From Gloeobacter kilaueensis JS1 (GTDB lineage: Bacteria > Cyanobacteriota > Cyanobacteriia > Gloeobacterales > Gloeobacteraceae): a stretch of 64,000 nucleotides of DNA. Both the position numbers and the translations under genes were made by a program. The notes below the pieces were generated by a model that saw only the letters and a program-made list of their open reading frames with translations, ran no database searches and was not told the DNA's origin. Positions within the stretch are counted from its first letter, which is position 1. Every line of letters begins with the position of its first letter. The stretch spans positions 4,332,234-4,396,233 of the forward strand of contig NC_022600.1 of assembly GCF_000484535.1 (NCBI RefSeq), written 5' to 3'. Positions 1 to 64,000 of this stretch are shown one piece after another.

Positions 1-1073
1 GGGTCGCTCTCGCCCTCTAGAGCTTCGAGCGCCTCGCGGTGCAGCGCCAGCGAGCGCGGATAATCGCCCAGCAACCGGGCGGTGTAACCCAGCAAATTGA
101 GCAGCTTCGCCTTTTCGATGGGCGTCGAGCCGAGGCGCAGCGGTTCGCCCATGTAGGTGAGGGCCGCCCGCAGGTACGGCCCGTCGAAGATGGCCAATAG
201 CCCGCCGTAAAGGGGAAAGTACGGCTGGGAGGCAAAGGCGCGCAGGATCTGCAGGGCGTTTTGAAAGCTCGCCTCCGAGAGGGCGGACTGGCGGACCAGG
301 GCCTGGGCAAAGTCGGCCCAAAAGATTGCAAAGGTGAGAAAGGTCGAAGCGAGGACGGCGACGCGGGAGGTGGCAGGCAGGTTCGGATAGCGCTGCTCGA
401 AGGAGCGGACCAGATGGCGCTCGATGCGCCGCAGCAGAACCGTCAATTCAATCCAGCCCAGCGCGTCGAGCGATTCAGCCGCCAGAAAGTCCCTGGCGCT
501 TTCGCCCCGGTCGAGGGCCTCTAGAAGCGTGCGGGCCGTACCAACAGGCAAAAGCGCCGCCCAACTGCCCCAGGGGCCAGTGCGGGTAAAACCGAGGGTG
601 CTGTTGCCGGTGTAGAGCCAGTCGAGCAGATTTGCCTCGATCCGCAAGTAGACCGCCAGGCTCTGGCGCAGGCTCACGGCCAGCTCGACTGGCAGCCCTT
701 CTCGCTTCTCAAGCAGGGCGGCGACTTTTTGCCACTCGTCGTCAGAAAGAGCGAGCCTGCCGTTCGGGTCCATGCCGTTCACCAGCAAAGCGGGCCACTC
801 CTCCGTCCCGGCACTGGCCAGTTCGCGAATGAACTGCCTGAGCTGCAACTCGCGCTCGTTGGCCGACTGCAACTCCCGCCAGACACGGGCGATGAGCCTG
901 AGCGTGCGCGCTGCACTCGATTCGCTCGGGGTCGTCGCCACAAGCCGCTCCAGAAAAATCTCGAACTCGGGAGCCATCTCGAAGAGGACCGGCTTGAGCA
1001 GATGGGCGATCGCCGCCGGCGAGCGGGCCGTGCGCGCCTGGGCAATGATGCGCTCAAAGTGTTCGTCTGACAT
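1..1073 (-). CDS. Helical protein with TPR-like C-terminal part, 3' end outside window
   Basis: The frame is open from an ATG at 1073 down to the window edge (357 codons visible), beginning MSDEHFERIIAQARTARSP. It is Leu/Ala/Glu-rich and predicted almost wholly helical. Near the visible end, the stretch with LLNLLGYTARLLGDYPRSLAL followed by HREALEAL has the spacing of a tetratricopeptide repeat, so more repeats probably follow beyond the window. No enzyme motif, signal peptide or convincing membrane segment is seen. It is divergent from the alpha/beta hydrolase at 1182, with about 110 bp between the starts. Function unknown; TPRs suggest a protein-protein interaction role (inference). The frame is clear from codon pattern; the family is not recognised. 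Confidence 0.75.
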   Translation of the reverse strand, partial: MSDEHFERIIAQARTARSPAAIAHLLKPVLFEMAPEFEIFLERLVATTPSESSAARTLRLIARVWRELQSANERELQLRQFIRELASAGTEEWPALLVNGMDPNGRLALSDDEWQKVAALLEKREGLPVELAVSLRQSLAVYLRIEANLLDWLYTGNSTLGFTRTGPWGSWAALLPVGTARTLLEALDRGESARDFLAAESLDALGWIELTVLLRRIERHLVRSFEQRYPNLPATSRVAVLASTFLTFAIFWADFAQALVRQSALSEASFQNALQILRAFASQPYFPLYGGLLAIFDGPYLRAALTYMGEPLRLGSTPIEKAKLLNLLGYTARLLGDYPRSLALHREALEALEGESD

Positions 1074-1181
1074 CGGACTTCCTGCCGGGCATCGTTCATC
1101 CTATCGCCTGCAGGGGGCAGGTGACGGACGGGCCGCCCCTGGTACAATCAAGTGTAAATCTTTGTAAAGAAAGGGACCGGA

Positions 1182-2087
1182 ATGCTCGCCGACCTCAAGC
1201 CGACTTCGACCGTAGAAAGCTTCTGGCAGTGGCGCGCTCACCGCATCTGCTACTGGCAGGCGGGACCGGGGGATACTGACGAGGCTCCGGTGGTTCTGCT
1301 GCACGGCTTCGGGGGCTGCGTCGGGCACTGGCGCAAGAATATTGGCGAGCTGGCTACAGGGCGGCGGGTCTACGCCCTCGACTGGCTGGGCTTTGGCGCT
1401 TCTGACAAGCCGGATGTGCGCTACAGCATCGATCTGTGGCAGGAACAGTTGATCGATTTTTGCGAGCAGGTGGTGGGCACACCGGCGGTCCTGGTCGGCA
1501 ATTCGATCGGGGCGCTGGTGGCCCTCAGCACAACCGCCCATCGGCCCGAGCGCGTCGCGGCGACGGCCCTGCTCAACTGCGCCGGTGGGCTTACCCACCG
1601 CCCTGAAGAACTGCCGTTGCTGGTGCGGCCCATCATGGGAGCGATGCAGGTGGTGCTGCGCATTCCTGGCCTGGCGGAACGTTTCTTTGACTACGCCCGC
1701 TCAAAGCACAACATCCGCAACACGCTCCGCCAGGTCTACGGCAACGGCGAGGCGGTGAGCGACGAACTGGTGGAGATGCTCTACCGGCCCTCCACCGATC
1801 CCGGAGCGGCAAAGGTCTTTGTCTCGGTACTCACCGCCGAGGCCGGTCCCACCCCCGAGGAACTGCTGCCGCTGGTGCGCACGCCGCTCCTCATTCTCTG
1901 GGGCGAAAAAGACCCCTGGACGCCCATCGCCCGTGGCCGCACCTTCAGCGACTACGCTCCCCAGGCGCGCTTTGTCGCCCTGCCGGGGCTGGGCCACTGC
2001 CCCCACGACGAGGACGCGCTGCGGGTAAACGCGATCTTGAAGGAGTGGCTGGCGAGCATCGACTCTGGGGCCCTACGGGGCGAGTAG
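1182..2087 (+). CDS. Alpha/beta-fold hydrolase
   Basis: A 301-residue single-domain alpha/beta hydrolase. The HGFGG oxyanion-hole motif is at residues 41-45, the nucleophile elbow GNSIGA places the catalytic Ser at 108, and Asp244 (in WGEKDPW) and His272 (in GLGHC) complete the triad. The family includes esterases, epoxide hydrolases, haloperoxidases and MenH-like C-C hydrolases; the sequence alone does not give the substrate. There is no signal peptide, so it is probably cytoplasmic. GGGACCGGA precedes the ATG. Its last 15 nt overlap, tail to tail, the 3' end of the RNase J gene on the other strand, so no terminator fits between them. Identity of the fold is secure; specific activity is not. 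Confidence 0.9.
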   Translation: MLADLKPTSTVESFWQWRAHRICYWQAGPGDTDEAPVVLLHGFGGCVGHWRKNIGELATGRRVYALDWLGFGASDKPDVRYSIDLWQEQLIDFCEQVVGTPAVLVGNSIGALVALSTTAHRPERVAATALLNCAGGLTHRPEELPLLVRPIMGAMQVVLRIPGLAERFFDYARSKHNIRNTLRQVYGNGEAVSDELVEMLYRPSTDPGAAKVFVSVLTAEAGPTPEELLPLVRTPLLILWGEKDPWTPIARGRTFSDYAPQARFVALPGLGHCPHDEDALRVNAILKEWLASIDSGALRGE

Positions 2088-3860
2088 CGCCTCGGCCTCG
2101 CCGCGCACGGGCGGCAGGGATGGCAGGACAGCCGCTGAATCGACCTGGGGCGTCTGGAGGAGCACCTGGATGAGCGGGTAGCTCTGGAGCATCTCGCGGA
2201 TCACCTGCTTGACGGTGCGCTCCAGTAACTGGCGAATCGCCATCCAGTCGTACTGCTCCGGCTCGCCCGCCTCCCCTGGCAGCCGAAATTCACCGAAGCG
2301 CTCCTGGGCACGCACCAGGGCGGTGCGGATCACATCTTCGAGGTTGCGCGTCTCAGCGGAGCGGGCGACGGCCTTGACGGCGATCTGGGGCCGGGCGGCA
2401 AAGGTGGCCTGGGGCGTGAGGGCAATGGCGACGGCGACAAAGCCATCTTCTGCCAGGCGCTGGCGCTCCTTGAGCACGTTGTCGTTGACCATCGAAGAGC
2501 GACTGGCATCGACCAGATCGATCCCGGCTGGAATCTTATCGACGATCCGGATCGCTTCGGGAGTGAGGCCGACCACATCGCCGTTCTCGGTAAGGACGAT
2601 ATTTTCAGCCGGCACCCCCATCTCCCGGGCAGTCTGGGCGTGGCGGCGGATCATCCGGTACTCGCCGTGGCAGGGGAAGAAAAAGCGGGGCCGGGTGAGG
2701 GCCAGCATCAGCTTTTGATCTTCGATCGCCCCGTGGCCGCTCACGTGAATACCGCGCTCCTTGCCGTAGATCACGTTCGCTCCGAGCTGCATCAGCCGAT
2801 CGACGACGCGCACGACGCTTATCGTGTTGCCGGGGATCGGGTTGGCCGAGAAGATCACCGTGTCGCCGGTCTTGATCTTGACCTGGCGGTGCTCGCCCTT
2901 GGAGATGCGGGTGAGGGCTGACATCGGCTCACCCTGGGAGCCGGTGGTGAGCACCAGCACCTGCTCAGGAGGCAGGCCGTTCGTCACCGGCACCGGCTGG
3001 AGCAGCGATTCGGGAAAGTCGGCAAGCAGACCCAGGGATTTGGCCTTGGCGATCATGTTGAGCATCGAGTGGCCGACGACGCTCACAGTTCTGCCGGTCT
3101 TTTGAGCGATCTCAAGCAGCATGTTGATGCGGTGGACCGACGAGGCGAAGGTGGTGACGATCACCCGGCCCGGCGCTTCTTTGATGTAGCGCTCAAGATT
3201 CGGGTAGACCGAGCGCTCGGAGGGCGTAAAACCCGGTACCTCGGCGTTGGTCGAGTCGCTGATTAAACACAGCACGCCCTTCTCGCCGTGCTCGGCGAGC
3301 TTTTGATAGTCGAACTTGCGGCCATCCACCGGCGTGTGGTCGAACTTGAAGTCGCCGGTGTGGATCACGACGCCCACCGGGGTGTGGATGGCGAGGGTAT
3401 ACGAATCGGCGATCGAGTGGGTGTTCTGCAGGTACTCGACTAAAAAGTACTTGCCGACGCGCACGGTGCTGCGGGGACCGACGCTGACAAGTTCGGTGCG
3501 GTTTAAGAGTTCCGCTTCTTTGAGCTTGTCACCGAGGAGCGCCAGGGCCAGGCGCGGTCCGTAGATCACCGGGATGCGCAGGCGCTGGAGGTGATAAGGG
3601 ATGCCGCCGATGTGGTCCTCGTGGCCGTGGGTGACGACCATGCCCATCACCTTGTCCTGGTTTTCGATGAGCCAGTCGATGTTGGGCAGCACGAGATTGA
3701 CGCCGTGCATCTCCTCGGTCGGAAACGAGAGACCACCGTCGAGGAGCATGATCTCGTCGTTGTACTGAAAGATCCAGGTGTTCTTGCCAATTTCGCCCAG
3801 ACCGCCCAGGGGAATGATCTTCAGGGGAGAGGTTGTGTGTGTGTTCAAGTTTTCAGCCAT
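2073..3860 (-). CDS. rnj: Ribonuclease J
   Basis: A 595-residue metallo-beta-lactamase/beta-CASP ribonuclease. The N-terminal domain carries HGHEDH (His78, His80, Asp82, His83) for the two zinc ions, followed by the beta-CASP segment with SDSTNAE, TTGSQGEP and the HVSGHG motif, and the C-terminal RNase J domain ends in a region rich in Gln/Arg. RNase J is a 5'-3' exo- and endoribonuclease in bulk mRNA turnover and rRNA maturation. It is third in the run asd-dapA-rnj, an order widely kept in cyanobacteria; a 46-nt gap separates it from dapA. The start has AGGATGCCTC before the ATG. Length is typical of the cyanobacterial enzyme. Confidence 0.96.
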   Translation of the reverse strand: MAENLNTHTTSPLKIIPLGGLGEIGKNTWIFQYNDEIMLLDGGLSFPTEEMHGVNLVLPNIDWLIENQDKVMGMVVTHGHEDHIGGIPYHLQRLRIPVIYGPRLALALLGDKLKEAELLNRTELVSVGPRSTVRVGKYFLVEYLQNTHSIADSYTLAIHTPVGVVIHTGDFKFDHTPVDGRKFDYQKLAEHGEKGVLCLISDSTNAEVPGFTPSERSVYPNLERYIKEAPGRVIVTTFASSVHRINMLLEIAQKTGRTVSVVGHSMLNMIAKAKSLGLLADFPESLLQPVPVTNGLPPEQVLVLTTGSQGEPMSALTRISKGEHRQVKIKTGDTVIFSANPIPGNTISVVRVVDRLMQLGANVIYGKERGIHVSGHGAIEDQKLMLALTRPRFFFPCHGEYRMIRRHAQTAREMGVPAENIVLTENGDVVGLTPEAIRIVDKIPAGIDLVDASRSSMVNDNVLKERQRLAEDGFVAVAIALTPQATFAARPQIAVKAVARSAETRNLEDVIRTALVRAQERFGEFRLPGEAGEPEQYDWMAIRQLLERTVKQVIREMLQSYPLIQVLLQTPQVDSAAVLPSLPPVRGEAEALLAP

Positions 3861-3906
3861 GAGGCATCCTGTAGAGTTGTGTAGAGATTTGCGAAGACCG
3901 TTGTGC

Positions 3907-4788
3907 CTAATCGAGCAGTTGCAACTGGCGCAACAGAGTTTCTAGTCGTTCGCGCAGCGAGTCGCTGCCGGTGGTCAAAGGCAGACGTAGAGCCGAGACA
4001 TCCCAGCCGCGCAAAGAAAGGGCGAGTTTGACCGGGATCGGATTGGTGTCCCAAAAAAGACCGCGAAACAGAGGAAAAAGCTGCAGGTGCGTGCGGACCG
4101 CTTCGGCGGTGCGGCCCTCTTCAAAGGCGCGGATCATCCGTTGGATGGCTTCACCGGCGATGTGGGAGGCGATGCTGACCACGCCGGTGGCACCGACGGC
4201 GAGCATCGGCAGCGTCAGCGAGTCGTCGCCGCTGTAGATGACAAAGTCGAGCGGGGTGCGCAGGCGGACCTCGCTCACCTGATCGAGCGAACCGCTCGCC
4301 TCTTTGATGGCGACGATATTATCGACGGCGGCCAGGCGGGCGACGGTCTCGGGGGCGAGGTTGACGCCGGTGCGGCCAGGAATGTTGTAGAGGATGACCG
4401 GCAATTCGGTCGCGGCGGCGATGGCCCTGAAGTGGGCGTAAAGCCCTTCTTGATTGGGCTTGTTGTAGTAGGGGCAGACCTGCAGTGAGCCGTCGAGGCC
4501 GAGGCTCGCCGCCTTGCGCGTCGCGTCGATCGCCTCGTGGGTCGAGTTGGAGCCGGTGCCGGCGACGACCTTGCCCCGGCCCGCCACCGCCTGCTGGACG
4601 ACTTTAAAGAGTTCGTACTCTTCTTGCCAGCTTAAAGTCGGCGACTCGCCGGTGGTGCCGCAGACGACGAGGGTATCGCTGCCGTGGGTGACCAGATAAT
4701 CGGCCAGTTTTTCGGTGAGGGCGTAGTTGACGTTGCCTTCGCCGTCGAAGGGGGTGATCATCGCCGTCAGAACCCTGCCAAAGCTCAC
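3907..4788 (-). CDS. dapA: 4-hydroxy-tetrahydrodipicolinate synthase
   Basis: A 293-residue (beta/alpha)8 class I aldolase that condenses pyruvate with aspartate semialdehyde, the first committed step of the lysine/diaminopimelate branch. [11 protein letters not shown] (residues 43-53) is the pyruvate-binding signature, Tyr134 lies in LYNIPGRTG, and the Schiff-base Lys162 is in AIKEASG. Its GTG start overlaps the asd stop codon (GTGA, 4 nt) and a strong GGAGG lies just upstream inside asd, so translation is probably coupled. Asd makes the aldehyde that DapA uses, so the pair is a direct pathway cassette supplying peptidoglycan and lysine precursors. Confidence 0.97.
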
Positions 4789-5798
4789 AGCCCACCTCCT
4801 GCGAGCGCTTCGGCGATCTGTACGGCGTTGAGGGCCGCTCCCTTGCGCAGCTGATCGCCGCTCAACCAGAGATCGAGGGCGTGGTCGCAGGAGAGATCCT
4901 GGCGGATGCGGCCCACCAGCACCGGGTCTTTGCCGCTCGCCTCGATGGGCATCGGGAAGTGGTTGCGCTGCCAGTCTTCGACCAGGTGGACGCCGGGCGC
5001 TGCGCTTAAAGCCGCAAGCGCCTCCTCGAGCGCAAAAGGTTCAGCAAATTCGATGTTGACCGCCTCGGAGTGGGCGCGCAGCACCGGTACCCGCACGCAG
5101 GTGACGGCAATGCGCAAAGTATCGTCGTGGAAGATGCGCCGCGTCTCGTAGATGAGCTTGCGCTCTTCGGCGCAGTAGTGGTCCGCGCCGATCGCCGAGT
5201 CGTGGGGGAAAAGATTGAAGGCGATCGGATGGGGAAAGACTTCGCAGGTGAACTCTTCGTCCGCGAGAATCTGGCGCGACTGGCGCAACAGTTCGCTCAT
5301 GCCCGCCGCCCCCGCTCCGGAGGCCGCCTGGTAGGTCGAGACGACCACCCGCCGGATCGCATGGCGGCGGTGCAGGGGCCAGAGGGCCACCACCAGCAAG
5401 ATCGTCGAGCAGTTGGGATTGGCGACGATCCCGGCGTGGTGCTTGAGGTCGGCCAGATTGACCTCAGGAACGACCAGGGGCACATCCGGGTCGAGGCGAA
5501 AGGCGCTGGAATTGTCGATGAAGACCGCCCCCGCCTCGACGATCGTCCGGGCATACTGGCGCGAAAGGTCCGCTTCGGTTGCCCCAAGCACGATGTCAAT
5601 GTCTTTGATCGCCCCTGGCGTCAGCGGCTCCACCGGCACCGCTTCGCCTGCGAACGCAATCTGCCTGCCGACGGAGCGCTCGGAGGCAAGCAGTTTGAGA
5701 CTGGCGAGGGGAAAGCGGCGTTGCTCCAGCAGATGAACCATCTCGGTGCCGACTGCCCCGGTAGCCCCGAGAACAGCGACACGATATGTGTCAGTCAA
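4785..5798 (-). CDS. asd: Aspartate-semialdehyde dehydrogenase
   Basis: A 337-residue NADP-dependent dehydrogenase that reduces aspartyl phosphate to aspartate semialdehyde. It has the N-terminal nucleotide-binding GATGAVG (residues 11-17), IDNSSAFR, and the catalytic Cys130 in NPNCST. The best start is TTG at 5798, since a near-consensus AAGGAGG stands four bases upstream and no ATG lies between it and the Rossmann motif. It heads the asd-dapA-rnj run, feeding its product to the overlapping dapA. The 130 bp upstream, up to the histidine kinase stop, should carry the promoter. Confidence 0.96.
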
Positions 5799-5928
5799 TC
5801 GTCCTCCTTAGCGGGTGTGTTCGTAAGATTTTCCAAAAAATGATCTGTATACCTGGGCGGTTTATCTTTTGTTTCATAAGCTTACTCCTATTCTAAGCGC
5901 GTCGGCCCGCGACTCGCCAGCCGGGTTC

Positions 5929-8900
5929 TTACTCGGAGGCTGCCATCGCGTCGAGGCGTCGCTTTAAAGTCTCGTCGAGCAACGCCAGCAATTCGTCGAT
6001 GCTCTGGGCCCCTTTTTTGAGAATCTGCTCGGTCTGCTGGGCAAGCAGGGTCCGGCGCTGCTCGTCGGTGAGGTCCATCGCACTCAGGATGATCACCGGC
6101 AGGTGCTTGCCCCCCGGCAGGCTTCTGAGGCGGCTGAGCACCTCGAAGCCATCCATCTGGGGCATCATCAGATCGAGGATGACCAGCTGGGGAACGTGAT
6201 TTTCGAGGTAGTCGAGGGCTTCGGGACCGGAGGCGGCGAGTACTACCCGGTAGCCCTCGTCGCGCAAGCAGGCGGCCAGGTACTCGCGGTTGTCGGCGAT
6301 GTCATCGACCACCAGGATCGCTTCGCCCTCCGGCTGCACGCGGCGGCTTCTAAGAACCGCCAGCAGGCTCTCCTGGCCGACGGGCCGGGTGAGAAAGTCC
6401 GCAAGTCCCAGCGGAATCGCCAGGCCCTGCTCGCCCACGACGCTCTGCAGCAAGATTGGCGTGCTCATCGTCGCCGGGTCGGTGCGCAGCTCGAAGAGCA
6501 CCTTCCACAGATCCATACTCGGTAGAGCCGGATCGAGGACGATCGCGTCGGGTTGCTCGATGCGGGCGATCTGAATCCCTTCGATGCTGTCGGGAGCAAA
6601 CAACAGCCGATAGGGCCGCTCGGCGAGGCGGGTGGCAATCAGTTGCTGCACCTGCAGGTCGTCCTCGATGATCAGCACCTTGGGCGGGCTGGTTCTGGGC
6701 GGGCGCGATGCCGCTGGGGGCGGTCCATCCGGCAGGCGGACGGTGAAAGTGCTGCCTTCGCCGACAACGCTTGCCAGTTCGATCTGACCGCCCATCAAGT
6801 TGACTAGGCGCTTGCAGATGGCAAGTCCCAGTCCGGTGCCCGCCTGGCGCACCGCCGCCCCTTCGAGGCGGCTGAATTCGTCGAAGACCTTGCCCTGCTG
6901 CTCAGCGGCGATGCCGATACCGGTGTCGCGCACGACGATCTCGAAGTGGCGGTCCGGCAGTTCGCGGACCCGGACACTGACCTCGCCCCGCTCGGTGTAC
7001 TTGAAGGCGTTGCTGAGCAGGTTGGTGACGATCGTGCGCAGTTGCTGGGGATCGGTGCGCACCGCCTGCAGGCTGGGGGAGACGGCGATCGCTACTTTGA
7101 GGTTCTTTTGTACCGCCAGGCTTTCGAGGGAGGCGTAGATTTCGCGAATAAAAGCTTCGAGAGCAACCGGCTGGTACTGCAGTTCGATCTTGCCCGCCTT
7201 GATCTTGGCCAGATCCAGAATGTCGTTGACCAGCCGCAGTTGAATCCGGCCATTTTGATAGATGCGCTCCAGCTGCAGCATCAGTTGCGGCTGGTCTTTG
7301 AGCAGGCTGTTGCGCATCAAAAGTTGCGAGAAGCCGAGGATGGCGTTAAGGGGCGTGCGCAACTCGTGGCTCATCGAGGCGAGAAAAGCGTTCTTTTGAC
7401 GGTCGGCTTCGAGCAACTCGCGATTTTGTTCTTCGATCTGCAGGCGCTGCTGCTCGATTTCTTCGTTGACCGCCTCCAGTTCGTTGCGCTGCATCTCCAG
7501 CTCTTCGTTGGTAATCTTGAGCGTCGAATTGAGCTCTTCCAGCTCCCGCGCCTGCTCGGCAAGGCGGGCTTCGCGCTCGCGCTCGACGGTGACATCGCGA
7601 AAGACCGTGACGACACCGTAAACCACACCCCGCTCGTCTTTGAGTGGCGAGGCGCTCACCGACACCAGAAGCGGCGTCATCCCCGCCACCCGCAGCATCA
7701 GATCGGAGCGGATCGTCGAACCGAAGCGGACCGCCCGCTGGACAGGCAACTCCTCGGCTGTGAGTTTCTCGCCCCCGGCGCTCAGCAACTCGATGCGCTT
7801 TTGCCAGCCACTATCGATCGGCTCGTCGGGCTTGAGGCCCAGAATGCGGCGACCAGCCGGGTTGATCACAAGCGGGTCGCCGGTTGAATCGGTGATCGCA
7901 ACACCGTCGGACATCTGCTCAAAGGTCGCTGCCAGCCGGGCACGGGTCTCCTCGATCGCCCGCACGCTGCGGCTGTTGAGCAGGGCAATCGCCAGGCGGC
8001 CCGCAACGCTCCCCAGCAAATTGCGCGCCTGGGGTGTGAGGGGATCGAGGCCGGCAAGAAAAAGCACACCCACCAGCTGCTGGTTGCTGATGAGCGGCCA
8101 CGCTGACAGGCTGCGCAGGGGCAGAGCACCCGCCGGTGTATTGAGTGCCAGTGGTTCCTCGCTGCCAGGCCGCTCGACGAACACCGGCTCGCGCCTGGAA
8201 GCGGCAAGGCCAATCATTCCCTCGCCCGGCTGCAGGCGCAAAGCGGGACTGTCGAGGCCACGCCCCACCTGCAGCACCAGTTGCCCGTCCTCGACAAGGT
8301 AGAGCGCGCCCAATTGCGAGTCGGTCAGCTCGCCCAGACCGGCGAGCAACCGCTCACCCAATCGCCCCAGTTCGATCTCTTCGACCAGGATCAAGTCGAG
8401 CTGTCTGAGGCCATCGAGGATGTCGCGCTCGCGCAGCGCCAGATTTTGTCTACCCAGCCGTTCGGCCATCTGGTTGAAGGTGCCCGCCAGCACAGCCAGT
8501 TCGTCTTTGCCTTGCAGCGCCTCCGCCGGGACGCGAGCAGCAAAGTTGCCCTCGCCCAGAGCCAGGGCCGTCTGCTCCAGCGCCGCCAGCGGTTCGCGCA
8601 GCTCGCGGGTAAGCCGCCAGGCAACCGTCCCGCCCACCACACCGGCAATTGCCAGAAGCCCGAAGCTCAACAGTTCGATGCGCCCCTGCCGCTCGCCAAT
8701 CTGCGCCTCGATGCGCTGAAAAAGAATAGTGTTTTGCTGCTGGAGGCTTGCGACGGCTGAGCGCACGCGGTCAAACCGCAGCTTGCCCTGGCGATTGCGC
8801 ACCGCGTCGAGCGCCGATTCTGCCTGGCCCTGACGGACCGGCTCCAGAATATTGGAGCGGACATAATCGTACCAGTCCTCCGCCGCCTGCTCGACCGCAT

Positions 8901-9282
8901 CGAGGCGCATGAGCAGCTGCTTGCGCATCGCCTCGTCGTCGAAGCGGGTCGTAAGCGGCACAATCAGTTGCCGCGTCGATTCGAGAGAATGCAGGTACTC
9001 AGCCCGCCCTTCGTAAAAGGGTCTGAGAAAAACTTCATCGCGGGCAATCACATAACCGCGTATTCCTGTCTCCTGGTTGGTCATGCCCTCGAGAATCGAA
9101 CCAAGCTGAATACTCAGCTCTCGGCTCTGGCGGTAGGACTGCTTGAGATCGCCGATTTGAGAAACAATCAACAACTGGCCAATCCCGGAGACGATCAAAA
9201 CGATACCGAGCAGAATGCCGAGGGTAATCAGCAACCGCCTGACGATCGAGGTCTGCTTGCCCGTTTTGCTTCGAGACAACAC
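5929..9282 (-). CDS. Hybrid sensor histidine kinase (CHASE3-HAMP-GAF-PAS-HisKA-HATPase-REC-REC)
   Basis: An 1117-residue membrane kinase. A first membrane helix (about residues 16-40) is followed by an extracytoplasmic CHASE3-like helical domain (QETGIRGYV), a second helix near 205-225, a HAMP linker, a GAF domain, a PAS domain, a coiled coil of heptads, the HisKA box with SMSHELRTPLNA (His near residue 640), and an ATPase domain (NAFKYT; DTGIGIA; GTGLGL). Two receivers end the protein. The first keeps its Asp in IVLDPALP but has FLTRP where the family has a conserved KP lysine; the second has a normal LVILDLMMPQMDG. GTG start. It lies 30-odd bases after a CheR-like gene on the same strand, probably co-transcribed. 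The ligand is unknown. Confidence 0.93.
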   Translation of the reverse strand: MLSRSKTGKQTSIVRRLLITLGILLGIVLIVSGIGQLLIVSQIGDLKQSYRQSRELSIQLGSILEGMTNQETGIRGYVIARDEVFLRPFYEGRAEYLHSLESTRQLIVPLTTRFDDEAMRKQLLMRLDAVEQAAEDWYDYVRSNILEPVRQGQAESALDAVRNRQGKLRFDRVRSAVASLQQQNTILFQRIEAQIGERQGRIELLSFGLLAIAGVVGGTVAWRLTRELREPLAALEQTALALGEGNFAARVPAEALQGKDELAVLAGTFNQMAERLGRQNLALRERDILDGLRQLDLILVEEIELGRLGERLLAGLGELTDSQLGALYLVEDGQLVLQVGRGLDSPALRLQPGEGMIGLAASRREPVFVERPGSEEPLALNTPAGALPLRSLSAWPLISNQQLVGVLFLAGLDPLTPQARNLLGSVAGRLAIALLNSRSVRAIEETRARLAATFEQMSDGVAITDSTGDPLVINPAGRRILGLKPDEPIDSGWQKRIELLSAGGEKLTAEELPVQRAVRFGSTIRSDLMLRVAGMTPLLVSVSASPLKDERGVVYGVVTVFRDVTVEREREARLAEQARELEELNSTLKITNEELEMQRNELEAVNEEIEQQRLQIEEQNRELLEADRQKNAFLASMSHELRTPLNAILGFSQLLMRNSLLKDQPQLMLQLERIYQNGRIQLRLVNDILDLAKIKAGKIELQYQPVALEAFIREIYASLESLAVQKNLKVAIAVSPSLQAVRTDPQQLRTIVTNLLSNAFKYTERGEVSVRVRELPDRHFEIVVRDTGIGIAAEQQGKVFDEFSRLEGAAVRQAGTGLGLAICKRLVNLMGGQIELASVVGEGSTFTVRLPDGPPPAASRPPRTSPPKVLIIEDDLQVQQLIATRLAERPYRLLFAPDSIEGIQIARIEQPDAIVLDPALPSMDLWKVLFELRTDPATMSTPILLQSVVGEQGLAIPLGLADFLTRPVGQESLLAVLRSRRVQPEGEAILVVDDIADNREYLAACLRDEGYRVVLAASGPEALDYLENHVPQLVILDLMMPQMDGFEVLSRLRSLPGGKHLPVIILSAMDLTDEQRRTLLAQQTEQILKKGAQSIDELLALLDETLKRRLDAMAASE

Positions 9283-9311
9283 TTAGAGAACTCGCGGGAT
9301 AACGTCTCTCA

Positions 9312-10127
9312 CTAAATTTCTACCTTCCGGTAGATGCAACGAGAAACAGGGTGCAACCCCAGGCTCTGGGGACGAGCAATCCATTCAGAACGCCCTATAA
9401 ATAGTATGCCCCCAATTGGCAGCGATTGGCTGAGGCGGCGGAGCAGACGGACCTGGGCGGTGCCGTTGAGATAGATAAGCAGGTTGCGGCACAAAATCAG
9501 ATCCCAGCGCCCGTGAATGGTGCGCCGAAACAGATCCTCGCAGCGAAAGGTGGCTGTCTGTCTGAGGCGTTCATCGAGGCAAAAGCGGCCCTGATCGAGC
9601 CAGCGCATGTAGGGCAGCAAAGACGACGAGAGCGGTTCGTTGCGGCTGATTAGATATTCTGCTTTCTGGGCCTGGTCGATTGCCTCCTTGCTGCAATCGC
9701 TTCCCAGCAGATGACTGCCCTCCAGACGCCCAATCCGATCGAGGCAAATGGCAAGGGAATACAGTTCCTGACCACCGGCGCAGCCCACCGACCACGCCCG
9801 CAGGGGAGCGCTACCTGTCTTGAGATCGGTTTCAAGAGCCTGCCAGCAGACCGGATCGCGAAAGAAGCTGCTGACAGAAATGGTCAGGCTCTGCAACAAG
9901 CGCTCCAGGTTCTGGGGATGCTTTTGTAAAAACTGCCGATAATCGCTCCAGCGCTCAAAACCTGCCACCTCGCGCCGGATCGCAAGGCGGCGCTCCAACT
10001 GGTGCAATTTGAAGGCAAATAGATCGACGGGGGAGATACCGGCCAACCAGTAGACAAAGCACTCCCAATCTCGATCGCTGAAGTCCGCGTCCTGCCGGCC
10101 ACTGTCTGCGCTGACAAGCGTTATCAC
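9312..10127 (-). CDS. CheR-type SAM-dependent methyltransferase
   Basis: About 271 residues with the CheR layout: a small N-terminal helical domain, then a Rossmann methyltransferase core with the SAM-binding SVGCAGGQELYSLA, the acidic LLGSDCSKEA, and DLILCRNLLIYL, the usual 'CRNVLIYF' motif. CheR enzymes methylate glutamates on chemoreceptors, but cyanobacteria also carry them next to hybrid kinases. Here it directly precedes such a kinase, so the kinase or its HAMP/coiled-coil region is the obvious candidate partner (inference). I chose the GTG at 10127 because AAGGAG stands seven bases upstream; an in-frame ATG at 10160 would add 11 residues but has no well-spaced ribosome site. No receptor or CheB is nearby. 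Confidence 0.88.
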   Translation of the reverse strand: MITLVSADSGRQDADFSDRDWECFVYWLAGISPVDLFAFKLHQLERRLAIRREVAGFERWSDYRQFLQKHPQNLERLLQSLTISVSSFFRDPVCWQALETDLKTGSAPLRAWSVGCAGGQELYSLAICLDRIGRLEGSHLLGSDCSKEAIDQAQKAEYLISRNEPLSSSLLPYMRWLDQGRFCLDERLRQTATFRCEDLFRRTIHGRWDLILCRNLLIYLNGTAQVRLLRRLSQSLPIGGILFIGRSEWIARPQSLGLHPVSRCIYRKVEI

Positions 10128-10300
10128 TACAATTCTCCTTAAACTCGTTTCCTCACCCATCCTTAAATTAATGTTAACGGAAGGGCTGACGGCTGCCTAC
10201 CCCGGCTGTCCTGATCCGCTGTGGTACGATGCGGCCAGCATTGGGGCAAAGAAGGCGAGGATGAAACAGCGTACCGTCCGGCGCGGTGGAGACAATTGAC

Positions 10301-10678
10301 GTGAGCGCCCCCTGGTGGCCTTTTCTGGTGCTCGTTCCAGCGGCTGGGCTGTACTTCTACTTCAAGCTCACCGTCAAAGACCTCGCCTCGGGCGAGAACT
10401 GGCTGGCCCTGGTCAAAGATGGATTGGCCTCGGGCAGTGCCTTCGTGCTTGTGGGTGTGACTTTTTTCTTTGCCTACCGGGAGGGTCTGGGGCACTGGCT
10501 GGGGCTGATTCTCGTTCTCTGGAGCCTCACCTACTGGGCCTCAGCTTTGATCAGCTACCAGAATCTGCAGACGATTCGAGGCGGCGGGCGGGTCGATTCG
10601 CCCTTCAAGCGCCGTGCCCAGGCAACAACGCGCACCAACCGGCAACAGCGCCGCACCGGTGGCAGACGCCGTCCGTAG
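10301..10678 (+). CDS. Small membrane protein with basic C-terminal tail
   Basis: About 126 residues with three or four predicted membrane helices: PWWPFLVLVPAAGLYFYF at the start, a central segment around SAFVLVGVTFFFAY, and a third around LGLILVLWSLTYW. The last 30 residues are very basic (many Arg, Gln and Thr), which would stay in the cytoplasm. Start codon is uncertain: GTG at 10301 has GGAG nine bases upstream; an in-frame GTG at 10286 is possible. It sits 40 bp ahead of rlmN on the same strand. I do not recognise the family; the gene is supported by codon pattern and clean topology. Confidence 0.7.
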   Translation: MSAPWWPFLVLVPAAGLYFYFKLTVKDLASGENWLALVKDGLASGSAFVLVGVTFFFAYREGLGHWLGLILVLWSLTYWASALISYQNLQTIRGGGRVDSPFKRRAQATTRTNRQQRRTGGRRRP

Positions 10679-10718
10679 CGATCTTCTATGATCGAGCTGA
10701 CAAAGTTTTTTTATCTAT

Positions 10719-11735
10719 ATGGTCACTCCCTTGCTCGGCCAGGACGCCGAAGCTCTCAGGCTCTGGGTCGAATCCGAGGGCCAGCCCGCCTACCGGGCCC
10801 AGCAACTGCACCGCTGGCTCTATCAGCGCGGCCTGCGCTCGCTCATGGAGGTAACCGACTGGCCAAAGCCGTGGCGCGAAAAGCTCCAGGACGTGCCGGT
10901 GGGCCGCTCGCACCTTTTGCGCGAGAGCATCGCCCCCGACGGCACGATCAAGTTTTTACTGGTTGCCGCCGACAACGAGGCGATCGAGACCGTCGGCATT
11001 CCGGGGCCGGGGCGGCTCACCGTCTGCGTCTCCTCCCAGGTAGGCTGCCCGATGGCCTGCTGCTTCTGTGCCACGGGCAAATCTGGCTTCGCCCGCGACC
11101 TGGGCGTTCACGAGATCGTCGATCAGGTGCTCACCGTCCAGGAGCGCTTCGAGCAACGGGTGAGCCACGTCGTCTTTATGGGCATGGGAGAACCCCTTTT
11201 GAATCTGGATGCAGTCGTGCGCTCACTCACGGTACTCAACCGCGACATCGGCATCGGCCAGCGCCAGATGACGATCTCGACGGTCGGCGTGCCGGGCAGG
11301 ATCGCTGAACTGGCGACTTATAAGCTTCAAGCCACCCTGGCAGTCAGCCTGCACGCCCCCAATCAAGAGCTGCGCGCCCAGCTCATCCCCACCGCCCGGC
11401 GCTATCCGCTCGACCAGTTGATTGCCGACTGCCGCAACTACGTCCAGAGTACCGGCAGACGATTGAGCTTTGAGTACACGCTGCTTTCTGGTGTCAACGA
11501 CGAGCTGAAGCACGCCCGGCAACTGGCCGGTCTGTTGCGCGGCTTTCAGGCCCACGTCAATCTCATCCCCTACAACCCGATCGAAGGCGGTGAATTTGCG
11601 CGTCCCGACAATGAGCGGGTGCAGCGCTTTGCCCAGGAACTCGCCCGCCACAAACTTGTCGCCAGCGTGCGCCGCACCCGAGGGCTGGAGGAGTCGGCTG
11701 CCTGCGGCCAGCTGCGACGGCAGCAGGTTCCGTGA
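10719..11735 (+). CDS. rlmN: Dual-specificity RNA methyltransferase RlmN
   Basis: A 338-residue radical-SAM enzyme that methylates C2 of A2503 in 23S rRNA and A37 in some tRNAs. The cluster-binding Cys-x3-Cys-x2-Cys is at residues 110, 114 and 117, GMGEPLLN is the SAM-contact motif, and a conserved Cys329 near the C-terminus (in ESAACGQL) is the residue that forms the covalent RNA intermediate with its partner cysteine. All catalytic elements are present and the length is normal. ATG start 40 bp after the small membrane protein gene; it converges with the DUF2490 gene downstream (28 bp between stops). Confidence 0.96.
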
Positions 11736-11763
11736 GCGGCGGGCCGAAGGAGCCACCCGCCCG

Positions 11764-12468
11764 TCAGCGGCCTGCCAGGTCGTAGGTGAAGTACAGCAAC
11801 AAGTCGTGGTCGAACTGGTCCGCCCTGGGAGCAGGGCGGTTGTTGAAGTTGCCCTGGTAGCCGATTTCGACGCTGAGTTCGGGGGTGAGCTTGTGGATGA
11901 TCGAGGCGATGACCCGGTTCTGCTCGTAGCCGCCCACCGGCGCATTGCGGGGGGTATTGAGGTTCCAGAACAACTCGTCGCTGAGGTTCGCCAGCCACCG
12001 CCGCTCGGCGTCGAGGGGATGCTGAAACTGCAGGCGGTAGCGCACCCTGAGCGAGACGTCCGACGCCCCTTCGAACCAGCGCTCCTCCACCCGGATCCGC
12101 TGGCCGATACTGAGCCGCTCCACCGGGAAAGTATAGATGTAATCCTGAAATAACCGGGTCTCCACCTGGATGTCGTTGCCCTGGGTGGGCCAGGTGAAGA
12201 AGTGAGCCCACCCCAGGTTCACCGAGAAGCGGTCGCTTACCCCCAGGGTGACGAAGGGACGCACCAGGAACTGCCGCTCCTCCCGCGAACCGTTGCGCAG
12301 GCGGTTTTCCACCTCCACTCCCCAGCGGTGGGGCGTTCCTGCGAAGCGCCCCCGCAACCCAAAGCGCGTCCAGGTCTGAAAGTCCTCCACCAGCCCCGGC
12401 TGGACCTGGGCCTGCGCCGGCAGTGCCGCCAGAGCCACCCCAACCATCGTCAACCACAGCCACCGCAT
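11764..12468 (-). CDS. DUF2490-type outer-membrane beta-barrel-like protein
   Basis: About 234 residues. A signal peptide (MRWLWLTMVGVALAALPAQAQ) is followed by a mature part made of alternating hydrophobic/polar strands with frequent Trp, Arg and Phe (WTRFGLRGRFAG, RYRLQFQHPL), the pattern of a small barrel, ending in a C-terminal strand LLYFTYDLAGR. This matches DUF2490 proteins, whose function is unknown. I chose the ATG at 12468 because GGGGAG lies nine bases upstream and the signal peptide then begins normally; an upstream ATG at 12546 would add 26 non-signal residues. Probably outer-membrane. Confidence 0.78.
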   Translation of the reverse strand: MRWLWLTMVGVALAALPAQAQVQPGLVEDFQTWTRFGLRGRFAGTPHRWGVEVENRLRNGSREERQFLVRPFVTLGVSDRFSVNLGWAHFFTWPTQGNDIQVETRLFQDYIYTFPVERLSIGQRIRVEERWFEGASDVSLRVRYRLQFQHPLDAERRWLANLSDELFWNLNTPRNAPVGGYEQNRVIASIIHKLTPELSVEIGYQGNFNNRPAPRADQFDHDLLLYFTYDLAGR

Positions 12469-12616
12469 ACACCGCATCTCCCCAGGAATACCGGCGTTGA
12501 GTGTAGGAGAGGGAGCGGTCCCAGGATTGTAGCTGCGCGAACACATGAGAGAAATCTCATGCTTCTCGAAACCCTCCCGGCAACTGTCGGCCCTGGCTCT
12601 ACGAACGGGGTGGTGC

Positions 12617-12790
12617 TCAGCCGCGAAAGAGGACGCTCAAGAGAACAAAAAGCGCGATCACCAGGGCGAAGGTGAGGGCAAAGTGCTTGAGGGAGGTGCC
12701 CCGCTTGCGCACCATGTTGCGCATCGCCAGCTTGACGTAGCCGGGAGCGGGTTGTTCGGGTGGGGTTGCCGGTTGCGATTCGGTGGACAT
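12617..12790 (-). CDS. DUF3285 small membrane protein
   Basis: A 57-residue protein starting MSTESQ, with a Pro-rich N-terminal stretch, the conserved block YVKLAMRNMVRKRG.SLKHF, and one C-terminal membrane helix (ALTFALVIALFVLLSVLF). The block is diagnostic of DUF3285, a family found across cyanobacteria and of unknown function. The frame extends upstream to 12868, but the family start is the Met at 12790. Divergent from the ATP-grasp gene at 12867, so the 76 bp between them must hold both promoters. Confidence 0.85.
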   Translation of the reverse strand: MSTESQPATPPEQPAPGYVKLAMRNMVRKRGTSLKHFALTFALVIALFVLLSVLFRG

Positions 12791-12821
12791 GGCCTTGTTG
12801 CTGTTTGCCCTGAAAGAAGCG

Positions 12822-12848
12822 AGGGTTTTTAATAGACTCGCAAACCCT
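12822..12848. promoter_or_regulatory. Inverted repeat in a divergent promoter region
   Basis: AGGGTTT (12822-12828) and AAACCCT (12842-12848) are a perfect 7-bp inverted repeat with a 13-bp AT-richer spacer, in the short gap between the DUF3285 gene and the ATP-grasp gene. The 20-bp centre-to-centre spacing fits a dimeric regulator on one face of the helix, but a simple mRNA hairpin in the 5' leader is equally possible. No regulator can be named. Confidence 0.3.
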
Positions 12849-12866
12849 ACGCTTCCAAGGTAGTTC

Positions 12867-14318
12867 ATGCTCGAATCGGGAACAATGCTGGAGCGCTACG
12901 CTCCCGGCGACTACTACGACGAGATGTTTGGCGAACCGGGCCGACCGCGCGAGCACTACCGGGTGCTGGCCGAATCGCTGGAGCGCTTTGGAGCGGAGGA
13001 GTTAGAAAATCGTGCCCGCCTGGCGCGCATCGCCTTTCTCAATCGCGGCATCACCTTCGCTGTCTACGGCTCCGACGAAGGCACCGAGAAAATTTTTCCC
13101 TTCGATCTCATCCCGCGCATTATTCCAAATAGCGAATGGCAGGTGCTGGAGCGCGGTCTCAAGCAGCGGCTCTACGCCCTCAACCTGTTTTTAAAAGACC
13201 TCTACAACGATCAGAAGATCCTCCGCGACAAGGTGGTGCCCCGGCACCTCGTCGAGAGCGCCAGCCAGTTTCGGCCCCAGTTTATGGGCATGAAGGTGCC
13301 CAGGGACGCCTACGTTCAAATTTGTGGCACCGACTTGATCCGCGACCGCAACGGCGAGTACCGCGTGCTCGAAGACAACCTGCGTGTACCCTCCGGCGTC
13401 TCCTACGTGCTCGAAAATCGCCGGATCATGAAGCAGGTCTTTCCGCTCATCTTCGCCAACCACCCGGTCCAGCCAGTGCTCGACTATCCGCTGCGCCTGC
13501 TGCAGACCCTGCGGGGCGTCTCTCCCCGCCCGGACCCGACCGTGGCCGTGCTCACCCCCGGCGTCTACAACTCGGCCTACTTCGAGCACGCCTTTCTCGC
13601 CCTGCAGATGGGGGTAGAACTGGTGGAGGGCCGGGATCTGGTGGTCGAAAACGACCGCGTCTTTGCCAAAACCATCGAAGGATTGCAACCGATCGATGTG
13701 CTCTACCGCCGCATCGACGACGACTTTCTCGATCCGGAGGTCTTTCGCAAAGATTCGGTTCTGGGCGTACCGGGCCTGATGCGCGCCTACCGGGCCGGTA
13801 ACGTCGTACTTGCCAATACCGTCGGCACCGGCGTCGCCGACGATAAGGTGATTTACAAGTTCGTGCCCGAGATCATCCGCTACTACCTGGGCGAAGACGC
13901 CATCCTCAAAAACGTCGATACCTATCTGGCCGAGGAGCCCTCCGAGTGCGCCTTCATCCTCGAACACATAGAGGAACTGGTGGTCAAGGAGGCCGACAAC
14001 TCCGGCGGCTACGGAATGCTCATCGGTCCAAAGGCCACCCAGGCCGAAGTGGCAGAATTCCGCGACCGCGTGCGCGCCAACCCGCGCAATTACCTGGCCC
14101 AGCCGGTAGTCAAGTTCTCCCGCCACCCCACCTATTCAGAAGAAACCCACGGCCTCTACGGCTGCCACATCGATTTGCGGCCCTACATTCTCAATAGCGG
14201 CGAGGACGTCTGGGTACTGCCCGGCGGCCTCACCCGCGTCGCCCTCCGTCCCGGCTCCCTCGTCGTCAATTCCAGCCAGGGTGGCGGTTCCAAAGATACC
14301 TGGGTACTTGGAGAGTGA
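12867..14318 (+). CDS. Circularly permuted ATP-grasp type 2 protein (DUF404/DUF407)
   Basis: A 483-residue soluble protein. Characteristic blocks include GDYYDEMF near the start, [33 protein letters not shown] with the nucleotide-binding residues, [10 protein letters not shown], and the C-terminal [13 protein letters not shown]. The family is a permuted ATP-grasp ligase found with an alpha-E (DUF403) protein and a transglutaminase-like protein; it is thought to make or attach small peptides, but the product is not known. Those partners are absent here: an AT-rich module starts at the next base after the stop codon. CAAGG stands six bases before the ATG. Confidence 0.94.
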
Positions 14319-14828
14319 TTGGAGGCTATAACAGAGGTGAATGTCGTGGTATTTAAGATGGAAAAAAGTGATGTAATTGCCCAAAGGCAACCGGACATTA
14401 TTGTCTACGATCCCGAAGAAAACGAAGTTCTTGTAGTTGAAGTGCGCTTGAAAATTCCTCAGGATATTCTTGCACTCAAGCGAGGAATCGAGCATTACAT
14501 TAGAAGCGCTCGGTACACAAACAGGGCAGCAGCGCCGTTTGCAATGCTTATAGATACCAAGGTTGTTCAAGTTATGAAATGGCAGACAGACAACCTTTCA
14601 GAGCCGATCCTGGAACTAAATTCCGATGAAATTTTTAGTTACTATGATTCGGATTTCGGAAGTAAGAGAATATTTGAATATTACCTTACAGCCCTAGCTG
14701 AAAGCTGGTTGAGAGACTTTTCATTTCACTGGAAACATCAACAACCGCCCAAAGAAGAGGAGCTGTCCAAAATTGGGTTGCTTCCCTTGCTTGAAAACTC
14801 TTGGGCGAAGTCAATAGAAGACAAATGA
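14319..14828 (+). CDS. PD-(D/E)XK-like putative nuclease, first gene of an AT-rich pair
   Basis: Up to 169 residues, clearly richer in A/T codons than both neighbours. The segment with PDIIVYDPEENEVLVVEVR has the Asp / beta-hairpin / Glu-x-basic spacing of PD-(D/E)XK nucleases, though the last position is Arg rather than Lys, so the assignment is tentative. The rest is mixed alpha/beta with a Lys/Glu-rich C-terminus. Start uncertain: TTG 14319, or GTG 14337 which has GGAGG eleven bases upstream. Its TGA overlaps the ATG of the PIN gene (ATGA), so the two are probably translated together, as in toxin/antitoxin or defence pairs (inference). Not recognised beyond this. Confidence 0.62.
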   Translation: MEAITEVNVVVFKMEKSDVIAQRQPDIIVYDPEENEVLVVEVRLKIPQDILALKRGIEHYIRSARYTNRAAAPFAMLIDTKVVQVMKWQTDNLSEPILELNSDEIFSYYDSDFGSKRIFEYYLTALAESWLRDFSFHWKHQQPPKEEELSKIGLLPLLENSWAKSIEDK

Positions 14829-15056
14829 GATGTACACTTTATATCGAGACAAATTTTTTAATGTCGATAGCGACTGGAAGGGATAGTGCTTCTAAGGAAC
14901 TTCTCGGGGAAATACCAACCGATTTGAAAGTCGCAATTCCATCTGTATGCTGCATGGAGAGCTTGTCGGCGTTTGAAGACGAGAAAAAGAGGTCAAACAA
15001 GTTCAGAGGCACTCTAGATAATCAAATAGCTCAGCTAAGTCGAGACCTCTCATCTA

Positions 15057-15079
15057 AGTAGGCGGAGGTTGAAATACAG
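15057..15079 (+). repeat. Left terminal inverted repeat of the IS630 element
   Basis: Starts AGTAGGCGGAGG just after the target TA. It pairs with the right end (15 of 23 positions; outermost 11 nearly identical), and both end in ACAG on the inner side. Confidence 0.85.
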
Positions 15080-15113
15080 CATATGATACAAGTGCTGCCT
15101 CTGCCAACTAACC

Positions 15114-16162
15114 ATGCCCTATCATCGCATCTACCTGACACCCCAGGAAGAAGACGACCTCCAAAAACTCAGCGACGACCTCACCGTTCCTCAGCGTGTA
15201 CGCCAACGTGCTCAAACCGTACGGCTGAGTATGCATGGCATGACTGCACCTCAAATTGCTGCCTACCTCGGTTGTGCCCCATCTACAGTGCGCACTACCT
15301 TCCGCCGTTGGTGGGACCACGGCCTGCAGGGATTGTTCGAGGCTAAGGGTCGTGGTGCCAGACCGAAACTCGCAGCGGAAGACTTTGAGTTTCTCAGACA
15401 ACAGATGCAGCAACACCCAAAAGCCTACAATGCGAGACACTTGGCTACTCTGCTTCAGCAGCGGGGGGTGCAAGTGCATCCAGACTATCTCAGGCAGGTT
15501 CTCAAAAAAAAAGATTCAGTTGGCAAAGAATAAGGCACAGCATTGTCAAACGCCAAAACCCAGAGCATAAGCAGAGCAAATCGAACGACCTGGAAACTCT
15601 AAAACTGGCTGAGCAAGAAGGTTTGGTGCATATCAAATATCTTGACGAGTCGGGTTTTAGCCTACCAAGTGTGATTGGCTATACCTGGGCAGAAGTCGGT
15701 AAGCAAAAACGGATCGAGCAGCCAAATCGTCGAGGCAAACGCATCAGTGTGCTTGGGATATATGCTCCGGGAGAAGCCTTCAACTATGGTGTGAGTTTGG
15801 GAAGCATAAAAAACGATGTGTATATCGAGTTAATGGATTGGGAAGCGAAAAGAGCCGCCGAAAGACTGGCAGAGACTGGTCAAATAACAGTGATAGTGCA
15901 AGATAATTATTCAGTGCATAAACATTGGCGGGTGAAAGAGCGATGGCCAGTATGGGAGAGGCAAGGGTTGTACGTGTTCTTTCTGCCAGTATGTTGCCCA
16001 GAGATGAATCGCATAGAGGAGGAATGGCACCAGGTAAAAGCTCACCATATGAAGTGTCGTAGCTTCGAGATGGAGTATGAACTTGCGGAAGCAGTGATTG
16101 AGGCCATAGATGAGCGATATCTGGGCAAGGGGTTGCAGTGTGAACGTTATCTGTTTAATTGA
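15114..16162 (+). CDS. IS630-family transposase made by -1 frameshift
   Basis: The first frame (ATG 15114, stop at 15531-15533) encodes a helix-turn-helix region (GMTAPQIAAYLGCAPSTVRTTF) and a winged linker with RGARPKL. The second frame carries the DDE catalytic core: Asp in YLDESGF, Asp in IVQDNYSVH, and Glu in MNRIEEEW. Nine consecutive A residues at 15504-15512 lie where the alignment needs to pass from frame 1 to frame -1; slipping back one base there gives the uninterrupted junction LKKK-RFSWQRIRHS. Programmed -1 frameshifting on A runs is common in insertion sequences. About 349 residues fused, normal for the family. A plain frameshift mutation cannot be excluded. Confidence 0.85.
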
Positions 16163-16173
16163 CTCCGTCTACT
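16151..16173 (-). repeat. Right terminal inverted repeat of the IS630 element
   Basis: Read on the minus strand it begins AGTAGACGGAG and ends AACAG, mirroring the left end. It is directly followed by the duplicated TA at 16174-16175. The transposase frame stops at 16162, inside this repeat. Confidence 0.85.
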
Positions 16174-16584
16174 TAGTAATGCGGAGGCTCTACTTGCTCA
16201 ATTACAGCAGGCAAGACAGTTTACTGAGAAACTCCTGAACGACACTCAACTTCGTCTATTTGATGCACTTGAAAGTATTGCTTACTCTGTCGAGATTATT
16301 CATCTAGAGTCCTTGCCTCTCATTCAAAGCTTGAAGTCCCTGAGTATGCAAGAGCCAATTATAAAAGATCCGACGGACAATCTTATTTTGCATACTATTA
16401 CTGCCCACGCCATCCGAAATGGCTCTGGAGCAAAAGCTTTTGTAAGTGGAAATACGAAAGACTTTGGCTCTCAGGATGTTAAAAACTTTTTAAGCGCTAA
16501 TGGAAATATCCAATATTTTGCTGAAGTTAGCAATTTTCTTGGCTGGTACAACGCTGGCTGCCCTGGAAGTAAGTAGATGAAGGG

Positions 16585-17721
16585 CTATGTTCCGGAATGA
16601 CTTGAAAGACGCACACGGGCGATGCCATTTTCGGCGGTCGTACCCAGATAGAGAAAGGGCGGAGCCGGTAGGACGGTGCTCAAATGGTTGAGGCGGCCAG
16701 TCGGATCTTGCAGGCTCTCGCGGATCTGGCCCTGGGCGTCGAGGCGCAGTACGAGGCCGTAGCCTTTTTCGTTGCCGCGCACCCAACTCGCGGGCAGTTT
16801 GGCCAGGAGATTTTTGAGGGCAGGCTGGGGAGCGAGGTTGTCGATGTTGGCGTTGCGCGGTTCGCTAATCGCCAGCCAGTAACCGGTGCGGTCGCGAGAG
16901 AGCCCTGCGGGAAAGCCCGGCAGGTTCTGGATGAAAGCGTCGCTCGTTCCTGCTTTTGGACCGGCAAGCCAGTAGCGGATGATCTGGTAGTGCGTCGCCT
17001 CGCTTATCAGCACTGCACGTTCGTCCAGGCTAAGAACAGTCCCAGCAGGAAAGGCAAGATGTTCGAGCAAGACCCGCACGGTGTTTGTCCTCGGATCGTA
17101 GACAAGTAAGCGCCCGGAGGGCCGGGCTTCTAAAAGTTCCAGATACGGATCGAAGCTGGGGGGATGGTCGCTCTGCTCGCAAAAATAGATGCGGCCATCG
17201 CGGGCAATCGCGAGGCTGCTGACCCGATTGAGGGAGCGATTCCCGGCGCGGTCGGTGAGGATCTGTACGTTGCTGGAAGGATCGATAGCCAGCAATCCCC
17301 GGCGCGCATCGGCGACGATCAATCTTCCCTGTCTATCGAAAGCGAGGCCCAGGGGCTGCCCTCCAGTTCGGGCAAAAGGTTCGATGCGTTTGTGATCGTT
17401 TGCTTCGACGACGATCCGGTAGATCTGCCCGTCTGCGGTGCCGCTGTAGAGTTGTCCCTGGGCATCGACGGCGAGCGCGGCTGGAGCCGGGAAGTTGCCG
17501 ATGAGGTCCGCGCCCATCAGGCGGCCATTTTGAGCGAGGGGACCGACGTTTGCCGGTCTGGGCGGCGGGTTCCAGGCCAGTGACCGAATTGGGGAAGGGG
17601 CAAGCCAGAGATAGCCGCCCGCCACAGCCAGGCCCAGGGCCAGTAAAGCGATGAGCCATCCCCAGGGAAGCCGTGACTTCGAGCGCTGTCTGCGGCGCAA
17701 CTTAGGAGGCGGGGATGACAC
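16585..17721 (-). CDS. Membrane-anchored SMP-30/strictosidine-synthase-like beta-propeller
   Basis: A 378-residue protein. A basic N-terminus and one helix (LPWGWLIALLALGLAVAGGYLWLA) anchor it, and the rest faces the periplasm. The repeated pattern 'hydrophobic-D-x-x-G-x-L/I-Y/V' (AVDAQGQLYSGTADGQIY, AFDRQGRLIVADAR, AIARDGRIYFCE) marks a six-bladed NHL-type propeller, and the block VYDPRTNTVRVLLEHLAFPAG matches strictosidine-synthase-like / APMAP proteins. These are mostly lactonase- or arylesterase-like; the substrate here is unknown. GTG start with AAGGA five bases upstream. It ends nine bases after the PIN pseudogene stop, converging with it. Confidence 0.88.
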   Translation of the reverse strand: MSSPPPKLRRRQRSKSRLPWGWLIALLALGLAVAGGYLWLAPSPIRSLAWNPPPRPANVGPLAQNGRLMGADLIGNFPAPAALAVDAQGQLYSGTADGQIYRIVVEANDHKRIEPFARTGGQPLGLAFDRQGRLIVADARRGLLAIDPSSNVQILTDRAGNRSLNRVSSLAIARDGRIYFCEQSDHPPSFDPYLELLEARPSGRLLVYDPRTNTVRVLLEHLAFPAGTVLSLDERAVLISEATHYQIIRYWLAGPKAGTSDAFIQNLPGFPAGLSRDRTGYWLAISEPRNANIDNLAPQPALKNLLAKLPASWVRGNEKGYGLVLRLDAQGQIRESLQDPTGRLNHLSTVLPAPPFLYLGTTAENGIARVRLSSHSGT

Positions 17722-17845
17722 GAATTCCTTACCTTGCTTGCGGTAGCCAGGATCGTAGCTTGAATAGAGGCCATCCTTCGCCGTCCAGTCTTCCAGGGCT
17801 GGACTTGCCCCTGCGGTAGACTGGGAAAGCTTTTAAGAGACTTTC

Positions 17846-19981
17846 ATGGCTACGTTTTTGCTCGAAATCGGCACCGAAGAGTTGCCCGCCAGTTTCGTTC
17901 CCTCAGCTCTCACTCAACTGAGGAGCCTGGTGGACAGGGCACTCGCAGAAGCCGGACTGACAGCAGAACACCTCAGTACTTATGGCACGCCCCGGCGACT
18001 GGCGGTGCGGGTGGACGGTTTGCCCGCGTTCCAGCCCGACCGCGAAGAAGAATTAAAAGGGCCGCCTGCGCGGGTCGCCTTTGGTGCAGACGGGCAGCCG
18101 ACACCCCAGGGCGAGGGTTTTGCCCGCAAGGCCGGGGTGGCGATAGAAGCGCTGCAGGTGCGTCCTACCGAAAAGGGCGATGTCGTCTTCGCCGTGCGCA
18201 AGGTAGCGGGAAGGCCGACGGCAGCAGTGCTCGCCGAGCAGATTCCCGGCTGGATCGGCAGCATCGAAGGACCACGGCTGATGCGCTGGAGCGATGGGGA
18301 TCTGCGCTTCTCGCGGCCAATCCGCTGGCTGGTGGCTTTGTTAGACGAAGAAGTGCTACCGGCCCAGATCGAAGGGGTGCCAGCGGGACGCACCAGCTAC
18401 GGGCATCGGGTGCTCCACCCGGCGGGCAGGGTCGAGATTGAGGCGGCCACCGATTATCCAGCGGTACTGGAGGCTGCCTATGTCCTGGCCGATCCGGTGG
18501 AGCGCCGCTCAGAAATCGTCAAGCAGCTCGATAGAAAAGCCCGCGAACTAGGGGCAGTAGTGGAGGTACCGGAGGACTTGCTAGCGGAAGTGGTTCATCT
18601 GGTGGAGTGGCCGACGGCGGTGGTGGGTGCCTTCGAGGAGGAATTTTTGAACCTGCCGGTGGCGGTGATCAAGACCGAGATGATCGCCCATCAGCGCTAC
18701 TTTCCACTGCACAAGCCGCAAGATCCTGAAGCCCTTTTGCCGCGCTTTATCACGATCAGCAACGGCGATCCGCGCTACGCAGAACTGATCAGCAAGGGCA
18801 ATGGCCGGGTGATTCGCGCCCGCCTCGCCGACGGTCGCTTCTTCTTTGAGGAGGATCGCAAGCGACCGCTCGAAGCATTTTTGGGCAAGCTGGAGGCGGT
18901 AACTTTTCAAGAAAACCTCGGCTCGGTGGGAGACCGCGTCCGCCGCGTCGAGACAATCGCCGACTGGCTGTGTGGCCATCTCGGGCTCGATGGCGAGCAG
19001 AGTGCATTGGTAGCCCGCACCGCCCACCTGTGCAAGGCGGATCTGGCAACCCAGATGGTCTACGAATTTCCAGAACTGCAGGGGCTCATCGGTCGCGACT
19101 ACGCCCGCCTCGACGGCGAGGATCCGCTCGTGAGCGCAGGAATTGCCGAGCACTACCAGCCGCGCAACATCGACGACGAGCTGCCCAAAACCCTCACCGG
19201 CAGGGTAGTGGGGTTGGCGGACCGCTTCGAGTTGCTGGTGGGCATCTTTGGCCTGGGCCTGCTTCCTACCGGTTCTTCGGACCCCTTTGCCCTCAGGCGG
19301 GCGGCGCTCACGGTCGTGCGCGTCGGCTGGGACACGGGCTTTGAGCTGGATCTGGTCCAGGCGCTGGAAGTGACAATTGCCCTTTTTGAGGGCAAGCACC
19401 TGTTACAGCAACCGCCTGCTCTGGTGCTCGATCAGTTGACCGACTGGTTTGCCCAGCGCCTGCACGGCCTGCTCGTCGATCAGGGCGGCCTCGATTACGA
19501 TCTGGTCCTCGCCGTTTTGGGCAACAACGATCCGGCTTATACCCGGCGGGCTCTCGTCAACCTGCGTGCCCTGCGCCTGCGCCTCGATGCCCTACTTGCT
19601 GCCCGCGAGGACGGCAAGCTCGCCCAGATCTACGAGACGGCGGTGCGCGTCGCCCGCCTGGCAGACAAATTCAAGTTCAGCGACCTCAGCCTCGATCGCT
19701 TCGATCTGACCCTCGTCGCTCACCCAGCTGAACAGGCGCTGCAGTGTACAACTGAGGAATTCGCCCGGCTATGTGAGGTGGCAGAAAAACAAGAGGACTA
19801 CACCGCGATCCTGGCCGCCCTCACCCGCCTCACTCCGGTAGTCAGTCAGTTTTTTGACGATGTTCTGGTCATGGTTCCCGACGAAAAGTTGCGCACCAAT
19901 CGCCTGTTGCTGCTGGCAGTCATCCATAACAACGTCCGGCGCTTCTTCGACGTCCTGCAGATTGTCTTGCCGGGAGGATAA
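17846..19981 (+). CDS. glyS: Glycyl-tRNA synthetase beta subunit
   Basis: A 711-residue protein of the bacterial alpha2beta2 GlyRS. The start ATFLLEIGTEELPA is the family signature; later blocks include KGPP, GFARKAG, the HQRYFPL segment, GRVIRARLADGRFFFEED, an HD-type region with HLCKADLATQMVYEFPELQG, and the C-terminal anticodon-binding part with DDVLVM and NRLLLL. The beta subunit binds tRNA-Gly, while the catalytic alpha subunit is encoded 29 kb away at 48.5-49.4 kb, so the two are not an operon. The stop codon overlaps the ATG of the next gene by one base. Confidence 0.97.
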   Translation: MATFLLEIGTEELPASFVPSALTQLRSLVDRALAEAGLTAEHLSTYGTPRRLAVRVDGLPAFQPDREEELKGPPARVAFGADGQPTPQGEGFARKAGVAIEALQVRPTEKGDVVFAVRKVAGRPTAAVLAEQIPGWIGSIEGPRLMRWSDGDLRFSRPIRWLVALLDEEVLPAQIEGVPAGRTSYGHRVLHPAGRVEIEAATDYPAVLEAAYVLADPVERRSEIVKQLDRKARELGAVVEVPEDLLAEVVHLVEWPTAVVGAFEEEFLNLPVAVIKTEMIAHQRYFPLHKPQDPEALLPRFITISNGDPRYAELISKGNGRVIRARLADGRFFFEEDRKRPLEAFLGKLEAVTFQENLGSVGDRVRRVETIADWLCGHLGLDGEQSALVARTAHLCKADLATQMVYEFPELQGLIGRDYARLDGEDPLVSAGIAEHYQPRNIDDELPKTLTGRVVGLADRFELLVGIFGLGLLPTGSSDPFALRRAALTVVRVGWDTGFELDLVQALEVTIALFEGKHLLQQPPALVLDQLTDWFAQRLHGLLVDQGGLDYDLVLAVLGNNDPAYTRRALVNLRALRLRLDALLAAREDGKLAQIYETAVRVARLADKFKFSDLSLDRFDLTLVAHPAEQALQCTTEEFARLCEVAEKQEDYTAILAALTRLTPVVSQFFDDVLVMVPDEKLRTNRLLLLAVIHNNVRRFFDVLQIVLPGG

Positions 19982-20253
19982 TGAGTCTATCCAGAGAGTG
20001 GGCTATGGGCGAAGAATCCACAATCGAGGTCCGCTTTTTGCCCGACGATGTAACGGTCACTGCCCGTAGCGGCGAACTGCTGCTCGACTGTGCTACCCGC
20101 GCCGGGATCAAGATTCCGACCGGCTGCTTGATGGGCTCCTGCCACGCCTGCGAAGTCGAGATCGCTGGCCAGGGGCCGGTCTGCTCCTGTATCACCGCCC
20201 TGCGCTGCGAACAGGACATAACCGTACATATCTATAGCGATCCGCTCTGGTAG
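19981..20253 (+). CDS. Small 2Fe-2S ferredoxin with a short cluster loop
   Basis: A 90-residue ferredoxin-fold protein. Cys49, Cys54 and Cys57 form the Cys-x4-Cys-x2-Cys cluster loop; the fourth ligand must be Cys68 or Cys70, only 10-12 residues later, not the 25-30 of photosynthetic ferredoxins. That short spacing resembles the N-terminal ferredoxin domain of NuoG/HoxU-type proteins. Additional cysteines stand at 37 and 76. It would carry single electrons to an unknown partner. The start overlaps the glyS stop by one base; Met9 (20005) with GAGAG six bases upstream is an alternative. The link with glyS may be only positional. Confidence 0.85.
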   Translation: MSLSREWAMGEESTIEVRFLPDDVTVTARSGELLLDCATRAGIKIPTGCLMGSCHACEVEIAGQGPVCSCITALRCEQDITVHIYSDPLW

Positions 20254-20346
20254 TCAGCGAGACATCGAGATTCGCCTGAACAATCGCAAACTGGGCCATA
20301 GCATACTATAGAATCACTCTGCACCGAGGCTGGATGGGGTTGAAAG

Positions 20347-21066
20347 ATGAATGCTGCGAAAATTCTTGTTGTCGATGACGAACTGAGCATCCGGACGCTG
20401 GTGAGGCGGACGCTGGAGCAGGAGGGTCACCGAGTCGAGACCGCCGAGAACGGCGAGAAGGCTCTGCGCCTGTTTGAATCGTTTGTGCCTGAATTGGTGG
20501 TGCTCGATGTGATGCTGCCCGACATCAAAGGCTACGAACTGTGTCGGCGGCTGCGCAGCCAATCGAACGTCTATATCCTGATGCTAACGGCCTGCGACGA
20601 AGAATCTGACAAGATCCAGGGTTTTACCCAGGGTGCGGACGATTACCTGACCAAACCGTTCAGTGTCAAAGAACTGGCGTTTCGGGTCTCAGCTATTCTC
20701 AAGCGCCAGCGCACCGTCGGCGGTACGGGCGGTGTCGTGCTGCGCTACCCCCACATCCAGCTCGATCCGGTGCGCCGAGAAGTTCACATTGGCCGCGATC
20801 CTGTCGATCTGACCGCCCTCGAATTCGATCTGCTCTATCTGCTGGCGCGCGATCCGGGCCGGGTCTGGCGGCGGGGCGATCTTATCCGCGAAGTCTGGGG
20901 CTACAGCTATGTCGGCGACGAGCGGGTGGTCGATGTGCATATTGGCCAGATTCGCAAAAAACTCGGCAACGACGCCGCCGATGAGCCCCTGTTCGTCAAG
21001 ACTGTGCGCGGCGTCGGCTATAAATTCGAGGACATCGGCGCTCAAGAGTCGCAGTTTGCCTCCTGA
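20347..21066 (+). CDS. OmpR/PhoB-family response regulator
   Basis: A 239-residue DNA-binding regulator. The receiver is canonical: acidic pair in ILVVDDE, phosphoacceptor Asp in LVVLDVMLPD, Thr in MLTA and Lys in YLTKPFS. A winged helix follows, with DLTALEFDLLYLLARDPGRVWRR and the C-terminal VDVHIGQIRKKLG...VRGVGYKFE. No kinase gene adjoins, so this is an orphan regulator, as many cyanobacterial ones are. It lies 93 bp after the ferredoxin gene. Subfamily (RpaB/RpaA/NblR-like) cannot be settled by eye. Confidence 0.94.
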   Translation: MNAAKILVVDDELSIRTLVRRTLEQEGHRVETAENGEKALRLFESFVPELVVLDVMLPDIKGYELCRRLRSQSNVYILMLTACDEESDKIQGFTQGADDYLTKPFSVKELAFRVSAILKRQRTVGGTGGVVLRYPHIQLDPVRREVHIGRDPVDLTALEFDLLYLLARDPGRVWRRGDLIREVWGYSYVGDERVVDVHIGQIRKKLGNDAADEPLFVKTVRGVGYKFEDIGAQESQFAS

Positions 21067-21179
21067 AGACGTAGGATTTTAGCGTTTGGTAGCCGCTTAT
21101 ACCTGAATTGTCGGCATACCCTGTTTATTGTGAGGGACATGCCCGATAGCGACGTTTCCTTCCCTACCAGTGAGGCTGC

Positions 21180-21590
21180 ATGGCTCGAAAGCGCAATCGC
21201 TCGTTGAACCGCGTCGAAGTCAATTGCCCATTTTGTACAAGCCGTCTCTGGCGCGGCTGTGGTCAAAAGCATTTTATTTTTTCCAGTAACGCCGAGCAGA
21301 CCCGCGAATTAACCGGGCTGACGCGCAAAAAGGCGGTCCTGCTGCACAGTCACACCGCCACCTGGGTCGATCGCAGCCGCTGGATCGAATCGTTTTTCTG
21401 TACCGACCACGGCCAGGTCTGGATCATCTGCACCCGCAACAGCGACGGCCAGGTGACAGGTGAAACCGCTCCTCCCCGGCTGTGGCAGCAGACGACCGGC
21501 ACCCTCGATCCGAGCCGGCCCAACCCTTCGGTCAGCGAATTCACCTACCGCATGAGCCGCCGCACGAGCGTGCAGAGTCGTTCTGACTAG
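21180..21590 (+). CDS. Conserved protein with a CPFC zinc-ribbon-like motif
   Basis: A 136-residue basic protein. The N-terminal RVEVNCPFC with further cysteines in RLWRGCGQ and FFCTDHG suggests a metal-binding ribbon; Trp is frequent. The C-terminal 40 residues are Thr/Ser/Pro/Arg-rich and probably flexible. It ends just before the Ycf46-like ATPase on the same strand and may be co-transcribed with it. I cannot assign a function; the resemblance to small conserved cyanobacterial proteins is an impression only. Confidence 0.7.
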   Translation: MARKRNRSLNRVEVNCPFCTSRLWRGCGQKHFIFSSNAEQTRELTGLTRKKAVLLHSHTATWVDRSRWIESFFCTDHGQVWIICTRNSDGQVTGETAPPRLWQQTTGTLDPSRPNPSVSEFTYRMSRRTSVQSRSD

Positions 21591-21649
21591 GCTTGTCACA
21601 GCCTGAGACCGGGCCAACAATAGAAGGGAGCACCCATCTGCGCCCTGTC

Positions 21650-23161
21650 ATGGATTTTTCTGCTGAGCTTGATCTGCTGATTCGAGCCCGCTATCCACTG
21701 CTGTACCTTGTCTCAAGTGAGGAGGAGCGGGCTGAGCAGGCAATTGCCCGCGTCAGTGCCCGCGCCCTTTTTTGCTGGGATTTTGTCGAAGGCTACCAAA
21801 CCGAGGGGACCGACGCCGGTTACGCCCGCTCCAACCCGCTGCAGGCGCTCGAATTTATCGAAAAAGCCCGCCCCGATGTCCAGGCGATCTTTGTACTGCG
21901 CGACTTTCACCGCTTTCTCGAAGATATTGCGATTGGACGCAAGCTGCGCAATCTGGCCCGCCGTCTGCGCTCTGAGCCAAAGACTGTGATCATCCTTGCT
22001 CCCCGGCTCGCCGTCCCGCCGGATCTGGCGGAGGAGATCACGGTGCTTGAATTTCCGCTGCCCGCTGCAGCGGAAATCGACCGCGAGATCGAGCAGTTGC
22101 TGGGCAATCGCACCACCCTCAAAGGCTTCGCCCGGGAGGAGCTGGTCAAGACCTGCCAGGGATTGTCGCTTAACCGGGTGCGCCAGGCGCTGGCAAAAGC
22201 GATTGCTCGCTCCGGTTCGCTCGAAAGCGCCGATCTCGAACTGATCCTCGAAGAAAAAAAGCAAAAGATCCGTCAGACCCAGATTCTGGAGTTTTATCCG
22301 GCCACCGACGCGATTGCCGACATCGGTGGCCTCGACCAGCTCAAAGAATGGCTCCTCCGGCGCGGGGCAGCCTTCAGCGAACAGGCCCGCCGCTACGGCC
22401 TGCCGCACCCGCGTGGGCTTTTGCTGGTGGGTGTCCAGGGCACCGGCAAATCCCTCACCGCCCGCGCCATCGCCCACCACTGGCACCTGCCGCTTCTGCG
22501 GCTCGACGTGGGCCGGCTGTTTGCCGGCCTGGTGGGTGAGTCGGAGGCGCGCACCCGGCAGATGATCCAGCTGGCCGAAGCCCTCGCTCCCTGCGTGCTC
22601 TTTGCCGACGAAATCGACAAAACCTTCGGCGGCCAGCTGGCCGGAGGCGACAGTGGCACCGCCAGCCGCGTCTTTGCCACCTTTTTGACCTGGATGGCCG
22701 AGAAGACCTCCCCCGTCTTCGTCGTCGCCACCGCCAACGACGTGCATCGCCTGCCGCCGGAGCTGTTGCGCAAGGGCCGCTTCGACGAGGTGTTCTTTGT
22801 CAACCTGCCCACCCAGATTGAAAGGCAGGAAATCTTTGCTGTCCATCTGGGCAAGCTCCGGCCCCACAACCTGCGCGCCTACAATATTGAGCGGCTCGCC
22901 TACGAGACTCCCGACTTCAGCGGCGCTGAAATCGAGCAGGTGATTATCGAGGCGATGCACACGGGTTTTGCCCAGCACCGGGACTTTACGACCGATGACA
23001 TCCTGCAGGCCGTCGCTCAGATTGTGCCCCTGGCACGCACCGCCGCTGAGACGATCGAAGCGCTGCAGCAGTGGGCGGCTGCCGGTAAGGCGCGTATGGC
23101 TTCCCGCCAACCGGGGATTTTCAGTTCCCTGCAGCGTCGGTTAGAGTCGTCAGAGGAGTAG
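21650..23161 (+). CDS. Ycf46-like AAA ATPase
   Basis: About 503 residues. The N-terminal part ([20 protein letters not shown]) is a helical regulatory domain typical of Ycf46, found in cyanobacteria and algal plastids. The AAA module has Walker A GVQGTGKS, Walker [10 protein letters not shown], a sensor-1 Asn in VVATAND, and the arginine-finger helix LLRKGRFDE. Ycf46 has been linked to inorganic carbon and photosynthesis regulation, but its biochemical role is unsettled. I chose ATG 21650 because it matches the family start; a TTG at 21593 would add 19 residues. It follows the zinc-ribbon gene on the same strand. Confidence 0.9.
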
Positions 23162-23191
23162 CAATACTCACACGGGGATCACGTCCGGCCT

Positions 23192-24001
23192 ATGCTCCGT
23201 TTCACTCGCGCCATCGACGCCGAAATTTACCTGAGCCGGGCCGCCCGTCAGATCCGCAGGGGCCAGTGGCGGGCCGCTGCCGCCTCTTACCGCGAGGCGC
23301 TGGGCTACGAGCCCGACAACCTCGAAGCGCTCGTCAACGCGGGCCTCGTCTACTCGCACCTTAAAGACTACCCGCAGGCGATGGCCTTTTACGACCGCGC
23401 CCTGGCCATCGCTCCTGCCCATCCCCTTGCCCTCTACAACCGCGCTCTGCTCCGCATCGAGGCCGCTGCGATCAAAGATGCCTTAGCCGACCTCGACGCC
23501 GCGATCGCTGCTAAGCCTACCTTTGCCCTTGCCCTGGGTAATCGGGCAGTGCTGCACTTTCGGGCTGGTCACACCGAGGAGGCGGTGGCCGACTACGACC
23601 GGGCCATCCGCCTGCAGCCCAACAACGCCCTGTTCTGGAGCAACCGCGCTGCCGCCCACCTCGCCCTCAATTGCCCCGAGCGGGCGATTGCCGACTGCGA
23701 CCAGGCACTGTACCTCGATTCTGGTTTGAGTGCCGCCTACAAAAATCGCGGCGATGCCCACCTCGCCCTGGGCAATAGTGCCAGGGCACTGGTCGATTTC
23801 AGCGCCGCTGTCGCCCTCGATCCCGACGACGGCGAAGCGTACCTGGGCCGGGCCCGGGCCCGCTTTGCCCTCCAAGAGACGACCCCTGGCCGCTACGACG
23901 CCTCGATCGCCGTCCGTATCTTCAGTGCCACCGGCGAGCAGGCCCGCGCCGAGGCCGCCCGCGCCCTGCTCGAAGAGCTGCCGCCCGCCTCGATGGCCTA
24001 G
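23192..24001 (+). CDS. Tetratricopeptide-repeat protein
   Basis: A 269-residue protein made almost wholly of TPRs: about six consecutive 34-residue units with the consensus A..Y..AL...P....AL.N.G (for example [39 protein letters not shown] and [19 protein letters not shown]). No signal peptide or other domain. TPRs provide a protein-binding groove; the partner is unknown. It starts 30 bp after the Ycf46-like gene. The stop is TAG, and coding-like sequence continues in the same frame beyond it (see the next feature), so the annotated C-terminus may be a shortened one. Confidence 0.88.
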
Positions 24002-24151
24002 AACCAGTTCTATCAGGCTATTTGCGAAGAGACAGGCTAGATCCTCACCGTCTTTTACTGCGAAGAAGCCGTCGGCCTGGCAGCAGTGGCCGGCATCGCC
24101 CCCGGCGCGTAGACCCACTTTGCCCACTTCAAAGGCGAAAGTCCAAAATAG
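24002..24151 (+). pseudogene. Coding-like remnant in frame with the TPR gene, broken by amber codons
   Basis: In the same frame as the TPR gene the 49 codons after its TAG keep a coding signature: AT-rich second positions and GC-rich third positions, giving residues such as [12 protein letters not shown], then [26 protein letters not shown], then [15 protein letters not shown], then TAG. All the breaks are amber; each could be one C-to-T change from CAG (Gln). The simplest reading is a decayed C-terminal extension of the TPR protein or a separate lost small gene. The RidA gene begins 22 bp later. There is no sign that TAG is recoded, since normal genes nearby use TAG as a stop. Confidence 0.5.
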
Positions 24152-24173
24152 GAGCACTCCGTTGCAAAGGACG

Positions 24174-24563
24174 ATGCGTCAAAATTTCAGCTCAGGCACG
24201 CCCTGGGAGCCGATCGTCGGCTACTCGCGGGCGGTGCGGATAGGTTCTCAGGTCTGGGTCTCGGGGACGACGGCCACCGATGGGTCGGGCACAGTCGTCG
24301 GTGTCGGCGACAGCTACGCCCAGACACGGCAGACACTTCAAAATATCGAGCGGGCGCTCCTCAAGGCAGGTAGCCGTCTAGAAGACGTGGTGCGCACCCG
24401 CATCTACGTGGTCGATATCGCTCAGTGGGAGGCGGTGGGCCGCGCCCACGGCGAGGTGTTTGGTCAGATCCGGCCCGCCTCGACGATGATCGAAGTGAGC
24501 CGCCTGGTCGATCCGCAGATGCTGGTGGAGATCGAGGCGGAAGCCTGGATCACGTCCGGGTAA
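24174..24563 (+). CDS. RidA/YjgF/YER057c-family protein
   Basis: A 129-residue protein of the Rid family. Family marks: [18 protein letters not shown] at the start, the [16 protein letters not shown] helix, the conserved Arg in [11 protein letters not shown], and the C-terminal substrate-pocket residues in [15 protein letters not shown]...VEIEAEA. RidA proteins hydrolyse reactive enamine/imine intermediates from PLP enzymes; subgroup not determined here. AAAGG stands just before the ATG. Its last 14 nt overlap the 3' end of trpD on the opposite strand. Confidence 0.92.
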
Positions 24564-25578
24564 AGCGGATGAGCGCCTCGCACTTTTGCCAGGCGGCCCC
24601 AGCTTCCAGACACTCCTGGGCCTGAGCGATGCCGCTCTGCCAGGTGGAGACCGCTCCGGCTGCCAACAGTCCAGCAGCGGCGTTGAGGACGACGACCGCC
24701 GCCTGGGCAGGGGTGCCTTTGCCCAGCAGCACCTCGCGGAGGATAGCGGCGTTCTCGGGTACGTCGCCGCCCACCAGTTCGGCGATGGAGGCGGGTTGCA
24801 ACCCAAATTGCTCAGGATGGATGGTCGAGGCGGCGAGCACCCCTTCGAGGTTGCCGATGACGGTGGTGCTTCCCGAGAGGGAGCACTCGTCCAGCCCCGG
24901 CTCACCGTGGACGACTAAAAAGCGCTGCCGCTCCAGAAGGGCCAGCGCTTTTGCGATCGAGGGCACCAGGGCCGGGTGGTAGACCCCCAACACCTGGGCG
25001 GTGGGAGCGAGGGGATTGACGAGGGGACCGAGCAGATTAAAGAGCGTCCGGATGCCCAGTTCGCGGCGGATCGGGGCCATCGTCCGCAGGGCCGGATGCC
25101 AGCCGGGGGCAAATAAGAAGGTGATGCCGACTTCGTGGAGGGCGGCACCCACCCGGGCCGGATCGAGGCTGAGCTGGATGCCCAGGTATTCGAGCACATC
25201 GGCGGAGCCGACTCTGCCACTGGCGGAGCGCGCTCCGTGCTTGGCCACCGGCACGCCGCAGGCGGCACAGACAAAGGCAACGGCGGTCGAAATATTAAAA
25301 GTACTCAAGCCGTCGCCGCCGGTGCCGCAGGTGTCGAGCACGACGGGTAGACCAGTGGCGGGAGCGGTGTGGGCCGCCTGCTGCAAAATGCGGGCCATCG
25401 CCGCCAGTTCCTCGGCGGCAATCTGGATGGGGGAAAGAGCGGCCAGCAGCGCCCCTGAGAGCACCGGCGGCACACTTCCAGCCAGCCAGGCGGTCATCAA
25501 TTCCTGGGCGGCCTGCTCCGAGAGCGCTTCGCCCTCCAGCCGCCGGGCCAACAGCGATTGCAACCGCCGCGCATCCAT
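24550..25578 (-). CDS. trpD: Anthranilate phosphoribosyltransferase
   Basis: A 342-residue enzyme of tryptophan synthesis that joins anthranilate to phosphoribosyl pyrophosphate. It has the glycine loop DTCGTGGDG (Gly85-Asp89 region), [14 protein letters not shown], the KHGxRSxSG motif, and [13 protein letters not shown]. Length and motifs are normal. No other trp gene is close; instead it is last in a minus-strand run GT2 - lptC - trpD, with four bases between the lptC stop and its ATG. Confidence 0.97.
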
Positions 25579-25582
25579 CGCT

Positions 25583-26605
25583 TCAGGGCCTCGGCGGCGT
25601 GAGGCGGGTGTTCACCTGGCCAGTGGCGCGCACGGTGTCGTGGGCCAGATCCGCAAATAGATCCGAACTGGTGATGCTCAGATCCTGTACCGGCTGCCAG
25701 TAGCGGCCATTGGTGGCCTGCAGGGTGTTCTGGCCGAGGGAGTAGGTGGCTGCACTCGCCTGCAGGCGGCGGGCGGGGCGGCCCAGGACCAGATCGACGC
25801 CGGTTTCGGCAATGAACAGGCGGCGGTCGATGTCCCAGATCACCCGATCGGCCTGCAGTTGGGCCGCGTTGGCGGGCTGCTCGGCGTAGACCCGGCCCGT
25901 GCTGTCGCTGCGGGCGATGACGCGGTTTTGATCGACCTCCCAGCTGATGGTCGGAGCCTTGAGGTTGGCCTGGCGGCCCAGGTCGTGGGCCAGCACGCCC
26001 CCCGAACCGGTGACGCGGTTGGGCATCAGGCTCCAGACCACTTTTGGAGCGTTCATCTCGATTTTTTGGACCTCTGAATCGGCCCGGATATTGCCGCTTA
26101 GCGTGTAGACCTGGGCCGCCAGATCGCCTGTCAGGGTCTGGCCGCGCGCCCGCACCTTGTTTTTAGGTTGAAACAGCTCGACCGGGCCAATCGCCGTGAG
26201 CAAGTTGCGATCCGGAAACCACTGGACGCGATCCGCATCGAGGGTGGTGGCGCGCACGGGCGAGACCGCCTTCACCCTGCCTTCCAGCAAGATTTCGCGC
26301 GCCGCAATGCGCACCTCGCCCCGAGGAGCCTGGATGTTGAGTACCTTGCGGCCATTTTGATAAAAGACGCCCTGAATCTGCTGAACGATGGCGGTGCTGC
26401 GGTCGCGGCTGTACTCGGCCCGCTCGGCTTTTAATTCCCAGAGGGGAGCGTTGCCGTCGCGGTTGGTCTCGGTGAGGACGATGTTGCGCAGCACCAGCGG
26501 ACTCTCGCTCTGCAAAGAATTGTTTGCCTCGGGGTTGGGCGCTCCGCCGCAGGCTCCCAGAAGCAGACATCCACCGCCCACCAGCAGCCAGGAACCTGTC
26601 TTCAT
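25583..26605 (-). CDS. lptC: LptC-like lipopolysaccharide-export lipoprotein
   Basis: A 340-residue lipoprotein. The signal peptide ends in a lipobox LLLGACGG (Cys at about residue 19). The N-terminal third ([46 protein letters not shown]) is the LptC beta-jellyroll, and the following repeats ([35 protein letters not shown]) look like further OstA/LptA-type strands, so this is longer than Escherichia LptC, as in other cyanobacteria. It would take lipopolysaccharide from the inner-membrane transporter across the periplasm. The ATG overlaps the stop of the upstream glycosyltransferase gene by four bases. Confidence 0.88.
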
Positions 26606-27522
26606 GGATTCACTTCGCGGTAGGCGGCGTAGACGCCCTGCACGTTGTACCAGTTTAGAAAAATGCGCGCCACCTCCAGCGCCAGCTGTGGCCTGCCCCG
26701 GTCGATAAGAAATTGCAAAAGCGGTGCCATCGTCTTTTCGTTGAGCAGACCGCCCAGCGACAACAGCCCCCAGAGCACCTGATGCAGCGGCGTCATCTGG
26801 ATCATCATCCGCACATCCCAGCTGGGATGCTTGCGATAGAAGACTACGCCCATCCGGCCCCGCTCGTATTCTTTTTGAATTAAAGCGGGAATTTGCTTGA
26901 GGCTGAAGGGCGGATGCCAGTGGTAGCCCACCGCCTCGGGACACTTGATGAGCCGCAGGCCCAGTTTTTTAAGCCGCACCCCCAGTTCGAGATCTTCCCA
27001 GCCGTAGAGGCTGAAGGTTTCATCGAAGGGACCGGCGGCCTCCAGCCAGCGCCGGGCGATGGCGACGTTGCCGGTGGCAAAGTAGGCGGCAGAAAAATCG
27101 GTGATCTTATAAGGCTCCGATTCCGGATGGTCGAAGTTGCAGGTGTTGACCACCCGGCCATAGGTAAAGACCGCCTCGCCGGGATGGGCTTCGAGAATAG
27201 CGGCGTGGGAGGCGAGAAAAACCGGCGTCACCACCAGATCCGAATCGATGAAGATGATTGTATCGCCCCTGGCGGAGGTGATGCCCAGGTTGCGCGCTGC
27301 TGCCGGGCCACGGTGATCCTGACAGACCAGACGCAGGTGGGCAAAGCGCTCCGGTTGGCTCTGCAAAAATGCGATCGTGCCGTCGGTGGAACCGTCATCG
27401 ACGACCACCACCTCGTAGCGGCCCTGCCAGCGCTGCGCTTCGAGAGCGTCGAGGCACTTGGTGAGGATGGGCAGGCGGTTGAAGGTGGGAATGACGATAC
27501 TGATGAACACAGTCACCCTCAT
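26602..27522 (-). CDS. Family 2 glycosyltransferase
   Basis: About 306 residues. GT-A fold marks: SIVIPTFNR at the start, VVVDDGSTDGT, FIDSDLVV (the DxD metal site), and GWEDLELGVRLKKLG (the ED acidic motif before the catalytic helix). No membrane helix is evident, so it acts at the cytoplasmic face. Acceptor and donor are unknown. I chose ATG 27522, since the GT2 domain begins at once; TTG 27561 is a weaker option. It is first in the run with lptC and trpD, so a role in lipopolysaccharide or other envelope glycan synthesis is likely (inference). Confidence 0.9.
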   Translation of the reverse strand: MRVTVFISIVIPTFNRLPILTKCLDALEAQRWQGRYEVVVVDDGSTDGTIAFLQSQPERFAHLRLVCQDHRGPAAARNLGITSARGDTIIFIDSDLVVTPVFLASHAAILEAHPGEAVFTYGRVVNTCNFDHPESEPYKITDFSAAYFATGNVAIARRWLEAAGPFDETFSLYGWEDLELGVRLKKLGLRLIKCPEAVGYHWHPPFSLKQIPALIQKEYERGRMGVVFYRKHPSWDVRMMIQMTPLHQVLWGLLSLGGLLNEKTMAPLLQFLIDRGRPQLALEVARIFLNWYNVQGVYAAYREVNP

Positions 27523-27632
27523 TACTTCGCCCATTTTGCCATCAACCGCCTGCGATGCCAAAGCGGGGCGGTTGCGGCTGCGGCTGCGCTACTCTAAATG
27601 AGGATGCTGGTACATGAAGAAAAATCGCCCCT

Positions 27633-28337
27633 ATGCTCGCTTCGCCGATTTCCCGCTCCGCCCGCCGCTTTACGGTCTTACTGGCACAGATGGACAATCT
27701 TTTAGCAGAAAGGCTCGGCGAGCCCCTGCGCGGCCAGGGCTACCGCGTCAGCCTCAGCCCACAGATCGAAAAAGTCGAAAGCTGCCTGGCACTGCTGCAC
27801 AGCGAGAACCCGGATGTGCTGATTCTGGCAGCCAGCTCAGGCGGGCTGGCACTCTGCCGCCAGCTGCGCCAATCCGGTTGTAGCCTGCCGGTGCTGCTCC
27901 TGAGCGACGGCGACGCCATCAGCGAGCGGGCGGCAGGTCTCGAAGTCGGGGCCGACGATTACATGGTGCCCCCCTACAGCGCCGAAGAACTGCTAGAGCG
28001 CGTCCAGTGCCAGCTCCGGCGCTTTCATAATCGGGGCGGCGGCCTATTGCGCCTTGCGGATCTGACGCTGAACACCGGCAGCCGCGAGGTGCGCCGGGCC
28101 GGTCGCTCGATCGAACTGACGGCCCGCGAGTACGACCTGCTGTTGTTTTTGCTCGAACGCGCCGGCGAAATCCTCAGCCGCGAGCAGATCCTCCAGGGCG
28201 TGTGGGGCGAACACTTCGACAGCGAATCGAACGTCGTCGAGGTTTACATCCGTTATCTGCGCCTCAAGATCGAACGGCCCGGCGAAAAAAAATTGATTCA
28301 TACCGTGCGCAGCGTCGGTTACAGCCTCCACGATTAA
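27633..28337 (+). CDS. OmpR-type DNA-binding protein with a degenerate receiver
   Basis: A 234-residue protein with a receiver-like N-terminus and a good OmpR-type winged helix (ELTAREYDLLLFLLERAGEILSREQIL, VVEVYIRYLRLKIE, TVRSVGYSL). The receiver lacks the phosphorylation chemistry: the acidic pair is replaced by Ala18-Gln19, the phosphoacceptor Asp by Ala66 (DVLILAASSGG), and the conserved Lys by Pro113 (YMVPPYS). The fold markers GADDY are kept. Such proteins act without phosphorylation, by dimerisation or ligand binding. ATG start. It is followed after 90 bp by a Crp-type regulator on the same strand. Confidence 0.9.
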   Translation: MLASPISRSARRFTVLLAQMDNLLAERLGEPLRGQGYRVSLSPQIEKVESCLALLHSENPDVLILAASSGGLALCRQLRQSGCSLPVLLLSDGDAISERAAGLEVGADDYMVPPYSAEELLERVQCQLRRFHNRGGGLLRLADLTLNTGSREVRRAGRSIELTAREYDLLLFLLERAGEILSREQILQGVWGEHFDSESNVVEVYIRYLRLKIERPGEKKLIHTVRSVGYSLHD

Positions 28338-28427
28338 CCTGCGACACCCAAATTGGGTGTTCTTCATTACCTTGTCTTTACCTCGGGGGTTTACGGTGGT
28401 GGCACTCGCTACCGAAGCAATCGCCCT

Positions 28428-29063
28428 ATGGCACACCGGGACGCCCACCAGGACTTTCGCCTGCTGCTTGAGGAACTGTACCGGGAAAGAACCCTCCGCT
28501 TTTTTAAAGCCGGACAGAGTATTCCCCTGCGCACCCAGGAAATCTGGATCGTCTATCGCGGTCTAGTCCAGATCTCGACGCTGCAACCGAGCGGCGACGA
28601 AGCCTTGCTGGGGCTGGTCGGCCCGCTGATGCCCCTGGGTCGATCGCTGACGCTGCTTGAACCTTATCAGGCTGTGGCGATCACCAACGTCGATCTGCTG
28701 CGGCTCACCACCGAAGAAATTCACGCGAGCCCCCGGCTGGCCCGCGAATTAAACGAACAGATGGCCCGCCGGCTCAGACAGGCGGAGGCGCTTCTGGCCC
28801 TCGCCGGCAAGCGGCTGGTGGTAGACCGGCTGCAGGGCTTTCTCTACCTGCTCGCCCACGAATTTGGTTATTCGACCGGCGACGGGGTGCGCATCGATGT
28901 GCGCCTCACCCACCAGCAATTTGCCAACGCCCTGGGCACCACCCGCGTCACCGTCACCCGCTTTTTGGGGCAGCTGCGCGATCAAGGTCTCATTCATATT
29001 GGCCGCGACCGCCGCATCTACCTGCGCCATCCCCAGCAACTGGCCGCCGCCAGTTGTTTTTAG
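28428..29063 (+). CDS. Crp/Fnr-family transcription regulator, NtcA-like DNA-binding part
   Basis: A 211-residue regulator. The N-terminal beta-barrel (RFFKAGQSIPLRTQEIWIVYRG, LLGLVGPLMPLGRS) lacks the Arg-x-Ser phosphate-binding signature of cAMP sensors, so cAMP is unlikely to be its ligand. The C-terminal winged helix LTHQQFANALGTTRVTVTRFLG closely resembles the NtcA helix, which reads GTA-N8-TAC type sites. NtcA itself is likely elsewhere; this may be a paralogue. ATG 28428 is the best start (upstream reading would begin with TTG). It lies directly after the degenerate-receiver regulator. Confidence 0.85.
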   Translation: MAHRDAHQDFRLLLEELYRERTLRFFKAGQSIPLRTQEIWIVYRGLVQISTLQPSGDEALLGLVGPLMPLGRSLTLLEPYQAVAITNVDLLRLTTEEIHASPRLARELNEQMARRLRQAEALLALAGKRLVVDRLQGFLYLLAHEFGYSTGDGVRIDVRLTHQQFANALGTTRVTVTRFLGQLRDQGLIHIGRDRRIYLRHPQQLAAASCF

Positions 29064-29235
29064 TCCGCCCATAGCACGATTAAGATTCTGCTGATAGACT
29101 GGCGTCAGATAAGTAACTTTCTGTAAGGTTCGGGGTTGCGAGTTTGACCTCGTTCGCATTTGCAAGCACAACCTGCCCACTACTTGGAACAGGCGCACCC
29201 GGCACCTTATCGAAGGGTTCGTCAGGAATAACTGT

Positions 29236-29550
29236 ATGGAACAAAGAAGAACGATTCGTCTGGAACCGACGCAGACCCCGAAGAGCCTGCTGCCCCGGTT
29301 GATGCGCGAGGATGCGCCCCTGCAGGCGAGCAATACGCTGGTTTTGATGTTTGGACCCCACCAGGCTGAGCTGTCGCCCAGTTCACGTCAGGGCGTGCGC
29401 TCCTGGATTCTCGCTCAAATTGCCCAAAACGGTCTGCCAAGCCTGGTGCGCTTTGGACGGCGCGACCGTCCGAGCGTGTACCGGCGCGACGAATTTGTCG
29501 TCTGGCTCACCCCTGAGGGCCAGGAAGCTTCGATCGCCTCGCTCGGTTAG
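29236..29550 (+). CDS. Uncharacterised 104-residue protein
   Basis: A small basic protein with no membrane segment. It begins MEQRRTIRLEPTQTPKSLLP, has a central hydrophobic stretch NTLVLMFGPHQAEL and a helix VRSWILAQIAQNG, and ends EFVVWLTPEGQEA. AGGAATAACTG precedes the ATG. It sits 18 bp before the HAD-phosphatase gene on the same strand, so the two may be an operon. Family not recognised; the regular codon pattern and ribosome site support a real gene. Confidence 0.65.
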   Translation: MEQRRTIRLEPTQTPKSLLPRLMREDAPLQASNTLVLMFGPHQAELSPSSRQGVRSWILAQIAQNGLPSLVRFGRRDRPSVYRRDEFVVWLTPEGQEASIASLG

Positions 29551-29567
29551 GGCACGACCGCCGCTCG

Positions 29568-30299
29568 ATGGCTTCAAAAGGTCTGGTTGCCTTCGACATC
29601 GACGGTGTGATCCGCGATGTCTCCGGTTCGTACCGCCGGGCGATCATGGACACTGTCGAGCACTTCGGCGGCTGTCGGCCAACGATGGGCCAGATCGATG
29701 ACTTGAAGTCCGAAGGAATCTGGAACAACGACTGGCGCTGCTCCGAAGAGTTGCTGCGGCGGCAGAACGTCACTTTGCCCGATTACGAGCATCTGGTCGC
29801 CTACTTTCAAAGCCGCTATCTCGGGGAACCGCCCGGCAGCGGCTATATTGCCAGTGAGCCGTTGCTGGTCGAAGCGGAGCACTTTCTTGCTCTCGAAGTG
29901 GCGGGTTATGCCTGGGGTTTTTTTAGCGGCGCGGATCGCTACTCGGCCTTGCAGGTGCTGGAGAAACGCTTAAAGCTCGTCGCCCCGCCGCTGGTGGCGA
30001 TGCACGAAGCGCCCGAAAAACCCGATCCGACGGGCCTTTTGCAACTGTGCGATGCGTTGGGCCCGTTCGATCGCATCTGGTACCTGGGCGACACCGTTGC
30101 AGATATGCAGACGGTACAGAGAGCCACTTCGATCCGGCCTGGGGTCACGTTTATCGCCATCGGCATCCTTCCGCCCCACGTCCGCCCCACAGCAAAGGCG
30201 GCGCACTACGTACAACAGTTGCGCGCCGCCGGAGCCTTGAACGTTTGGGAGCACTTTCCTCCAGCGGCCAGACTGATTGCTCGCCTGGAGGAGCGATGA
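29568..30299 (+). CDS. HAD-superfamily phosphatase (TIGR01548-like)
   Basis: A 243-residue HAD hydrolase. Motif I is VAFDIDGVIRDV with the nucleophilic Asp near residue 9, motif II is in FFSGADRYSA, and motif III/IV are KPDP and WYLGDTVADMQ. The unusual motif I 'FDIDGVIRDVSGSYRRAI' is typical of a cyanobacterial/archaeal HAD group annotated as TIGR01548, of unknown substrate. Cytoplasmic. It follows the 104-residue gene closely and is followed by a 443-bp gap. Confidence 0.88.
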   Translation: MASKGLVAFDIDGVIRDVSGSYRRAIMDTVEHFGGCRPTMGQIDDLKSEGIWNNDWRCSEELLRRQNVTLPDYEHLVAYFQSRYLGEPPGSGYIASEPLLVEAEHFLALEVAGYAWGFFSGADRYSALQVLEKRLKLVAPPLVAMHEAPEKPDPTGLLQLCDALGPFDRIWYLGDTVADMQTVQRATSIRPGVTFIAIGILPPHVRPTAKAAHYVQQLRAAGALNVWEHFPPAARLIARLEER

Positions 30300-30742
30300 A
30301 CCGAATCGTCTGAATCGCATCGTCTTCACCGGGCAATGTGCTCTTAACAAGCACAATCGCCTCAGCGAAGAACGACTTTTTTGTCGTGTAGGGGGAAGAG
30401 ATCCATCTGTTTTATTTCAGTGCGTTTCTCAAAAAATAGACGATGATCGCAGCAATTCTTAGCTTTTAGAGGGGTTCTTACTTCGGTAGTTATTAATAGT
30501 AAACAGGTTCTCTCCGCCTGCAGTGGCAGCAATCGCGCTGTTTTTCTGTGTTGGGTACAGGCAACATGCAGGTGTTTAACTGAGTGTCTACCCCGGCAAT
30601 CGCGCTAAATCCGTGGTCCAAAGCACCAGACAGCACCAGACAGTGACAAAGGATTGACCGAATGTGCGCCTCTACCGAAAGGGAGACGAGGGACATTTTT
30701 GCTGAGCTATTGTAAGATATTTTAACTGGTTGCAATAAAGCC
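30300..30742. other. Intergenic region, AT-richer, no gene seen
   Basis: No frame with convincing codon use. It holds a small hairpin GTGCT/AGCAC (about 30339-30355), a palindromic CGAC-T6-GTCG (about 30373-30386), a tandem repeat of AGCACCAGAC (about 30622-30642), and AGCAATCGCGCT-like copies near 30529 and 30596. It must contain the promoter of the GH13 gene that starts at 30743. No RNA family recognised. Confidence 0.5.
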
Positions 30743-32089
30743 GTGACTTTCCCGCGCACTTGTCCTGCTATTCTTGAGATTAACACCTGGGTCTGGTTGC
30801 ACGAGCAGCACCGCCAGCTGGATACGCTCAACCGCTACGACCTCGAAAAGTTTGTTCGCCACCGCGATTATCTCTGGTTGATGGGCGTCTGGGAACGCTC
30901 CGAAGCTGGACGCGCCATTGCCCGTAGCCATGCCGGCCTCCAGTACGAGTACCGGCGAGCGCTGCCGGATCTGGCTGCCCAGGATATTGTCGGTTCCGCC
31001 TACGCTATTCGCCGCTACAGCGTCGATAGCCACCTGGGCAGCGAGGCGGGGCTACAGCGGCTGCGCCGGGTGCTCAACGACGAGCTGTCCGTTGGGCTGA
31101 TGCTCGACTTTATTCCCAACCACTGGGCGACCGACGCTGACTGGGTGCGCGCCCATCCCGAGTGGTTTGTGCCCTGCCAGGAGAGCACCGACAATGGCAG
31201 CTGTTTTCGTTCCGACGACGCGCACTTATCCCACGGGCGCGACCCGTACTTCCCGGCCTGGACAGACACGGCCCAGTTCGATTTTGCCAACCCCCAGGCG
31301 CGCCGGGCCTTGCTGGGCGAGTTGATGGCCGTGGCCGGGCGCGCCGACGGCGTGCGCTGCGACATGGCGATGCTCGTGCTGCGCGATGTCTTTCGGCGCA
31401 CCTGGCAGCGCGATCCGGGGGTCGAATTCTGGGCTGAGGCAATCGCGGCGGTCAAGGCAAAGTATCCTGGCTTTTTGTTCGTCGCCGAAGCGTACTGGGG
31501 GCTGGAGTGGAACCTGCTGCAGCTGGGCTTCGATTACTGCTACGACAAGACGCTCTACGACCGGCTCTGCCACCGGGATGCCCCTGGCATCACTGCCCAC
31601 CTGCGCGCCGATCCGAGCTTTTCTGAGCGGGTGGTGCGCTTCGCTGAAAACCACGACGAACCGGCGGCCCGGCAGATTTTTGGCCAGGGCTGGTGGAACG
31701 CGACGCTACTGTGCGCGACAGTACCTGGAGCCTTTCTTGAGTACCTGGGCCAGGGCGAGCGGACGGTACGGCTGCCGGTACAGTTGGGGCGCGGGGCAAA
31801 GGTGCCGGCCAATCCCCAGGTGCGGCACTTCCTCGAACAGCTCGCCGCCTTCCGGCAGCGCCTGGGCGACGGCTTCACGGTCTACGACACTCCCCACCCC
31901 CAGGTCGTCGCCTACCGGCGCGGGCAGTACGAATTTTTTATCAACCTGGGCGATCAGGGGGTTCATCTCAGTGGCCGCGAGGGCGTGCTGGTGCTGCCGC
32001 CCTACGGTGCTTCGGTGATCCAGGTGGCTTCTGCAGAAGTGCCGGTGGGCATCGACTGGCTGCGCGAGGCGATGGCCGTCTCTGCCTGA
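30743..32089 (+). CDS. GH13 (alpha-amylase family) glycoside hydrolase or transferase
   Basis: A 448-residue (beta/alpha)8 enzyme. All four GH13 regions are seen: MLDFIPNH (region I), GVRCDMAML with the nucleophile Asp (region II), FVAEAYW with the acid/base Glu (region III), and ENHDEPAA with the third carboxylate (region IV). A C-terminal beta domain follows. No signal peptide, so it should act in the cytoplasm on glycogen, maltodextrin, sucrose-related or trehalose-type substrates; specificity is not clear. Starts with GTG without a clear ribosome site. It is 9 bp from modB, but a link with molybdate is not expected. Confidence 0.9.
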   Translation: MTFPRTCPAILEINTWVWLHEQHRQLDTLNRYDLEKFVRHRDYLWLMGVWERSEAGRAIARSHAGLQYEYRRALPDLAAQDIVGSAYAIRRYSVDSHLGSEAGLQRLRRVLNDELSVGLMLDFIPNHWATDADWVRAHPEWFVPCQESTDNGSCFRSDDAHLSHGRDPYFPAWTDTAQFDFANPQARRALLGELMAVAGRADGVRCDMAMLVLRDVFRRTWQRDPGVEFWAEAIAAVKAKYPGFLFVAEAYWGLEWNLLQLGFDYCYDKTLYDRLCHRDAPGITAHLRADPSFSERVVRFAENHDEPAARQIFGQGWWNATLLCATVPGAFLEYLGQGERTVRLPVQLGRGAKVPANPQVRHFLEQLAAFRQRLGDGFTVYDTPHPQVVAYRRGQYEFFINLGDQGVHLSGREGVLVLPPYGASVIQVASAEVPVGIDWLREAMAVSA

Positions 32090-32098
32090 CACCCGAGA

Positions 32099-32764
32099 AT
32101 GGGCGAGCTGACTTTTTCGCTGCAACTGTCGCTCTGGGTGGCAGGTACAGCCACCCTCATCGCCGGGCTGGTCGGTACAGCCGCTGCCTACGTGCTTGCC
32201 AAGTACCGCTTCTGGGGAGAGGAACTCGTCGAGGCGCTCTTGACGCTGCCGCTGGTGCTGCCGCCGACGGTGGTCGGGTTTTATTTGCTCGGGCTGCTGG
32301 GACGGCGGGGCTGGCTCGGGCAGTACCTCTATGCCTGGACGGGGCTGGATCTGCTTTTTACACCCCAGGCGGCAGTGATCGCAGCGGCGGTGATGGCCCT
32401 GCCGCTGATGGTGCGCACCGCCCGAGCCGCGATCGAGGGCGTCGATCCGCTCTACGAGCAGGCCGCCTTCACCCTCGGTAAATCGCGCCTTGAGACGTTC
32501 TTGCAGGTGACGCTGCCGCTTGCCTGGCGGGGGTTGCTCGCCGGGCTGGTGCTCAGTTTTGCCCGTGCCCTGGGCGAATTTGGCGCTACGTTGATGGTGG
32601 CGGGCAACATTCCCCGGCGGACCCAGACGATGCCCCTCGCCATCTACGAGGCGACCCAGGCGGGGGAAGACCGTCGCGCCCTGGTGCTCGTCGCCGTGCT
32701 CAGTCTGGTTTCTCTGGTGGTGCTGCTGCTGACCAACCGCCTCGGCCCCAAAAAGCGATGGTGA
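32099..32764 (+). CDS. modB: Molybdate ABC transporter permease
   Basis: A 221-residue inner-membrane permease with five predicted helices. The signature ALPLMVRTARAAIEGVD...ARALGEFGATLMVAGN is the ModB EAA loop region that contacts the ATPase. It overlaps modC by 7 nt, so both are translated together. The periplasmic ModA protein is not encoded next to it, though it could be elsewhere. Molybdate (or tungstate) import would feed cofactor synthesis for enzymes such as the SorA-like protein encoded 3 kb on. Confidence 0.94.
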   Translation: MGELTFSLQLSLWVAGTATLIAGLVGTAAAYVLAKYRFWGEELVEALLTLPLVLPPTVVGFYLLGLLGRRGWLGQYLYAWTGLDLLFTPQAAVIAAAVMALPLMVRTARAAIEGVDPLYEQAAFTLGKSRLETFLQVTLPLAWRGLLAGLVLSFARALGEFGATLMVAGNIPRRTQTMPLAIYEATQAGEDRRALVLVAVLSLVSLVVLLLTNRLGPKKRW

Positions 32765-33468
32765 CGCTCCGTGTCCGGTTTGATAAGCGCCTGGGAAACT
32801 TTGCCCTGGCGGTCGATTTTGCCGTCGAGGCGGGACTGGTCGCCCTGTTTGGCCCCAATGGCTCAGGCAAATCGAGCACGCTCCTTGCCATCGCGGGCCT
32901 CCTGCACCCCGAGCGGGGGGCGATTTATCTGGGGGAGCAGGTGCTCTTCGACAGCGAGCGGCGGATCGACCAACCAGTCCAGGCCCGTCGGGTGGGCTTC
33001 GTCTTTCAGAACTACGCCCTGTTTCCGCACCTGAACGTGGCCCGCAACATCTGCTTTGGCATCGAGCGCGCCCCCGCCGCCACGCGCCGCCAGAAACTCG
33101 CCGAGTTACTTGCCCTGCTCCAACTCGATGGCCTGCAGGAGCGGCTGCCTCTAGAACTTTCCGGTGGCCAGCGCCAGCGGGTGGCAATTGCCCGCGCCCT
33201 CGCTCCGGAGCCGCAGCTGTTGCTGTTGGACGAACCTTTTGCCGCCGTCGATAGTGCCCTGCGCGAGCAGTTGCGCGAAGAACTCCTTCAGCTGCAACAA
33301 AAATTGCAACTGCCCGTGCTCATGGTCAGCCACGCCCGCGACGAAGTGTTGCAACTGGCGAGCACGGTCGTCTGCCTTGAAGCCGGTAGCGTCAGCGCCG
33401 TCGGCCCACCGGCGATGGTGCTGGAGCGCGCCTTTTACCTGCAGGAAGGCGCGCGCTTTAGCTGGTAG
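32758..33468 (+). CDS. modC: Molybdate ABC transporter ATP-binding subunit, short form
   Basis: A 236-residue ABC ATPase: Walker A GPNGSGKS (about residue 37), Q-loop in VFQNYALFPHL, signature LSGGQRQRVAIARAL, Walker B LLLLDEPFAA and His in MVSHARDE. The usual ModC has a C-terminal TOBE domain of about 100 residues that binds molybdate and inhibits transport; here the protein stops right after the ATPase. It overlaps modB by 7 nt. Confidence 0.93.
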   Translation: MVTLRVRFDKRLGNFALAVDFAVEAGLVALFGPNGSGKSSTLLAIAGLLHPERGAIYLGEQVLFDSERRIDQPVQARRVGFVFQNYALFPHLNVARNICFGIERAPAATRRQKLAELLALLQLDGLQERLPLELSGGQRQRVAIARALAPEPQLLLLDEPFAAVDSALREQLREELLQLQQKLQLPVLMVSHARDEVLQLASTVVCLEAGSVSAVGPPAMVLERAFYLQEGARFSW

Positions 33469-33528
33469 CCTGTTGTCAATTTCCCATGGCTGAGATTAAA
33501 ATAAGGGCCAGTGAGCGCAGGAGAAACG

Positions 33529-33978
33529 ATGCAGCTATCGCTGGCGCAGGTACTGTTGGCCGTTGCCGTCGGGGCACTGCTCGCTCCGCTCACCGTGGTC
33601 GCCGTCGCAGGCTATCAAAAAAGTGCGCAGGCAGCCCAGTATCCAGTCGAGGTGAGCCGCCTGCTTGCCGCCTCCCGCGCCTTTGTCAAAGACCAGTTGC
33701 GCCTGCCGGATCTTTCTGGCGCTGATTGCTCAGATAGTGGTTCTACTTCTCCCGACAGCGCCCTGTGGCGAAACTATTACCGACCGGCAGCCGAGGTGAC
33801 AAGTTGCCCGCAGTCTCTGTTGCCGGACGGTCTGCGCTACCAGACCGTGCGCGCCTTTACACCCGCCGGTGTAACTGTCGGGTCTTTTCCAGGCCGGATC
33901 CGCATCAGCGGCAGCTGGTGCGACCGCTACGACGGCGATCCGAACGCCTTCTGCGAGTACGACGTGCCGGTGTTTTGA
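33529..33978 (+). CDS. Exported protein with a signal anchor and four cysteines
   Basis: About 149 residues. A hydrophobic N-terminal segment (LAQVLLAVAVGALLAPLTVVAVAGY) is followed by a helix with VSRLLAASRAFVKDQLRLP, then a soluble domain with Cys in GADCS, VTSC, WCDR and FCEY, enough for two disulphides. The layout hints at a pilin-like minor subunit, but there is no clear prepilin cleavage site, so this is only a suggestion. I chose ATG 33529 because AGGAG stands five bases upstream; GTG 33511 would overlap that site. Family unknown. Confidence 0.68.
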   Translation: MQLSLAQVLLAVAVGALLAPLTVVAVAGYQKSAQAAQYPVEVSRLLAASRAFVKDQLRLPDLSGADCSDSGSTSPDSALWRNYYRPAAEVTSCPQSLLPDGLRYQTVRAFTPAGVTVGSFPGRIRISGSWCDRYDGDPNAFCEYDVPVF

Positions 33979-34032
33979 GCGTGCCCAAAGATAGAATTGA
34001 CCTGCGGGCACTTCCATGCAAGCGGATATCAG

Positions 34033-34398
34033 ATGAGTGAAGAGCGGATCGAACGCATCGAGCGCAACCTGGAGACTGTTACCGAGCGGTTGGACAGTCA
34101 GATCCAGCTGATGGCTGAGTTGCGCGTCGGGCAGGTCGTGCTCAACCAGCAGCTTACCCAGACGCAGCGCCAGTTGGGCGAGACCAACCAGCAACTGGCG
34201 CTGACCGATGCGGCGGTCTCCCATCTGGTCGGTGCTCTGGAACGCATTTTGCCGGTGATTCAAATTCAGCAACAACAGTTAGCCGAGCAAAATCAGCGCA
34301 TCGATGAGCACAGTCGCCGGATCGAAGATCTGTATAGAAGCCAGGGGCACATCCTCAGACGTTTGTTCGGCGAATCCGACGAAGGGCAGAGCCCTTAG
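34033..34398 (+). CDS. Small coiled-coil protein
   Basis: A 121-residue protein made almost entirely of heptads: ERIERIERNLETVTERLDSQ, then Gln/Leu-rich repeats (NQQLTQTQRQLGETNQQLAL), and a further coil up to SRRIEDLYRSQGHILRR. No membrane segment or catalytic motif. It probably forms a rod-like dimer or higher oligomer. It starts 54 bp after the exported Cys-rich protein on the same strand. Partner and function unknown; low-complexity sequence makes family calls unreliable. Confidence 0.72.
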   Translation: MSEERIERIERNLETVTERLDSQIQLMAELRVGQVVLNQQLTQTQRQLGETNQQLALTDAAVSHLVGALERILPVIQIQQQQLAEQNQRIDEHSRRIEDLYRSQGHILRRLFGESDEGQSP

Positions 34399-34410
34399 TT
34401 CGCCCTGCGA

Positions 34411-34884
34411 TCAAAGCTGGCGGATCAGGGCGTTGAGTTGTTCGCCGTAGAGCTGGTACTTGTCTACCTGGCTCTTGTAGATCATCAGATCCGACTCGTA
34501 GCGCACCTGCTTGAATTCGGCCCGGTTGTTGCGCTTTGTCTCGATATGGACCAGTACCCGGCCCATGCCCTGGATGGCGAACTTTAGAGCTTCGCTGTAG
34601 CTGGCGAAGAGTTTGAAGAACTGGACAAGGGTCTGGGCATCCGGCAGTTGTTCGGGTGACACCTCAGCCAGCTCAGTCTGAATCTGCTGGATCTGAGCGG
34701 CAATCGCCGTCACTCGCTCCACCAGCGGCGGAATCTCGGCCTTGAGCGGCTCGACGTTGTTCCAGCCAAAGGCGTTCTTCCAGGAAAAGAGCCGGTTGTC
34801 GAGGACGAGGTAGGCGTCGAGAACCTCGCCAATCGCCGACAACAACTGCCCGGCGCGCTGCTTGTAGGTTACAGAACTGGTCAT
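34411..34884 (-). CDS. Helical protein of unknown function, downstream of a cytochrome c
   Basis: A 157-residue protein, all-alpha, Gln/Glu/Leu-rich, starting MTSSVTYKQRAGQLLSAIGE. Conserved-looking Trp residues sit in FSWKNAFGWNNVEP, and the C-terminal part (SDLMIYKSQVDKYQLYGEQL) looks like a helical bundle. No cofactor motif or signal peptide, so it may be cytoplasmic, unlike the two genes ahead of it. Its ATG overlaps the cytochrome stop (ATGA, 34881-34884), so it is probably made with the SorA-like enzyme operon. Unrecognised family. Confidence 0.72.
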   Translation of the reverse strand: MTSSVTYKQRAGQLLSAIGEVLDAYLVLDNRLFSWKNAFGWNNVEPLKAEIPPLVERVTAIAAQIQQIQTELAEVSPEQLPDAQTLVQFFKLFASYSEALKFAIQGMGRVLVHIETKRNNRAEFKQVRYESDLMIYKSQVDKYQLYGEQLNALIRQL

Positions 34885-35195
34885 GGCCTCATCGTAGCGC
34901 CGAGGCCGGAGGAAGCCGGTCCAAAATGCGCGACCAGATAGGTGAGGATCACCTCCCGGTCCTGGGGCTCGATCCCAGCGCCATTTTCGACCATCAAGTT
35001 CAAGTTGCGCTCCCAGGCTGCCCGATCGAGGTGCTGCTGGCGCACCAGATCGAGGTTGTGACAACCGTTGCAGGTGGTCTGCACCAGTTCTCGCCCCGGT
35101 CCTTCCGGCAGGGTCAACTCCTCGCCCGCCTGGGCAAGCAGAGCCAGCAAGCCCAGGGCTATCAGCGCCAGTCCTCCGACGCGAAGCGTTTGCAC
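34881..35195 (-). CDS. Periplasmic monohaem cytochrome c, SorB-like
   Basis: A 104-residue protein with a signal peptide (VGGLALIALGLLALLAQAG) and one haem motif CNGCH (about residue 43). A Met in NLMVENGAGI is the likely axial ligand. It is the partner type of the SorA-like enzyme encoded directly upstream (12 bp gap), accepting electrons from the molybdenum centre and passing them to the respiratory chain, as in SorAB sulfite dehydrogenase (family knowledge). Overlaps the next gene by four bases. Confidence 0.87.
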   Translation of the reverse strand: MQTLRVGGLALIALGLLALLAQAGEELTLPEGPGRELVQTTCNGCHNLDLVRQQHLDRAAWERNLNLMVENGAGIEPQDREVILTYLVAHFGPASSGLGATMRP

Positions 35196-35207
35196 CCTGG
35201 CCTCCTG

Positions 35208-36428
35208 CTAGACGACTGTGAGTGCGACCCGGTCCCAGGCGTTGTACATGTAGCCCTTCGGATTCCAGCTCGCCTCCATCGGCTGGAGGTTGCCGCTGCT
35301 GTCGGTGGCGCGCACGAGAATCTGGACCGGCCCCGGTGAGACCGGCAGCCAGTTGTAGCGCCACATCCGCCAGGTGTAAGGCTGACTGCGATTTTCCAGT
35401 TCCGCCTGGAACCAGCTGGTACCGCCGTTGAGGGACACCTCGACCGAGCGGATCGTCCGCTCCCCTCCACTCCAGGCGAAACCGGCGATCGTCGTGAGTG
35501 CCCCGCGCTTGAGCTGGTCGCCCGGCGCAGGCAGAGCGACGATCGCTTTGACGTTGTTCTCGGTGATCTGTACCTGCTGATCGGCAGGCACTTCTTTGCC
35601 GGCGGGCTGCGGGGCGGCTGGAACGGTGTAAGCCTTGGTCATAAAAAAGCCGTCGAAGGGCTTTTCTTGAACGGTAATCGCGGTGAGCCACTTCACCCAG
35701 TAGGTGCCCGACCAGCCCGGTACCACCAGCCTGAGCGGATAGCCGTTGTCTGCGGGTAAGGGTTTGCCATTAAGCTCATAGGCCAGGAGCGTGCCTCGGG
35801 CAAGCGCCTTCTCGATCGGCAGCGATTTTTGAAAGTCAGCGGCGGTGCCGAAAGGTACATCGTCGCCGTCGAAGACGACGAAGCGGCCACTGGGCTTGAG
35901 ATTGGCCTCGGTGAGAATCGCCGAGAGCGGCACCCCTGTCCAATGGCCGACGCCAACTGCCCCGCGCTCCCACTGGTTGCCGCTGGTCTTTGGTTCAAAG
36001 AAGCTGCGGCCATTGCCCGCGCACTGCAGTAGGGCTTCGACGGTTACGGGCTTGAAGCGGCGGGCGTCTTTGAGATCTTTAAGGGACAGCTTGAGGGGCT
36101 GCCTCACTTCGCCGCTCACTGTGAGGGTGTACCTGGCTGCGTCCACCTCGGGCACGTTTGCATGGCAGCGCACGAACAGCAACCCGGCGGGGGTGATCGC
36201 ATTTTGGACCAGCAGGGCAGCCGGGGTTTCGAGGTTGAGCGGTCGGCTGCCCCGGCTGATGAGCTTTTCTTTGCCGGGGAAAACTTCTGGGGCCGGTGGG
36301 GCCGTCTGGGCAAGTACTGGAGGAACCGCCAGCCCGGCGGCGGCAGCAGCACCCCAGCGCAACAAATCGCGCCGATGGACCAGATTGGCGATCAATGTCC
36401 GGTAGAGGGCTTTGTCGGTAAAAGACAT
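35208..36428 (-). CDS. Sulfite-oxidase-family molybdoenzyme, SorA-like, Tat-exported
   Basis: A 406-residue enzyme. A Tat signal (HRRDLLRWGAAAAAG) sends it folded to the periplasm. The Mo-binding domain has the molybdenum-ligating Cys136 in LLQCAGNGR, GVGHWTGVPL and NGYPLRLVVPGW; a C-terminal Ig-like dimerisation domain has SWFQAELENRSQPYTWRMW. Proteins of this family oxidise sulfite, but some reduce sulfoxides, so the substrate is inferred mainly from the SorB-like cytochrome next to it. I chose ATG 36428 since AAGGA is eight bases upstream. The modBC genes lie 3 kb away and would supply molybdenum. Confidence 0.9.
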   Translation of the reverse strand: MSFTDKALYRTLIANLVHRRDLLRWGAAAAAGLAVPPVLAQTAPPAPEVFPGKEKLISRGSRPLNLETPAALLVQNAITPAGLLFVRCHANVPEVDAARYTLTVSGEVRQPLKLSLKDLKDARRFKPVTVEALLQCAGNGRSFFEPKTSGNQWERGAVGVGHWTGVPLSAILTEANLKPSGRFVVFDGDDVPFGTAADFQKSLPIEKALARGTLLAYELNGKPLPADNGYPLRLVVPGWSGTYWVKWLTAITVQEKPFDGFFMTKAYTVPAAPQPAGKEVPADQQVQITENNVKAIVALPAPGDQLKRGALTTIAGFAWSGGERTIRSVEVSLNGGTSWFQAELENRSQPYTWRMWRYNWLPVSPGPVQILVRATDSSGNLQPMEASWNPKGYMYNAWDRVALTVV

Positions 36429-36508
36429 GACAAACATCCTTCCTGCAGCGGGGAGAATCTTCAGTAGAGTACCAGCTACCAGACGATTGACGATAAAGTG
36501 TAACGATC

Positions 36509-36536
36509 TTGACAAAAACAAAAGAAACAGTAGGAT
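36509..36536 (+). promoter_or_regulatory. Sigma70-type promoter for the gene at 36578
   Basis: TTGACA (36509-36514) and TAGGAT (36531-36536) are separated by 16 bp. The -35 box is perfect and the -10 box matches 4 of 6. Transcription would start near 36543, giving a short leader before the ATG at 36578. The opposite strand must hold the SorA promoter in the same gap. Confidence 0.5.
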
Positions 36537-36577
36537 TACTTTGCTGAATCTCCGGTTTTCCGCCCGGTTATTGCCCC

Positions 36578-37339
36578 ATGCCTCCCGTCTTCAGCCAAAT
36601 TCTTTACACGAGTCTGCCCGAGGCCGGATTCCAGCTGTTGGCGACTGCGGATGTCTCTGAGCAGACCCGTCAGGCATTTACCGAGGCAGTCGTTCTCAAG
36701 CACTGGGACGGCTTTCGTCTGATTCCCACCCGCTATCAGCTCATCTACCTCCACCAGCCTGCACCGGAGCAAATCTTCTTTGGCTGGCTATTTTGTGATC
36801 GCACAGACGAGATGGGCCGTCGCGTCCCTTACTTTCTCAGTTACGTCCTGACCGAAGCGATCGACGCTGCCCAACTGGACAACATCTTCACCTGCCTGCG
36901 CAAGGGACCGCTGCAGCTTATCGATCCGCTGCAGGCGGGTGGATTCCTTGGCACAGTCGAGGCTCCGAATCTGTGGCGTTACCGGGCAGCCCGGCCTGGA
37001 GTCGCCGTACCGTCCTCTGTCCGCGAGGAGTGCCATCGGGTTCTCCTCAAAGGCGAAAGGCTGGATCACTTTGCTGAGAGCCGGCACCTGGATCTATCCG
37101 ACACGATCGATGAGCAGACCTGCGCCCGGCTGAGCGCGGCGCTCGCGGTGCATCTGGGGCCGGTGGCTGAGATTCTGGTGCGTCAGAGCGTCGTACGCAC
37201 CGAAAATCTGCCGGACCCCGAGCAGCGGCGCTGGCAGATTCTGCAGCAGTTGAGCGCCGAACTGGACGATCCGATCGTCGCTGCCGGCTTTCGCGCCCAG
37301 ATCGAGCCCTATCTTTTTGGCGACGCCCACCGGCCTTAG
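36578..37339 (+). CDS. Uncharacterised two-part soluble protein
   Basis: A 253-residue protein. The N-terminal 130 residues are alpha/beta with ILYTSLPEAGFQLLA, HWDGFRLIP, FGWLFCDRTDEMGRRVPYFLSYVL and TEAIDAA, resembling the N-terminal 'GAP1-N' type domains seen near GTPase systems (impression only). The C-terminal part (LAVHLGPVAEILVRQSV...WQILQQLSAELDDP) looks like the small helical domain that ends many cyanobacterial kinases and signalling proteins (DUF8082-like, tentative). No catalytic motif. A good promoter lies upstream. It overlaps, tail to tail, the PstS-like gene by 4 bp. Confidence 0.75.
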   Translation: MPPVFSQILYTSLPEAGFQLLATADVSEQTRQAFTEAVVLKHWDGFRLIPTRYQLIYLHQPAPEQIFFGWLFCDRTDEMGRRVPYFLSYVLTEAIDAAQLDNIFTCLRKGPLQLIDPLQAGGFLGTVEAPNLWRYRAARPGVAVPSSVREECHRVLLKGERLDHFAESRHLDLSDTIDEQTCARLSAALAVHLGPVAEILVRQSVVRTENLPDPEQRRWQILQQLSAELDDPIVAAGFRAQIEPYLFGDAHRP

Positions 37340-38343
37340 TGCAGCGACACCAGACCCGCCTGCTCGACAAAGCGCTGGCCCTCGTCGGTGAGCAGCATCT
37401 TCGCGTAGGCGATTGCCGCTTTCTGGGCATCTGTGCCGTCCTCGCGAAAGACGATGTAGAGCTGATGGGCCAGGGGGTAGCGGCCACTTTTGATCGCCTC
37501 GCGGTCGATGCGTGCCTGGTCGTTGCCGGTAAAGGGCGAGAGGTAGGGTCCGTTCGCGTCGGGAGTAAGGGCGAGGGCGCGGACGGTCTTTTGTTGCAGC
37601 ACCGTCGCGCTGCTGGCGTAGCCGATCGCTCCGGCAGTGGCGCTCACCAGGCGAATCGAGGTGGTCGTGTCGCGAGCCTGGCGCACGCTGGGAGCGAAGG
37701 GCGCACCCCCTAGAACGGCCTTTTGGACAAATTCGGCGGTGCCACTGTCGCGGGTGTCCATGCTGAAGGGGGTGATCGCGAGTGCCGGTCCACCCAGCTG
37801 TTGCCAGTTGCGTACCTGGCCCGTGTAGATCGCCTTGAGTTGTTTCAGGCTCAGTTGCTTGAGTGGCAGTCCGGGATGCACGTAGAAGGCGACGCCGTCC
37901 CTCGCGACTGCGATCTGACCCAGTTCAAAACCCCTGCGCTTTGCTGCTTCGCGCTCGTCTGCGCGCACGGGGCGCGAGGTCTGGGCGATGGCGAGCTTGC
38001 CTTCGATGAGCATCGCCATGCCGGAACCGGTGCCGGGCTGCCGGTTGGGTTCCGGTTCCGTGTAGAGCAACAGAAAATCCGGATGCCGCCGGGCAATCTC
38101 TTCGGTAAAGTGCAGCGAGCGCAGGCGGGCAAAGGCGGTCGAGCCGCCGTACTTAAATAGCCCGATCGGCACGTCCGGTACCTGGCGGATGAGCCCGGTC
38201 GATTGCAGAGGCGTCTCCGCAAGACCTGGGGCAATCGCGCCGATACTCGATTGCTCAGGAGGACGCAGCGAGCTGAATACCAGCAGGCCAGCTGCCAGCA
38301 GAGCGACGCTGACCACAGCGGTCAGAAGTTGTTGCCGATTCAT
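37336..38343 (-). CDS. PstS-like phosphate-family substrate-binding protein
   Basis: About 335 residues. A signal/anchor helix (LLTAVVSVALLAAGLLVFSSL) precedes a periplasmic binding domain. The segments GGSTAFARLRSLHF, LKAIYTGQVRNWQQLGG, RDSGTAEFV and SATAGAIGYASSA are PstS hallmarks: the last three contact phosphate in the family. No permease or ATPase gene is near, so it may be a stand-alone sensor or an extra binding protein. I chose ATG 38343, with GAGG five bases upstream. Confidence 0.88.
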   Translation of the reverse strand: MNRQQLLTAVVSVALLAAGLLVFSSLRPPEQSSIGAIAPGLAETPLQSTGLIRQVPDVPIGLFKYGGSTAFARLRSLHFTEEIARRHPDFLLLYTEPEPNRQPGTGSGMAMLIEGKLAIAQTSRPVRADEREAAKRRGFELGQIAVARDGVAFYVHPGLPLKQLSLKQLKAIYTGQVRNWQQLGGPALAITPFSMDTRDSGTAEFVQKAVLGGAPFAPSVRQARDTTTSIRLVSATAGAIGYASSATVLQQKTVRALALTPDANGPYLSPFTGNDQARIDREAIKSGRYPLAHQLYIVFREDGTDAQKAAIAYAKMLLTDEGQRFVEQAGLVSLH

Positions 38344-38520
38344 CGTCACCTCTAAGCTTTGAGCAAATCCCAGGTATCCGGAGGTATCGCAAAACCCTCA
38401 AAACGTACCATAGAGAACCTTTGGTCTCTTTTCCATGGCTGAGATATTTCTTTACGTTTAACCGGGTTGAGCATTTGGCGATAGGATGACTTTGCCTCCC
38501 CCGTCACTCAGCGAGCGCCA

Positions 38521-39771
38521 ATGATCAAAGCCATCGGGCTGCCCAGTATCACCAGCAAGTTCCGCCGCACCCTGATTCCTCTGGTGCTCGTCACCGGTTT
38601 TGCCGGTACGTTGTTTTCTTATTTTCTGCTGCAAAAAAATGCCGATCAAGAAGTCGAACAAAAGGCCGAATTGCTCCTCGACACGCTGCAGGCGACGCGC
38701 AGCTACGTCAAAGACAGCCTGAGACCGGCGGTCGATCCGCTGGTGGCGGGAGGCAACTTTATTCCCCAGGCCCAGAGTGCGACCTTTGTCGCCCGCAGCA
38801 TCTGGCGCAGCATCGAGCGCAAGCGGCCCGACTCCTTTATCTTCAAGGAGGCCACCCCCAATCCGCTGAATGTGGCCGACGAAGCGGACAGCTTCGAGAC
38901 AACGTTGGTGCAGCGCTTTGCCAGCGACGCAAAGCTGGAGCAGATTCGCACCTACCGCGATACGCCGGAGGGCCGCTTCTTTGTGCTGGCTAAGCCAATT
39001 CGCACCGATGCGAGCTGCCTTGCCTGCCACGGCGACCCCCTCAAAGCACCGGCAGTGATCCAGCAGATCTATGGCCGCACCCACGGCTACGGCTGGCCTG
39101 CCAATCAGGTCGTCTCGGCCTTCGTCGTCCAGGTGCCCGCCTCCGCTGCCCTGCGTACAGCAGCGACCCAGGCGCTGGCCTTCGCCGCCGTGATTGCCGG
39201 GATGCTGGTCGTTCTTGCCTTTGCCCTCAACCGGCTGCTCGATCGCTACGTGCTTAAACCGGTCAAAAACCTTACCGAAGTGGCCGAGCAGGTGAGCCTG
39301 GGCCGCAGCGAAAGCGAGATCGTGCCTGCAGATAACGCCGAAATTCGCAGCCTGGGCGACTCGCTCACCCGCCTCAAGCGCAGCGTCACCCGCACCGCCG
39401 GTCTGTTGCAGTCCGCCTACTTCGAGCAGGGAGAGGCGCTCATCAAAGAAGGCAAGAGCGTCGAGGCAGGCCAGGCTTTCTCCCGCGCCCTCGCCGTCAC
39501 CCCCAACAGTGCAAAGACGCGCCTCGCCCTGGGCCGCACCCTCGCTGCCACCGGCGATCGCACCGCCGCCATTGCCCAGTACCGCACCGCCTTAGAACTG
39601 CAGCCGGACAATCCCGAGTTGCACCTCGAACTGGCTCTCGCCCTGCAGGGCGAGGGAGACTTTGAGGCGAGCCGCGAACCCCTTGGCCGCGCCCGCGAAC
39701 TTTTTCAGCAGACGGGCCAGAACGCCGCCGCCGAGCAGGTCGAGAACCTGCTCAAAAGCCGCTCCTACTGA
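38521..39771 (+). CDS. Tll0287-type haem-binding sensor with HAMP and TPR domains
   Basis: A 416-residue membrane protein. A first helix (IPLVLVTGFAGTLFSYFLL) is followed by a Tll0287-like (DUF3365) extracytoplasmic domain with PDSFIFKEATPNPLN, GRFFVLAKPI and a c-haem motif CLACH (about residues 166-170), a second helix (ALAFAAVIAGMLVVLAFALN), a HAMP-like linker (KPVKNLTEVAEQVSLG), and three C-terminal TPRs (FEQGEALIKEGKSVEAG onward). The sensor domain resembles that of other haem-PAS proteins; here the output is TPRs rather than a kinase, so it should signal through protein contact. No partner kinase adjoins. Confidence 0.88.
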   Translation: MIKAIGLPSITSKFRRTLIPLVLVTGFAGTLFSYFLLQKNADQEVEQKAELLLDTLQATRSYVKDSLRPAVDPLVAGGNFIPQAQSATFVARSIWRSIERKRPDSFIFKEATPNPLNVADEADSFETTLVQRFASDAKLEQIRTYRDTPEGRFFVLAKPIRTDASCLACHGDPLKAPAVIQQIYGRTHGYGWPANQVVSAFVVQVPASAALRTAATQALAFAAVIAGMLVVLAFALNRLLDRYVLKPVKNLTEVAEQVSLGRSESEIVPADNAEIRSLGDSLTRLKRSVTRTAGLLQSAYFEQGEALIKEGKSVEAGQAFSRALAVTPNSAKTRLALGRTLAATGDRTAAIAQYRTALELQPDNPELHLELALALQGEGDFEASREPLGRARELFQQTGQNAAAEQVENLLKSRSY

Positions 39772-39833
39772 GAGCGAACCAGCTGGTGTTGCAAATCCGT
39801 TACACTGAGAAAAGTTGGCGGAGTCCATACGCT

Positions 39834-41549
39834 GTGCTCAGACTCGAATCGGTCAGTAAGATCTATCCCACCGGCGAAGTGCTCAAAGACTGCACCTGGG
39901 AGGTGCTGCCGGGCGAGCGCATCGGTCTTGTCGGGGCCAACGGTGCCGGCAAATCGACCCAGATCAAGATGCTGCTCGGATTGGAGGAGCCGACCACAGG
40001 CCAGGTGATTCGCCCCAGCCAGATCAAAATTGCTTACCTTGCCCAGGAATTTATGGTGACGCCGGGCCAGAGCGTGCGCGAGGAGCTGCTTTCGGTCTTT
40101 GAAGAAGCCCACGCCGTCCAGCACGAACTGGGTGAAGCCCAACTTGCCCTCGCCACCGCCGACGGCGCGCCCGAGGCTGAACTCACCCGACTGCTCAAAA
40201 AAATTGACCGCCTGCAGGACCGCTTCGAGGCGCTGGACGGTTCGATTCTCATCAGCAAGGTCGAAAAGTTGCTGCCGGAACTGGGTTTTGGCGACGCCGA
40301 AGGGGATCGGGCGGTGGAGACCTTCAGCGGCGGCTGGCAGATGCGCATCGGCCTGGGCAAGCTGCTCCTGGCTGAGCCGGACGTTCTGCTTTTAGACGAA
40401 CCCACCAACCACCTCGATCTTGAGACGATCGAGTGGCTCGAAAAGTATCTGAGAAGCCTCAATCGGGCAATGGTAATCGTCTCCCACGACCGCCGCTTTC
40501 TCGATCGGGTCGTCACCAAGATCGTCGAGGTCGAGCGGGGAGTGGCTGCGACCTACAGCGGCAACTACAGCTTCTACCAGCAGGCAAAAGCCGAGCGCGA
40601 GGAGGCCCAGCTTTCGGCCTACGAGCGCCAGCAGCGCGAACTGGAGCGCCAGCAGGTCTTTATCGAGCGCTTTCGCGCCTCGGCGACCCGCAGCACCCAG
40701 GCCAAAAGCCGCGAAAAACAGCTCGAAAAGATCGAACGGGTCGAGGCTCCCCTGAGCCGGGAGCGCACCCTGCGCTTTCGCTTTGCCCCGGCTCCGGCGA
40801 GCGGCAAGCAGGTGATGTGCGTGCGCGACCTGTCGCTGGAGTACGGCGGTGAGATTGTCTTTCTCGGTGCGGACCTCGAAATTCAAAGAGGCGACCGCAT
40901 CGCCCTACTCGGTCCCAACGGTGCCGGTAAATCGACCCTGCTCAGGCTGCTGGCCCTTGAGGAAGAGCCTACCGCCGGTACGATTGCGATGGGCCACAAC
41001 GTGATTGCGGGCTACTACGCCCAGCACCAGGCCGAGATTCTCGACATGGGCAAGTCCGCCCTCGCCACCCTGCACGACGAAGCGCCCCAACTCACCGACG
41101 AGCAGGTGCGCACGATGCTGGGCCGCTTTTTATTCAGTGGCGATACGGTCTTCAAAAAGGTGAGTGCCCTCTCCGGCGGTGAAAAGTCGCGCCTGGCTCT
41201 GGCCCGCCTGCTCCTGCGGCCCTCGAACTTTTTACTATTAGATGAGCCGACCAACCACCTCGATATTCCCAGCAAAGAAATGCTCGAAGAGGCTCTGGTG
41301 AGCTACGACGGCACGGCGGTGATCGTCTCCCACGACCGCTACTTCATCGAGCGCGTCGCCACCAAGATCGTCGAAATTCGCGAGGGCGAACTATATACTT
41401 ACGACGGCGACTACGAGTACTACCTCGAAAAAAAAGCCGCCGAGGCTGAGCAAAAAGCCCTCGCCGAAAAAAAAGCCCGCGAGGCAGCCAGAGCTGCCGA
41501 GAAGCGGGCCAAAGAAAAGCAAAAACAAAAGCAAAAAGCCGGCAAGTAG
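39834..41549 (+). CDS. ABC-F family ATP-binding protein
   Basis: A 571-residue protein with two ABC ATPase domains and no membrane segment. The first has Walker A GANGAGKS and FSGGWQMRIGLGK; the second has GPNGAGKS and LSGGEKSRLALARLL; both have LLLDEPTNHLD. The linker between them (YERQQRELERQQVFIERFRASATRSTQA) is the ABC-F P-site tRNA-interaction motif, and the Lys-rich C-terminal tail is typical. ABC-F proteins act on the ribosome in translation control. I chose GTG 39834, where MLRLESVSKIYPTG begins the family pattern; an in-frame GTG lies 48 bp upstream. It is 2 bp from rtcB, on the other strand. Confidence 0.93.
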   Translation: MLRLESVSKIYPTGEVLKDCTWEVLPGERIGLVGANGAGKSTQIKMLLGLEEPTTGQVIRPSQIKIAYLAQEFMVTPGQSVREELLSVFEEAHAVQHELGEAQLALATADGAPEAELTRLLKKIDRLQDRFEALDGSILISKVEKLLPELGFGDAEGDRAVETFSGGWQMRIGLGKLLLAEPDVLLLDEPTNHLDLETIEWLEKYLRSLNRAMVIVSHDRRFLDRVVTKIVEVERGVAATYSGNYSFYQQAKAEREEAQLSAYERQQRELERQQVFIERFRASATRSTQAKSREKQLEKIERVEAPLSRERTLRFRFAPAPASGKQVMCVRDLSLEYGGEIVFLGADLEIQRGDRIALLGPNGAGKSTLLRLLALEEEPTAGTIAMGHNVIAGYYAQHQAEILDMGKSALATLHDEAPQLTDEQVRTMLGRFLFSGDTVFKKVSALSGGEKSRLALARLLLRPSNFLLLDEPTNHLDIPSKEMLEEALVSYDGTAVIVSHDRYFIERVATKIVEIREGELYTYDGDYEYYLEKKAAEAEQKALAEKKAREAARAAEKRAKEKQKQKQKAGK

Positions 41550-41551
41550 GC

Positions 41552-42733
41552 TCAACCCTTGACGCAGACGACTTGCTTGAGGGTGGCGACGACCTCGACG
41601 AGATCGCTTTGCTGGGCCATCACCCCGTCGATGGGCTTGTAAGCGCCGGGGATCTCGTCGATCAAGCCAGTATCCTTGCGGCACTCGACCCCCGCCGTCT
41701 GGGCTATAAAGTCGTCGAGGCTGAAGGTCTGCTTGGCGCGATGGCGCGACATCAGCCGGCCCGCTCCGTGGGCACAGGAGCAGTAGCTCTCGCGGTTGCC
41801 CTTGCCGCGCACGATGAAGGACTTTGCACCCATCGAACCGGGAATGATGCCCAGATCGCCCTGTTGGGCGCGCACCGCTCCCTTGCGGGTGACGTAGACT
41901 TTCTCGCCGTAGTGGACTTCCCGCTCGGCGTAGTTGTGGTGGCAGTTGACCATGAGCAGCGGCTTGAAGGGGCGGCCCCCAGCCAGTTGCTTTTCGACCA
42001 CCCGCTTCAGGCGCGCCATCATGATCTCCCGGTTGAAGCGGGCGTAGTCCTGCGCCCACTGCAGATCGTGCCAGTAGGCGTCGAACTCGGGAGTGTTGCT
42101 CACAAAGTAAGCGAGATCCGGGTCGGGCAGGTGCATCTGAGCGAGCTTCGCCAGATCCCGCGCCGTATCGATGTGGCGCTGGGCAAGCAGGTTGCCGATA
42201 CCCCGCGAGCCGGAGTGCAACATCAGCCAGACCGCCTGCTCGGTATCGACGCAAATCTCGATGAAGTGGTTGCCGCCCCCGAGCGAACCCGCCTGCTTGA
42301 GCGCTTTTTGTTCGCAGCGCTGCACACCCGGATGGAGAGCAGAAAACGACCGCCAGCCGCTCCAGTGGGTGACTTCGGACTCGACTTGGGCATTTTCGGC
42401 CATCCCGACCGGGATCATCTTCTCGATGTCGAGGCGAATCTGCTTGAGCTTGCCCTCCAGTTGATCGCCTACAAAAGGCGTCTTGAGGGCGACCGTCCCG
42501 CAACCCACATCGACCCCCACAGCCGCCGGAATAATTGCATCGCGGGTAGCAAGGACAGAACCCACCAGGGCACCCTTACCCAGGTGAACGTCGGGCATCA
42601 GCGCGACGTGCTTGAAGACGAAGGGCAAGGAGGCAACGTTGGCCGCCATGCGCGCTTCGTTTTCGGCCAGCGGATGGTTGGCCCAGGAAAAGACCGGGGC
42701 AGCCGCTGAGAGGTCGAGCTTTTCAAAAGGCAT
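41552..42733 (-). CDS. rtcB: RtcB RNA ligase
   Basis: A 393-residue RNA ligase that joins 3'-phosphate or 2',3'-cyclic phosphate to 5'-OH ends using GTP. Manganese-site and guanylylation residues are present: MPDVHLGKG, GVDVGCG with the Cys, SLGGGNHFIE, LHSGSRG, and the active His in SCAHGAGR. No archease gene is adjacent; bacterial RtcB often acts in RNA repair under stress. Length is typical. The start is ATG 42733, with an in-frame GTG five codons upstream and no clear ribosome site for either. Confidence 0.95.
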   Translation of the reverse strand: MPFEKLDLSAAAPVFSWANHPLAENEARMAANVASLPFVFKHVALMPDVHLGKGALVGSVLATRDAIIPAAVGVDVGCGTVALKTPFVGDQLEGKLKQIRLDIEKMIPVGMAENAQVESEVTHWSGWRSFSALHPGVQRCEQKALKQAGSLGGGNHFIEICVDTEQAVWLMLHSGSRGIGNLLAQRHIDTARDLAKLAQMHLPDPDLAYFVSNTPEFDAYWHDLQWAQDYARFNREIMMARLKRVVEKQLAGGRPFKPLLMVNCHHNYAEREVHYGEKVYVTRKGAVRAQQGDLGIIPGSMGAKSFIVRGKGNRESYCSCAHGAGRLMSRHRAKQTFSLDDFIAQTAGVECRKDTGLIDEIPGAYKPIDGVMAQQSDLVEVVATLKQVVCVKG

Positions 42734-42786
42734 CGGGGGAACGTCCACGCATCAGCACCACTGTAACACGATGTAGTGCGAGCGTA

Positions 42787-43212
42787 TTATTTTGAATGAA
42801 TTTTGTGCATCGCCCGGTGGGGGATACCGGCCTCGTCGTAGATGTCGCCGTAGGGAACGAAGCCCGCCTTGAGATAGAAGGGAATGGCGTGGACCTGAGC
42901 ACTCAGGTGGACCGTCTCGATCCCGGCTTTTTGGGCCAGATCCAGCAGGCAATCGAGCAGCGCCCGACCGACGCCCTGCCCCCGCCACGCAGGCAGGACA
43001 GCCATCCGGCCAATGTGGCCATCGGGCAGGAGCCGTCCGCAGCCGATGGGTTCACCACCCAGATCGCGGGCGAGGACGTGGATGCTCAGCTCGTCCCACC
43101 CGTCGATTTCGATTTCTGCCGGGACGGCCTGCTCTTCGATAAAGACCAGGCGACGCACGTAGTACAGTTCCTGCTGGCACTGCTGCCAGCTTACGGATGA
43201 AACAGCAAACAT
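42787..43212 (-). CDS. GNAT-family N-acetyltransferase
   Basis: A 141-residue acetyl-CoA-dependent transferase. The conserved motif A is IGRMAVLPAWRGQGVGRALL, giving the Q/R-x-x-G-x-G/A pyrophosphate loop; the entry strand YYVRRLVFIEEQAVP is typical of the group including ElaA-like proteins, and the C-terminal FYLKAGFVPYGDIYDEAGIPH matches that subgroup. Substrate unknown. The Met at 43212 is chosen because the GNAT fold begins there. It lies next to rtcB on the same strand (about 50 bp). Confidence 0.88.
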   Translation of the reverse strand: MFAVSSVSWQQCQQELYYVRRLVFIEEQAVPAEIEIDGWDELSIHVLARDLGGEPIGCGRLLPDGHIGRMAVLPAWRGQGVGRALLDCLLDLAQKAGIETVHLSAQVHAIPFYLKAGFVPYGDIYDEAGIPHRAMHKIHSK

Positions 43213-43376
43213 AGCCAGATCAAAACGGCAACCCGAGTGTAGTACAGAGGCAGTGGACGTGGCGGGATTGGGCCGAGTCCCGTCTAAAGGCGGATGATTC
43301 GCCGTAGGAGCTTTTGTACAAGGAAGGGTAGAGATGACGTTCGGCGAATTTTCAGCCGAAACAAGGAGTATTGCAG

Positions 43377-44135
43377 ATGAACGGCAAGACGATAGCTGCC
43401 ACTCTGGCGGCCAGTTTGCTGCTTGCGGGCACACCGGCTGTGTTTGCGCAAAAGGCAATGAACCCCCAGACCGGCCAGGTCAAAGTCAGCCCGGTCGATG
43501 CCAAATTTATGGTCCAGGCTGCCCAGAGCGACATGACCGAGATCAAAACCAGCCAACTGGCGCTCGATAAGAGTCAAAACAGCGCCGTGCGCGATTTTGC
43601 CCAGCGGATGATCGACGAGCACACCAAGTCGAGCAGCGAGCTGAAGCCGATTGCCGAGCGCAAGAACGTGACGCTCGCGGCTGAATTGGCTCCCAAGCAG
43701 CAGGCCCTCTACGACAAGCTGTCGGGCCTGTCGGGCGAGCAGTTCGACCGCGCCTACATGCAGGGCCAGCAAAAGGCTCACAGCGACACCGAGGCGCTTT
43801 TCTCGCGCTACCTGCGCACCGGCAGGGACGCCGACACCAAAGCCTTCGCCCGCAAGGTCCTGCCGGTGGTTCAGAAGCACGAGCGGATGGCCGCCGATAT
43901 TTCGAGCGGTCGCGTCGCAGGCTCGATGGATAAGTCGATGATGAACAAGCCGATGACACCCAATTCGAGTGGCACCGAGCCTGCAGCCACCACCAACCGC
44001 ACCGGCCCGGCAATGGGTTCGCCTACGGACAACCAGACCACCAATCCGGCGAGCACTCCCCCTGCCAGCAACCAGACCAACAACACCAAAGATCGTCCTT
44101 ACCCGGACAACGCCACCCCGACTGAGCCAAAGTAA
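43377..44135 (+). CDS. DUF4142 secreted protein with a Thr/Pro/Asn-rich tail
   Basis: A 252-residue exported protein. After a signal peptide (IAATLAASLLLAGTPAVFAQ) comes the DUF4142 helical bundle (ferritin-like family): DAKFMVQAAQSDMTEIKTSQLAL, NSAVRDFAQRMIDEH, and DTEALFSRYLRTGRD. About 65 C-terminal residues are low-complexity Thr/Pro/Asn/Ser with repeated TNPAS/TPPAS, probably disordered in the periplasm. AAGGAG stands eight bases before the ATG. Its function is unknown. It converges with the DinG-like gene (6 bp apart). Confidence 0.88.
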   Translation: MNGKTIAATLAASLLLAGTPAVFAQKAMNPQTGQVKVSPVDAKFMVQAAQSDMTEIKTSQLALDKSQNSAVRDFAQRMIDEHTKSSSELKPIAERKNVTLAAELAPKQQALYDKLSGLSGEQFDRAYMQGQQKAHSDTEALFSRYLRTGRDADTKAFARKVLPVVQKHERMAADISSGRVAGSMDKSMMNKPMTPNSSGTEPAATTNRTGPAMGSPTDNQTTNPASTPPASNQTNNTKDRPYPDNATPTEPK

Positions 44136-44141
44136 GGCGTT

Positions 44142-45602
44142 TTATTCCAGGTAGCGCAACCGGCGGGCTGGGGTGAGCGCGTCGAGCAACAGAGCGCCGT
44201 AGCTGCGGTTGTTGATCCGGCTGTCGAGCAGGGCCACCAGCCCCTGGGTATGGCGCAAGGGGCTGATCCCGCGCTGGAGCCTGCCGATGGTCACAGGCAG
44301 CAGATACTCGCGGAACCAGTCCCGGCGCTGGGCCTTGAGCCACTGGACGCGGGCTGCCACCAGGGGATCGTCGAGCCTGGGAAAAGGCAGCACGCCGACA
44401 GCCAGGGTAGTCGGTACCCCAATCTGCTCGTGGTGCGCCTCCCAAAATTCCCAGCTGCAGAGCACGACGCCGTTGGCCTGGGGCTCGCGGCGGTTGACGC
44501 CGATGCGCGAACCAAACTGGGAAGCCAGACGAGCGCTCAGGTGCGAGCGCAACTGGTTGTCGGGCAACAGGACCACGAGCAGACCGGCGGAGATCGCTGT
44601 CAGCTCGGCGAGCATCGGCTCGATTGTCTGGGCATAGAGGGGCGAGGTCGGATCGCCCATCTCCGTCGGTAGGTAGAGCAACACTTCCTGTTCCCGTGGA
44701 TCGGCTGGGAAGCGCAGGCAGGTCATCTCCTGCAGCCCCAGGCGGGTCCGAAAGGTGGTCGCCTCACGGGCCGGATCGAGCGCTTCGCCGATAATTACCA
44801 CCGGTTGCCCGGGCCAGAGTGCCTGCTGGAGGGGACTGGCCAGGTCGATCGGGGAACTCACCAGGCTGAACTGGTTGCTCTCGCGGTAGTACTGGACCCA
44901 CTGCACTTCGCCCTTGCGGGCGAGGGCGCTTCTAAAGGCGCTCCAGGCTCCTTCCGGAAGGCCAGCACTATCCAGATACCGCCTCAGATCAGCCAGACGG
45001 GCGGCATCGAGGGCAATGCGGTCGCTGGATTGGGCGATAAGTTGACGGACCAGACCGACCCGCCAGTCCAGCCAGCCTTCTGCCTGTGAAGGGTCGTCCT
45101 CGCCAAGACTGTCCCAGTCAGCGGGTTCGATGCGGACTGAGAGCACTTCGGTTGTCCACTGCTCAAGCTGGTGCGCCCCGTCGAAGAGCACCGGGATACC
45201 CCGAGGAAAGGCGCTTCCGCCCATCAGCCGGTCGCGCAAAAAATCCAGCGGGTCGCTGAGGAGCACGCCCTTCCAGTCGGGTGCGGGCCAGCGATCGCCG
45301 CTACCGATCGGCTTGTGCGCGGCGACGTGACGGCGCAGGAGCGGCAGATCGACTTCAAGTAACTGTTGCTGGATGCGCTCGCAGGCGCAGATAACCACCG
45401 ACTCCTCGGCGGCAAGGGCAGGCAGCAGATAGCTCAGCCGGTGTTCGCCCGAACCGCTCACCTGCACGAGAGTCGAGCGGCCCTGGGACAGGGCACGCGC
45501 CACCAGCCGGCCCATCGTGAGCTGGTGCGGCCAGGCAGCTGAGGGCGGCTCCGAGCGGAGCAGTTTTAGAAGCTGGCGGTGGACCTGAACCTCGATGCCC
45601 AT
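44142..45602 (-). CDS. DinG/XPD-like helicase homologue with degenerate ATPase motifs
   Basis: A 486-residue protein with the layout of a DinG-type helicase: an N-terminal segment MGIEVQVHRQLLKLL, a motif I position that reads GSGEHR (residues 50-55) instead of G-x-G-K-T/S, a motif II that reads DGAH (141-144) instead of DEAH, and a C-terminal motif VI-like block GRLQRGISPLRHTQG. The Fe-S cysteines of XPD/DinG are not seen. Loss of the Walker Lys and the Walker B Glu makes ATP hydrolysis unlikely, so this is a pseudo-helicase that may bind DNA or protein. ATG start; converges with the DUF4142 gene. Confidence 0.82.
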   Translation of the reverse strand: MGIEVQVHRQLLKLLRSEPPSAAWPHQLTMGRLVARALSQGRSTLVQVSGSGEHRLSYLLPALAAEESVVICACERIQQQLLEVDLPLLRRHVAAHKPIGSGDRWPAPDWKGVLLSDPLDFLRDRLMGGSAFPRGIPVLFDGAHQLEQWTTEVLSVRIEPADWDSLGEDDPSQAEGWLDWRVGLVRQLIAQSSDRIALDAARLADLRRYLDSAGLPEGAWSAFRSALARKGEVQWVQYYRESNQFSLVSSPIDLASPLQQALWPGQPVVIIGEALDPAREATTFRTRLGLQEMTCLRFPADPREQEVLLYLPTEMGDPTSPLYAQTIEPMLAELTAISAGLLVVLLPDNQLRSHLSARLASQFGSRIGVNRREPQANGVVLCSWEFWEAHHEQIGVPTTLAVGVLPFPRLDDPLVAARVQWLKAQRRDWFREYLLPVTIGRLQRGISPLRHTQGLVALLDSRINNRSYGALLLDALTPARRLRYLE

Positions 45603-45771
45603 GCACCCAGTTTAAAAGGGACGCTATTCGACAAAATGCCTACTTTCAGGGTCAAAAAGTTAGTATAAACGCGATGTCGCTCGAGCACTATCGGCGGCAT
45701 TCCTCTGTGGTGCAATCCGGGCCGGCAGTGCGGGGTGCCTGAGCAACGCAGCAGGGATCAGTCAACGGGGT

Positions 45772-47871
45772 ATGGGCATGCAATTTTCTGTACAGGATTT
45801 GCTGGATCTGCTGTCACCGGAGCGCTCGGTAGCGCCGAAGGTTCTGCAGCAGAAGCTGGCTATTGAACAGGCGGAGGCGGGTGAGCAGTTGCAGCTGGCG
45901 CTCGATGCCTTAGAAAAGGTCAATCTCGTCGAAAAGACCCAGGGGCGCTACCGCCTGGTCTTTAACGACGAGATCATCGCCGGGCGGCTGCGCTGCAGCT
46001 CGAAGGGCTTTTGCTTTGTGACGCCCGATGGGCCGGAGAGTGAAGAAATTTTTGTCGTCGAAGGCGGGCTCAAAAATGCCTGGAACGGCGACCGGGTGCT
46101 CGTCCGCCTGCTCAAAAAAGCGTCGCGCCGCCGCAAACCGGAAGGTGAGGTGGTTCTGGTCACCGAGCGGGCCAACTCGACGCTGGTCGGGCGGCTGGCA
46201 GTTGACGACAAACTGCTGATGGTGCTGCCCCTCGACGATCGGCTGGGCAATCTGCTTGAGCTGGTCGAGGCTCCCAAAGCCGAACTGGCCGCCGATCAGA
46301 TCGTCGAGGTGCAGATCGTTCGCTACCCCCTCGGACGCCGCCCGGCCAAAAGCCGCCTTCTGCGCGTACTGGGCAGCGCCAACGATCCGACGGTCGATCT
46401 CGATCTGGTGGCGAGCCGCTACCACCTGCAGTTCGGTTTTGACCCGGCCCTGGTGGCGGTAGCTGCCGAGGCCGCTGCCCTGCCGCCCGACAGCACAGGC
46501 CGCGAAGATCTGCGCTCCCTTCCGCTCGTCTGCTTTGCTGAGACGGGCAGGGATTTTGCCCTGTCGCTGGTGCGCGAGGACACAGGCTGGCAACTGGGAC
46601 TACACACCAGCGATATTGCGGCCTTTGTCGCGGCTGGTTCTCCTATCGATCTAGAAGGCTACCGGCGCGCCTTCGCTGCCCAGTTGCGTGGGCAGCCGCT
46701 GCCGCTCTGGCCCGCAGCCCTCGGTGAGCGCGCTGCTCTGCTGCCGGGGGTCGATCGCGAAAGCTGGTCGGTAATCGTTACGCTCGACGCCCAGGCGCAG
46801 GTGCGTACTTATCGCTGGACCCGCTCGCTCGTTCAGGTGCGCACCCAGCTGGATGGGCTCGCCGAGGACCATCGGCAGGTTGCGGCTGCCCTCACTGCCC
46901 AAGGCGTCGCTCCCCTCGCCGCCCCCAACAGTCCGCAGATCTTCGTCGAGTTGCTCGAATCGCTGGTGGGCCAGCACCTGGCTCACCTGCACCTCAAAGG
47001 GCCCTTTGCCTGGCAGGCGGCCCCGGAGGGCACCGAGGTTCTCGACTGGTTGCGGCTGGGCCGGGCCTGCGGGCTGGAGGTGCCGGAGGCGGAGGCTCCC
47101 CTCGAACTGGATGGGCAGCACTACCGCCGCTGGCTTGAGGCAGCGGCGGCCCATCCGAGCGGCCCCACCCTGGTGGAACTGCTGCGCGCCACGCTGCCCG
47201 CAGCCCAGCTCAGTGCAGAACCGCAGCCCTACTTCGAGCGCAACAGTACCGCTGTCGCCCCCTGGGCCCGGCCCCTCCAGCGCTACGCCGATCTGTTGAT
47301 TCAGCGGCTGCTGGTTCAGGTTCTCACCGAGGGCCGCGACCGCAAGACCCCACGCAGCAAGGTGAGTGTCGATCTGCGCGCTTCAAGCTGCCAGGGGTTG
47401 ATCGATTGGCCCGTGCTCAAACCCAAACAACAAAAAGATTGGGAAGAAGCGATCCCCGGCTGGATTGCTCACCTCAATACCCGCACCCAGCAGATCCGTC
47501 AGGCTCTGGCCGATCTCGAAGGTTTCGAGCGGATTGGCCGCCTGAGCACCGAGGGCGAACCGCTGCGGGGATTGATTACCGGGGTCCAATCCTACGGCTT
47601 CTTTGTCGCCGTCGAGGAGCCCTTCGTCGAAGGTCTGGTGCATGTGAGCGGCCTCAAAGACGACTGGTACACCTACCAGGCCCGTGAACCGGCCCTGGTC
47701 GGTCGCCGCAGCCGCCGCCGCTTCCAGATAGGCGATCTGGTCAAAGTCAAAGTCAAGGGCATCGACTACTACCGCCAGCAGGTGGATCTGATGGTGGTGC
47801 GCGAGGAGATAGAACCCTCCGGAGGCGGTGAGCAGCCCGAATCGCCGCTGCTCACCGCCCCTGAATCCTAG
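45772..47871 (+). CDS. RNase II/R-family (RNB) protein with a degenerate catalytic site, Zam-like
   Basis: A 699-residue protein with cold-shock-like N-terminal parts, an RNB domain (starts near REDLRSL at residue 243), a late RNB block PLQRYADLLIQRL, and a C-terminal S1 domain (GLITGVQSYGFFVAVEEPFVEGLVH). The RNB active site normally has TID...(A)RDFDDA with four metal-binding aspartates; here that region reads VCFAETGRDFALS, so at most one Asp remains. It could still bind RNA. Cyanobacteria have such proteins, for example the acetazolamide-resistance protein Zam; that label is an inference. Confidence 0.85.
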   Translation: MGMQFSVQDLLDLLSPERSVAPKVLQQKLAIEQAEAGEQLQLALDALEKVNLVEKTQGRYRLVFNDEIIAGRLRCSSKGFCFVTPDGPESEEIFVVEGGLKNAWNGDRVLVRLLKKASRRRKPEGEVVLVTERANSTLVGRLAVDDKLLMVLPLDDRLGNLLELVEAPKAELAADQIVEVQIVRYPLGRRPAKSRLLRVLGSANDPTVDLDLVASRYHLQFGFDPALVAVAAEAAALPPDSTGREDLRSLPLVCFAETGRDFALSLVREDTGWQLGLHTSDIAAFVAAGSPIDLEGYRRAFAAQLRGQPLPLWPAALGERAALLPGVDRESWSVIVTLDAQAQVRTYRWTRSLVQVRTQLDGLAEDHRQVAAALTAQGVAPLAAPNSPQIFVELLESLVGQHLAHLHLKGPFAWQAAPEGTEVLDWLRLGRACGLEVPEAEAPLELDGQHYRRWLEAAAAHPSGPTLVELLRATLPAAQLSAEPQPYFERNSTAVAPWARPLQRYADLLIQRLLVQVLTEGRDRKTPRSKVSVDLRASSCQGLIDWPVLKPKQQKDWEEAIPGWIAHLNTRTQQIRQALADLEGFERIGRLSTEGEPLRGLITGVQSYGFFVAVEEPFVEGLVHVSGLKDDWYTYQAREPALVGRRSRRRFQIGDLVKVKVKGIDYYRQQVDLMVVREEIEPSGGGEQPESPLLTAPES

Positions 47872-47874
47872 ACC

Positions 47875-48489
47875 TCAGCCATCGGGCGTATTTGCTGAAA
47901 CCTGGTAGCGGGAGATCGGACCGCTGCCACTCGAAGAATTGGCGGCAATCGGCCCACCGGAGAGCGCCCGGCTCTCGATCGTCTTTTCGATGAAGGGCCG
48001 CAGGTCGTTGAGGTCTATGTAGCGATCGGCGGCATTGCGCAACTCGCGGGCGATCATACCCTCGGTGGAGACGACGGTAATCCGGGTATCCTTCGAGCGC
48101 AACAGCTCGACAGCCCGCTCAAAATCGCCGTCGCCACTGAAGAGGACGGCATGGTTGTACTGGCCAACCGTATTGAACATATCGACGACAATTTCGATGT
48201 CAAGATTGGCTTTTTGTGTCATCTCGCCCGAAAGCCGGTCGTAGTATTCTTTAAGAAATTTTTCTCGAACCGTAAATCCCATCGCAATCAGAGCGTCGCG
48301 AAATCCGCGCTGGTCCTGGGGATCGCGAATACCGGTATACCAGAAAGCGTTGACGAGCGCTTCGTGGCGATTGAAATACTCGAGCACCTTGCGCGGGTCA
48401 AAAAACCAGCCGTTCGAGCGCTGAGCATAGAACATGTTGTTGCCATCGATAAAGATCGATACGCGATCTTGGCGGTAATGAGCGACCAT
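47875..48489 (-). CDS. NYN-domain protein (LabA/DUF88-like)
   Basis: A 204-residue protein with a PIN-like NYN ribonuclease fold. Acidic metal-site residues sit in VSIFIDGNNMFYA, ANLDIEIVVDMF and FSGDGDFE, all at the usual spacing. The C-terminal 30 residues (Ser/Gly-rich) look flexible. In cyanobacteria this family includes LabA, tied to circadian output. ATG 48489 is clear, with TTAGGAG five bases upstream. It converges with the RNB-like gene (3 bp apart) and lies 26 bp from glyQ on the same strand. Confidence 0.9.
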   Translation of the reverse strand: MVAHYRQDRVSIFIDGNNMFYAQRSNGWFFDPRKVLEYFNRHEALVNAFWYTGIRDPQDQRGFRDALIAMGFTVREKFLKEYYDRLSGEMTQKANLDIEIVVDMFNTVGQYNHAVLFSGDGDFERAVELLRSKDTRITVVSTEGMIARELRNAADRYIDLNDLRPFIEKTIESRALSGGPIAANSSSGSGPISRYQVSANTPDG

Positions 48490-48515
48490 GGAAACTCCTA
48501 AAAGCAGGTATAACG

Positions 48516-49388
48516 TCAGACGTTGCTTAGCAACGGGAAGCCCAGTGCTTCTCTTTGCTTTGCATAGGTTTGGGCGATTCGCCTGGCCAACTGGCGAATC
48601 CGGCCAATATAGCCAGTCCGCTCGGTGACAGCGATCACACCGCGCGCATCCAGCAGGTTGAATGCGTGCGAACACTTGAGAACATAGTCGAGAGCAGGAA
48701 AGACGAGTTTGCGCTCGACGAGGGCAGTGGCCTCCTGCTCGTACAACCTGAAGAGAGTAAACAACAATTCCGGGTTGGAGTACTCGAAATTATAGGTGCA
48801 GTTTTCGATCTCGCTCTCGCGGTAGACCTGGCCATAGCTCAGGCCCGGTCCCCAGGCGATGTCATAAACTGAATCCACTCCCTGCAGGTACATAGCAAGC
48901 CGCTCGATACCGTAGGTGATTTCGATAGAAACCGGACGGCAATCGATACCTCCACACTGCTGGAAATAGGTGAACTGCGTCACCTCCATTCCATCGAGCC
49001 AGACCTCCCAACCTACTCCCCAGGCTCCAAGCGTCGGCGACTCCCAGTTGTCCTCGACAAACCGAATGTCGTGTTGCTCGGGATGCACTCCAAGAACGCG
49101 CAGCGACTGCAAATATAGCTCTTGAATATTGGCAGGAGAAGGCTTCATCAACACCTGATACTGGTAGTAATGTTGCAGACGATTGGGATTCTGCGCGTAA
49201 CGACCATCGGTGGGCCGGCGGCAGGGCTCAATATAGGCAACATTCCAGGGTTCCGGTCCCAAAGCCCGCAAAAAAGTGTGCGGGCTGAAGGTACCCGCTC
49301 CTTTTTCGAGGTCGTAGGGCTGAACGATCAGACATCCCTGCGCCTCCCAAAAATGATGCAGCGCCAGGACAATGTCTTGAAAGTTCAT
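48516..49388 (-). CDS. glyQ: Glycyl-tRNA synthetase alpha subunit
   Basis: A 290-residue class II synthetase subunit that makes glycyl-adenylate. It shows the family start [18 protein letters not shown], then [30 protein letters not shown], the dimer segment [12 protein letters not shown], and a C-terminal helix with [23 protein letters not shown]. Complete and normal in length. The beta subunit gene glyS is 29 kb away on the other strand, so the two must be co-ordinated in trans. ATG start. Confidence 0.97.
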
Positions 49389-49766
49389 AAAGGTAGGTGT
49401 AGCTCGAAATGTTCTGTTAACAGGTTAGCGCATCAATGTATCGCACTACACCAATCGCTGGTCGTCTTCTAGAAAATTAACAACTTCCAAAAAACGGGGA
49501 TCACCGCTCGCTTCGGCGATCCCAGCCCAGGGACAAGCCCTCTGGCGCGCTCTGCGCCCTAATATATAGACATGTATTCCTGCGTCTTCTTTCCCCGGTG
49601 AATCGTCCTGCCCTCGCCCATCGGGATGGCGCATCGACTATGGGACGGGCCCGCTCGTTGCTGGTTGTCCTGGGATGGCTCCTGATGCGGTTATCTATTC
49701 AAGCTGACGAGCCGGACTGCCCGCTTTTTATGAGCTACCCAGCTCAGCTCTGGCGCTAGAGGTGGT
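49389..49766. other. Intergenic region with three hairpins, no gene seen
   Basis: No convincing gene in 378 bp. A tight cluster of inverted repeats lies at 49497-49558: GGGATCACCG / CGGCGATCCC (9 of 10 pairs), AGGG / CCCT (49529-49541), and GGCGC / GCGCC (49544-49558). Just after it is an AT-rich TAATATATAGACAT stretch that could be a promoter. The cluster could be a small RNA, a 3' end of glyQ's upstream region, or a termination region for tldD. Confidence 0.45.
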
Positions 49767-51158
49767 CTAGCGACCACCGATGACGACATTGCGGAGGCGC
49801 AGATGCGGGCCACCCACCGCCACTGGCAAGGGCGATTGCCCACCCTTGCCGCAACCGCCCGAAAGCCAGACTTGATCGCTGCCGATGGCCTCGATATCGG
49901 TAAGGGTCTGAAAAACATTGCCCGTGAGGGTAATGTCACTTACGGGTTCGGCGATTTTGCCGTTGCGGATCATAAAACCTTCGGCGGCAGCGAAGGTGAA
50001 CATCTCGCCGTTGGTCTGCCCTCCCAACATCCGCACCGCGTACACGCCCTCATCGATGTCAGCGATCATCTGCTCAAAGGAAGTGTCCCCGGCCAGGATG
50101 CCGGTGTTGGTCATCCGTACCAGGGGCGGATAGGTGCCTCCCAGGGCGCGGGCATTGCCGGTCGGTGCTTCGCCCAGCTTACCGGCGGTCTCGCGGTTGT
50201 GCAGGCGCTCGGTAAGAACGCCGTCTTTGATCAGGTACTTGCGCCGCGTCGGTACGCCCTCGTCGTCGTAGGCGATCGTGCCGGGCTGGCCAGTGACGGT
50301 GCCGTCGTCTACGACATTGAGGGCCGAGATGGCGATCGGCCTGCCGCGCTCGAGCAACTGCTGCATGCGCGGATTTTCGTAGATAAAGTCCGCTTCAGAA
50401 AGATGACCAAACGCCTCGTGGATGAACACCCCGGCCAGGTATGGATCGAGTACCACCTGATAGGTACCGGCTGGGATCGGCTTTGCTTCTAGCTGGCGAA
50501 GGGCGCGCCCGGCGGCACCCAGCACCCGCTCCTCGATACCCACCAGCGCGTCAAAGTCGGTGCGCGAGTGGACCGACTCGAAGCCCTGGCGAATCGTGCT
50601 CCCGTCGCGGGCAATGACGCCAAAGCGGCCCGTCACATCGAGGCGCTCCTGTTCGAGAATTGTGCCTGTGGAGTTGACGAACCAGACGGTGCGCAGCCGG
50701 TCGCTCAAACTCGTCGCCGTCGTCTGAATGCGCGGATCGGCCTCCAGTAATAGCCGGTTGTAATGCTCAAGCAGTTCGCGCTTATGAGCCAGGCTTACCC
50801 CACGCGGGTCGCGCCCGAGTGCTACCCGCACCGTAGCGGTGACAGGCTCGACTGCCGCCAGTTCGGTCGATTCATCGCCGACGAGCTTTGCCTGGCTGAC
50901 GGCCTCCGCCACCCGGCTTTGCAGCTCATCGAGATTGTTGAAGGTGACAAAGCTCCAGCCCCCCCGATGACAGGCCCGGATCCCTCCCGCCAGATCAAAG
51001 CTGCGGTCGATGGCTTCAAGACGCCTGCCCCGAAAAGCAACCGCCGTCGCCTCGCTCTGTTCGAGGCGAATTTCGAGATAATCGACCGCCGAGCGCTGGG
51101 AGGCAAGGGCGGCAAGAAGTCTTTCCTGCATAAAACTGGCCACTGACGATAGACCCAT
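49767..51158 (-). CDS. tldD: TldD-like metalloprotease
   Basis: A 463-residue protein with the TldD metal motif HEAFGH (in FIHEAFGHLSEADF), where the two His and the Glu act in catalysis, and the characteristic VDDGTVTGQPGTIAYDDEG and GGCGKGGQSPLPV near the end. TldD works with TldE in degrading unfolded or ribosomally made peptides. TldE/PmbA is not adjacent. It begins at ATG 51158 (another ATG lies nine codons on); no clear ribosome site. Transcribed away from the HLIP gene. Confidence 0.93.
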   Translation of the reverse strand: MGLSSVASFMQERLLAALASQRSAVDYLEIRLEQSEATAVAFRGRRLEAIDRSFDLAGGIRACHRGGWSFVTFNNLDELQSRVAEAVSQAKLVGDESTELAAVEPVTATVRVALGRDPRGVSLAHKRELLEHYNRLLLEADPRIQTTATSLSDRLRTVWFVNSTGTILEQERLDVTGRFGVIARDGSTIRQGFESVHSRTDFDALVGIEERVLGAAGRALRQLEAKPIPAGTYQVVLDPYLAGVFIHEAFGHLSEADFIYENPRMQQLLERGRPIAISALNVVDDGTVTGQPGTIAYDDEGVPTRRKYLIKDGVLTERLHNRETAGKLGEAPTGNARALGGTYPPLVRMTNTGILAGDTSFEQMIADIDEGVYAVRMLGGQTNGEMFTFAAAEGFMIRNGKIAEPVSDITLTGNVFQTLTDIEAIGSDQVWLSGGCGKGGQSPLPVAVGGPHLRLRNVVIGGR

Positions 51159-51267
51159 TCTAGGACGCGGGGACCACCAGTACGCTTCTCAAATAAAGTT
51201 TTGTGTACTATGATCGCATTGTTCGTAATGTTTCTTTACTTTGCTGTCTAGCAACGGGAGTCCGGCG

Positions 51268-51426
51268 ATGAACGACGATTTCACTTCTTCTACCAGGCCC
51301 CAGTTTGGCTTTACGCCCTATGCCGAGTTGCTCAACGGTCGGCTGGCGATGATCGGCTTTGCTGCCGCTCTGCTCATCGAGGTGGCCACGGGCAAGGGCG
51401 TGCTGCACTTTTTGGGGCTGGTTTGA
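51268..51426 (+). CDS. High-light-inducible protein (one-helix Chl a/b-binding family)
   Basis: A 52-residue protein. The soluble N-terminus has [13 protein letters not shown], followed by one membrane helix [16 protein letters not shown]. The ELLNGR-AMIGF motif (E, N and R bind chlorophyll) is the LHC-family signature. HLIPs associate with photosystem II or chlorophyll synthesis and protect against light stress. ATG start at 51268. A hairpin followed by T5 lies 10 bp after the stop. Confidence 0.93.
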
Positions 51427-51434
51427 GCAGTCTG

Positions 51435-51477
51435 GCTTCTGAAGCGCTCAAAATAGAAGCTGGGCGGTCCCCTTTTT
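51435..51477 (+). terminator. Putative terminator after the HLIP gene
   Basis: GCTTCT (51435-51440) pairs with AGAAGC (51455-51460), then GGG-CGGT-CCC (51462-51471) is followed by CTTTTT. The T-run and position just after the stop fit an intrinsic terminator, though the second stem is short. Confidence 0.42.
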
Positions 51478-51503
51478 GATAGGTGCCGGGCTATCTTCGA
51501 GCC

Positions 51504-52610
51504 ATGCAGTCCTGGTTGTCGGTTCCGATCGAGCGGATCGAAGATCTGCCCGATCTGCCGGGGGTCTACCGGTTCCTCGATGGGGCCGGTCGGCTGCTTT
51601 ACATCGGCAAATCCGTTCATCTGCGCACCCGCGTGCGCTCCTACCTGCGCCAGGGCGGCGGCCACTCCCGCCAGACCGGGCGGCTCAAGTTCGAGGCGCG
51701 GGTAGTCGAGGTGCTCTTGACTGGCTCAGAACTGGCGGCGCTCCTGCTGGAGGGCCGCCTTATCCGCCAGCACCTGCCGCCTTTTAACTGCGCCCAAAAG
51801 CGCTACCGCCAGTACCCATTTTTGCGCTTGAGCGTGCAGGAGGAGTATCCGCGCCTGCACCTTACCCGCGTCCTCGCAGGCGACGGAGCGGAGTACTACG
51901 GCCCCTACAACCAGGGACATTTTGTGAGCGAACTGGCGGAGTTGCTCTCAGCCAACCTGGGCCTGCGCACCTGCCGGGATTTTTCTGCCCTCCAGCACGG
52001 CTGTTTGCTCGATCAGCTGGGCCGCTGCCTCGGTCCCTGCCGCACTGACAGGGTACAGACAGAATACCGCCGACAAGTCGAGCAGTTGCGCGCTCTGTTG
52101 CGCGGCGAGGGGGGCGAAGCGCTACTGGCCCGCTTTGAAGCGCAGATGCAGCGGGCCGCCGAACGCGAGGACTTTGAGCAGGCGGCCCGCTGGCGCGATC
52201 GCTGGCAGGCGCTCAAGCACTTTCTGGCCCACCAGGGCTACCTGCGCGAGCGGGTGCGCCTCGATGCGGTCGCCGTTCATCCTGGCCCGCCGCAGACACC
52301 CGGCAGCGTCGAACTCTTCTGGATTCGCCAGGGCCGCCTGAGCCGGATCGATCACCTTCCGGGCAAGCTCGACAGCGAGCCATTGCGCCAAAAGCTCTTG
52401 GAGACGCTGGTGGCCGACTACGAAGATCAACCGCTCCCCAGCCCGCTGTTTGCCCTGCCCCAGCAGGATCTAGACGAGGTGCAGACCGTGGGCGGCTGGC
52501 TCTACCGCCACCGCCACGACGACAACCTGCTGTGGCTTACGGACATCGAACCTGCCCGTGCCGCTGGAGTGTTGATTGCCCTTATCGAGCAGAGCCGTCA
52601 GCGTCGATGA
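51504..52610 (+). CDS. Short UvrC-like protein (GIY-YIG + UVR domains only)
   Basis: A 368-residue homologue of the N-terminal half of UvrC: GIY-YIG nuclease (GVYRFLD, LLYIGKSVHLRTRVRSY), the cysteine-rich Fe-S motif CRDF...CLLDQLGRCLGPC, and a UVR domain that binds UvrB (FEQAARWRDRWQAL), then the DAVAVHPG segment. The C-terminal RNase-H-like 5' nuclease and HhH are absent, so it can make only the 3' incision, as the Cho protein does. A normal UvrC probably exists elsewhere. Start ATG 51504; a GTG at 51483 is possible. Its end overlaps DUF1232 on the other strand by 29 nt. Confidence 0.88.
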   Translation: MQSWLSVPIERIEDLPDLPGVYRFLDGAGRLLYIGKSVHLRTRVRSYLRQGGGHSRQTGRLKFEARVVEVLLTGSELAALLLEGRLIRQHLPPFNCAQKRYRQYPFLRLSVQEEYPRLHLTRVLAGDGAEYYGPYNQGHFVSELAELLSANLGLRTCRDFSALQHGCLLDQLGRCLGPCRTDRVQTEYRRQVEQLRALLRGEGGEALLARFEAQMQRAAEREDFEQAARWRDRWQALKHFLAHQGYLRERVRLDAVAVHPGPPQTPGSVELFWIRQGRLSRIDHLPGKLDSEPLRQKLLETLVADYEDQPLPSPLFALPQQDLDEVQTVGGWLYRHRHDDNLLWLTDIEPARAAGVLIALIEQSRQRR

Positions 52611-52878
52611 GCGTATGGTCAGCCTCCCCCAGCGCGTAGCGGCGCTCAGACCAGGAGACGGCCATCAGGTGAATCAGGGCGATGATCGCCAGATCGTCGA
52701 GCTGCCCCAGCCCTGGAATCAAGTCGGTGATGAAGTCGGTGGGCAGCAGCAAATAAGCGGCACATACGGCCAGAACCCCAAATTTGAGGCTCCCCGACAC
52801 GCGCTCACTCCGGTAGAAGCGAACAGTGTTGCGGACAAGACGCCACCACTCGCGCGCAGAAGTCGGCACAAACCGCAT
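52582..52878 (-). CDS. DUF1232 (YkvA-like) membrane protein
   Basis: A 98-residue protein. After a basic start (MRFVPTSAREWWRLVRN) there is a hydrophobic segment with the DUF1232 signature LLLPTDFITDLIPGLGQLDDLAIIA, i.e. Pro-x-D-h-I-P-G-x-G-x-x-D-D. One to two membrane helices. Function unknown; it is found widely in bacteria and plants. GAGGTA stands immediately before the ATG. Overlaps the UvrC-like gene tail to tail. Confidence 0.92.
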   Translation of the reverse strand: MRFVPTSAREWWRLVRNTVRFYRSERVSGSLKFGVLAVCAAYLLLPTDFITDLIPGLGQLDDLAIIALIHLMAVSWSERRYALGEADHTLIDADGSAR

Positions 52879-52992
52879 CGCATTACCTCAAAAACACTCA
52901 ATCTATTTTAGCGTTTGCGGCTCAAGAGGGTGAATGCTTCCGACCGGCCCCTGCTTTGCTGGTAGATTGGTGAGAGCGCAGACGGAGAGAAG

Positions 52993-53571
52993 ATGATTTT
53001 TGCGACCGGAGGCAGGCGGCTTGTATCCAGCGGTATCGCTGCCTTACTTGTCCTGGGTCTATTTGCCTGTAGCCGCTCCGGGATCAATGCTCCGCCGGGT
53101 TTCCAGCGCTTCCAGGAGCCCAACTCGGCATTCACCCTCGTCTATCCCGACACCTGGACCTTCCAGAACGATCCCGGTGGAGCGGTGCGCCTCTCCGACC
53201 CGGCAGATGCCACCTATCAAGTCTCCGTCGTCGTGAGCCCCGCTCCCCGCAAGGACATCAAAGACATCACCGCCTTTGGCTCACCCAAAGCTGTGGCTGA
53301 GCGCTTCGCGACGCAGGTACTTAAAAAGAAAGCGCCGCCGGGAGCGAAGATCGAGATTGCCAATCCCCAGGAGCGCAAGGACAGCAAGGGCATTCCTTAC
53401 TATTCCTTCGAGGTCGTGCTTGCCTCTGGGGGCAAGGCGATTCACTACGTTTATTGCGTGAGTGTCAACGGCGGCAAAGTGTACACCCTCGCCACCGGCT
53501 CCAACGCCATCGCCTGGCTCGATCGGCGCGAGAAGCTTTACCAGATAGTCAACTCGTTTACGATCAATTAG
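52993..53571 (+). CDS. PsbP-domain lipoprotein (CyanoP-like)
   Basis: A 192-residue lipoprotein. The signal ends in a lipobox LGLFAC with Cys26. The PsbP domain follows: GFQRFQEPNSAFTLVYPDTWTF, the Val/Ser strands in QVSVVVSPAPRKDI, FGSPKAVAERFATQ, and YYSFEVVLASGGKAIHYVY. CyanoP assists photosystem II assembly at the lumenal side of the membrane. GGAGAG stands just before the ATG. The tRNA-Ser gene begins 26 bp beyond the stop. Confidence 0.9.
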   Translation: MIFATGGRRLVSSGIAALLVLGLFACSRSGINAPPGFQRFQEPNSAFTLVYPDTWTFQNDPGGAVRLSDPADATYQVSVVVSPAPRKDIKDITAFGSPKAVAERFATQVLKKKAPPGAKIEIANPQERKDSKGIPYYSFEVVLASGGKAIHYVYCVSVNGGKVYTLATGSNAIAWLDRREKLYQIVNSFTIN

Positions 53572-53596
53572 TCCCGTGATAGCCTGGATAGGCTCT

Positions 53597-53681
53597 GGAG
53601 AGGTGACAGAGCGGTTGATTGTGACGGTCTCGAAAACCGTTGAGGCGCAAGCCTCCGGGAGTTCGAATCTCCCCCTCTCCG
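53597..53681 (+). tRNA. tRNA-Ser(CGA)
   Basis: An 85-nt tRNA. The acceptor stem GGAGAGG / CCTCTCC pairs fully, the discriminator is G, the anticodon stem ACGGT/ACCGT closes a CTCGAAA loop so the anticodon is CGA (reads UCG), the long variable arm (TGAGGCGCAAGCCTC) is class II as in Ser, and the T arm has GGGAGTTCGAATCTCCC. The 3' CCA is not encoded. Confidence 0.97.
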
Positions 53682-53757
53682 CTCAGAAATTGGCTTACTG
53701 TACGACCTGCGTTTACCGACTTGCACAAATAAGATACCCAAGGCAACCAACAAGCAG

Positions 53758-55602
53758 TTACTTATTTTTTTGGGATACAAAGCGCATGCCGTCGAAGGCG
53801 GCGGGTATACCAGGCAGATCGAACCGTGCTCGAAAGCCTGCTTTAAGAGAGGAACCTCTGCCTTCAATTGGGTAGTAGAGGTAGGGTGTACAGGGCAGTG
53901 GTGCGTACCAGCACTGCTGACCCTGGTCTGGTCTGTAAATCTGAAGGTTGCGCACCGTAAAGCGCTGCACCGCCACCGCTGGATACGTTTCCTGGTAGCG
54001 GATAAATTTGGCAGTGGGCAGATAACCTGTGTGGAGTTGCTCGATGGTTTCAAGATAATGACGGGTGATCTTAACACCGCTACCCAGTAACAATGACTCT
54101 ACTTCTGTCAGCAATACCAGGGCAACGACGACAGCTGCCACCAGCCAGGTCGGCGGCAACCATTTTTTTTCGACAACGGTTTTTAAGGCGACAACTGCAC
54201 CGGGTAGCACCAGCCCAATCGCGCCAGCAGCAACAAAGCCATAGCCAAAGCGCAAAAAAGGCGCGTTCAAAAACCAGTAGACCAGTCCAGCAGCTATCGT
54301 GATATAAACCAGCCCATATTGCCAGAGAAAAGTGACGAGCCACGCCCTGTGCAATAGCCCTGTCAGTACAAAAAGCAGGAGTGCAACGAGCAAGAACTGA
54401 GCGACTGGCGTTGCTCTAAAATTGGCCCACCAGGAAGGAAACCAGTAAGCGTAACCACCGGCCAGTACCTCGGCGGGCGGTTTGAATTGCATCCTTGCCC
54501 AGCCGGCAATCGCCAGTTGTTCACCCAAAACCACCGCCCGTGGCATTTTCCAATCGGGCGTAAACAGATCGACAGCTGCCAGGGGATAAACGAGATAGCC
54601 AGAGAGAATAACACTGCGGATCAACTTTGGGAGTAGCATCCCGAGTCCCAGCAGAAAATACCCCAGCATAGCCGCCCGTCCTTCGAGCCGAAATTGTCGG
54701 TAAGCCAGGTAGATAATCGGCAACAATAGCGGCAGAACGCTCCACTTAATGGCGACAGCAAACAAAGCAACGATAGCGATCGCTGCCTGCAGAACGCGCG
54801 TATCAGTCTTGTGAACCTGCTGCTCAAGACAACGGCAAACCAGGGCGAGCGTCACCAATGTCAAGATCGCTGCTGGTTCATCGGTTGTCGGAGAAGCAAT
54901 ATTGCCAATTAACTCCAGCAACGGCACGACCAGAAACAGACGGAAGAGGCTACTGGCCCGTACACATCCGGACCTGCGCATCTCATCGAAACCACCCAGG
55001 GCGAAGCAGAAACTGCAGAAGGCCACCAGCCCCAACAGATTGTGCAGGGGAAACTTAATGAGCCAGGAGAAGCTAAAGAGCGCACACGGCAAAAACCACA
55101 GCGAATCAACCGCAAGGGGCGCAAGCAAGTTGCCCAGGCCCGGAACCACACCGTACTGCTCGATCCAGTGGATAGAAGGGACGTGGTACAGGCCAGAATC
55201 ATAATTGAAATAGCCACGCCCTAGCCAGAGTTTGCCCAGAGAAGTAAGCGCCAGTACGCCGAGCAGAATACCAGGCATCAGCAAAAAGAGCTTGCTGGTT
55301 GCAGCAAACTGTTCGCGCAGGCAGTTCAACCAAAATACGAACGCCCGGCGGTACACCCAGCTGAAGCCGCAGGCGAATAGCAATACCAATAGATTAGCAG
55401 CCGCAGCGATAGGCATCCCTAGCGACAGATAGCCGGTAAGGCTCGCAATAACCGCCAGCCCTACCAATGGCAGAACACTAAGGGGCACTTCGATCTCGGA
55501 AGTGGCCCGCGTCTGGTTGCTATTAATTTTATAGAGGATCAACCAACCGTAAAGACCACTGAGAATCCCGATGTAGATCCAGGAGAGCACAATCGTGATC
55601 AC
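53758..55602 (-). CDS. Polytopic membrane protein, LIC_10190-like (glycan locus)
   Basis: A 614-residue integral membrane protein with about twelve to fourteen helices. A lumenal loop after the fourth helix reads GRGYFNYDSGLYHVPSIHWIEQYGVVPGLGNL; this and the topology match the LIC_10190 type and suggest a lipid-linked-sugar glycosyltransferase or polymerase (inference). The soluble C-terminus has LYYPIEGRGSSL. I chose GTG 55602 with AGAGG seven bases upstream; a TTG lies 15 bp before. It is last in the minus-strand glycan cassette, 76 bp after tRNA-Ser on the other strand. Confidence 0.82.
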   Translation of the reverse strand: MITIVLSWIYIGILSGLYGWLILYKINSNQTRATSEIEVPLSVLPLVGLAVIASLTGYLSLGMPIAAAANLLVLLFACGFSWVYRRAFVFWLNCLREQFAATSKLFLLMPGILLGVLALTSLGKLWLGRGYFNYDSGLYHVPSIHWIEQYGVVPGLGNLLAPLAVDSLWFLPCALFSFSWLIKFPLHNLLGLVAFCSFCFALGGFDEMRRSGCVRASSLFRLFLVVPLLELIGNIASPTTDEPAAILTLVTLALVCRCLEQQVHKTDTRVLQAAIAIVALFAVAIKWSVLPLLLPIIYLAYRQFRLEGRAAMLGYFLLGLGMLLPKLIRSVILSGYLVYPLAAVDLFTPDWKMPRAVVLGEQLAIAGWARMQFKPPAEVLAGGYAYWFPSWWANFRATPVAQFLLVALLLFVLTGLLHRAWLVTFLWQYGLVYITIAAGLVYWFLNAPFLRFGYGFVAAGAIGLVLPGAVVALKTVVEKKWLPPTWLVAAVVVALVLLTEVESLLLGSGVKITRHYLETIEQLHTGYLPTAKFIRYQETYPAVAVQRFTVRNLQIYRPDQGQQCWYAPLPCTPYLYYPIEGRGSSLKAGFRARFDLPGIPAAFDGMRFVSQKNK

Positions 55603-55668
55603 TGCTGGACCTCTCAATCAGAATATATTGCCAACAGTTGCAGCCCTGCACCAGTGGATTTTACCATC

Positions 55669-56115
55669 TCATTCGATTTTACTATTTGCATGGAGGATCC
55701 AGGAATTGGGCTGGAGAATTTCCCGAAGGCGTTGTTTGATCTTTTTATTTTCTCTTGTCAGCCGTTCCTGTTGTTGCTGTAGCAACAACAAGCTCTGGTT
55801 GGTCTTTTCGAGTTGTCGAGCCATGTAATCTAATTGACGAACAACCTGAGCATTTTGGGCATGGCGAAGACAAGATTCAGCCTGGAGCATCTCAATCAAG
55901 TGAATATTGGCTTTCATGATTGCAGACTCATTTTCGAGAGACGTTAAGACAGCACTTTCGATGTTTTTTGACTCATAATAACTTTCTTCGAGAAAAGAGC
56001 TGTCAAGCTTTGTTCTTATTGAAGTAAGGTTGCTTTCTAACAGGGTGATTGTAGAGAGCAGATAGTCCAGCTTTGCTAGTAGAAGATCCTTCACGACTTT
56101 TAATCTATTGATCAT
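55669..56115 (-). CDS. Stand-alone coiled-coil protein, paralogue of the FkbM protein's N-terminus
   Basis: A 148-residue protein, Leu/Gln/Glu-rich and clearly AT-rich in codons. It starts INRLKVVKDLLLAKLDYLLS and has SLENESAIMKANIHLIEML and DYMARQLEKTNQSLL. The same landmarks, in the same order, open the FkbM methyltransferase protein at 57593 (RLKTIKNELFDKLDELLA, TLENDSSIIEALIFLAQ, LRMARQLERLQEESL), so both come from one duplicated module. No enzyme domain. Its ATG overlaps the upstream gene's TGA by one base. Confidence 0.85.
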   Translation of the reverse strand: MINRLKVVKDLLLAKLDYLLSTITLLESNLTSIRTKLDSSFLEESYYESKNIESAVLTSLENESAIMKANIHLIEMLQAESCLRHAQNAQVVRQLDYMARQLEKTNQSLLLLQQQQERLTRENKKIKQRLREILQPNSWILHANSKIE

Positions 56116-57416
56116 CAGGTAATCTGCCCTCCCGGCGCAGCAAAGACTGTCTTTCTATTTTCATTCAACTTTTCAAACCTGTCGCTGCATGGGGCACCGA
56201 GGGCAAGCGAGTTCCAGATCCATTCAGCGGTACCTGCTGCAGAGAAGATGGGGGCTAGCCTGGCTGCATTCTGGCGCATGAGTGCTTGATTTTCGGTAGA
56301 AGTGACAAATTGAACTGCAGCCTGAAAAGATTCCGTCGTGTAGGCAGCGGTTACGCCAATGCCATTGCTCTCGACAAATTGAGAGGCAACCGTCTGCCGA
56401 CTGCCCAGGACAATAATGGGTGTGTGCGAGGTGCTCAAGATAAACGGAATCCGACTTGGTAAACTTAACCTGGCCAGAGCGGCCTGATCATCGTCGCTAT
56501 CGAGGGTGCCGGACGGTACCAGCACGAAGGCATAGCTGCGCAACAGAGGGACCAGTTTACTTTCAGGCAAAAATTCATCGAGTTCAATACCGTCAGCCTT
56601 GAGATCGGCTCGCTCGAATTCCAGCCACTTCATAGAAGTACTCTTGCAGTTGCACCGCCAGGAAACTTTGACCCCGCTTCCGCGCACTGTCGCCCGCAGC
56701 AATTGCAACCACCGTCTTCCCCAGATATTGCCAACGACAACCGTCGCCAGCGGATCGACTTCCAGTTGAGGATTTTCTGTTACCGGCAATTGATCGGATA
56801 CGACAGGGGGCAACAGCCAGAATCGACAACCAAATTTGTCTTCGTAAGCGCGCTGCATCTCGGCAGAGATGGCCAGGCAGAGGGACGATCTAGCGAATAA
56901 TTCTTTGAGCAACGTGTCGGGTATGGCATCAGAGTAGATATTCTGATCGTCCATGATGTACGTACACAAAGGGGCTTGCGAATAACTATGGGCGATCAGC
57001 GCCAGCCGCACCTCGTCCGGGAAATAGGGAATGCAGACAATCCGGCGAATCGCCCGGCCTTTGAGCGCACCGAGAAGTTGCGCGCCCAGTTGCAGTTGCG
57101 AGAGGCCACGCTGGGAGAGCCGATAACTTTCAGCGCCAAAATTTTGCTTCCCATCGTACAGATCCATCGACCGGATCGACAGGATGCGCGGCTGGTCCGC
57201 GAAAATTCTTTTTGTAAGGATACCCGTTCCATGCTTTTCGCTGACTTCCGCGTGGGAGAGCAGTAAGTCGATGGCGTCTTCGGGACCAACCTGAAGCTTA
57301 GAGTCGTTGAGCAGCCGATCCTGCAACAGCCTCTCACCAGAAGCAATCGAGTCAGCGATTGCTGAGCGAAGTCTACTATTTTCTGCGAAAGTATCGTGTG
57401 AGTTGGAAGTGGCCAT
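56115..57416 (-). CDS. Glycosyltransferase-like protein, paralogue 2
   Basis: A 433-residue protein without membrane helices, sharing with the protein at 58830 the blocks HGTGILTKRIF, FGAESYRLS..., CTYIMDDQNIYSDAIPD, LAISAEMQRAYEDKFGCRFWLLPPVV, TPIIVLGSRQTVASQFV, and AEWIWNSLALG. The C-terminal half has the GT-B look (a sugar-nucleotide-binding fold). A DxD motif in MDDQN occurs in both. Function unknown but probably glycosyl transfer for a surface polysaccharide. ATG start; downstream gene overlaps by one base. Confidence 0.82.
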   Translation of the reverse strand: MATSNSHDTFAENSRLRSAIADSIASGERLLQDRLLNDSKLQVGPEDAIDLLLSHAEVSEKHGTGILTKRIFADQPRILSIRSMDLYDGKQNFGAESYRLSQRGLSQLQLGAQLLGALKGRAIRRIVCIPYFPDEVRLALIAHSYSQAPLCTYIMDDQNIYSDAIPDTLLKELFARSSLCLAISAEMQRAYEDKFGCRFWLLPPVVSDQLPVTENPQLEVDPLATVVVGNIWGRRWLQLLRATVRGSGVKVSWRCNCKSTSMKWLEFERADLKADGIELDEFLPESKLVPLLRSYAFVLVPSGTLDSDDDQAALARLSLPSRIPFILSTSHTPIIVLGSRQTVASQFVESNGIGVTAAYTTESFQAAVQFVTSTENQALMRQNAARLAPIFSAAGTAEWIWNSLALGAPCSDRFEKLNENRKTVFAAPGGQIT

Positions 57417-57592
57417 CTAGACTCTGCAGCAAGCGTGAAGGACAACGGGCAGGGGAGATTGCACAGGTTGGTCCTGACTTTAGCATCTTCTAGAATGCTT
57501 TGGAATATGGAGAAAATCCTTCAGGCAAACTTCAATTCGTGCTTTGCGATGAGCAACGACCGGGGCAATGAGTCCGCGAGTGCAAAAACGGT

Positions 57593-58792
57593 TTAACTGG
57601 CAGTTGGCTCCGAGGCGATCAACGTCTGGGGCAGGCTCGCCGAGCACCATTGAAAAGCCTGGCTGAAGATGTCATGGCTCTGGAAGAAGAAAATGTTACC
57701 CCAGGATGACGCGATGGAGCGGGGAGAATTGCAGTAGAATCCGACGTCATTGCGCCCCTCGTCCCTGTGAATAACAATATGCCAGTAGTAGCCGCGACGG
57801 CGCATCTCCGCTACCTGTCTGTCCAGCCGATTGGCATCGTTTGTTGGGGCAAAGACCATTTGCTCGTCCCAATACTCGGTTGTGACGACCGGGTAGCGAT
57901 GGGTGTCCATACCACGGATAACCTCGATATCGAAACCTTCGGCGTCGATCTTGAGGAGGCCGACGGTTGCTGGTACCTCTGCGGAGCGGTGCAGGCTTGC
58001 CAGACTTCTGACCGGCACATCTACGGCCTCGACAAAGTGCAGATCGGCAGGCATCGGGTGCCTGAGCAGGCTGCTATAGAGAGTGACGTCCTTGTAGACG
58101 CCAGTGGCAGACAGATCTCGGGCGATATGCAACTGCATCGTGGTGTCGGAGGGACCGAGGGCCAACTGAAAAGGGTGAAAGTTCTCGTTGTCACCGATCC
58201 GCTGCTTAAGCTGCTCAAAAGCTGGTTGATAAGGTTCAAAGGCAAAGACCTGATACCCTACTTCCAGCAGGCGTTTCGAAATATCGCCGACATTTGCTCC
58301 CACATCGAGGGCAATGCGGGATGGCAAGAAAGTGTACAGGTAGGCCATCAGTTCTACCTCGGTACTGTCGTAGGCGGAGTACTCGAGGGGAGGAACACCG
58401 ATTTGCCTGAGAGGTTGGGCTGAGACGTCCAGCCGCTCGTTGGGAGCCGGAGTTGATCTCTGCAGCAGCTGGGGCAGCGCCCTCAATATTTGTTGTATTT
58501 CTTTTAAGTCAGTCCGGGTGCCCAGCGATTCCTCCTGCAGACGTTCGAGCTGTCGGGCCATGCGCAATAGATACTCATAATCAACCTTTTGTCCTTCCTG
58601 CACCCTCTGAGCAAGAAAAATCAGCGCTTCGATTATCGAAGAATCATTTTCGAGCGTCGAAGCGCCAGCCGTCGTTATCGCTGCCATATTCTCCAGCAAC
58701 AAGTCCAGTTTGCGGATGTGGGCCAGCAATTCGTCCAGCTTGTCGAAAAGCTCATTTTTGATTGTTTTCAGCCTGGCTGGTCTGAGGAACAC
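57593..58792 (-). CDS. Coiled-coil + FkbM-family methyltransferase fusion
   Basis: A 399-residue protein. Residues about 1-115 are a coiled coil (RLKTIKNELFDKLDELLA, MARQLERLQEESL). After a linker comes an FkbM SAM methyltransferase: IALDVGANVGDISKRLLEVG, FAFEPYQPAFEQL, GLLKIDAEGFDIEVIRGM. FkbM enzymes methylate sugar hydroxyls, so it could cap or decorate a surface glycan. The GTG start has AAGGTG seven bases upstream. It stands between the two glycosyltransferase-like paralogues. Confidence 0.9.
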   Translation of the reverse strand: MFLRPARLKTIKNELFDKLDELLAHIRKLDLLLENMAAITTAGASTLENDSSIIEALIFLAQRVQEGQKVDYEYLLRMARQLERLQEESLGTRTDLKEIQQILRALPQLLQRSTPAPNERLDVSAQPLRQIGVPPLEYSAYDSTEVELMAYLYTFLPSRIALDVGANVGDISKRLLEVGYQVFAFEPYQPAFEQLKQRIGDNENFHPFQLALGPSDTTMQLHIARDLSATGVYKDVTLYSSLLRHPMPADLHFVEAVDVPVRSLASLHRSAEVPATVGLLKIDAEGFDIEVIRGMDTHRYPVVTTEYWDEQMVFAPTNDANRLDRQVAEMRRRGYYWHIVIHRDEGRNDVGFYCNSPRSIASSWGNIFFFQSHDIFSQAFQWCSASLPQTLIASEPTAS

Positions 58793-58829
58793 AACAATTC
58801 ACCTTTTATCCTGTATAAAGCGTGACCTG

Positions 58830-60164
58830 TTATTTTCTGGTGGTATTCCAGGCACTGAATAGATTTTCAAATCGACCATCGCTTGCCTTGCCTGCCGCAA
58901 CAGAATGCCAGATCCAATCTGCCACAGCGTCAGCGGAAAATGCAGCGGCGACAGCGGCGGCGTTGCGACGGTACCTGCACTGATTTTCAGTAACCATGAT
59001 CTGCCCAAGAGCCTGCTGAAAACTCGCCGCCTCATAATCGCTGACAGTACCGATGTCGAGGCACCTGATAAAGTGCGCTGCGGAGGTCTGTTCGCTGCCC
59101 ATGACGATGACCGGCGTGTTGGCGGTGGCCATCGCAAACAGTATTCGCCCCGGCAGGCTCAAACTGAGATCCGGACGGTCCTCTACGCCATCGAGCAGAC
59201 CGGTCGGCACCAACACAAAAGGTGCCTGGCGAAGCAGGTTAACCAGGGTCGCTTCTGCTACCAGTCCTCTGGCGGTGATGCCGGATTGGGCCATCACTTC
59301 TGTAGAAAGTCCTGTGAAAGTGTGGGGCTGGCCGTACCAGTCCAGCTTGCAACCGGCCCCCTTTACTGCAGTGCAAAGAAGTGAGAGCCAGTTCTCGCTC
59401 CACATGCTGCCAATTAAAATACCTGGGCGATCAAACCGCTCGGGCAGTGTGGCAGCCGTCTGGATAAACTGCTCAGGTGCAACCGCCGGCAGCAGCCAGA
59501 AGGTGAAGCCAAACTTTTCTTCGTAGGCCTGACGCATTTCTGGGTGGGTTGCCAGCCGCAGGGAAGCTTTGGAGAGAAACTCTTGCATCAGGGCATCAGG
59601 AATGGCACTGACTGTAATATTTTGATCGTCCATGATCCAGATGACCAGGGGGACATCAAATATCTCTTTGACGGCGATAGCAAAGAGCAACTGCTCGGTG
59701 GAATAGGGAACGCAGAAAATCCTCTGGATATCCTGGCTTTTGAGGAGCCTGCTTGCCAGAAGAAAAATCTCCTGTCGCGAACATCCCTTCAACGATAAAC
59801 ATAAATTACTGTAGCCGAAGCGCTGAAGACCGCCGTAGTTGTTGCTGGAGCGCACAGAAAGGATATTTGTGTCATCTTTGAAAATTCTTTTTAGAAGCAC
59901 CCCCGTGCCATGGTTTTCGACAACCTCATCGAGGGTGATCAAAAGAGTTGCATTGGCCGTCTTCGGAAGCAGCGAGTCGTCATCAGATTCTTGCATCACG
60001 ATACTGGTGACCGACGAGACAGGCTCGCTTGTGGCGATGAGTGCAGCCAGCTTTTCGCGCAGTTCGGCGTTTCTTTGCGCTTTCTGGTCCATCAACCCGT
60101 GCCAGTTGATATCCACGCTCCCGTCTCCTTGACTTCGGTGTGTCTGTTGAGCGGATAGTTGCAT
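58830..60164 (-). CDS. Glycosyltransferase-like protein, paralogue 1
   Basis: A 444-residue soluble protein, the longer copy of the paralogous pair. Shared motifs: ENHGTGVLLKRIF, FGYSNLCLSLKG, LVIWIMDDQNITVSAIPD, EMRQAYEEKFGFTFWLLPAV, TPVIVMGSEQTSAAHFI, and ADWIWHSVAAG. The N-terminal 50 residues are different and likely flexible. Its ATG follows the ABC ATPase stop without a gap (TGA-ATG), so it is translationally coupled to the exporter. Function inferred as glycosyl transfer. Confidence 0.82.
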   Translation of the reverse strand: MQLSAQQTHRSQGDGSVDINWHGLMDQKAQRNAELREKLAALIATSEPVSSVTSIVMQESDDDSLLPKTANATLLITLDEVVENHGTGVLLKRIFKDDTNILSVRSSNNYGGLQRFGYSNLCLSLKGCSRQEIFLLASRLLKSQDIQRIFCVPYSTEQLLFAIAVKEIFDVPLVIWIMDDQNITVSAIPDALMQEFLSKASLRLATHPEMRQAYEEKFGFTFWLLPAVAPEQFIQTAATLPERFDRPGILIGSMWSENWLSLLCTAVKGAGCKLDWYGQPHTFTGLSTEVMAQSGITARGLVAEATLVNLLRQAPFVLVPTGLLDGVEDRPDLSLSLPGRILFAMATANTPVIVMGSEQTSAAHFIRCLDIGTVSDYEAASFQQALGQIMVTENQCRYRRNAAAVAAAFSADAVADWIWHSVAAGKASDGRFENLFSAWNTTRK

Positions 60165-60920
60165 TCAACCAATGTTAGCGGCCCCAGAGCGGGTGGAGTC
60201 GAGATAGAGCCCCACCACCTCAGTAGCCGGACCACTGCAGACGATTCGACCGCCGCTCAGCCAGACCGCCCGCTCGCAGGACTGTTCGATGAAGGGCAGA
60301 TCGTGGGAGACCACTAAGACCGTGGTGTGCGACTGCCAGAACTGCCCCAACCGGTTGCGGCACTTTTCTTTGAAGCGCTCGTCTCCCACCGAAAGCACCT
60401 CGTCGAGGATCAAGATGTCCGGCGGTACGTCGGTGGCGATAGCAAAGCCCAACCGGGCGGTCATGCCCGAGGAAAGCGTCTTCACCGGTACGTCGGCGTA
60501 GGACTCCAGATCCGCAAAGCGCAAGATCTCCTGGCTGCGCTCGCGCATCTGCTGGCGGGAGAAGCCCAAAAACACGCCGTAGAGCACGATGTTGTCCACC
60601 AGCGACAGCTCCGAGTCGAACCCGGCCCCGAGTTCGATGAGGGGGGCGATGTCGCCCTGGACCCGGACTTCGCCCGTGTTGGGCTTTAAGATGCCGCAGA
60701 TCACCTTGAGCAAGGTAGATTTGCCGGAGCCGTTCGAGCCGATGATCCCCAGCTTCTCACCGGCACTGACCACCAGATCGATGCGGTCGAGCACCTGCTT
60801 GCGGCCAGGCTTGCGGTAGCGGCCATCCAGAAACGAGAGGATGGTGGTCTTGAGATCGTAGGAGAACTCTTCCTGGGTGCGCCGCCAGAGGGAGACGTTA
60901 TTGAGCCGTATAACTTCCAA
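60165..60920 (-). CDS. Polysaccharide-export ABC transporter ATP-binding protein (Wzt/TagH-like)
   Basis: A 251-residue ABC ATPase. Walker A GSNGSGKST, signature LSSGMTARLGFA, Walker B DILILDEVLSVGD, and His in VVSHDL. The segment IAPLIELGAGFDSELS is the diagnostic for exporters of O-antigen, teichoic acid and other polysaccharides. It lacks a C-terminal carbohydrate-binding domain, so export does not depend on a capped chain by that route. TTG start. Next gene begins directly after its TGA. Confidence 0.93.
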   Translation of the reverse strand: MEVIRLNNVSLWRRTQEEFSYDLKTTILSFLDGRYRKPGRKQVLDRIDLVVSAGEKLGIIGSNGSGKSTLLKVICGILKPNTGEVRVQGDIAPLIELGAGFDSELSLVDNIVLYGVFLGFSRQQMRERSQEILRFADLESYADVPVKTLSSGMTARLGFAIATDVPPDILILDEVLSVGDERFKEKCRNRLGQFWQSHTTVLVVSHDLPFIEQSCERAVWLSGGRIVCSGPATEVVGLYLDSTRSGAANIG

Positions 60921-60967
60921 GCCAATGTTTGAGATGAACTTTTAGGCAGCCTAACCCGATTCGGAGC

Positions 60968-61792
60968 CTACAACAAGTCCATGTACTGGTCGGAGCGGGC
61001 ATTAAAAAACAGAGCGCCGATGGTGCAGACGACCGTACCTGAGAGCAGCGCGATTCCCAGTACGCCCCAACTGAGATCGGCCCGACCGAGGATGAGCTGG
61101 CGCAGGCCCTCGATGATCGGCGTCAGGGGATTGAGATCGATGAATGTCTTGACCTGCTTGGGCACGATCGCCGCCGGATAGAACACGGGACTACTGAGAA
61201 ACAGGGCAAAGGCCACCAGTTCGTAGAGGTAGGGCAGATCTCGAAAAAATACGTACAGGGCGCTCACCAGGAAGCTGATACCTGTGGCGGCGAGCACCAG
61301 AGCTACGGAGGGGATCACCAAAAGCAGCGCATAGAACGGATTGTGGGAGACCACCAGCGTCATCACAGCCAGCAGCGGCAGGGGACCGACGACGAACTGA
61401 AAGATGTTGGATAAGACCAGCGACAGGGGCAGGATGCTGAAGGGCAGGCGGATCTTGTTGAGCAGGGCACCGCTGTTGACGACACTCGGCAGCGCCTGGG
61501 TAGTGGTGACGTTAAAGAAGTTGATTACCACGAGCCCGGTGAAGGCGGCGAGCAGGTAGTTGAGCAGCGAATGGTCGTAGTAGGCGGCAAAAGTGGTGCC
61601 AAAGATGGCCGTATAGGCGGCAGTCATCAGCAGGGGATTGAGAAGCGACCAGTACACCCCCAGAATCGAGCCTCGATAGCGCACCTTGAGGTTGCGCTGG
61701 GTAAGCACAAAAAGCAATTCCAGGTAGCGGTGGGCTGAGGGAGCCAGTTTTTCGAGTGGGAGTGCGCGCAGCATTGTGGCGAGACTGGGCAT
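60968..61792 (-). CDS. Polysaccharide-export ABC transporter permease (Wzm-like)
   Basis: A 274-residue ABC-2 permease with six predicted helices. Family marks: FVLTQRNLKVRYRGSILGVYWSLLNPLL at the N-terminus, the LLNKIRLPFSILPLSLV middle, FFRDLPYLYELVAFALFLSSPVFYP, and a C-terminal LNPLTPIIEGLRQLIL. Works with the ATPase encoded next (47-bp gap) to export a lipid-linked glycan across the inner membrane. Its ATG follows the VOC stop with no gap. Confidence 0.94.
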   Translation of the reverse strand: MPSLATMLRALPLEKLAPSAHRYLELLFVLTQRNLKVRYRGSILGVYWSLLNPLLMTAAYTAIFGTTFAAYYDHSLLNYLLAAFTGLVVINFFNVTTTQALPSVVNSGALLNKIRLPFSILPLSLVLSNIFQFVVGPLPLLAVMTLVVSHNPFYALLLVIPSVALVLAATGISFLVSALYVFFRDLPYLYELVAFALFLSSPVFYPAAIVPKQVKTFIDLNPLTPIIEGLRQLILGRADLSWGVLGIALLSGTVVCTIGALFFNARSDQYMDLL

Positions 61793-62170
61793 CTACTTAC
61801 CATACGGCACTTCGCCCAGTTCGAGAATGTTACCGTCTGGATCTTGGACGAAGAAGGCGGCCCGGCCCGAGGCGCTCGCTTGAACGGGGAAGCCCGCTTT
61901 TTCTAAGCGATCCCTGGCAGCCAAAAGATCGTCCACGGCCAGCGCCAGGTGACGGTTGCGCCCCAGCCTCTGGGCATCGACTGGATCCGGGCAAATCTGA
62001 GCAGAGACGATGAGATGAATCTGAAAATCCCCCAGCTCGTACCACAGACCCGCAAAGCCCAGGGCTCGATCGCGAGCCGGGGTGAGCCCCAGCACCTCAC
62101 CGTAAAAGTGGGCGGACCGTTCGAGGTCACCTACCAGGATCGCCGCGTGCAAAGGACGGATGACGCGCAT
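61793..62170 (-). CDS. VOC-family (glyoxalase-like) protein
   Basis: A 125-residue protein with two beta-alpha-beta-beta-beta halves: PLHAAILVGDLERSAHFYGEVLGL and RNRHLALAVDDLLAARDRLEKAGF. Metal ligands: His8 in the first strand, His in RHLAL, and the final Glu in GNILELGE; so a divalent-metal enzyme. Substrate unknown (family members include glyoxalase, dioxygenase and fosfomycin resistance). It heads the minus-strand glycan cassette: its TAG is followed at once by the permease ATG. The ATG at 62170 is 73 bp from the RNase P RNA start on the other strand. Confidence 0.88.
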   Translation of the reverse strand: MRVIRPLHAAILVGDLERSAHFYGEVLGLTPARDRALGFAGLWYELGDFQIHLIVSAQICPDPVDAQRLGRNRHLALAVDDLLAARDRLEKAGFPVQASASGRAAFFVQDPDGNILELGEVPYGK

Positions 62171-62232
62171 GATCGCCGCTCGTACGGATCGATCACGCAC
62201 GATACCCCAGCAAAGCGGTGCTGTCCAATCGG

Positions 62233-62238
62233 TAAGAT
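62233..62238 (+). promoter_or_regulatory. -10 element of the RNase P RNA promoter
   Basis: TAAGAT lies five bases before the predicted RNA start at 62243. A weak -35 region lies about 17 bp upstream. The divergent VOC promoter uses the opposite strand in the same 72-bp gap. Confidence 0.4.
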
Positions 62239-62242
62239 AGAG

Positions 62243-62599
62243 GCGGAGGAGTTGGCGCGGTGGTCGCGGGCCGGGCAACCGGCCTGAGGAAAGTCCGGGC
62301 TCCCCAACGAGCGGATTGCTGGGTAACGCCCAGTGCGCGCGAGCGTGAGGATAGTGCCACAGAAACATACCGCCGATGGGAGTGGCAACACTCCACAGGC
62401 AAGGGTGCAAAGGTGCGGTAAGAGCGCACCAGCGACATCGAGAGGTGTCGGCTCGGTAAACCCCGTCCTGAGCAAGGCGGGGGACAGATGGGTTGCTCGT
62501 TGACCGTCCCCCAAAAGCCGCTTGAGGCGTCAGGCAACTGGCGTCCCAGACAGATGACCGCCCTTCGAACAGAACCCGGCTTACGTCCGGCTCCTCCAC
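62243..62599 (+). ncRNA. rnpB: RNase P RNA (class A, cyanobacterial)
   Basis: The 5' part GAGGAGTTGGCGCGG and the P4-strand GAGGAAAGTCCGGGCTCC are the universal RNase P RNA landmarks, followed by conserved CAGTGCGCGCGAGCGTGAGG, AGAGTG-like AGTGGCAACACTCCACAGG, the ...GGTAAACCCC region, ACAGAA in CGAACAGAACCCGGCTTACG, and a 3' end CTCCTCC that pairs with the 5' GGAGGAG. About 357 nt, normal for a cyanobacterium. It forms the catalytic part of RNase P, which trims tRNA 5' ends. Confidence 0.95.
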
Positions 62600-62623
62600 C
62601 TGAGTTTCTATCCGGTGGGTGAC

Positions 62624-62938
62624 ATGGAAAACAACGTTCTCAGACAACTCCTCTTGATGGGCGTGGGTGCAACCGCTGTCCTCACCGAACGGATTCAGCA
62701 GGCCGTCGATGAGTGGGTGGGCGAGGGCCGCCTGCGCCAGGAAGATGCCAAAGAATTTCTCGACGATCTGCTCATTCGCCTGCGCGAGGAGCAGGGCAAC
62801 CTCGAAGAACAGTTCCGCCGCCAGATCAAGACGGTGCTCAAAGAATACGACGTGCCCAACCAGTCCGAAATCGAAGCGCTTAAAAACCGCCTCGACCGCC
62901 TGGAGTACCAGTTACGCCAGTTGCAGGACAGGCTGTAA
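62624..62938 (+). CDS. Phasin-like coiled-coil protein
   Basis: A 104-residue protein. A hydrophobic start (NVLRQLLLMGVGATAVLTERIQ) leads to a helix with EGRLRQEDAKEFLDDLLIRLREE and a coiled coil IEALKNRLDRLEYQLRQLQDRL. It is like the phasin-related / PHA-granule-associated proteins common in cyanobacteria, but the real function is not shown. It lies 25 bp from the RNase P RNA end, on the same strand, and could be read through. ATG 62624; a GTG nine bases upstream is possible. Confidence 0.8.
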   Translation: MENNVLRQLLLMGVGATAVLTERIQQAVDEWVGEGRLRQEDAKEFLDDLLIRLREEQGNLEEQFRRQIKTVLKEYDVPNQSEIEALKNRLDRLEYQLRQLQDRL

Positions 62939-62951
62939 ACCGGATCTGCCA

Positions 62952-62980
62952 TTGACAAAGAGCTTGACTCCACGTAAGGT
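62952..62980 (+). promoter_or_regulatory. Sigma70-type promoter for the permease gene
   Basis: TTGACA (62952-62957) and TAAGGT (62975-62980) with a 17-bp spacer. The -35 box is perfect; the -10 box is weak (3 of 6). A start near 62987 would leave a leader of about 100 nt before the ATG at 63088. Confidence 0.42.
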
Positions 62981-63087
62981 AATTTTGCATGTCGGTCCGG
63001 CATTTGCCTCGAACCTTCGTCTGGAAGCGTGCCGGAGTTGTTTTTGTCTGATCGCCAACGACATCGCAGTGTTTACCAGAGGGGGCT

Positions 63088-64000
63088 ATGCAAGTATTGA
63101 TTCAAGATCTCAGCTATGGCCTGCGGTCGCTTTTGAGCAAGCCTGTCTTTACCGTCGTCGCACTGGTTGCCCTCGCCCTTGGGATCGGTGCGAACACGGC
63201 TGTCTTCAGCGTCGTCAACGCTGTCTTACTCAAGCCCTTTCCCTACAAACATCCCGAGCAATTGATCGTCGTCTCTGCAAAGGATGGGCAGATAGACGAA
63301 GGAGTGAGCTATCCCGACTACCTCGATTATCGGGAGGCCAGAACCAGCTTCACCCAGTCAGCTGCTTTTTTAGGTGAAAGCTTTGTCCTCTCAGGGGGCG
63401 GACAGCCAGAACGGCTGCGCGGTGCGTTTGTCAGCTCCGGATACCTCTCTACACTCGGTATCGCGCCCGTTCTCGGTCGTGATTTTCTGCCCCAGGAAGA
63501 TTTGCCCGGCTACCGCAGCGTGCTGCTGTCGTACAGCTTCTGGCAGAGCCGCTACCGGGGCGACCCCGGTGTACTGGGCCGCTCCTTGCGCTTAAATGGT
63601 CAACTTTTTACTATCGTCGGCGTCCTGCCGCAGGGCATATCTTTTAAATACGACGAACAGTTTCTTACCTCCTTTGGCTCCTGGCTGACCAAAGGCCGCA
63701 ATCCAAAGCTGGGGATCAACGATCCGTGGGGCCGGGGCAATCACTTTTCAATGCTGATGATCGCCCGCCTCAGGACCGGTCATACCCTCGATCAGGCCCG
63801 CTCCGAACTGGCAGCGATCGCAGCCAGGCTCGCCCGTCAGTATCCCGATACCAACGCCACCACCCAGGCGCGAGCGGTTTCGCTGAGCGAGTTCGTCCTC
63901 GGCAACATTCGGACGACGCTACTGGTGTTGATGGCGGCAGTGCTTTTTGTGCTGCTGATTACAGCGGCGAACGTCGCCAACCTTCAGATCGCCCGCTCGG
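63088..64000 (+). CDS. MacB/ADOP-type ABC permease, 3' end outside window
   Basis: 304 codons are visible of a longer protein. It starts MQVLIQDLSYGLRSLLSKPVFT, a phrase typical of ADOP permeases, followed by one helix (VALVALALGIGANTAVFSVVNAVLL), then the periplasmic MacB-core domain (YRSVLLSYSFWQSRYRGDPGVLGRSL, VVGVLP-like IVGVLPQG), and the first of the C-terminal helices (TLLVLMAAVLFVLLITAANVANL). Large efflux or lipoprotein-transport permeases look like this. No ATPase is seen before the edge. GAGGGGG precedes the ATG. Confidence 0.9.
   Translation, partial: MQVLIQDLSYGLRSLLSKPVFTVVALVALALGIGANTAVFSVVNAVLLKPFPYKHPEQLIVVSAKDGQIDEGVSYPDYLDYREARTSFTQSAAFLGESFVLSGGGQPERLRGAFVSSGYLSTLGIAPVLGRDFLPQEDLPGYRSVLLSYSFWQSRYRGDPGVLGRSLRLNGQLFTIVGVLPQGISFKYDEQFLTSFGSWLTKGRNPKLGINDPWGRGNHFSMLMIARLRTGHTLDQARSELAAIAARLARQYPDTNATTQARAVSLSEFVLGNIRTTLLVLMAAVLFVLLITAANVANLQIARS

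Follow-up and report, generated by a model that had tools for sequence, protein, structure and literature searches.

A predicted glycosyltransferase and coiled-coil module in a surface-glycan export operon of Gloeobacter kilaueensis JS1

A few enterobacterial O-antigen systems are known in which a coiled coil controls glycan chain length. In these ABC-transporter-dependent pathways, represented by WbdD/WbdA of E. coli O9a and O8 (and Klebsiella O3/O5), a coiled coil placed between a terminating methyltransferase and a dual-glycosyltransferase polymerase sets the length of the chain (PMC11231755; PMC3482155). The Wzm/Wzt exporters of Synechocystis (slr0977/slr0982 and sll0574/sll0575) belong to the same ABC exporter class as the one considered here, and their mutants show altered exopolysaccharide (PMC3769361), but no module of glycosyltransferase (GT) and coil has been described alongside them. 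A further point of reference is HepE (Alr3699), a GT-B enzyme that forms part of a cyanobacterial envelope-polysaccharide pathway. Our literature search on FkbM, coiled coil, glycosyltransferase, and cyanobacteria together found no paper.

The window analyzed here comprises 64,000 nt of Gloeobacter kilaueensis JS1 (NC_022600.1, positions 4,332,234 to 4,396,233), and the cassette of interest occupies window positions 53758-62170. An initial annotation had placed eight minus-strand genes there, encoding, in order of transcription, a VOC protein, Wzm, Wzt, GT1, coil-FkbM, GT2, a coil-only protein (CC2), and an LIC_10190-like membrane protein (LIC). All eight ORFs are present in this order, and the family calls stand. 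The tight junctions it described were likewise recovered: the intergenic gaps from VOC to LIC are 0, 47, 0, 37, 176, -1, and 51 nt, with VOC/Wzm and Wzt/GT1 directly abutting and the coil gene CC2 overlapping the GT2 stop by 1 nt. The operon is bounded upstream by a divergent neighbor, the RNase P RNA gene rnpB (62248-62598, plus strand; RF00010, 239.9 bits), and at its other end by a tRNA gene (53597-53681, plus strand). Because of its overlap with rnpB, a 284-aa version of the VOC ORF was discarded as spurious. The locus showed no excess of promoter-like sites over shuffled sequence.

Wzm, an ABC-2 permease (60968-61792, minus strand, as are all cassette genes below; PF01061, 57.4 bits), adjoins a Wzt-like ATPase (60165-60920; PF00005, 79.1 bits), the arrangement that characterizes ABC-transporter-dependent polysaccharide exporters. 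This Wzt is of a short form (251 aa) and gave no match to the C-terminal carbohydrate-binding domain PF14524, which was detected in a positive control, the 428-aa Wzt of genome G402. Its top model is the NCBIfam galactan-export Wzt, but at 185 bits against an equivalog cut-off of 400. Wzt identity is 77-78% in other Gloeobacter and 59-70% in Synechocystis relatives, and a syntenic Wzm ortholog is present in three other Gloeobacter genomes. At the far end of the operon, LIC (53758-55617) is a polytopic membrane protein of the LIC_10190 family (NF047510, 238.4 bits, cut-off 100), with syntenic orthologs of 56-57% identity in other Gloeobacter. Because its structure model is poor (pLDDT 48.6) and its Foldseek matches are not significant, no fold is claimed for it; several of the higher-probability matches among these non-significant ones are the GT-C enzymes AftA, EmbB, and PglB. 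Other Gloeobacter species carry a Wzm-Wzt-LptF/G-LIC operon without the GT-coil module, and Wzm-Wzt-LIC is an ancestral Gloeobacter operon, inside which the module is placed here. The VOC (glyoxalase-fold) protein of 125 aa (61793-62170; PF00903, 49.6 bits), whose gene is missing between rnpB and Wzm in other Gloeobacter (L124-L126), is probably peripheral to the operon and incidental there.

The two putative transferases, GT1 (58830-60164) and GT2 (56115-57416), are 42% identical over an alignment of 401 residues, with a score of 693 (the best of 200 shuffles reached 64). The predicted structure (pLDDT 86.2 for GT1) contains two Rossmann-like domains and superposes along its full length on known GT-B enzymes, with HepE as the closest match (Z 25.9, rmsd 3.5 Å over 325 residues); a Foldseek search also retrieved MshA (E 3e-11). 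The proposal that these GT-like proteins are glycosyltransferases is thus upheld by a predicted GT-B fold, and no structural match spoke against it. While the two-domain fold shared with HepE and other GT-B/GT4 enzymes extends across the whole model, identity to HepE is 12%, and the EX7E pair typical of the GT4 C-terminal domain does not occur in an alignment of 21 family sequences, in which E35 and E259 are the only conserved Glu columns. The family is instead marked by motifs of its own (HGTG, MDDQN, and SLPxR). Some members match PF00534/PF13692 weakly, a sequence search against the PDB found no glycosyltransferase, plasmid and viral collections contained no relatives, and a genome-contig search with one protein gave a match in Synechocystis salina only.

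The locus had been interpreted as a duplicated unit of GT-like and coiled-coil genes. Two homologous GT-coil pairs are indeed present, but their origin by local duplication is rejected by an AU test against the grouping of GT1 with GT2 (p 0.0013). GT1 is placed with the C-terminal copies from two-GT proteins of Synechocystis relatives (support 100/99), and GT2 is not. According to these trees, GT1 and GT2 are old paralogs, with the C-terminal GT of the fused proteins as the predicted ortholog of GT1.

Between them lies coil-FkbM (57593-58792), in which a coiled coil (approximately residues 7-112) precedes an FkbM methyltransferase that scores above both curated family cut-offs (PF05050, 43.4 bits against 22.7; TIGR01444, 85.8 against 37.7) and retains an intact SAM motif, ALDVGANVGD. 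It departs from the FkbM family in having a coil of variable length at the N-terminus and a conserved tail at the C-terminus (WHIxxYR...FYCN...FFF...LPxTYF). The coil has a period of 3.50, reached by 0/500 shuffles. The coil-only protein CC2 (55669-56115; 148 aa) matches the coil family (E 1.1e-20) and conserves the N-terminal motif RxKxxKDLxLxKLD; its heptad periodicity taken alone does not reach significance (p 0.12). Between the two coils, identity is 43% over a 97-residue alignment (score 94; best shuffle, 66). Coil-only proteins number two in the JS1 genome and also occur in G011 and G593. In other Gloeobacter (L036, L060, and L061), the coil is kept, the SAM motif is gone, and PF05050 gives no match; across species, these genes have dN/dS values of 0.19-0.33, by which their reading as decayed pseudogenes is rejected. 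As judged from such comparisons, the coil outlasts the methyltransferase. Its length is also variable: the span from the N-terminal motif to the SAM motif ranges from 150 to 236 residues among coil-FkbM proteins. It is 207 residues in G357 and 150 in G605, a difference of 57 residues in the coil despite 98% identity of the FkbM domains.

In a sample of 386 cyanobacterial genomes, 11 have the GT family and 10 have coil-FkbM (FkbM-a), all 10 being among those 11 (hypergeometric p 6e-19 counting genomes, 1e-8 counting genera). In a second sample, which partly overlaps the first, the GT was present in 14 of 14 coil-bearing genomes, 7 of which had no part in building the coil profile. In most loci read, the two genes are adjacent, and in JS1 a coil gene lies 3' of the GT at all four GT sites. 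The coil profile had no match in two GT-bearing genomes, G447 and G607; a match in G212 (E 8e-4) was taken as chance. Since GT and coil co-occur far beyond chance and usually adjoin, rather than lying mostly apart, the sequence evidence identifies them as a genuine module. The co-occurrence with Wzm/Wzt that had also been suggested is not general: it was observed in this window and, in the case of a coil-less GT, in one other genome, G447, where 1.2 kb separates a GT of the window family from a close Wzm/Wzt ortholog. Most other module loci have no Wzm/Wzt nearby, and a related pair of GT-FkbM and coil adjoins a Wzz/GNVR/AAA (Wzc-like) gene in G388 and G386.

The window module may be likened to WbdD/WbdA in that a methyltransferase is joined to an extended coiled coil and encoded together with GT modules and, in this window, with Wzm/Wzt; most of its relatives have two GT modules in one protein, as does WbdA. 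The differences are equally clear. In WbdD-type proteins, the enzyme is N-terminal and the coil, with the membrane- and polymerase-binding region, is C-terminal, whereas here the coil precedes the enzyme. The enzyme is an FkbM protein instead of the WbdD methyltransferase(-kinase), the partner Wzt lacks the cap-reading PF14524 domain, and modules of the window type include coil-only and dead-enzyme forms and are usually unlinked to Wzm/Wzt.

Our best explanation, to which we give an even chance, is a glycan-building GT-coil module within an export operon, with the coil as a scaffold and perhaps also a length ruler, a role proposed because coil length varies greatly between otherwise near-identical proteins. 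The coil would bind the GT and position it at the membrane; FkbM, where present, would be held at the far end of the coil, where it could methylate, and perhaps terminate, the chain as it grows, with the coil fixing the distance, and the finished chain would leave via Wzm/Wzt. The predicted GT-B fold, the GT-coil pairing, the retention of the coil without a working methyltransferase, and the variable coil length speak for a scaffold, and the evidence favors a coil that serves the GT rather than the exporter. Set against a ruler, the length variation could arise simply from lack of constraint. The scaffold and export view is opposed by the remoteness of most modules from Wzm/Wzt, the Wzt without a cap-reading domain, and the reversed domain order relative to WbdD; the periodicity of CC2, the absence of EX7E from the GTs, and the coil-less G447 and G607 were also weighed against it.

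It is unlikely, in our view, that the GTs and FkbM work instead as free enzymes acting in turn to attach side sugars and O-methylate them, while the coil does nothing for the GT and only oligomerizes the methyltransferase or attaches it to the membrane. Such decoration is favored by the frequent occurrence of FkbM enzymes beside GTs in glycan clusters and by other genomes in which an additional FkbM domain is joined directly to the GTs, so that GT-methyltransferase coupling needs no coil; however, even with a dead methyltransferase or none at all, the coil persists beside the GT, suggesting that it serves the GT itself. We find it rather improbable that module and exporter are chance neighbors, the module having entered the operon between Wzt and LIC while its product exits elsewhere, for example through a Wzx/Wzy/Wzc pathway. 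Such an insertion would agree with the module-free operons of other Gloeobacter, the Wzc-like neighbor in G388 and G386, and the lack of Wzm/Wzt at most other module loci, but the Wzt stop abuts the GT1 start, all genes lie on one strand, and the GT of G447 is again close to Wzm/Wzt. Most doubtful is a horizontal patchwork in which GT1 with coil-FkbM and GT2 with its coil were acquired separately, each sufficient for its own glycan linkage and with no joint function. The grouping of GT1, and not GT2, with the C-terminal copies of Synechocystis relatives fits that history, as does the GC content of the module genes (0.41-0.55, against 0.61 for window ORFs); yet the vertically inherited LIC is equally low in GC, and low GC was therefore rejected as proof of recent transfer. 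Moreover, two (or three) GT copies are fused in one protein in other genomes, so two copies working together is a common state.

Returning to the coil as scaffold, we tentatively suggest that these proteins might constitute a coiled-coil adaptor family, non-homologous to WbdD and devoted to one GT family, in which the methyltransferase at the tip is optional and strain-level coil length acts as a natural ruler for a cyanobacterial surface glycan. If true, this second, independent design in cyanobacteria would make coiled-coil control of chain length a general solution, and the idea is directly testable with the near-identical natural pairs whose coils differ in length. A previously unclassified GT-B family, nearly always with a coil partner beside it, is now defined, offering hints of function for proteins otherwise annotated as hypothetical.

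Eight tightly packed genes lie on the minus strand between the RNase P RNA gene rnpB (62248-62598, +), on the VOC side, and a tRNA gene (53597-53681, +), on the LIC side, in a genome that forms a single contig of 4,724,791 bases. Their order is exactly that listed in the initial annotation: VOC, Wzm, Wzt, GT1 (58830-60164), coil-FkbM (a coiled coil followed by an FkbM methyltransferase, 57593-58792), GT2 (56115-57416), the coil-only protein CC2 (148 aa, 55669-56115) and LIC, a LIC_10190-family membrane protein (53758-55617) for which structure prediction gave no fold. The rnpB start is 78 bases from that of the VOC gene, with transcription directed away from the operon, and the coil-only gene has a GC content of 40.5% versus about 61% for the ORFs of the window.

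Neither GT1 nor GT2 has a match of its own to any curated family; some of their relatives also weakly match Glycos_transf_1. A confident model (pLDDT 86.2, pTM 0.84), built from an alignment of 21 relatives, matches GT-B enzymes over its whole length in structure comparison, the best alignment being with HepE from the heterocyst-envelope polysaccharide pathway of Anabaena (Z 25.9 over 325 residues, 3.5 A, 12% identity). By predicted fold, GT1 and GT2 are thus glycosyltransferases, as had been proposed. In the alignment of the 21 relatives the EX7E pair of GT4 is absent and the motifs HGTG, MDDQN and SLPxR, peculiar to this family, are conserved.

Among 386 cyanobacterial genomes, the GT family occurs in 11 and coil-FkbM in 10, while the coil profile matches 10, one so weakly that it was treated as chance, leaving 9 reliable. 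Every genome with coil-FkbM, and every one with a reliable coil match, is also one of the 11 that carry the GT (p 6e-19 by genome and 1e-8 by genus, the latter being the fairer figure because genomes are not independent). A second sample, 293 genomes chosen about a different centre and partly overlapping the first, was run as a test: the GT is present in 14 of 14 coil genomes, seven of them new and outside the building of the coil profile. Six of these seven carry the coil-FkbM gene directly 3' of the GT gene, and the seventh (G593) has a coil-only gene one gene away. As for GTs without a coil match, genomes G076 and G151 carry broken coil-FkbM genes, and G447 and G607 have none. The expected co-occurrence is borne out in both samples: GT and coil belong together. 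Beyond Cyanobacteria, searches of plasmid and viral collections found no relatives of the GT.

The suggested co-occurrence with Wzm/Wzt does not prove general. Three genomes listed under the genus of the window's genome, and hence called Gloeobacter (G386-G388), have at the same place rnpB-Wzm-Wzt-LptF/G-LIC-GT2 family gene, with identities of 77-78% for Wzt and 56-57% for LIC. The GT/coil module occupies the position held there by LptF/G, and the exporter predates the module's presence at this locus. A homologue of LptF/G (59% identical) lies elsewhere in the window's genome (G000:C1:4179442-4180545); the placement of LptF/G between Wzt and LIC in the other Gloeobacter loci (L124-L126) marks a rearrangement of the export operon. 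In other genomes, the module is usually away from Wzm/Wzt, the exception being G447, where close orthologs of the window's Wzm/Wzt and a family GT without coil are 1.2 kb apart (L157:7377-11542). A related GT-FkbM and coil pair adjoins a Wzc-like gene in G388 and G386. Thus, the module is tied to surface glycan work and to no single exporter. A distant LIC relative is found about 4.3 kb downstream of a GT/coil module in G602 (L151:14057-15829).

The number of GT modules per protein ranges from one to three. In Synechocystis relatives, a single protein of 780-1040 residues combines two copies and coil-FkbM comes next, several of these fused proteins having a second FkbM domain after the GT copies; G596 (L150:1342-4824) has three in tandem, then coil-FkbM. 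In a phylogenetic tree, GT1 groups with the C-terminal copies (support 100/99) and a GT1+GT2 clade is rejected (AU p 0.0013); therefore, the window pair represents two old paralogs standing side by side, and not the product of a recent unit duplication. The window's genome holds two more GT sites (L036, L037), each with a coil 3' of it. In Synechocystis salina (G093, L049:8475-13268), a family GT domain lies within a 1597-residue protein that also has sulfotransferase, radical-SAM/SPASM and class-III aminotransferase domains. An apparent repeat-rich surface protein gene stands directly 3' of the fused GT gene, and in G076 a fragment of it takes the place of the coil and the beginning of coil-FkbM (L038:3-1976 and L039:12241-12705).

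The coil is the part that persists. At L036 and in the remaining Gloeobacter species, the coil and C-terminal tail are kept, the SAM motif DVGANxGD is lost and the methyltransferase is no longer picked up by Pfam, and these proteins are under purifying selection (dN/dS 0.19-0.33). The coil stands alone at four places, namely CC2, L037 in the same genome, L047 (G011) and L156 (G593), the last two of which share an architecture and may reflect one event. This retention without the methyltransferase, together with the recurring coil-only proteins, favours a structural role. Coil length is far more variable than the remainder of the protein: the span between the N-terminal and SAM motifs ranges from 150 to 236 residues, the ends are conserved and the middle is variable. 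Between G357 and G605 the FkbM domains are 98% identical, yet the coils differ by 57 residues; between G095 and G605 the figures are 96% and 65 residues. In G145, to judge by the alignment, the lengthening consists partly of 14-residue (two-heptad) repeats. This variation would also follow from relaxed constraint and is therefore no more than suggestive.

Chain length in the ABC-dependent O-antigen systems of enterobacteria is set by a coiled coil, which spaces the methyltransferase that ends the chain away from a polymerase containing several GT modules (PMC11231755, PMC3482155). The same components, differently arranged, make up the window module; because its coil-FkbM differs from WbdD-type proteins in domain order and its Wzt does not have their carbohydrate-binding domain, we do not assign it to that type. 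By analogy, the coil would position the GT at the membrane, with the methyltransferase, where present, held at its far end. That the coil works as a length ruler, as in WbdD systems, seems rather unlikely; that it serves as a comparable scaffold has about an even chance.
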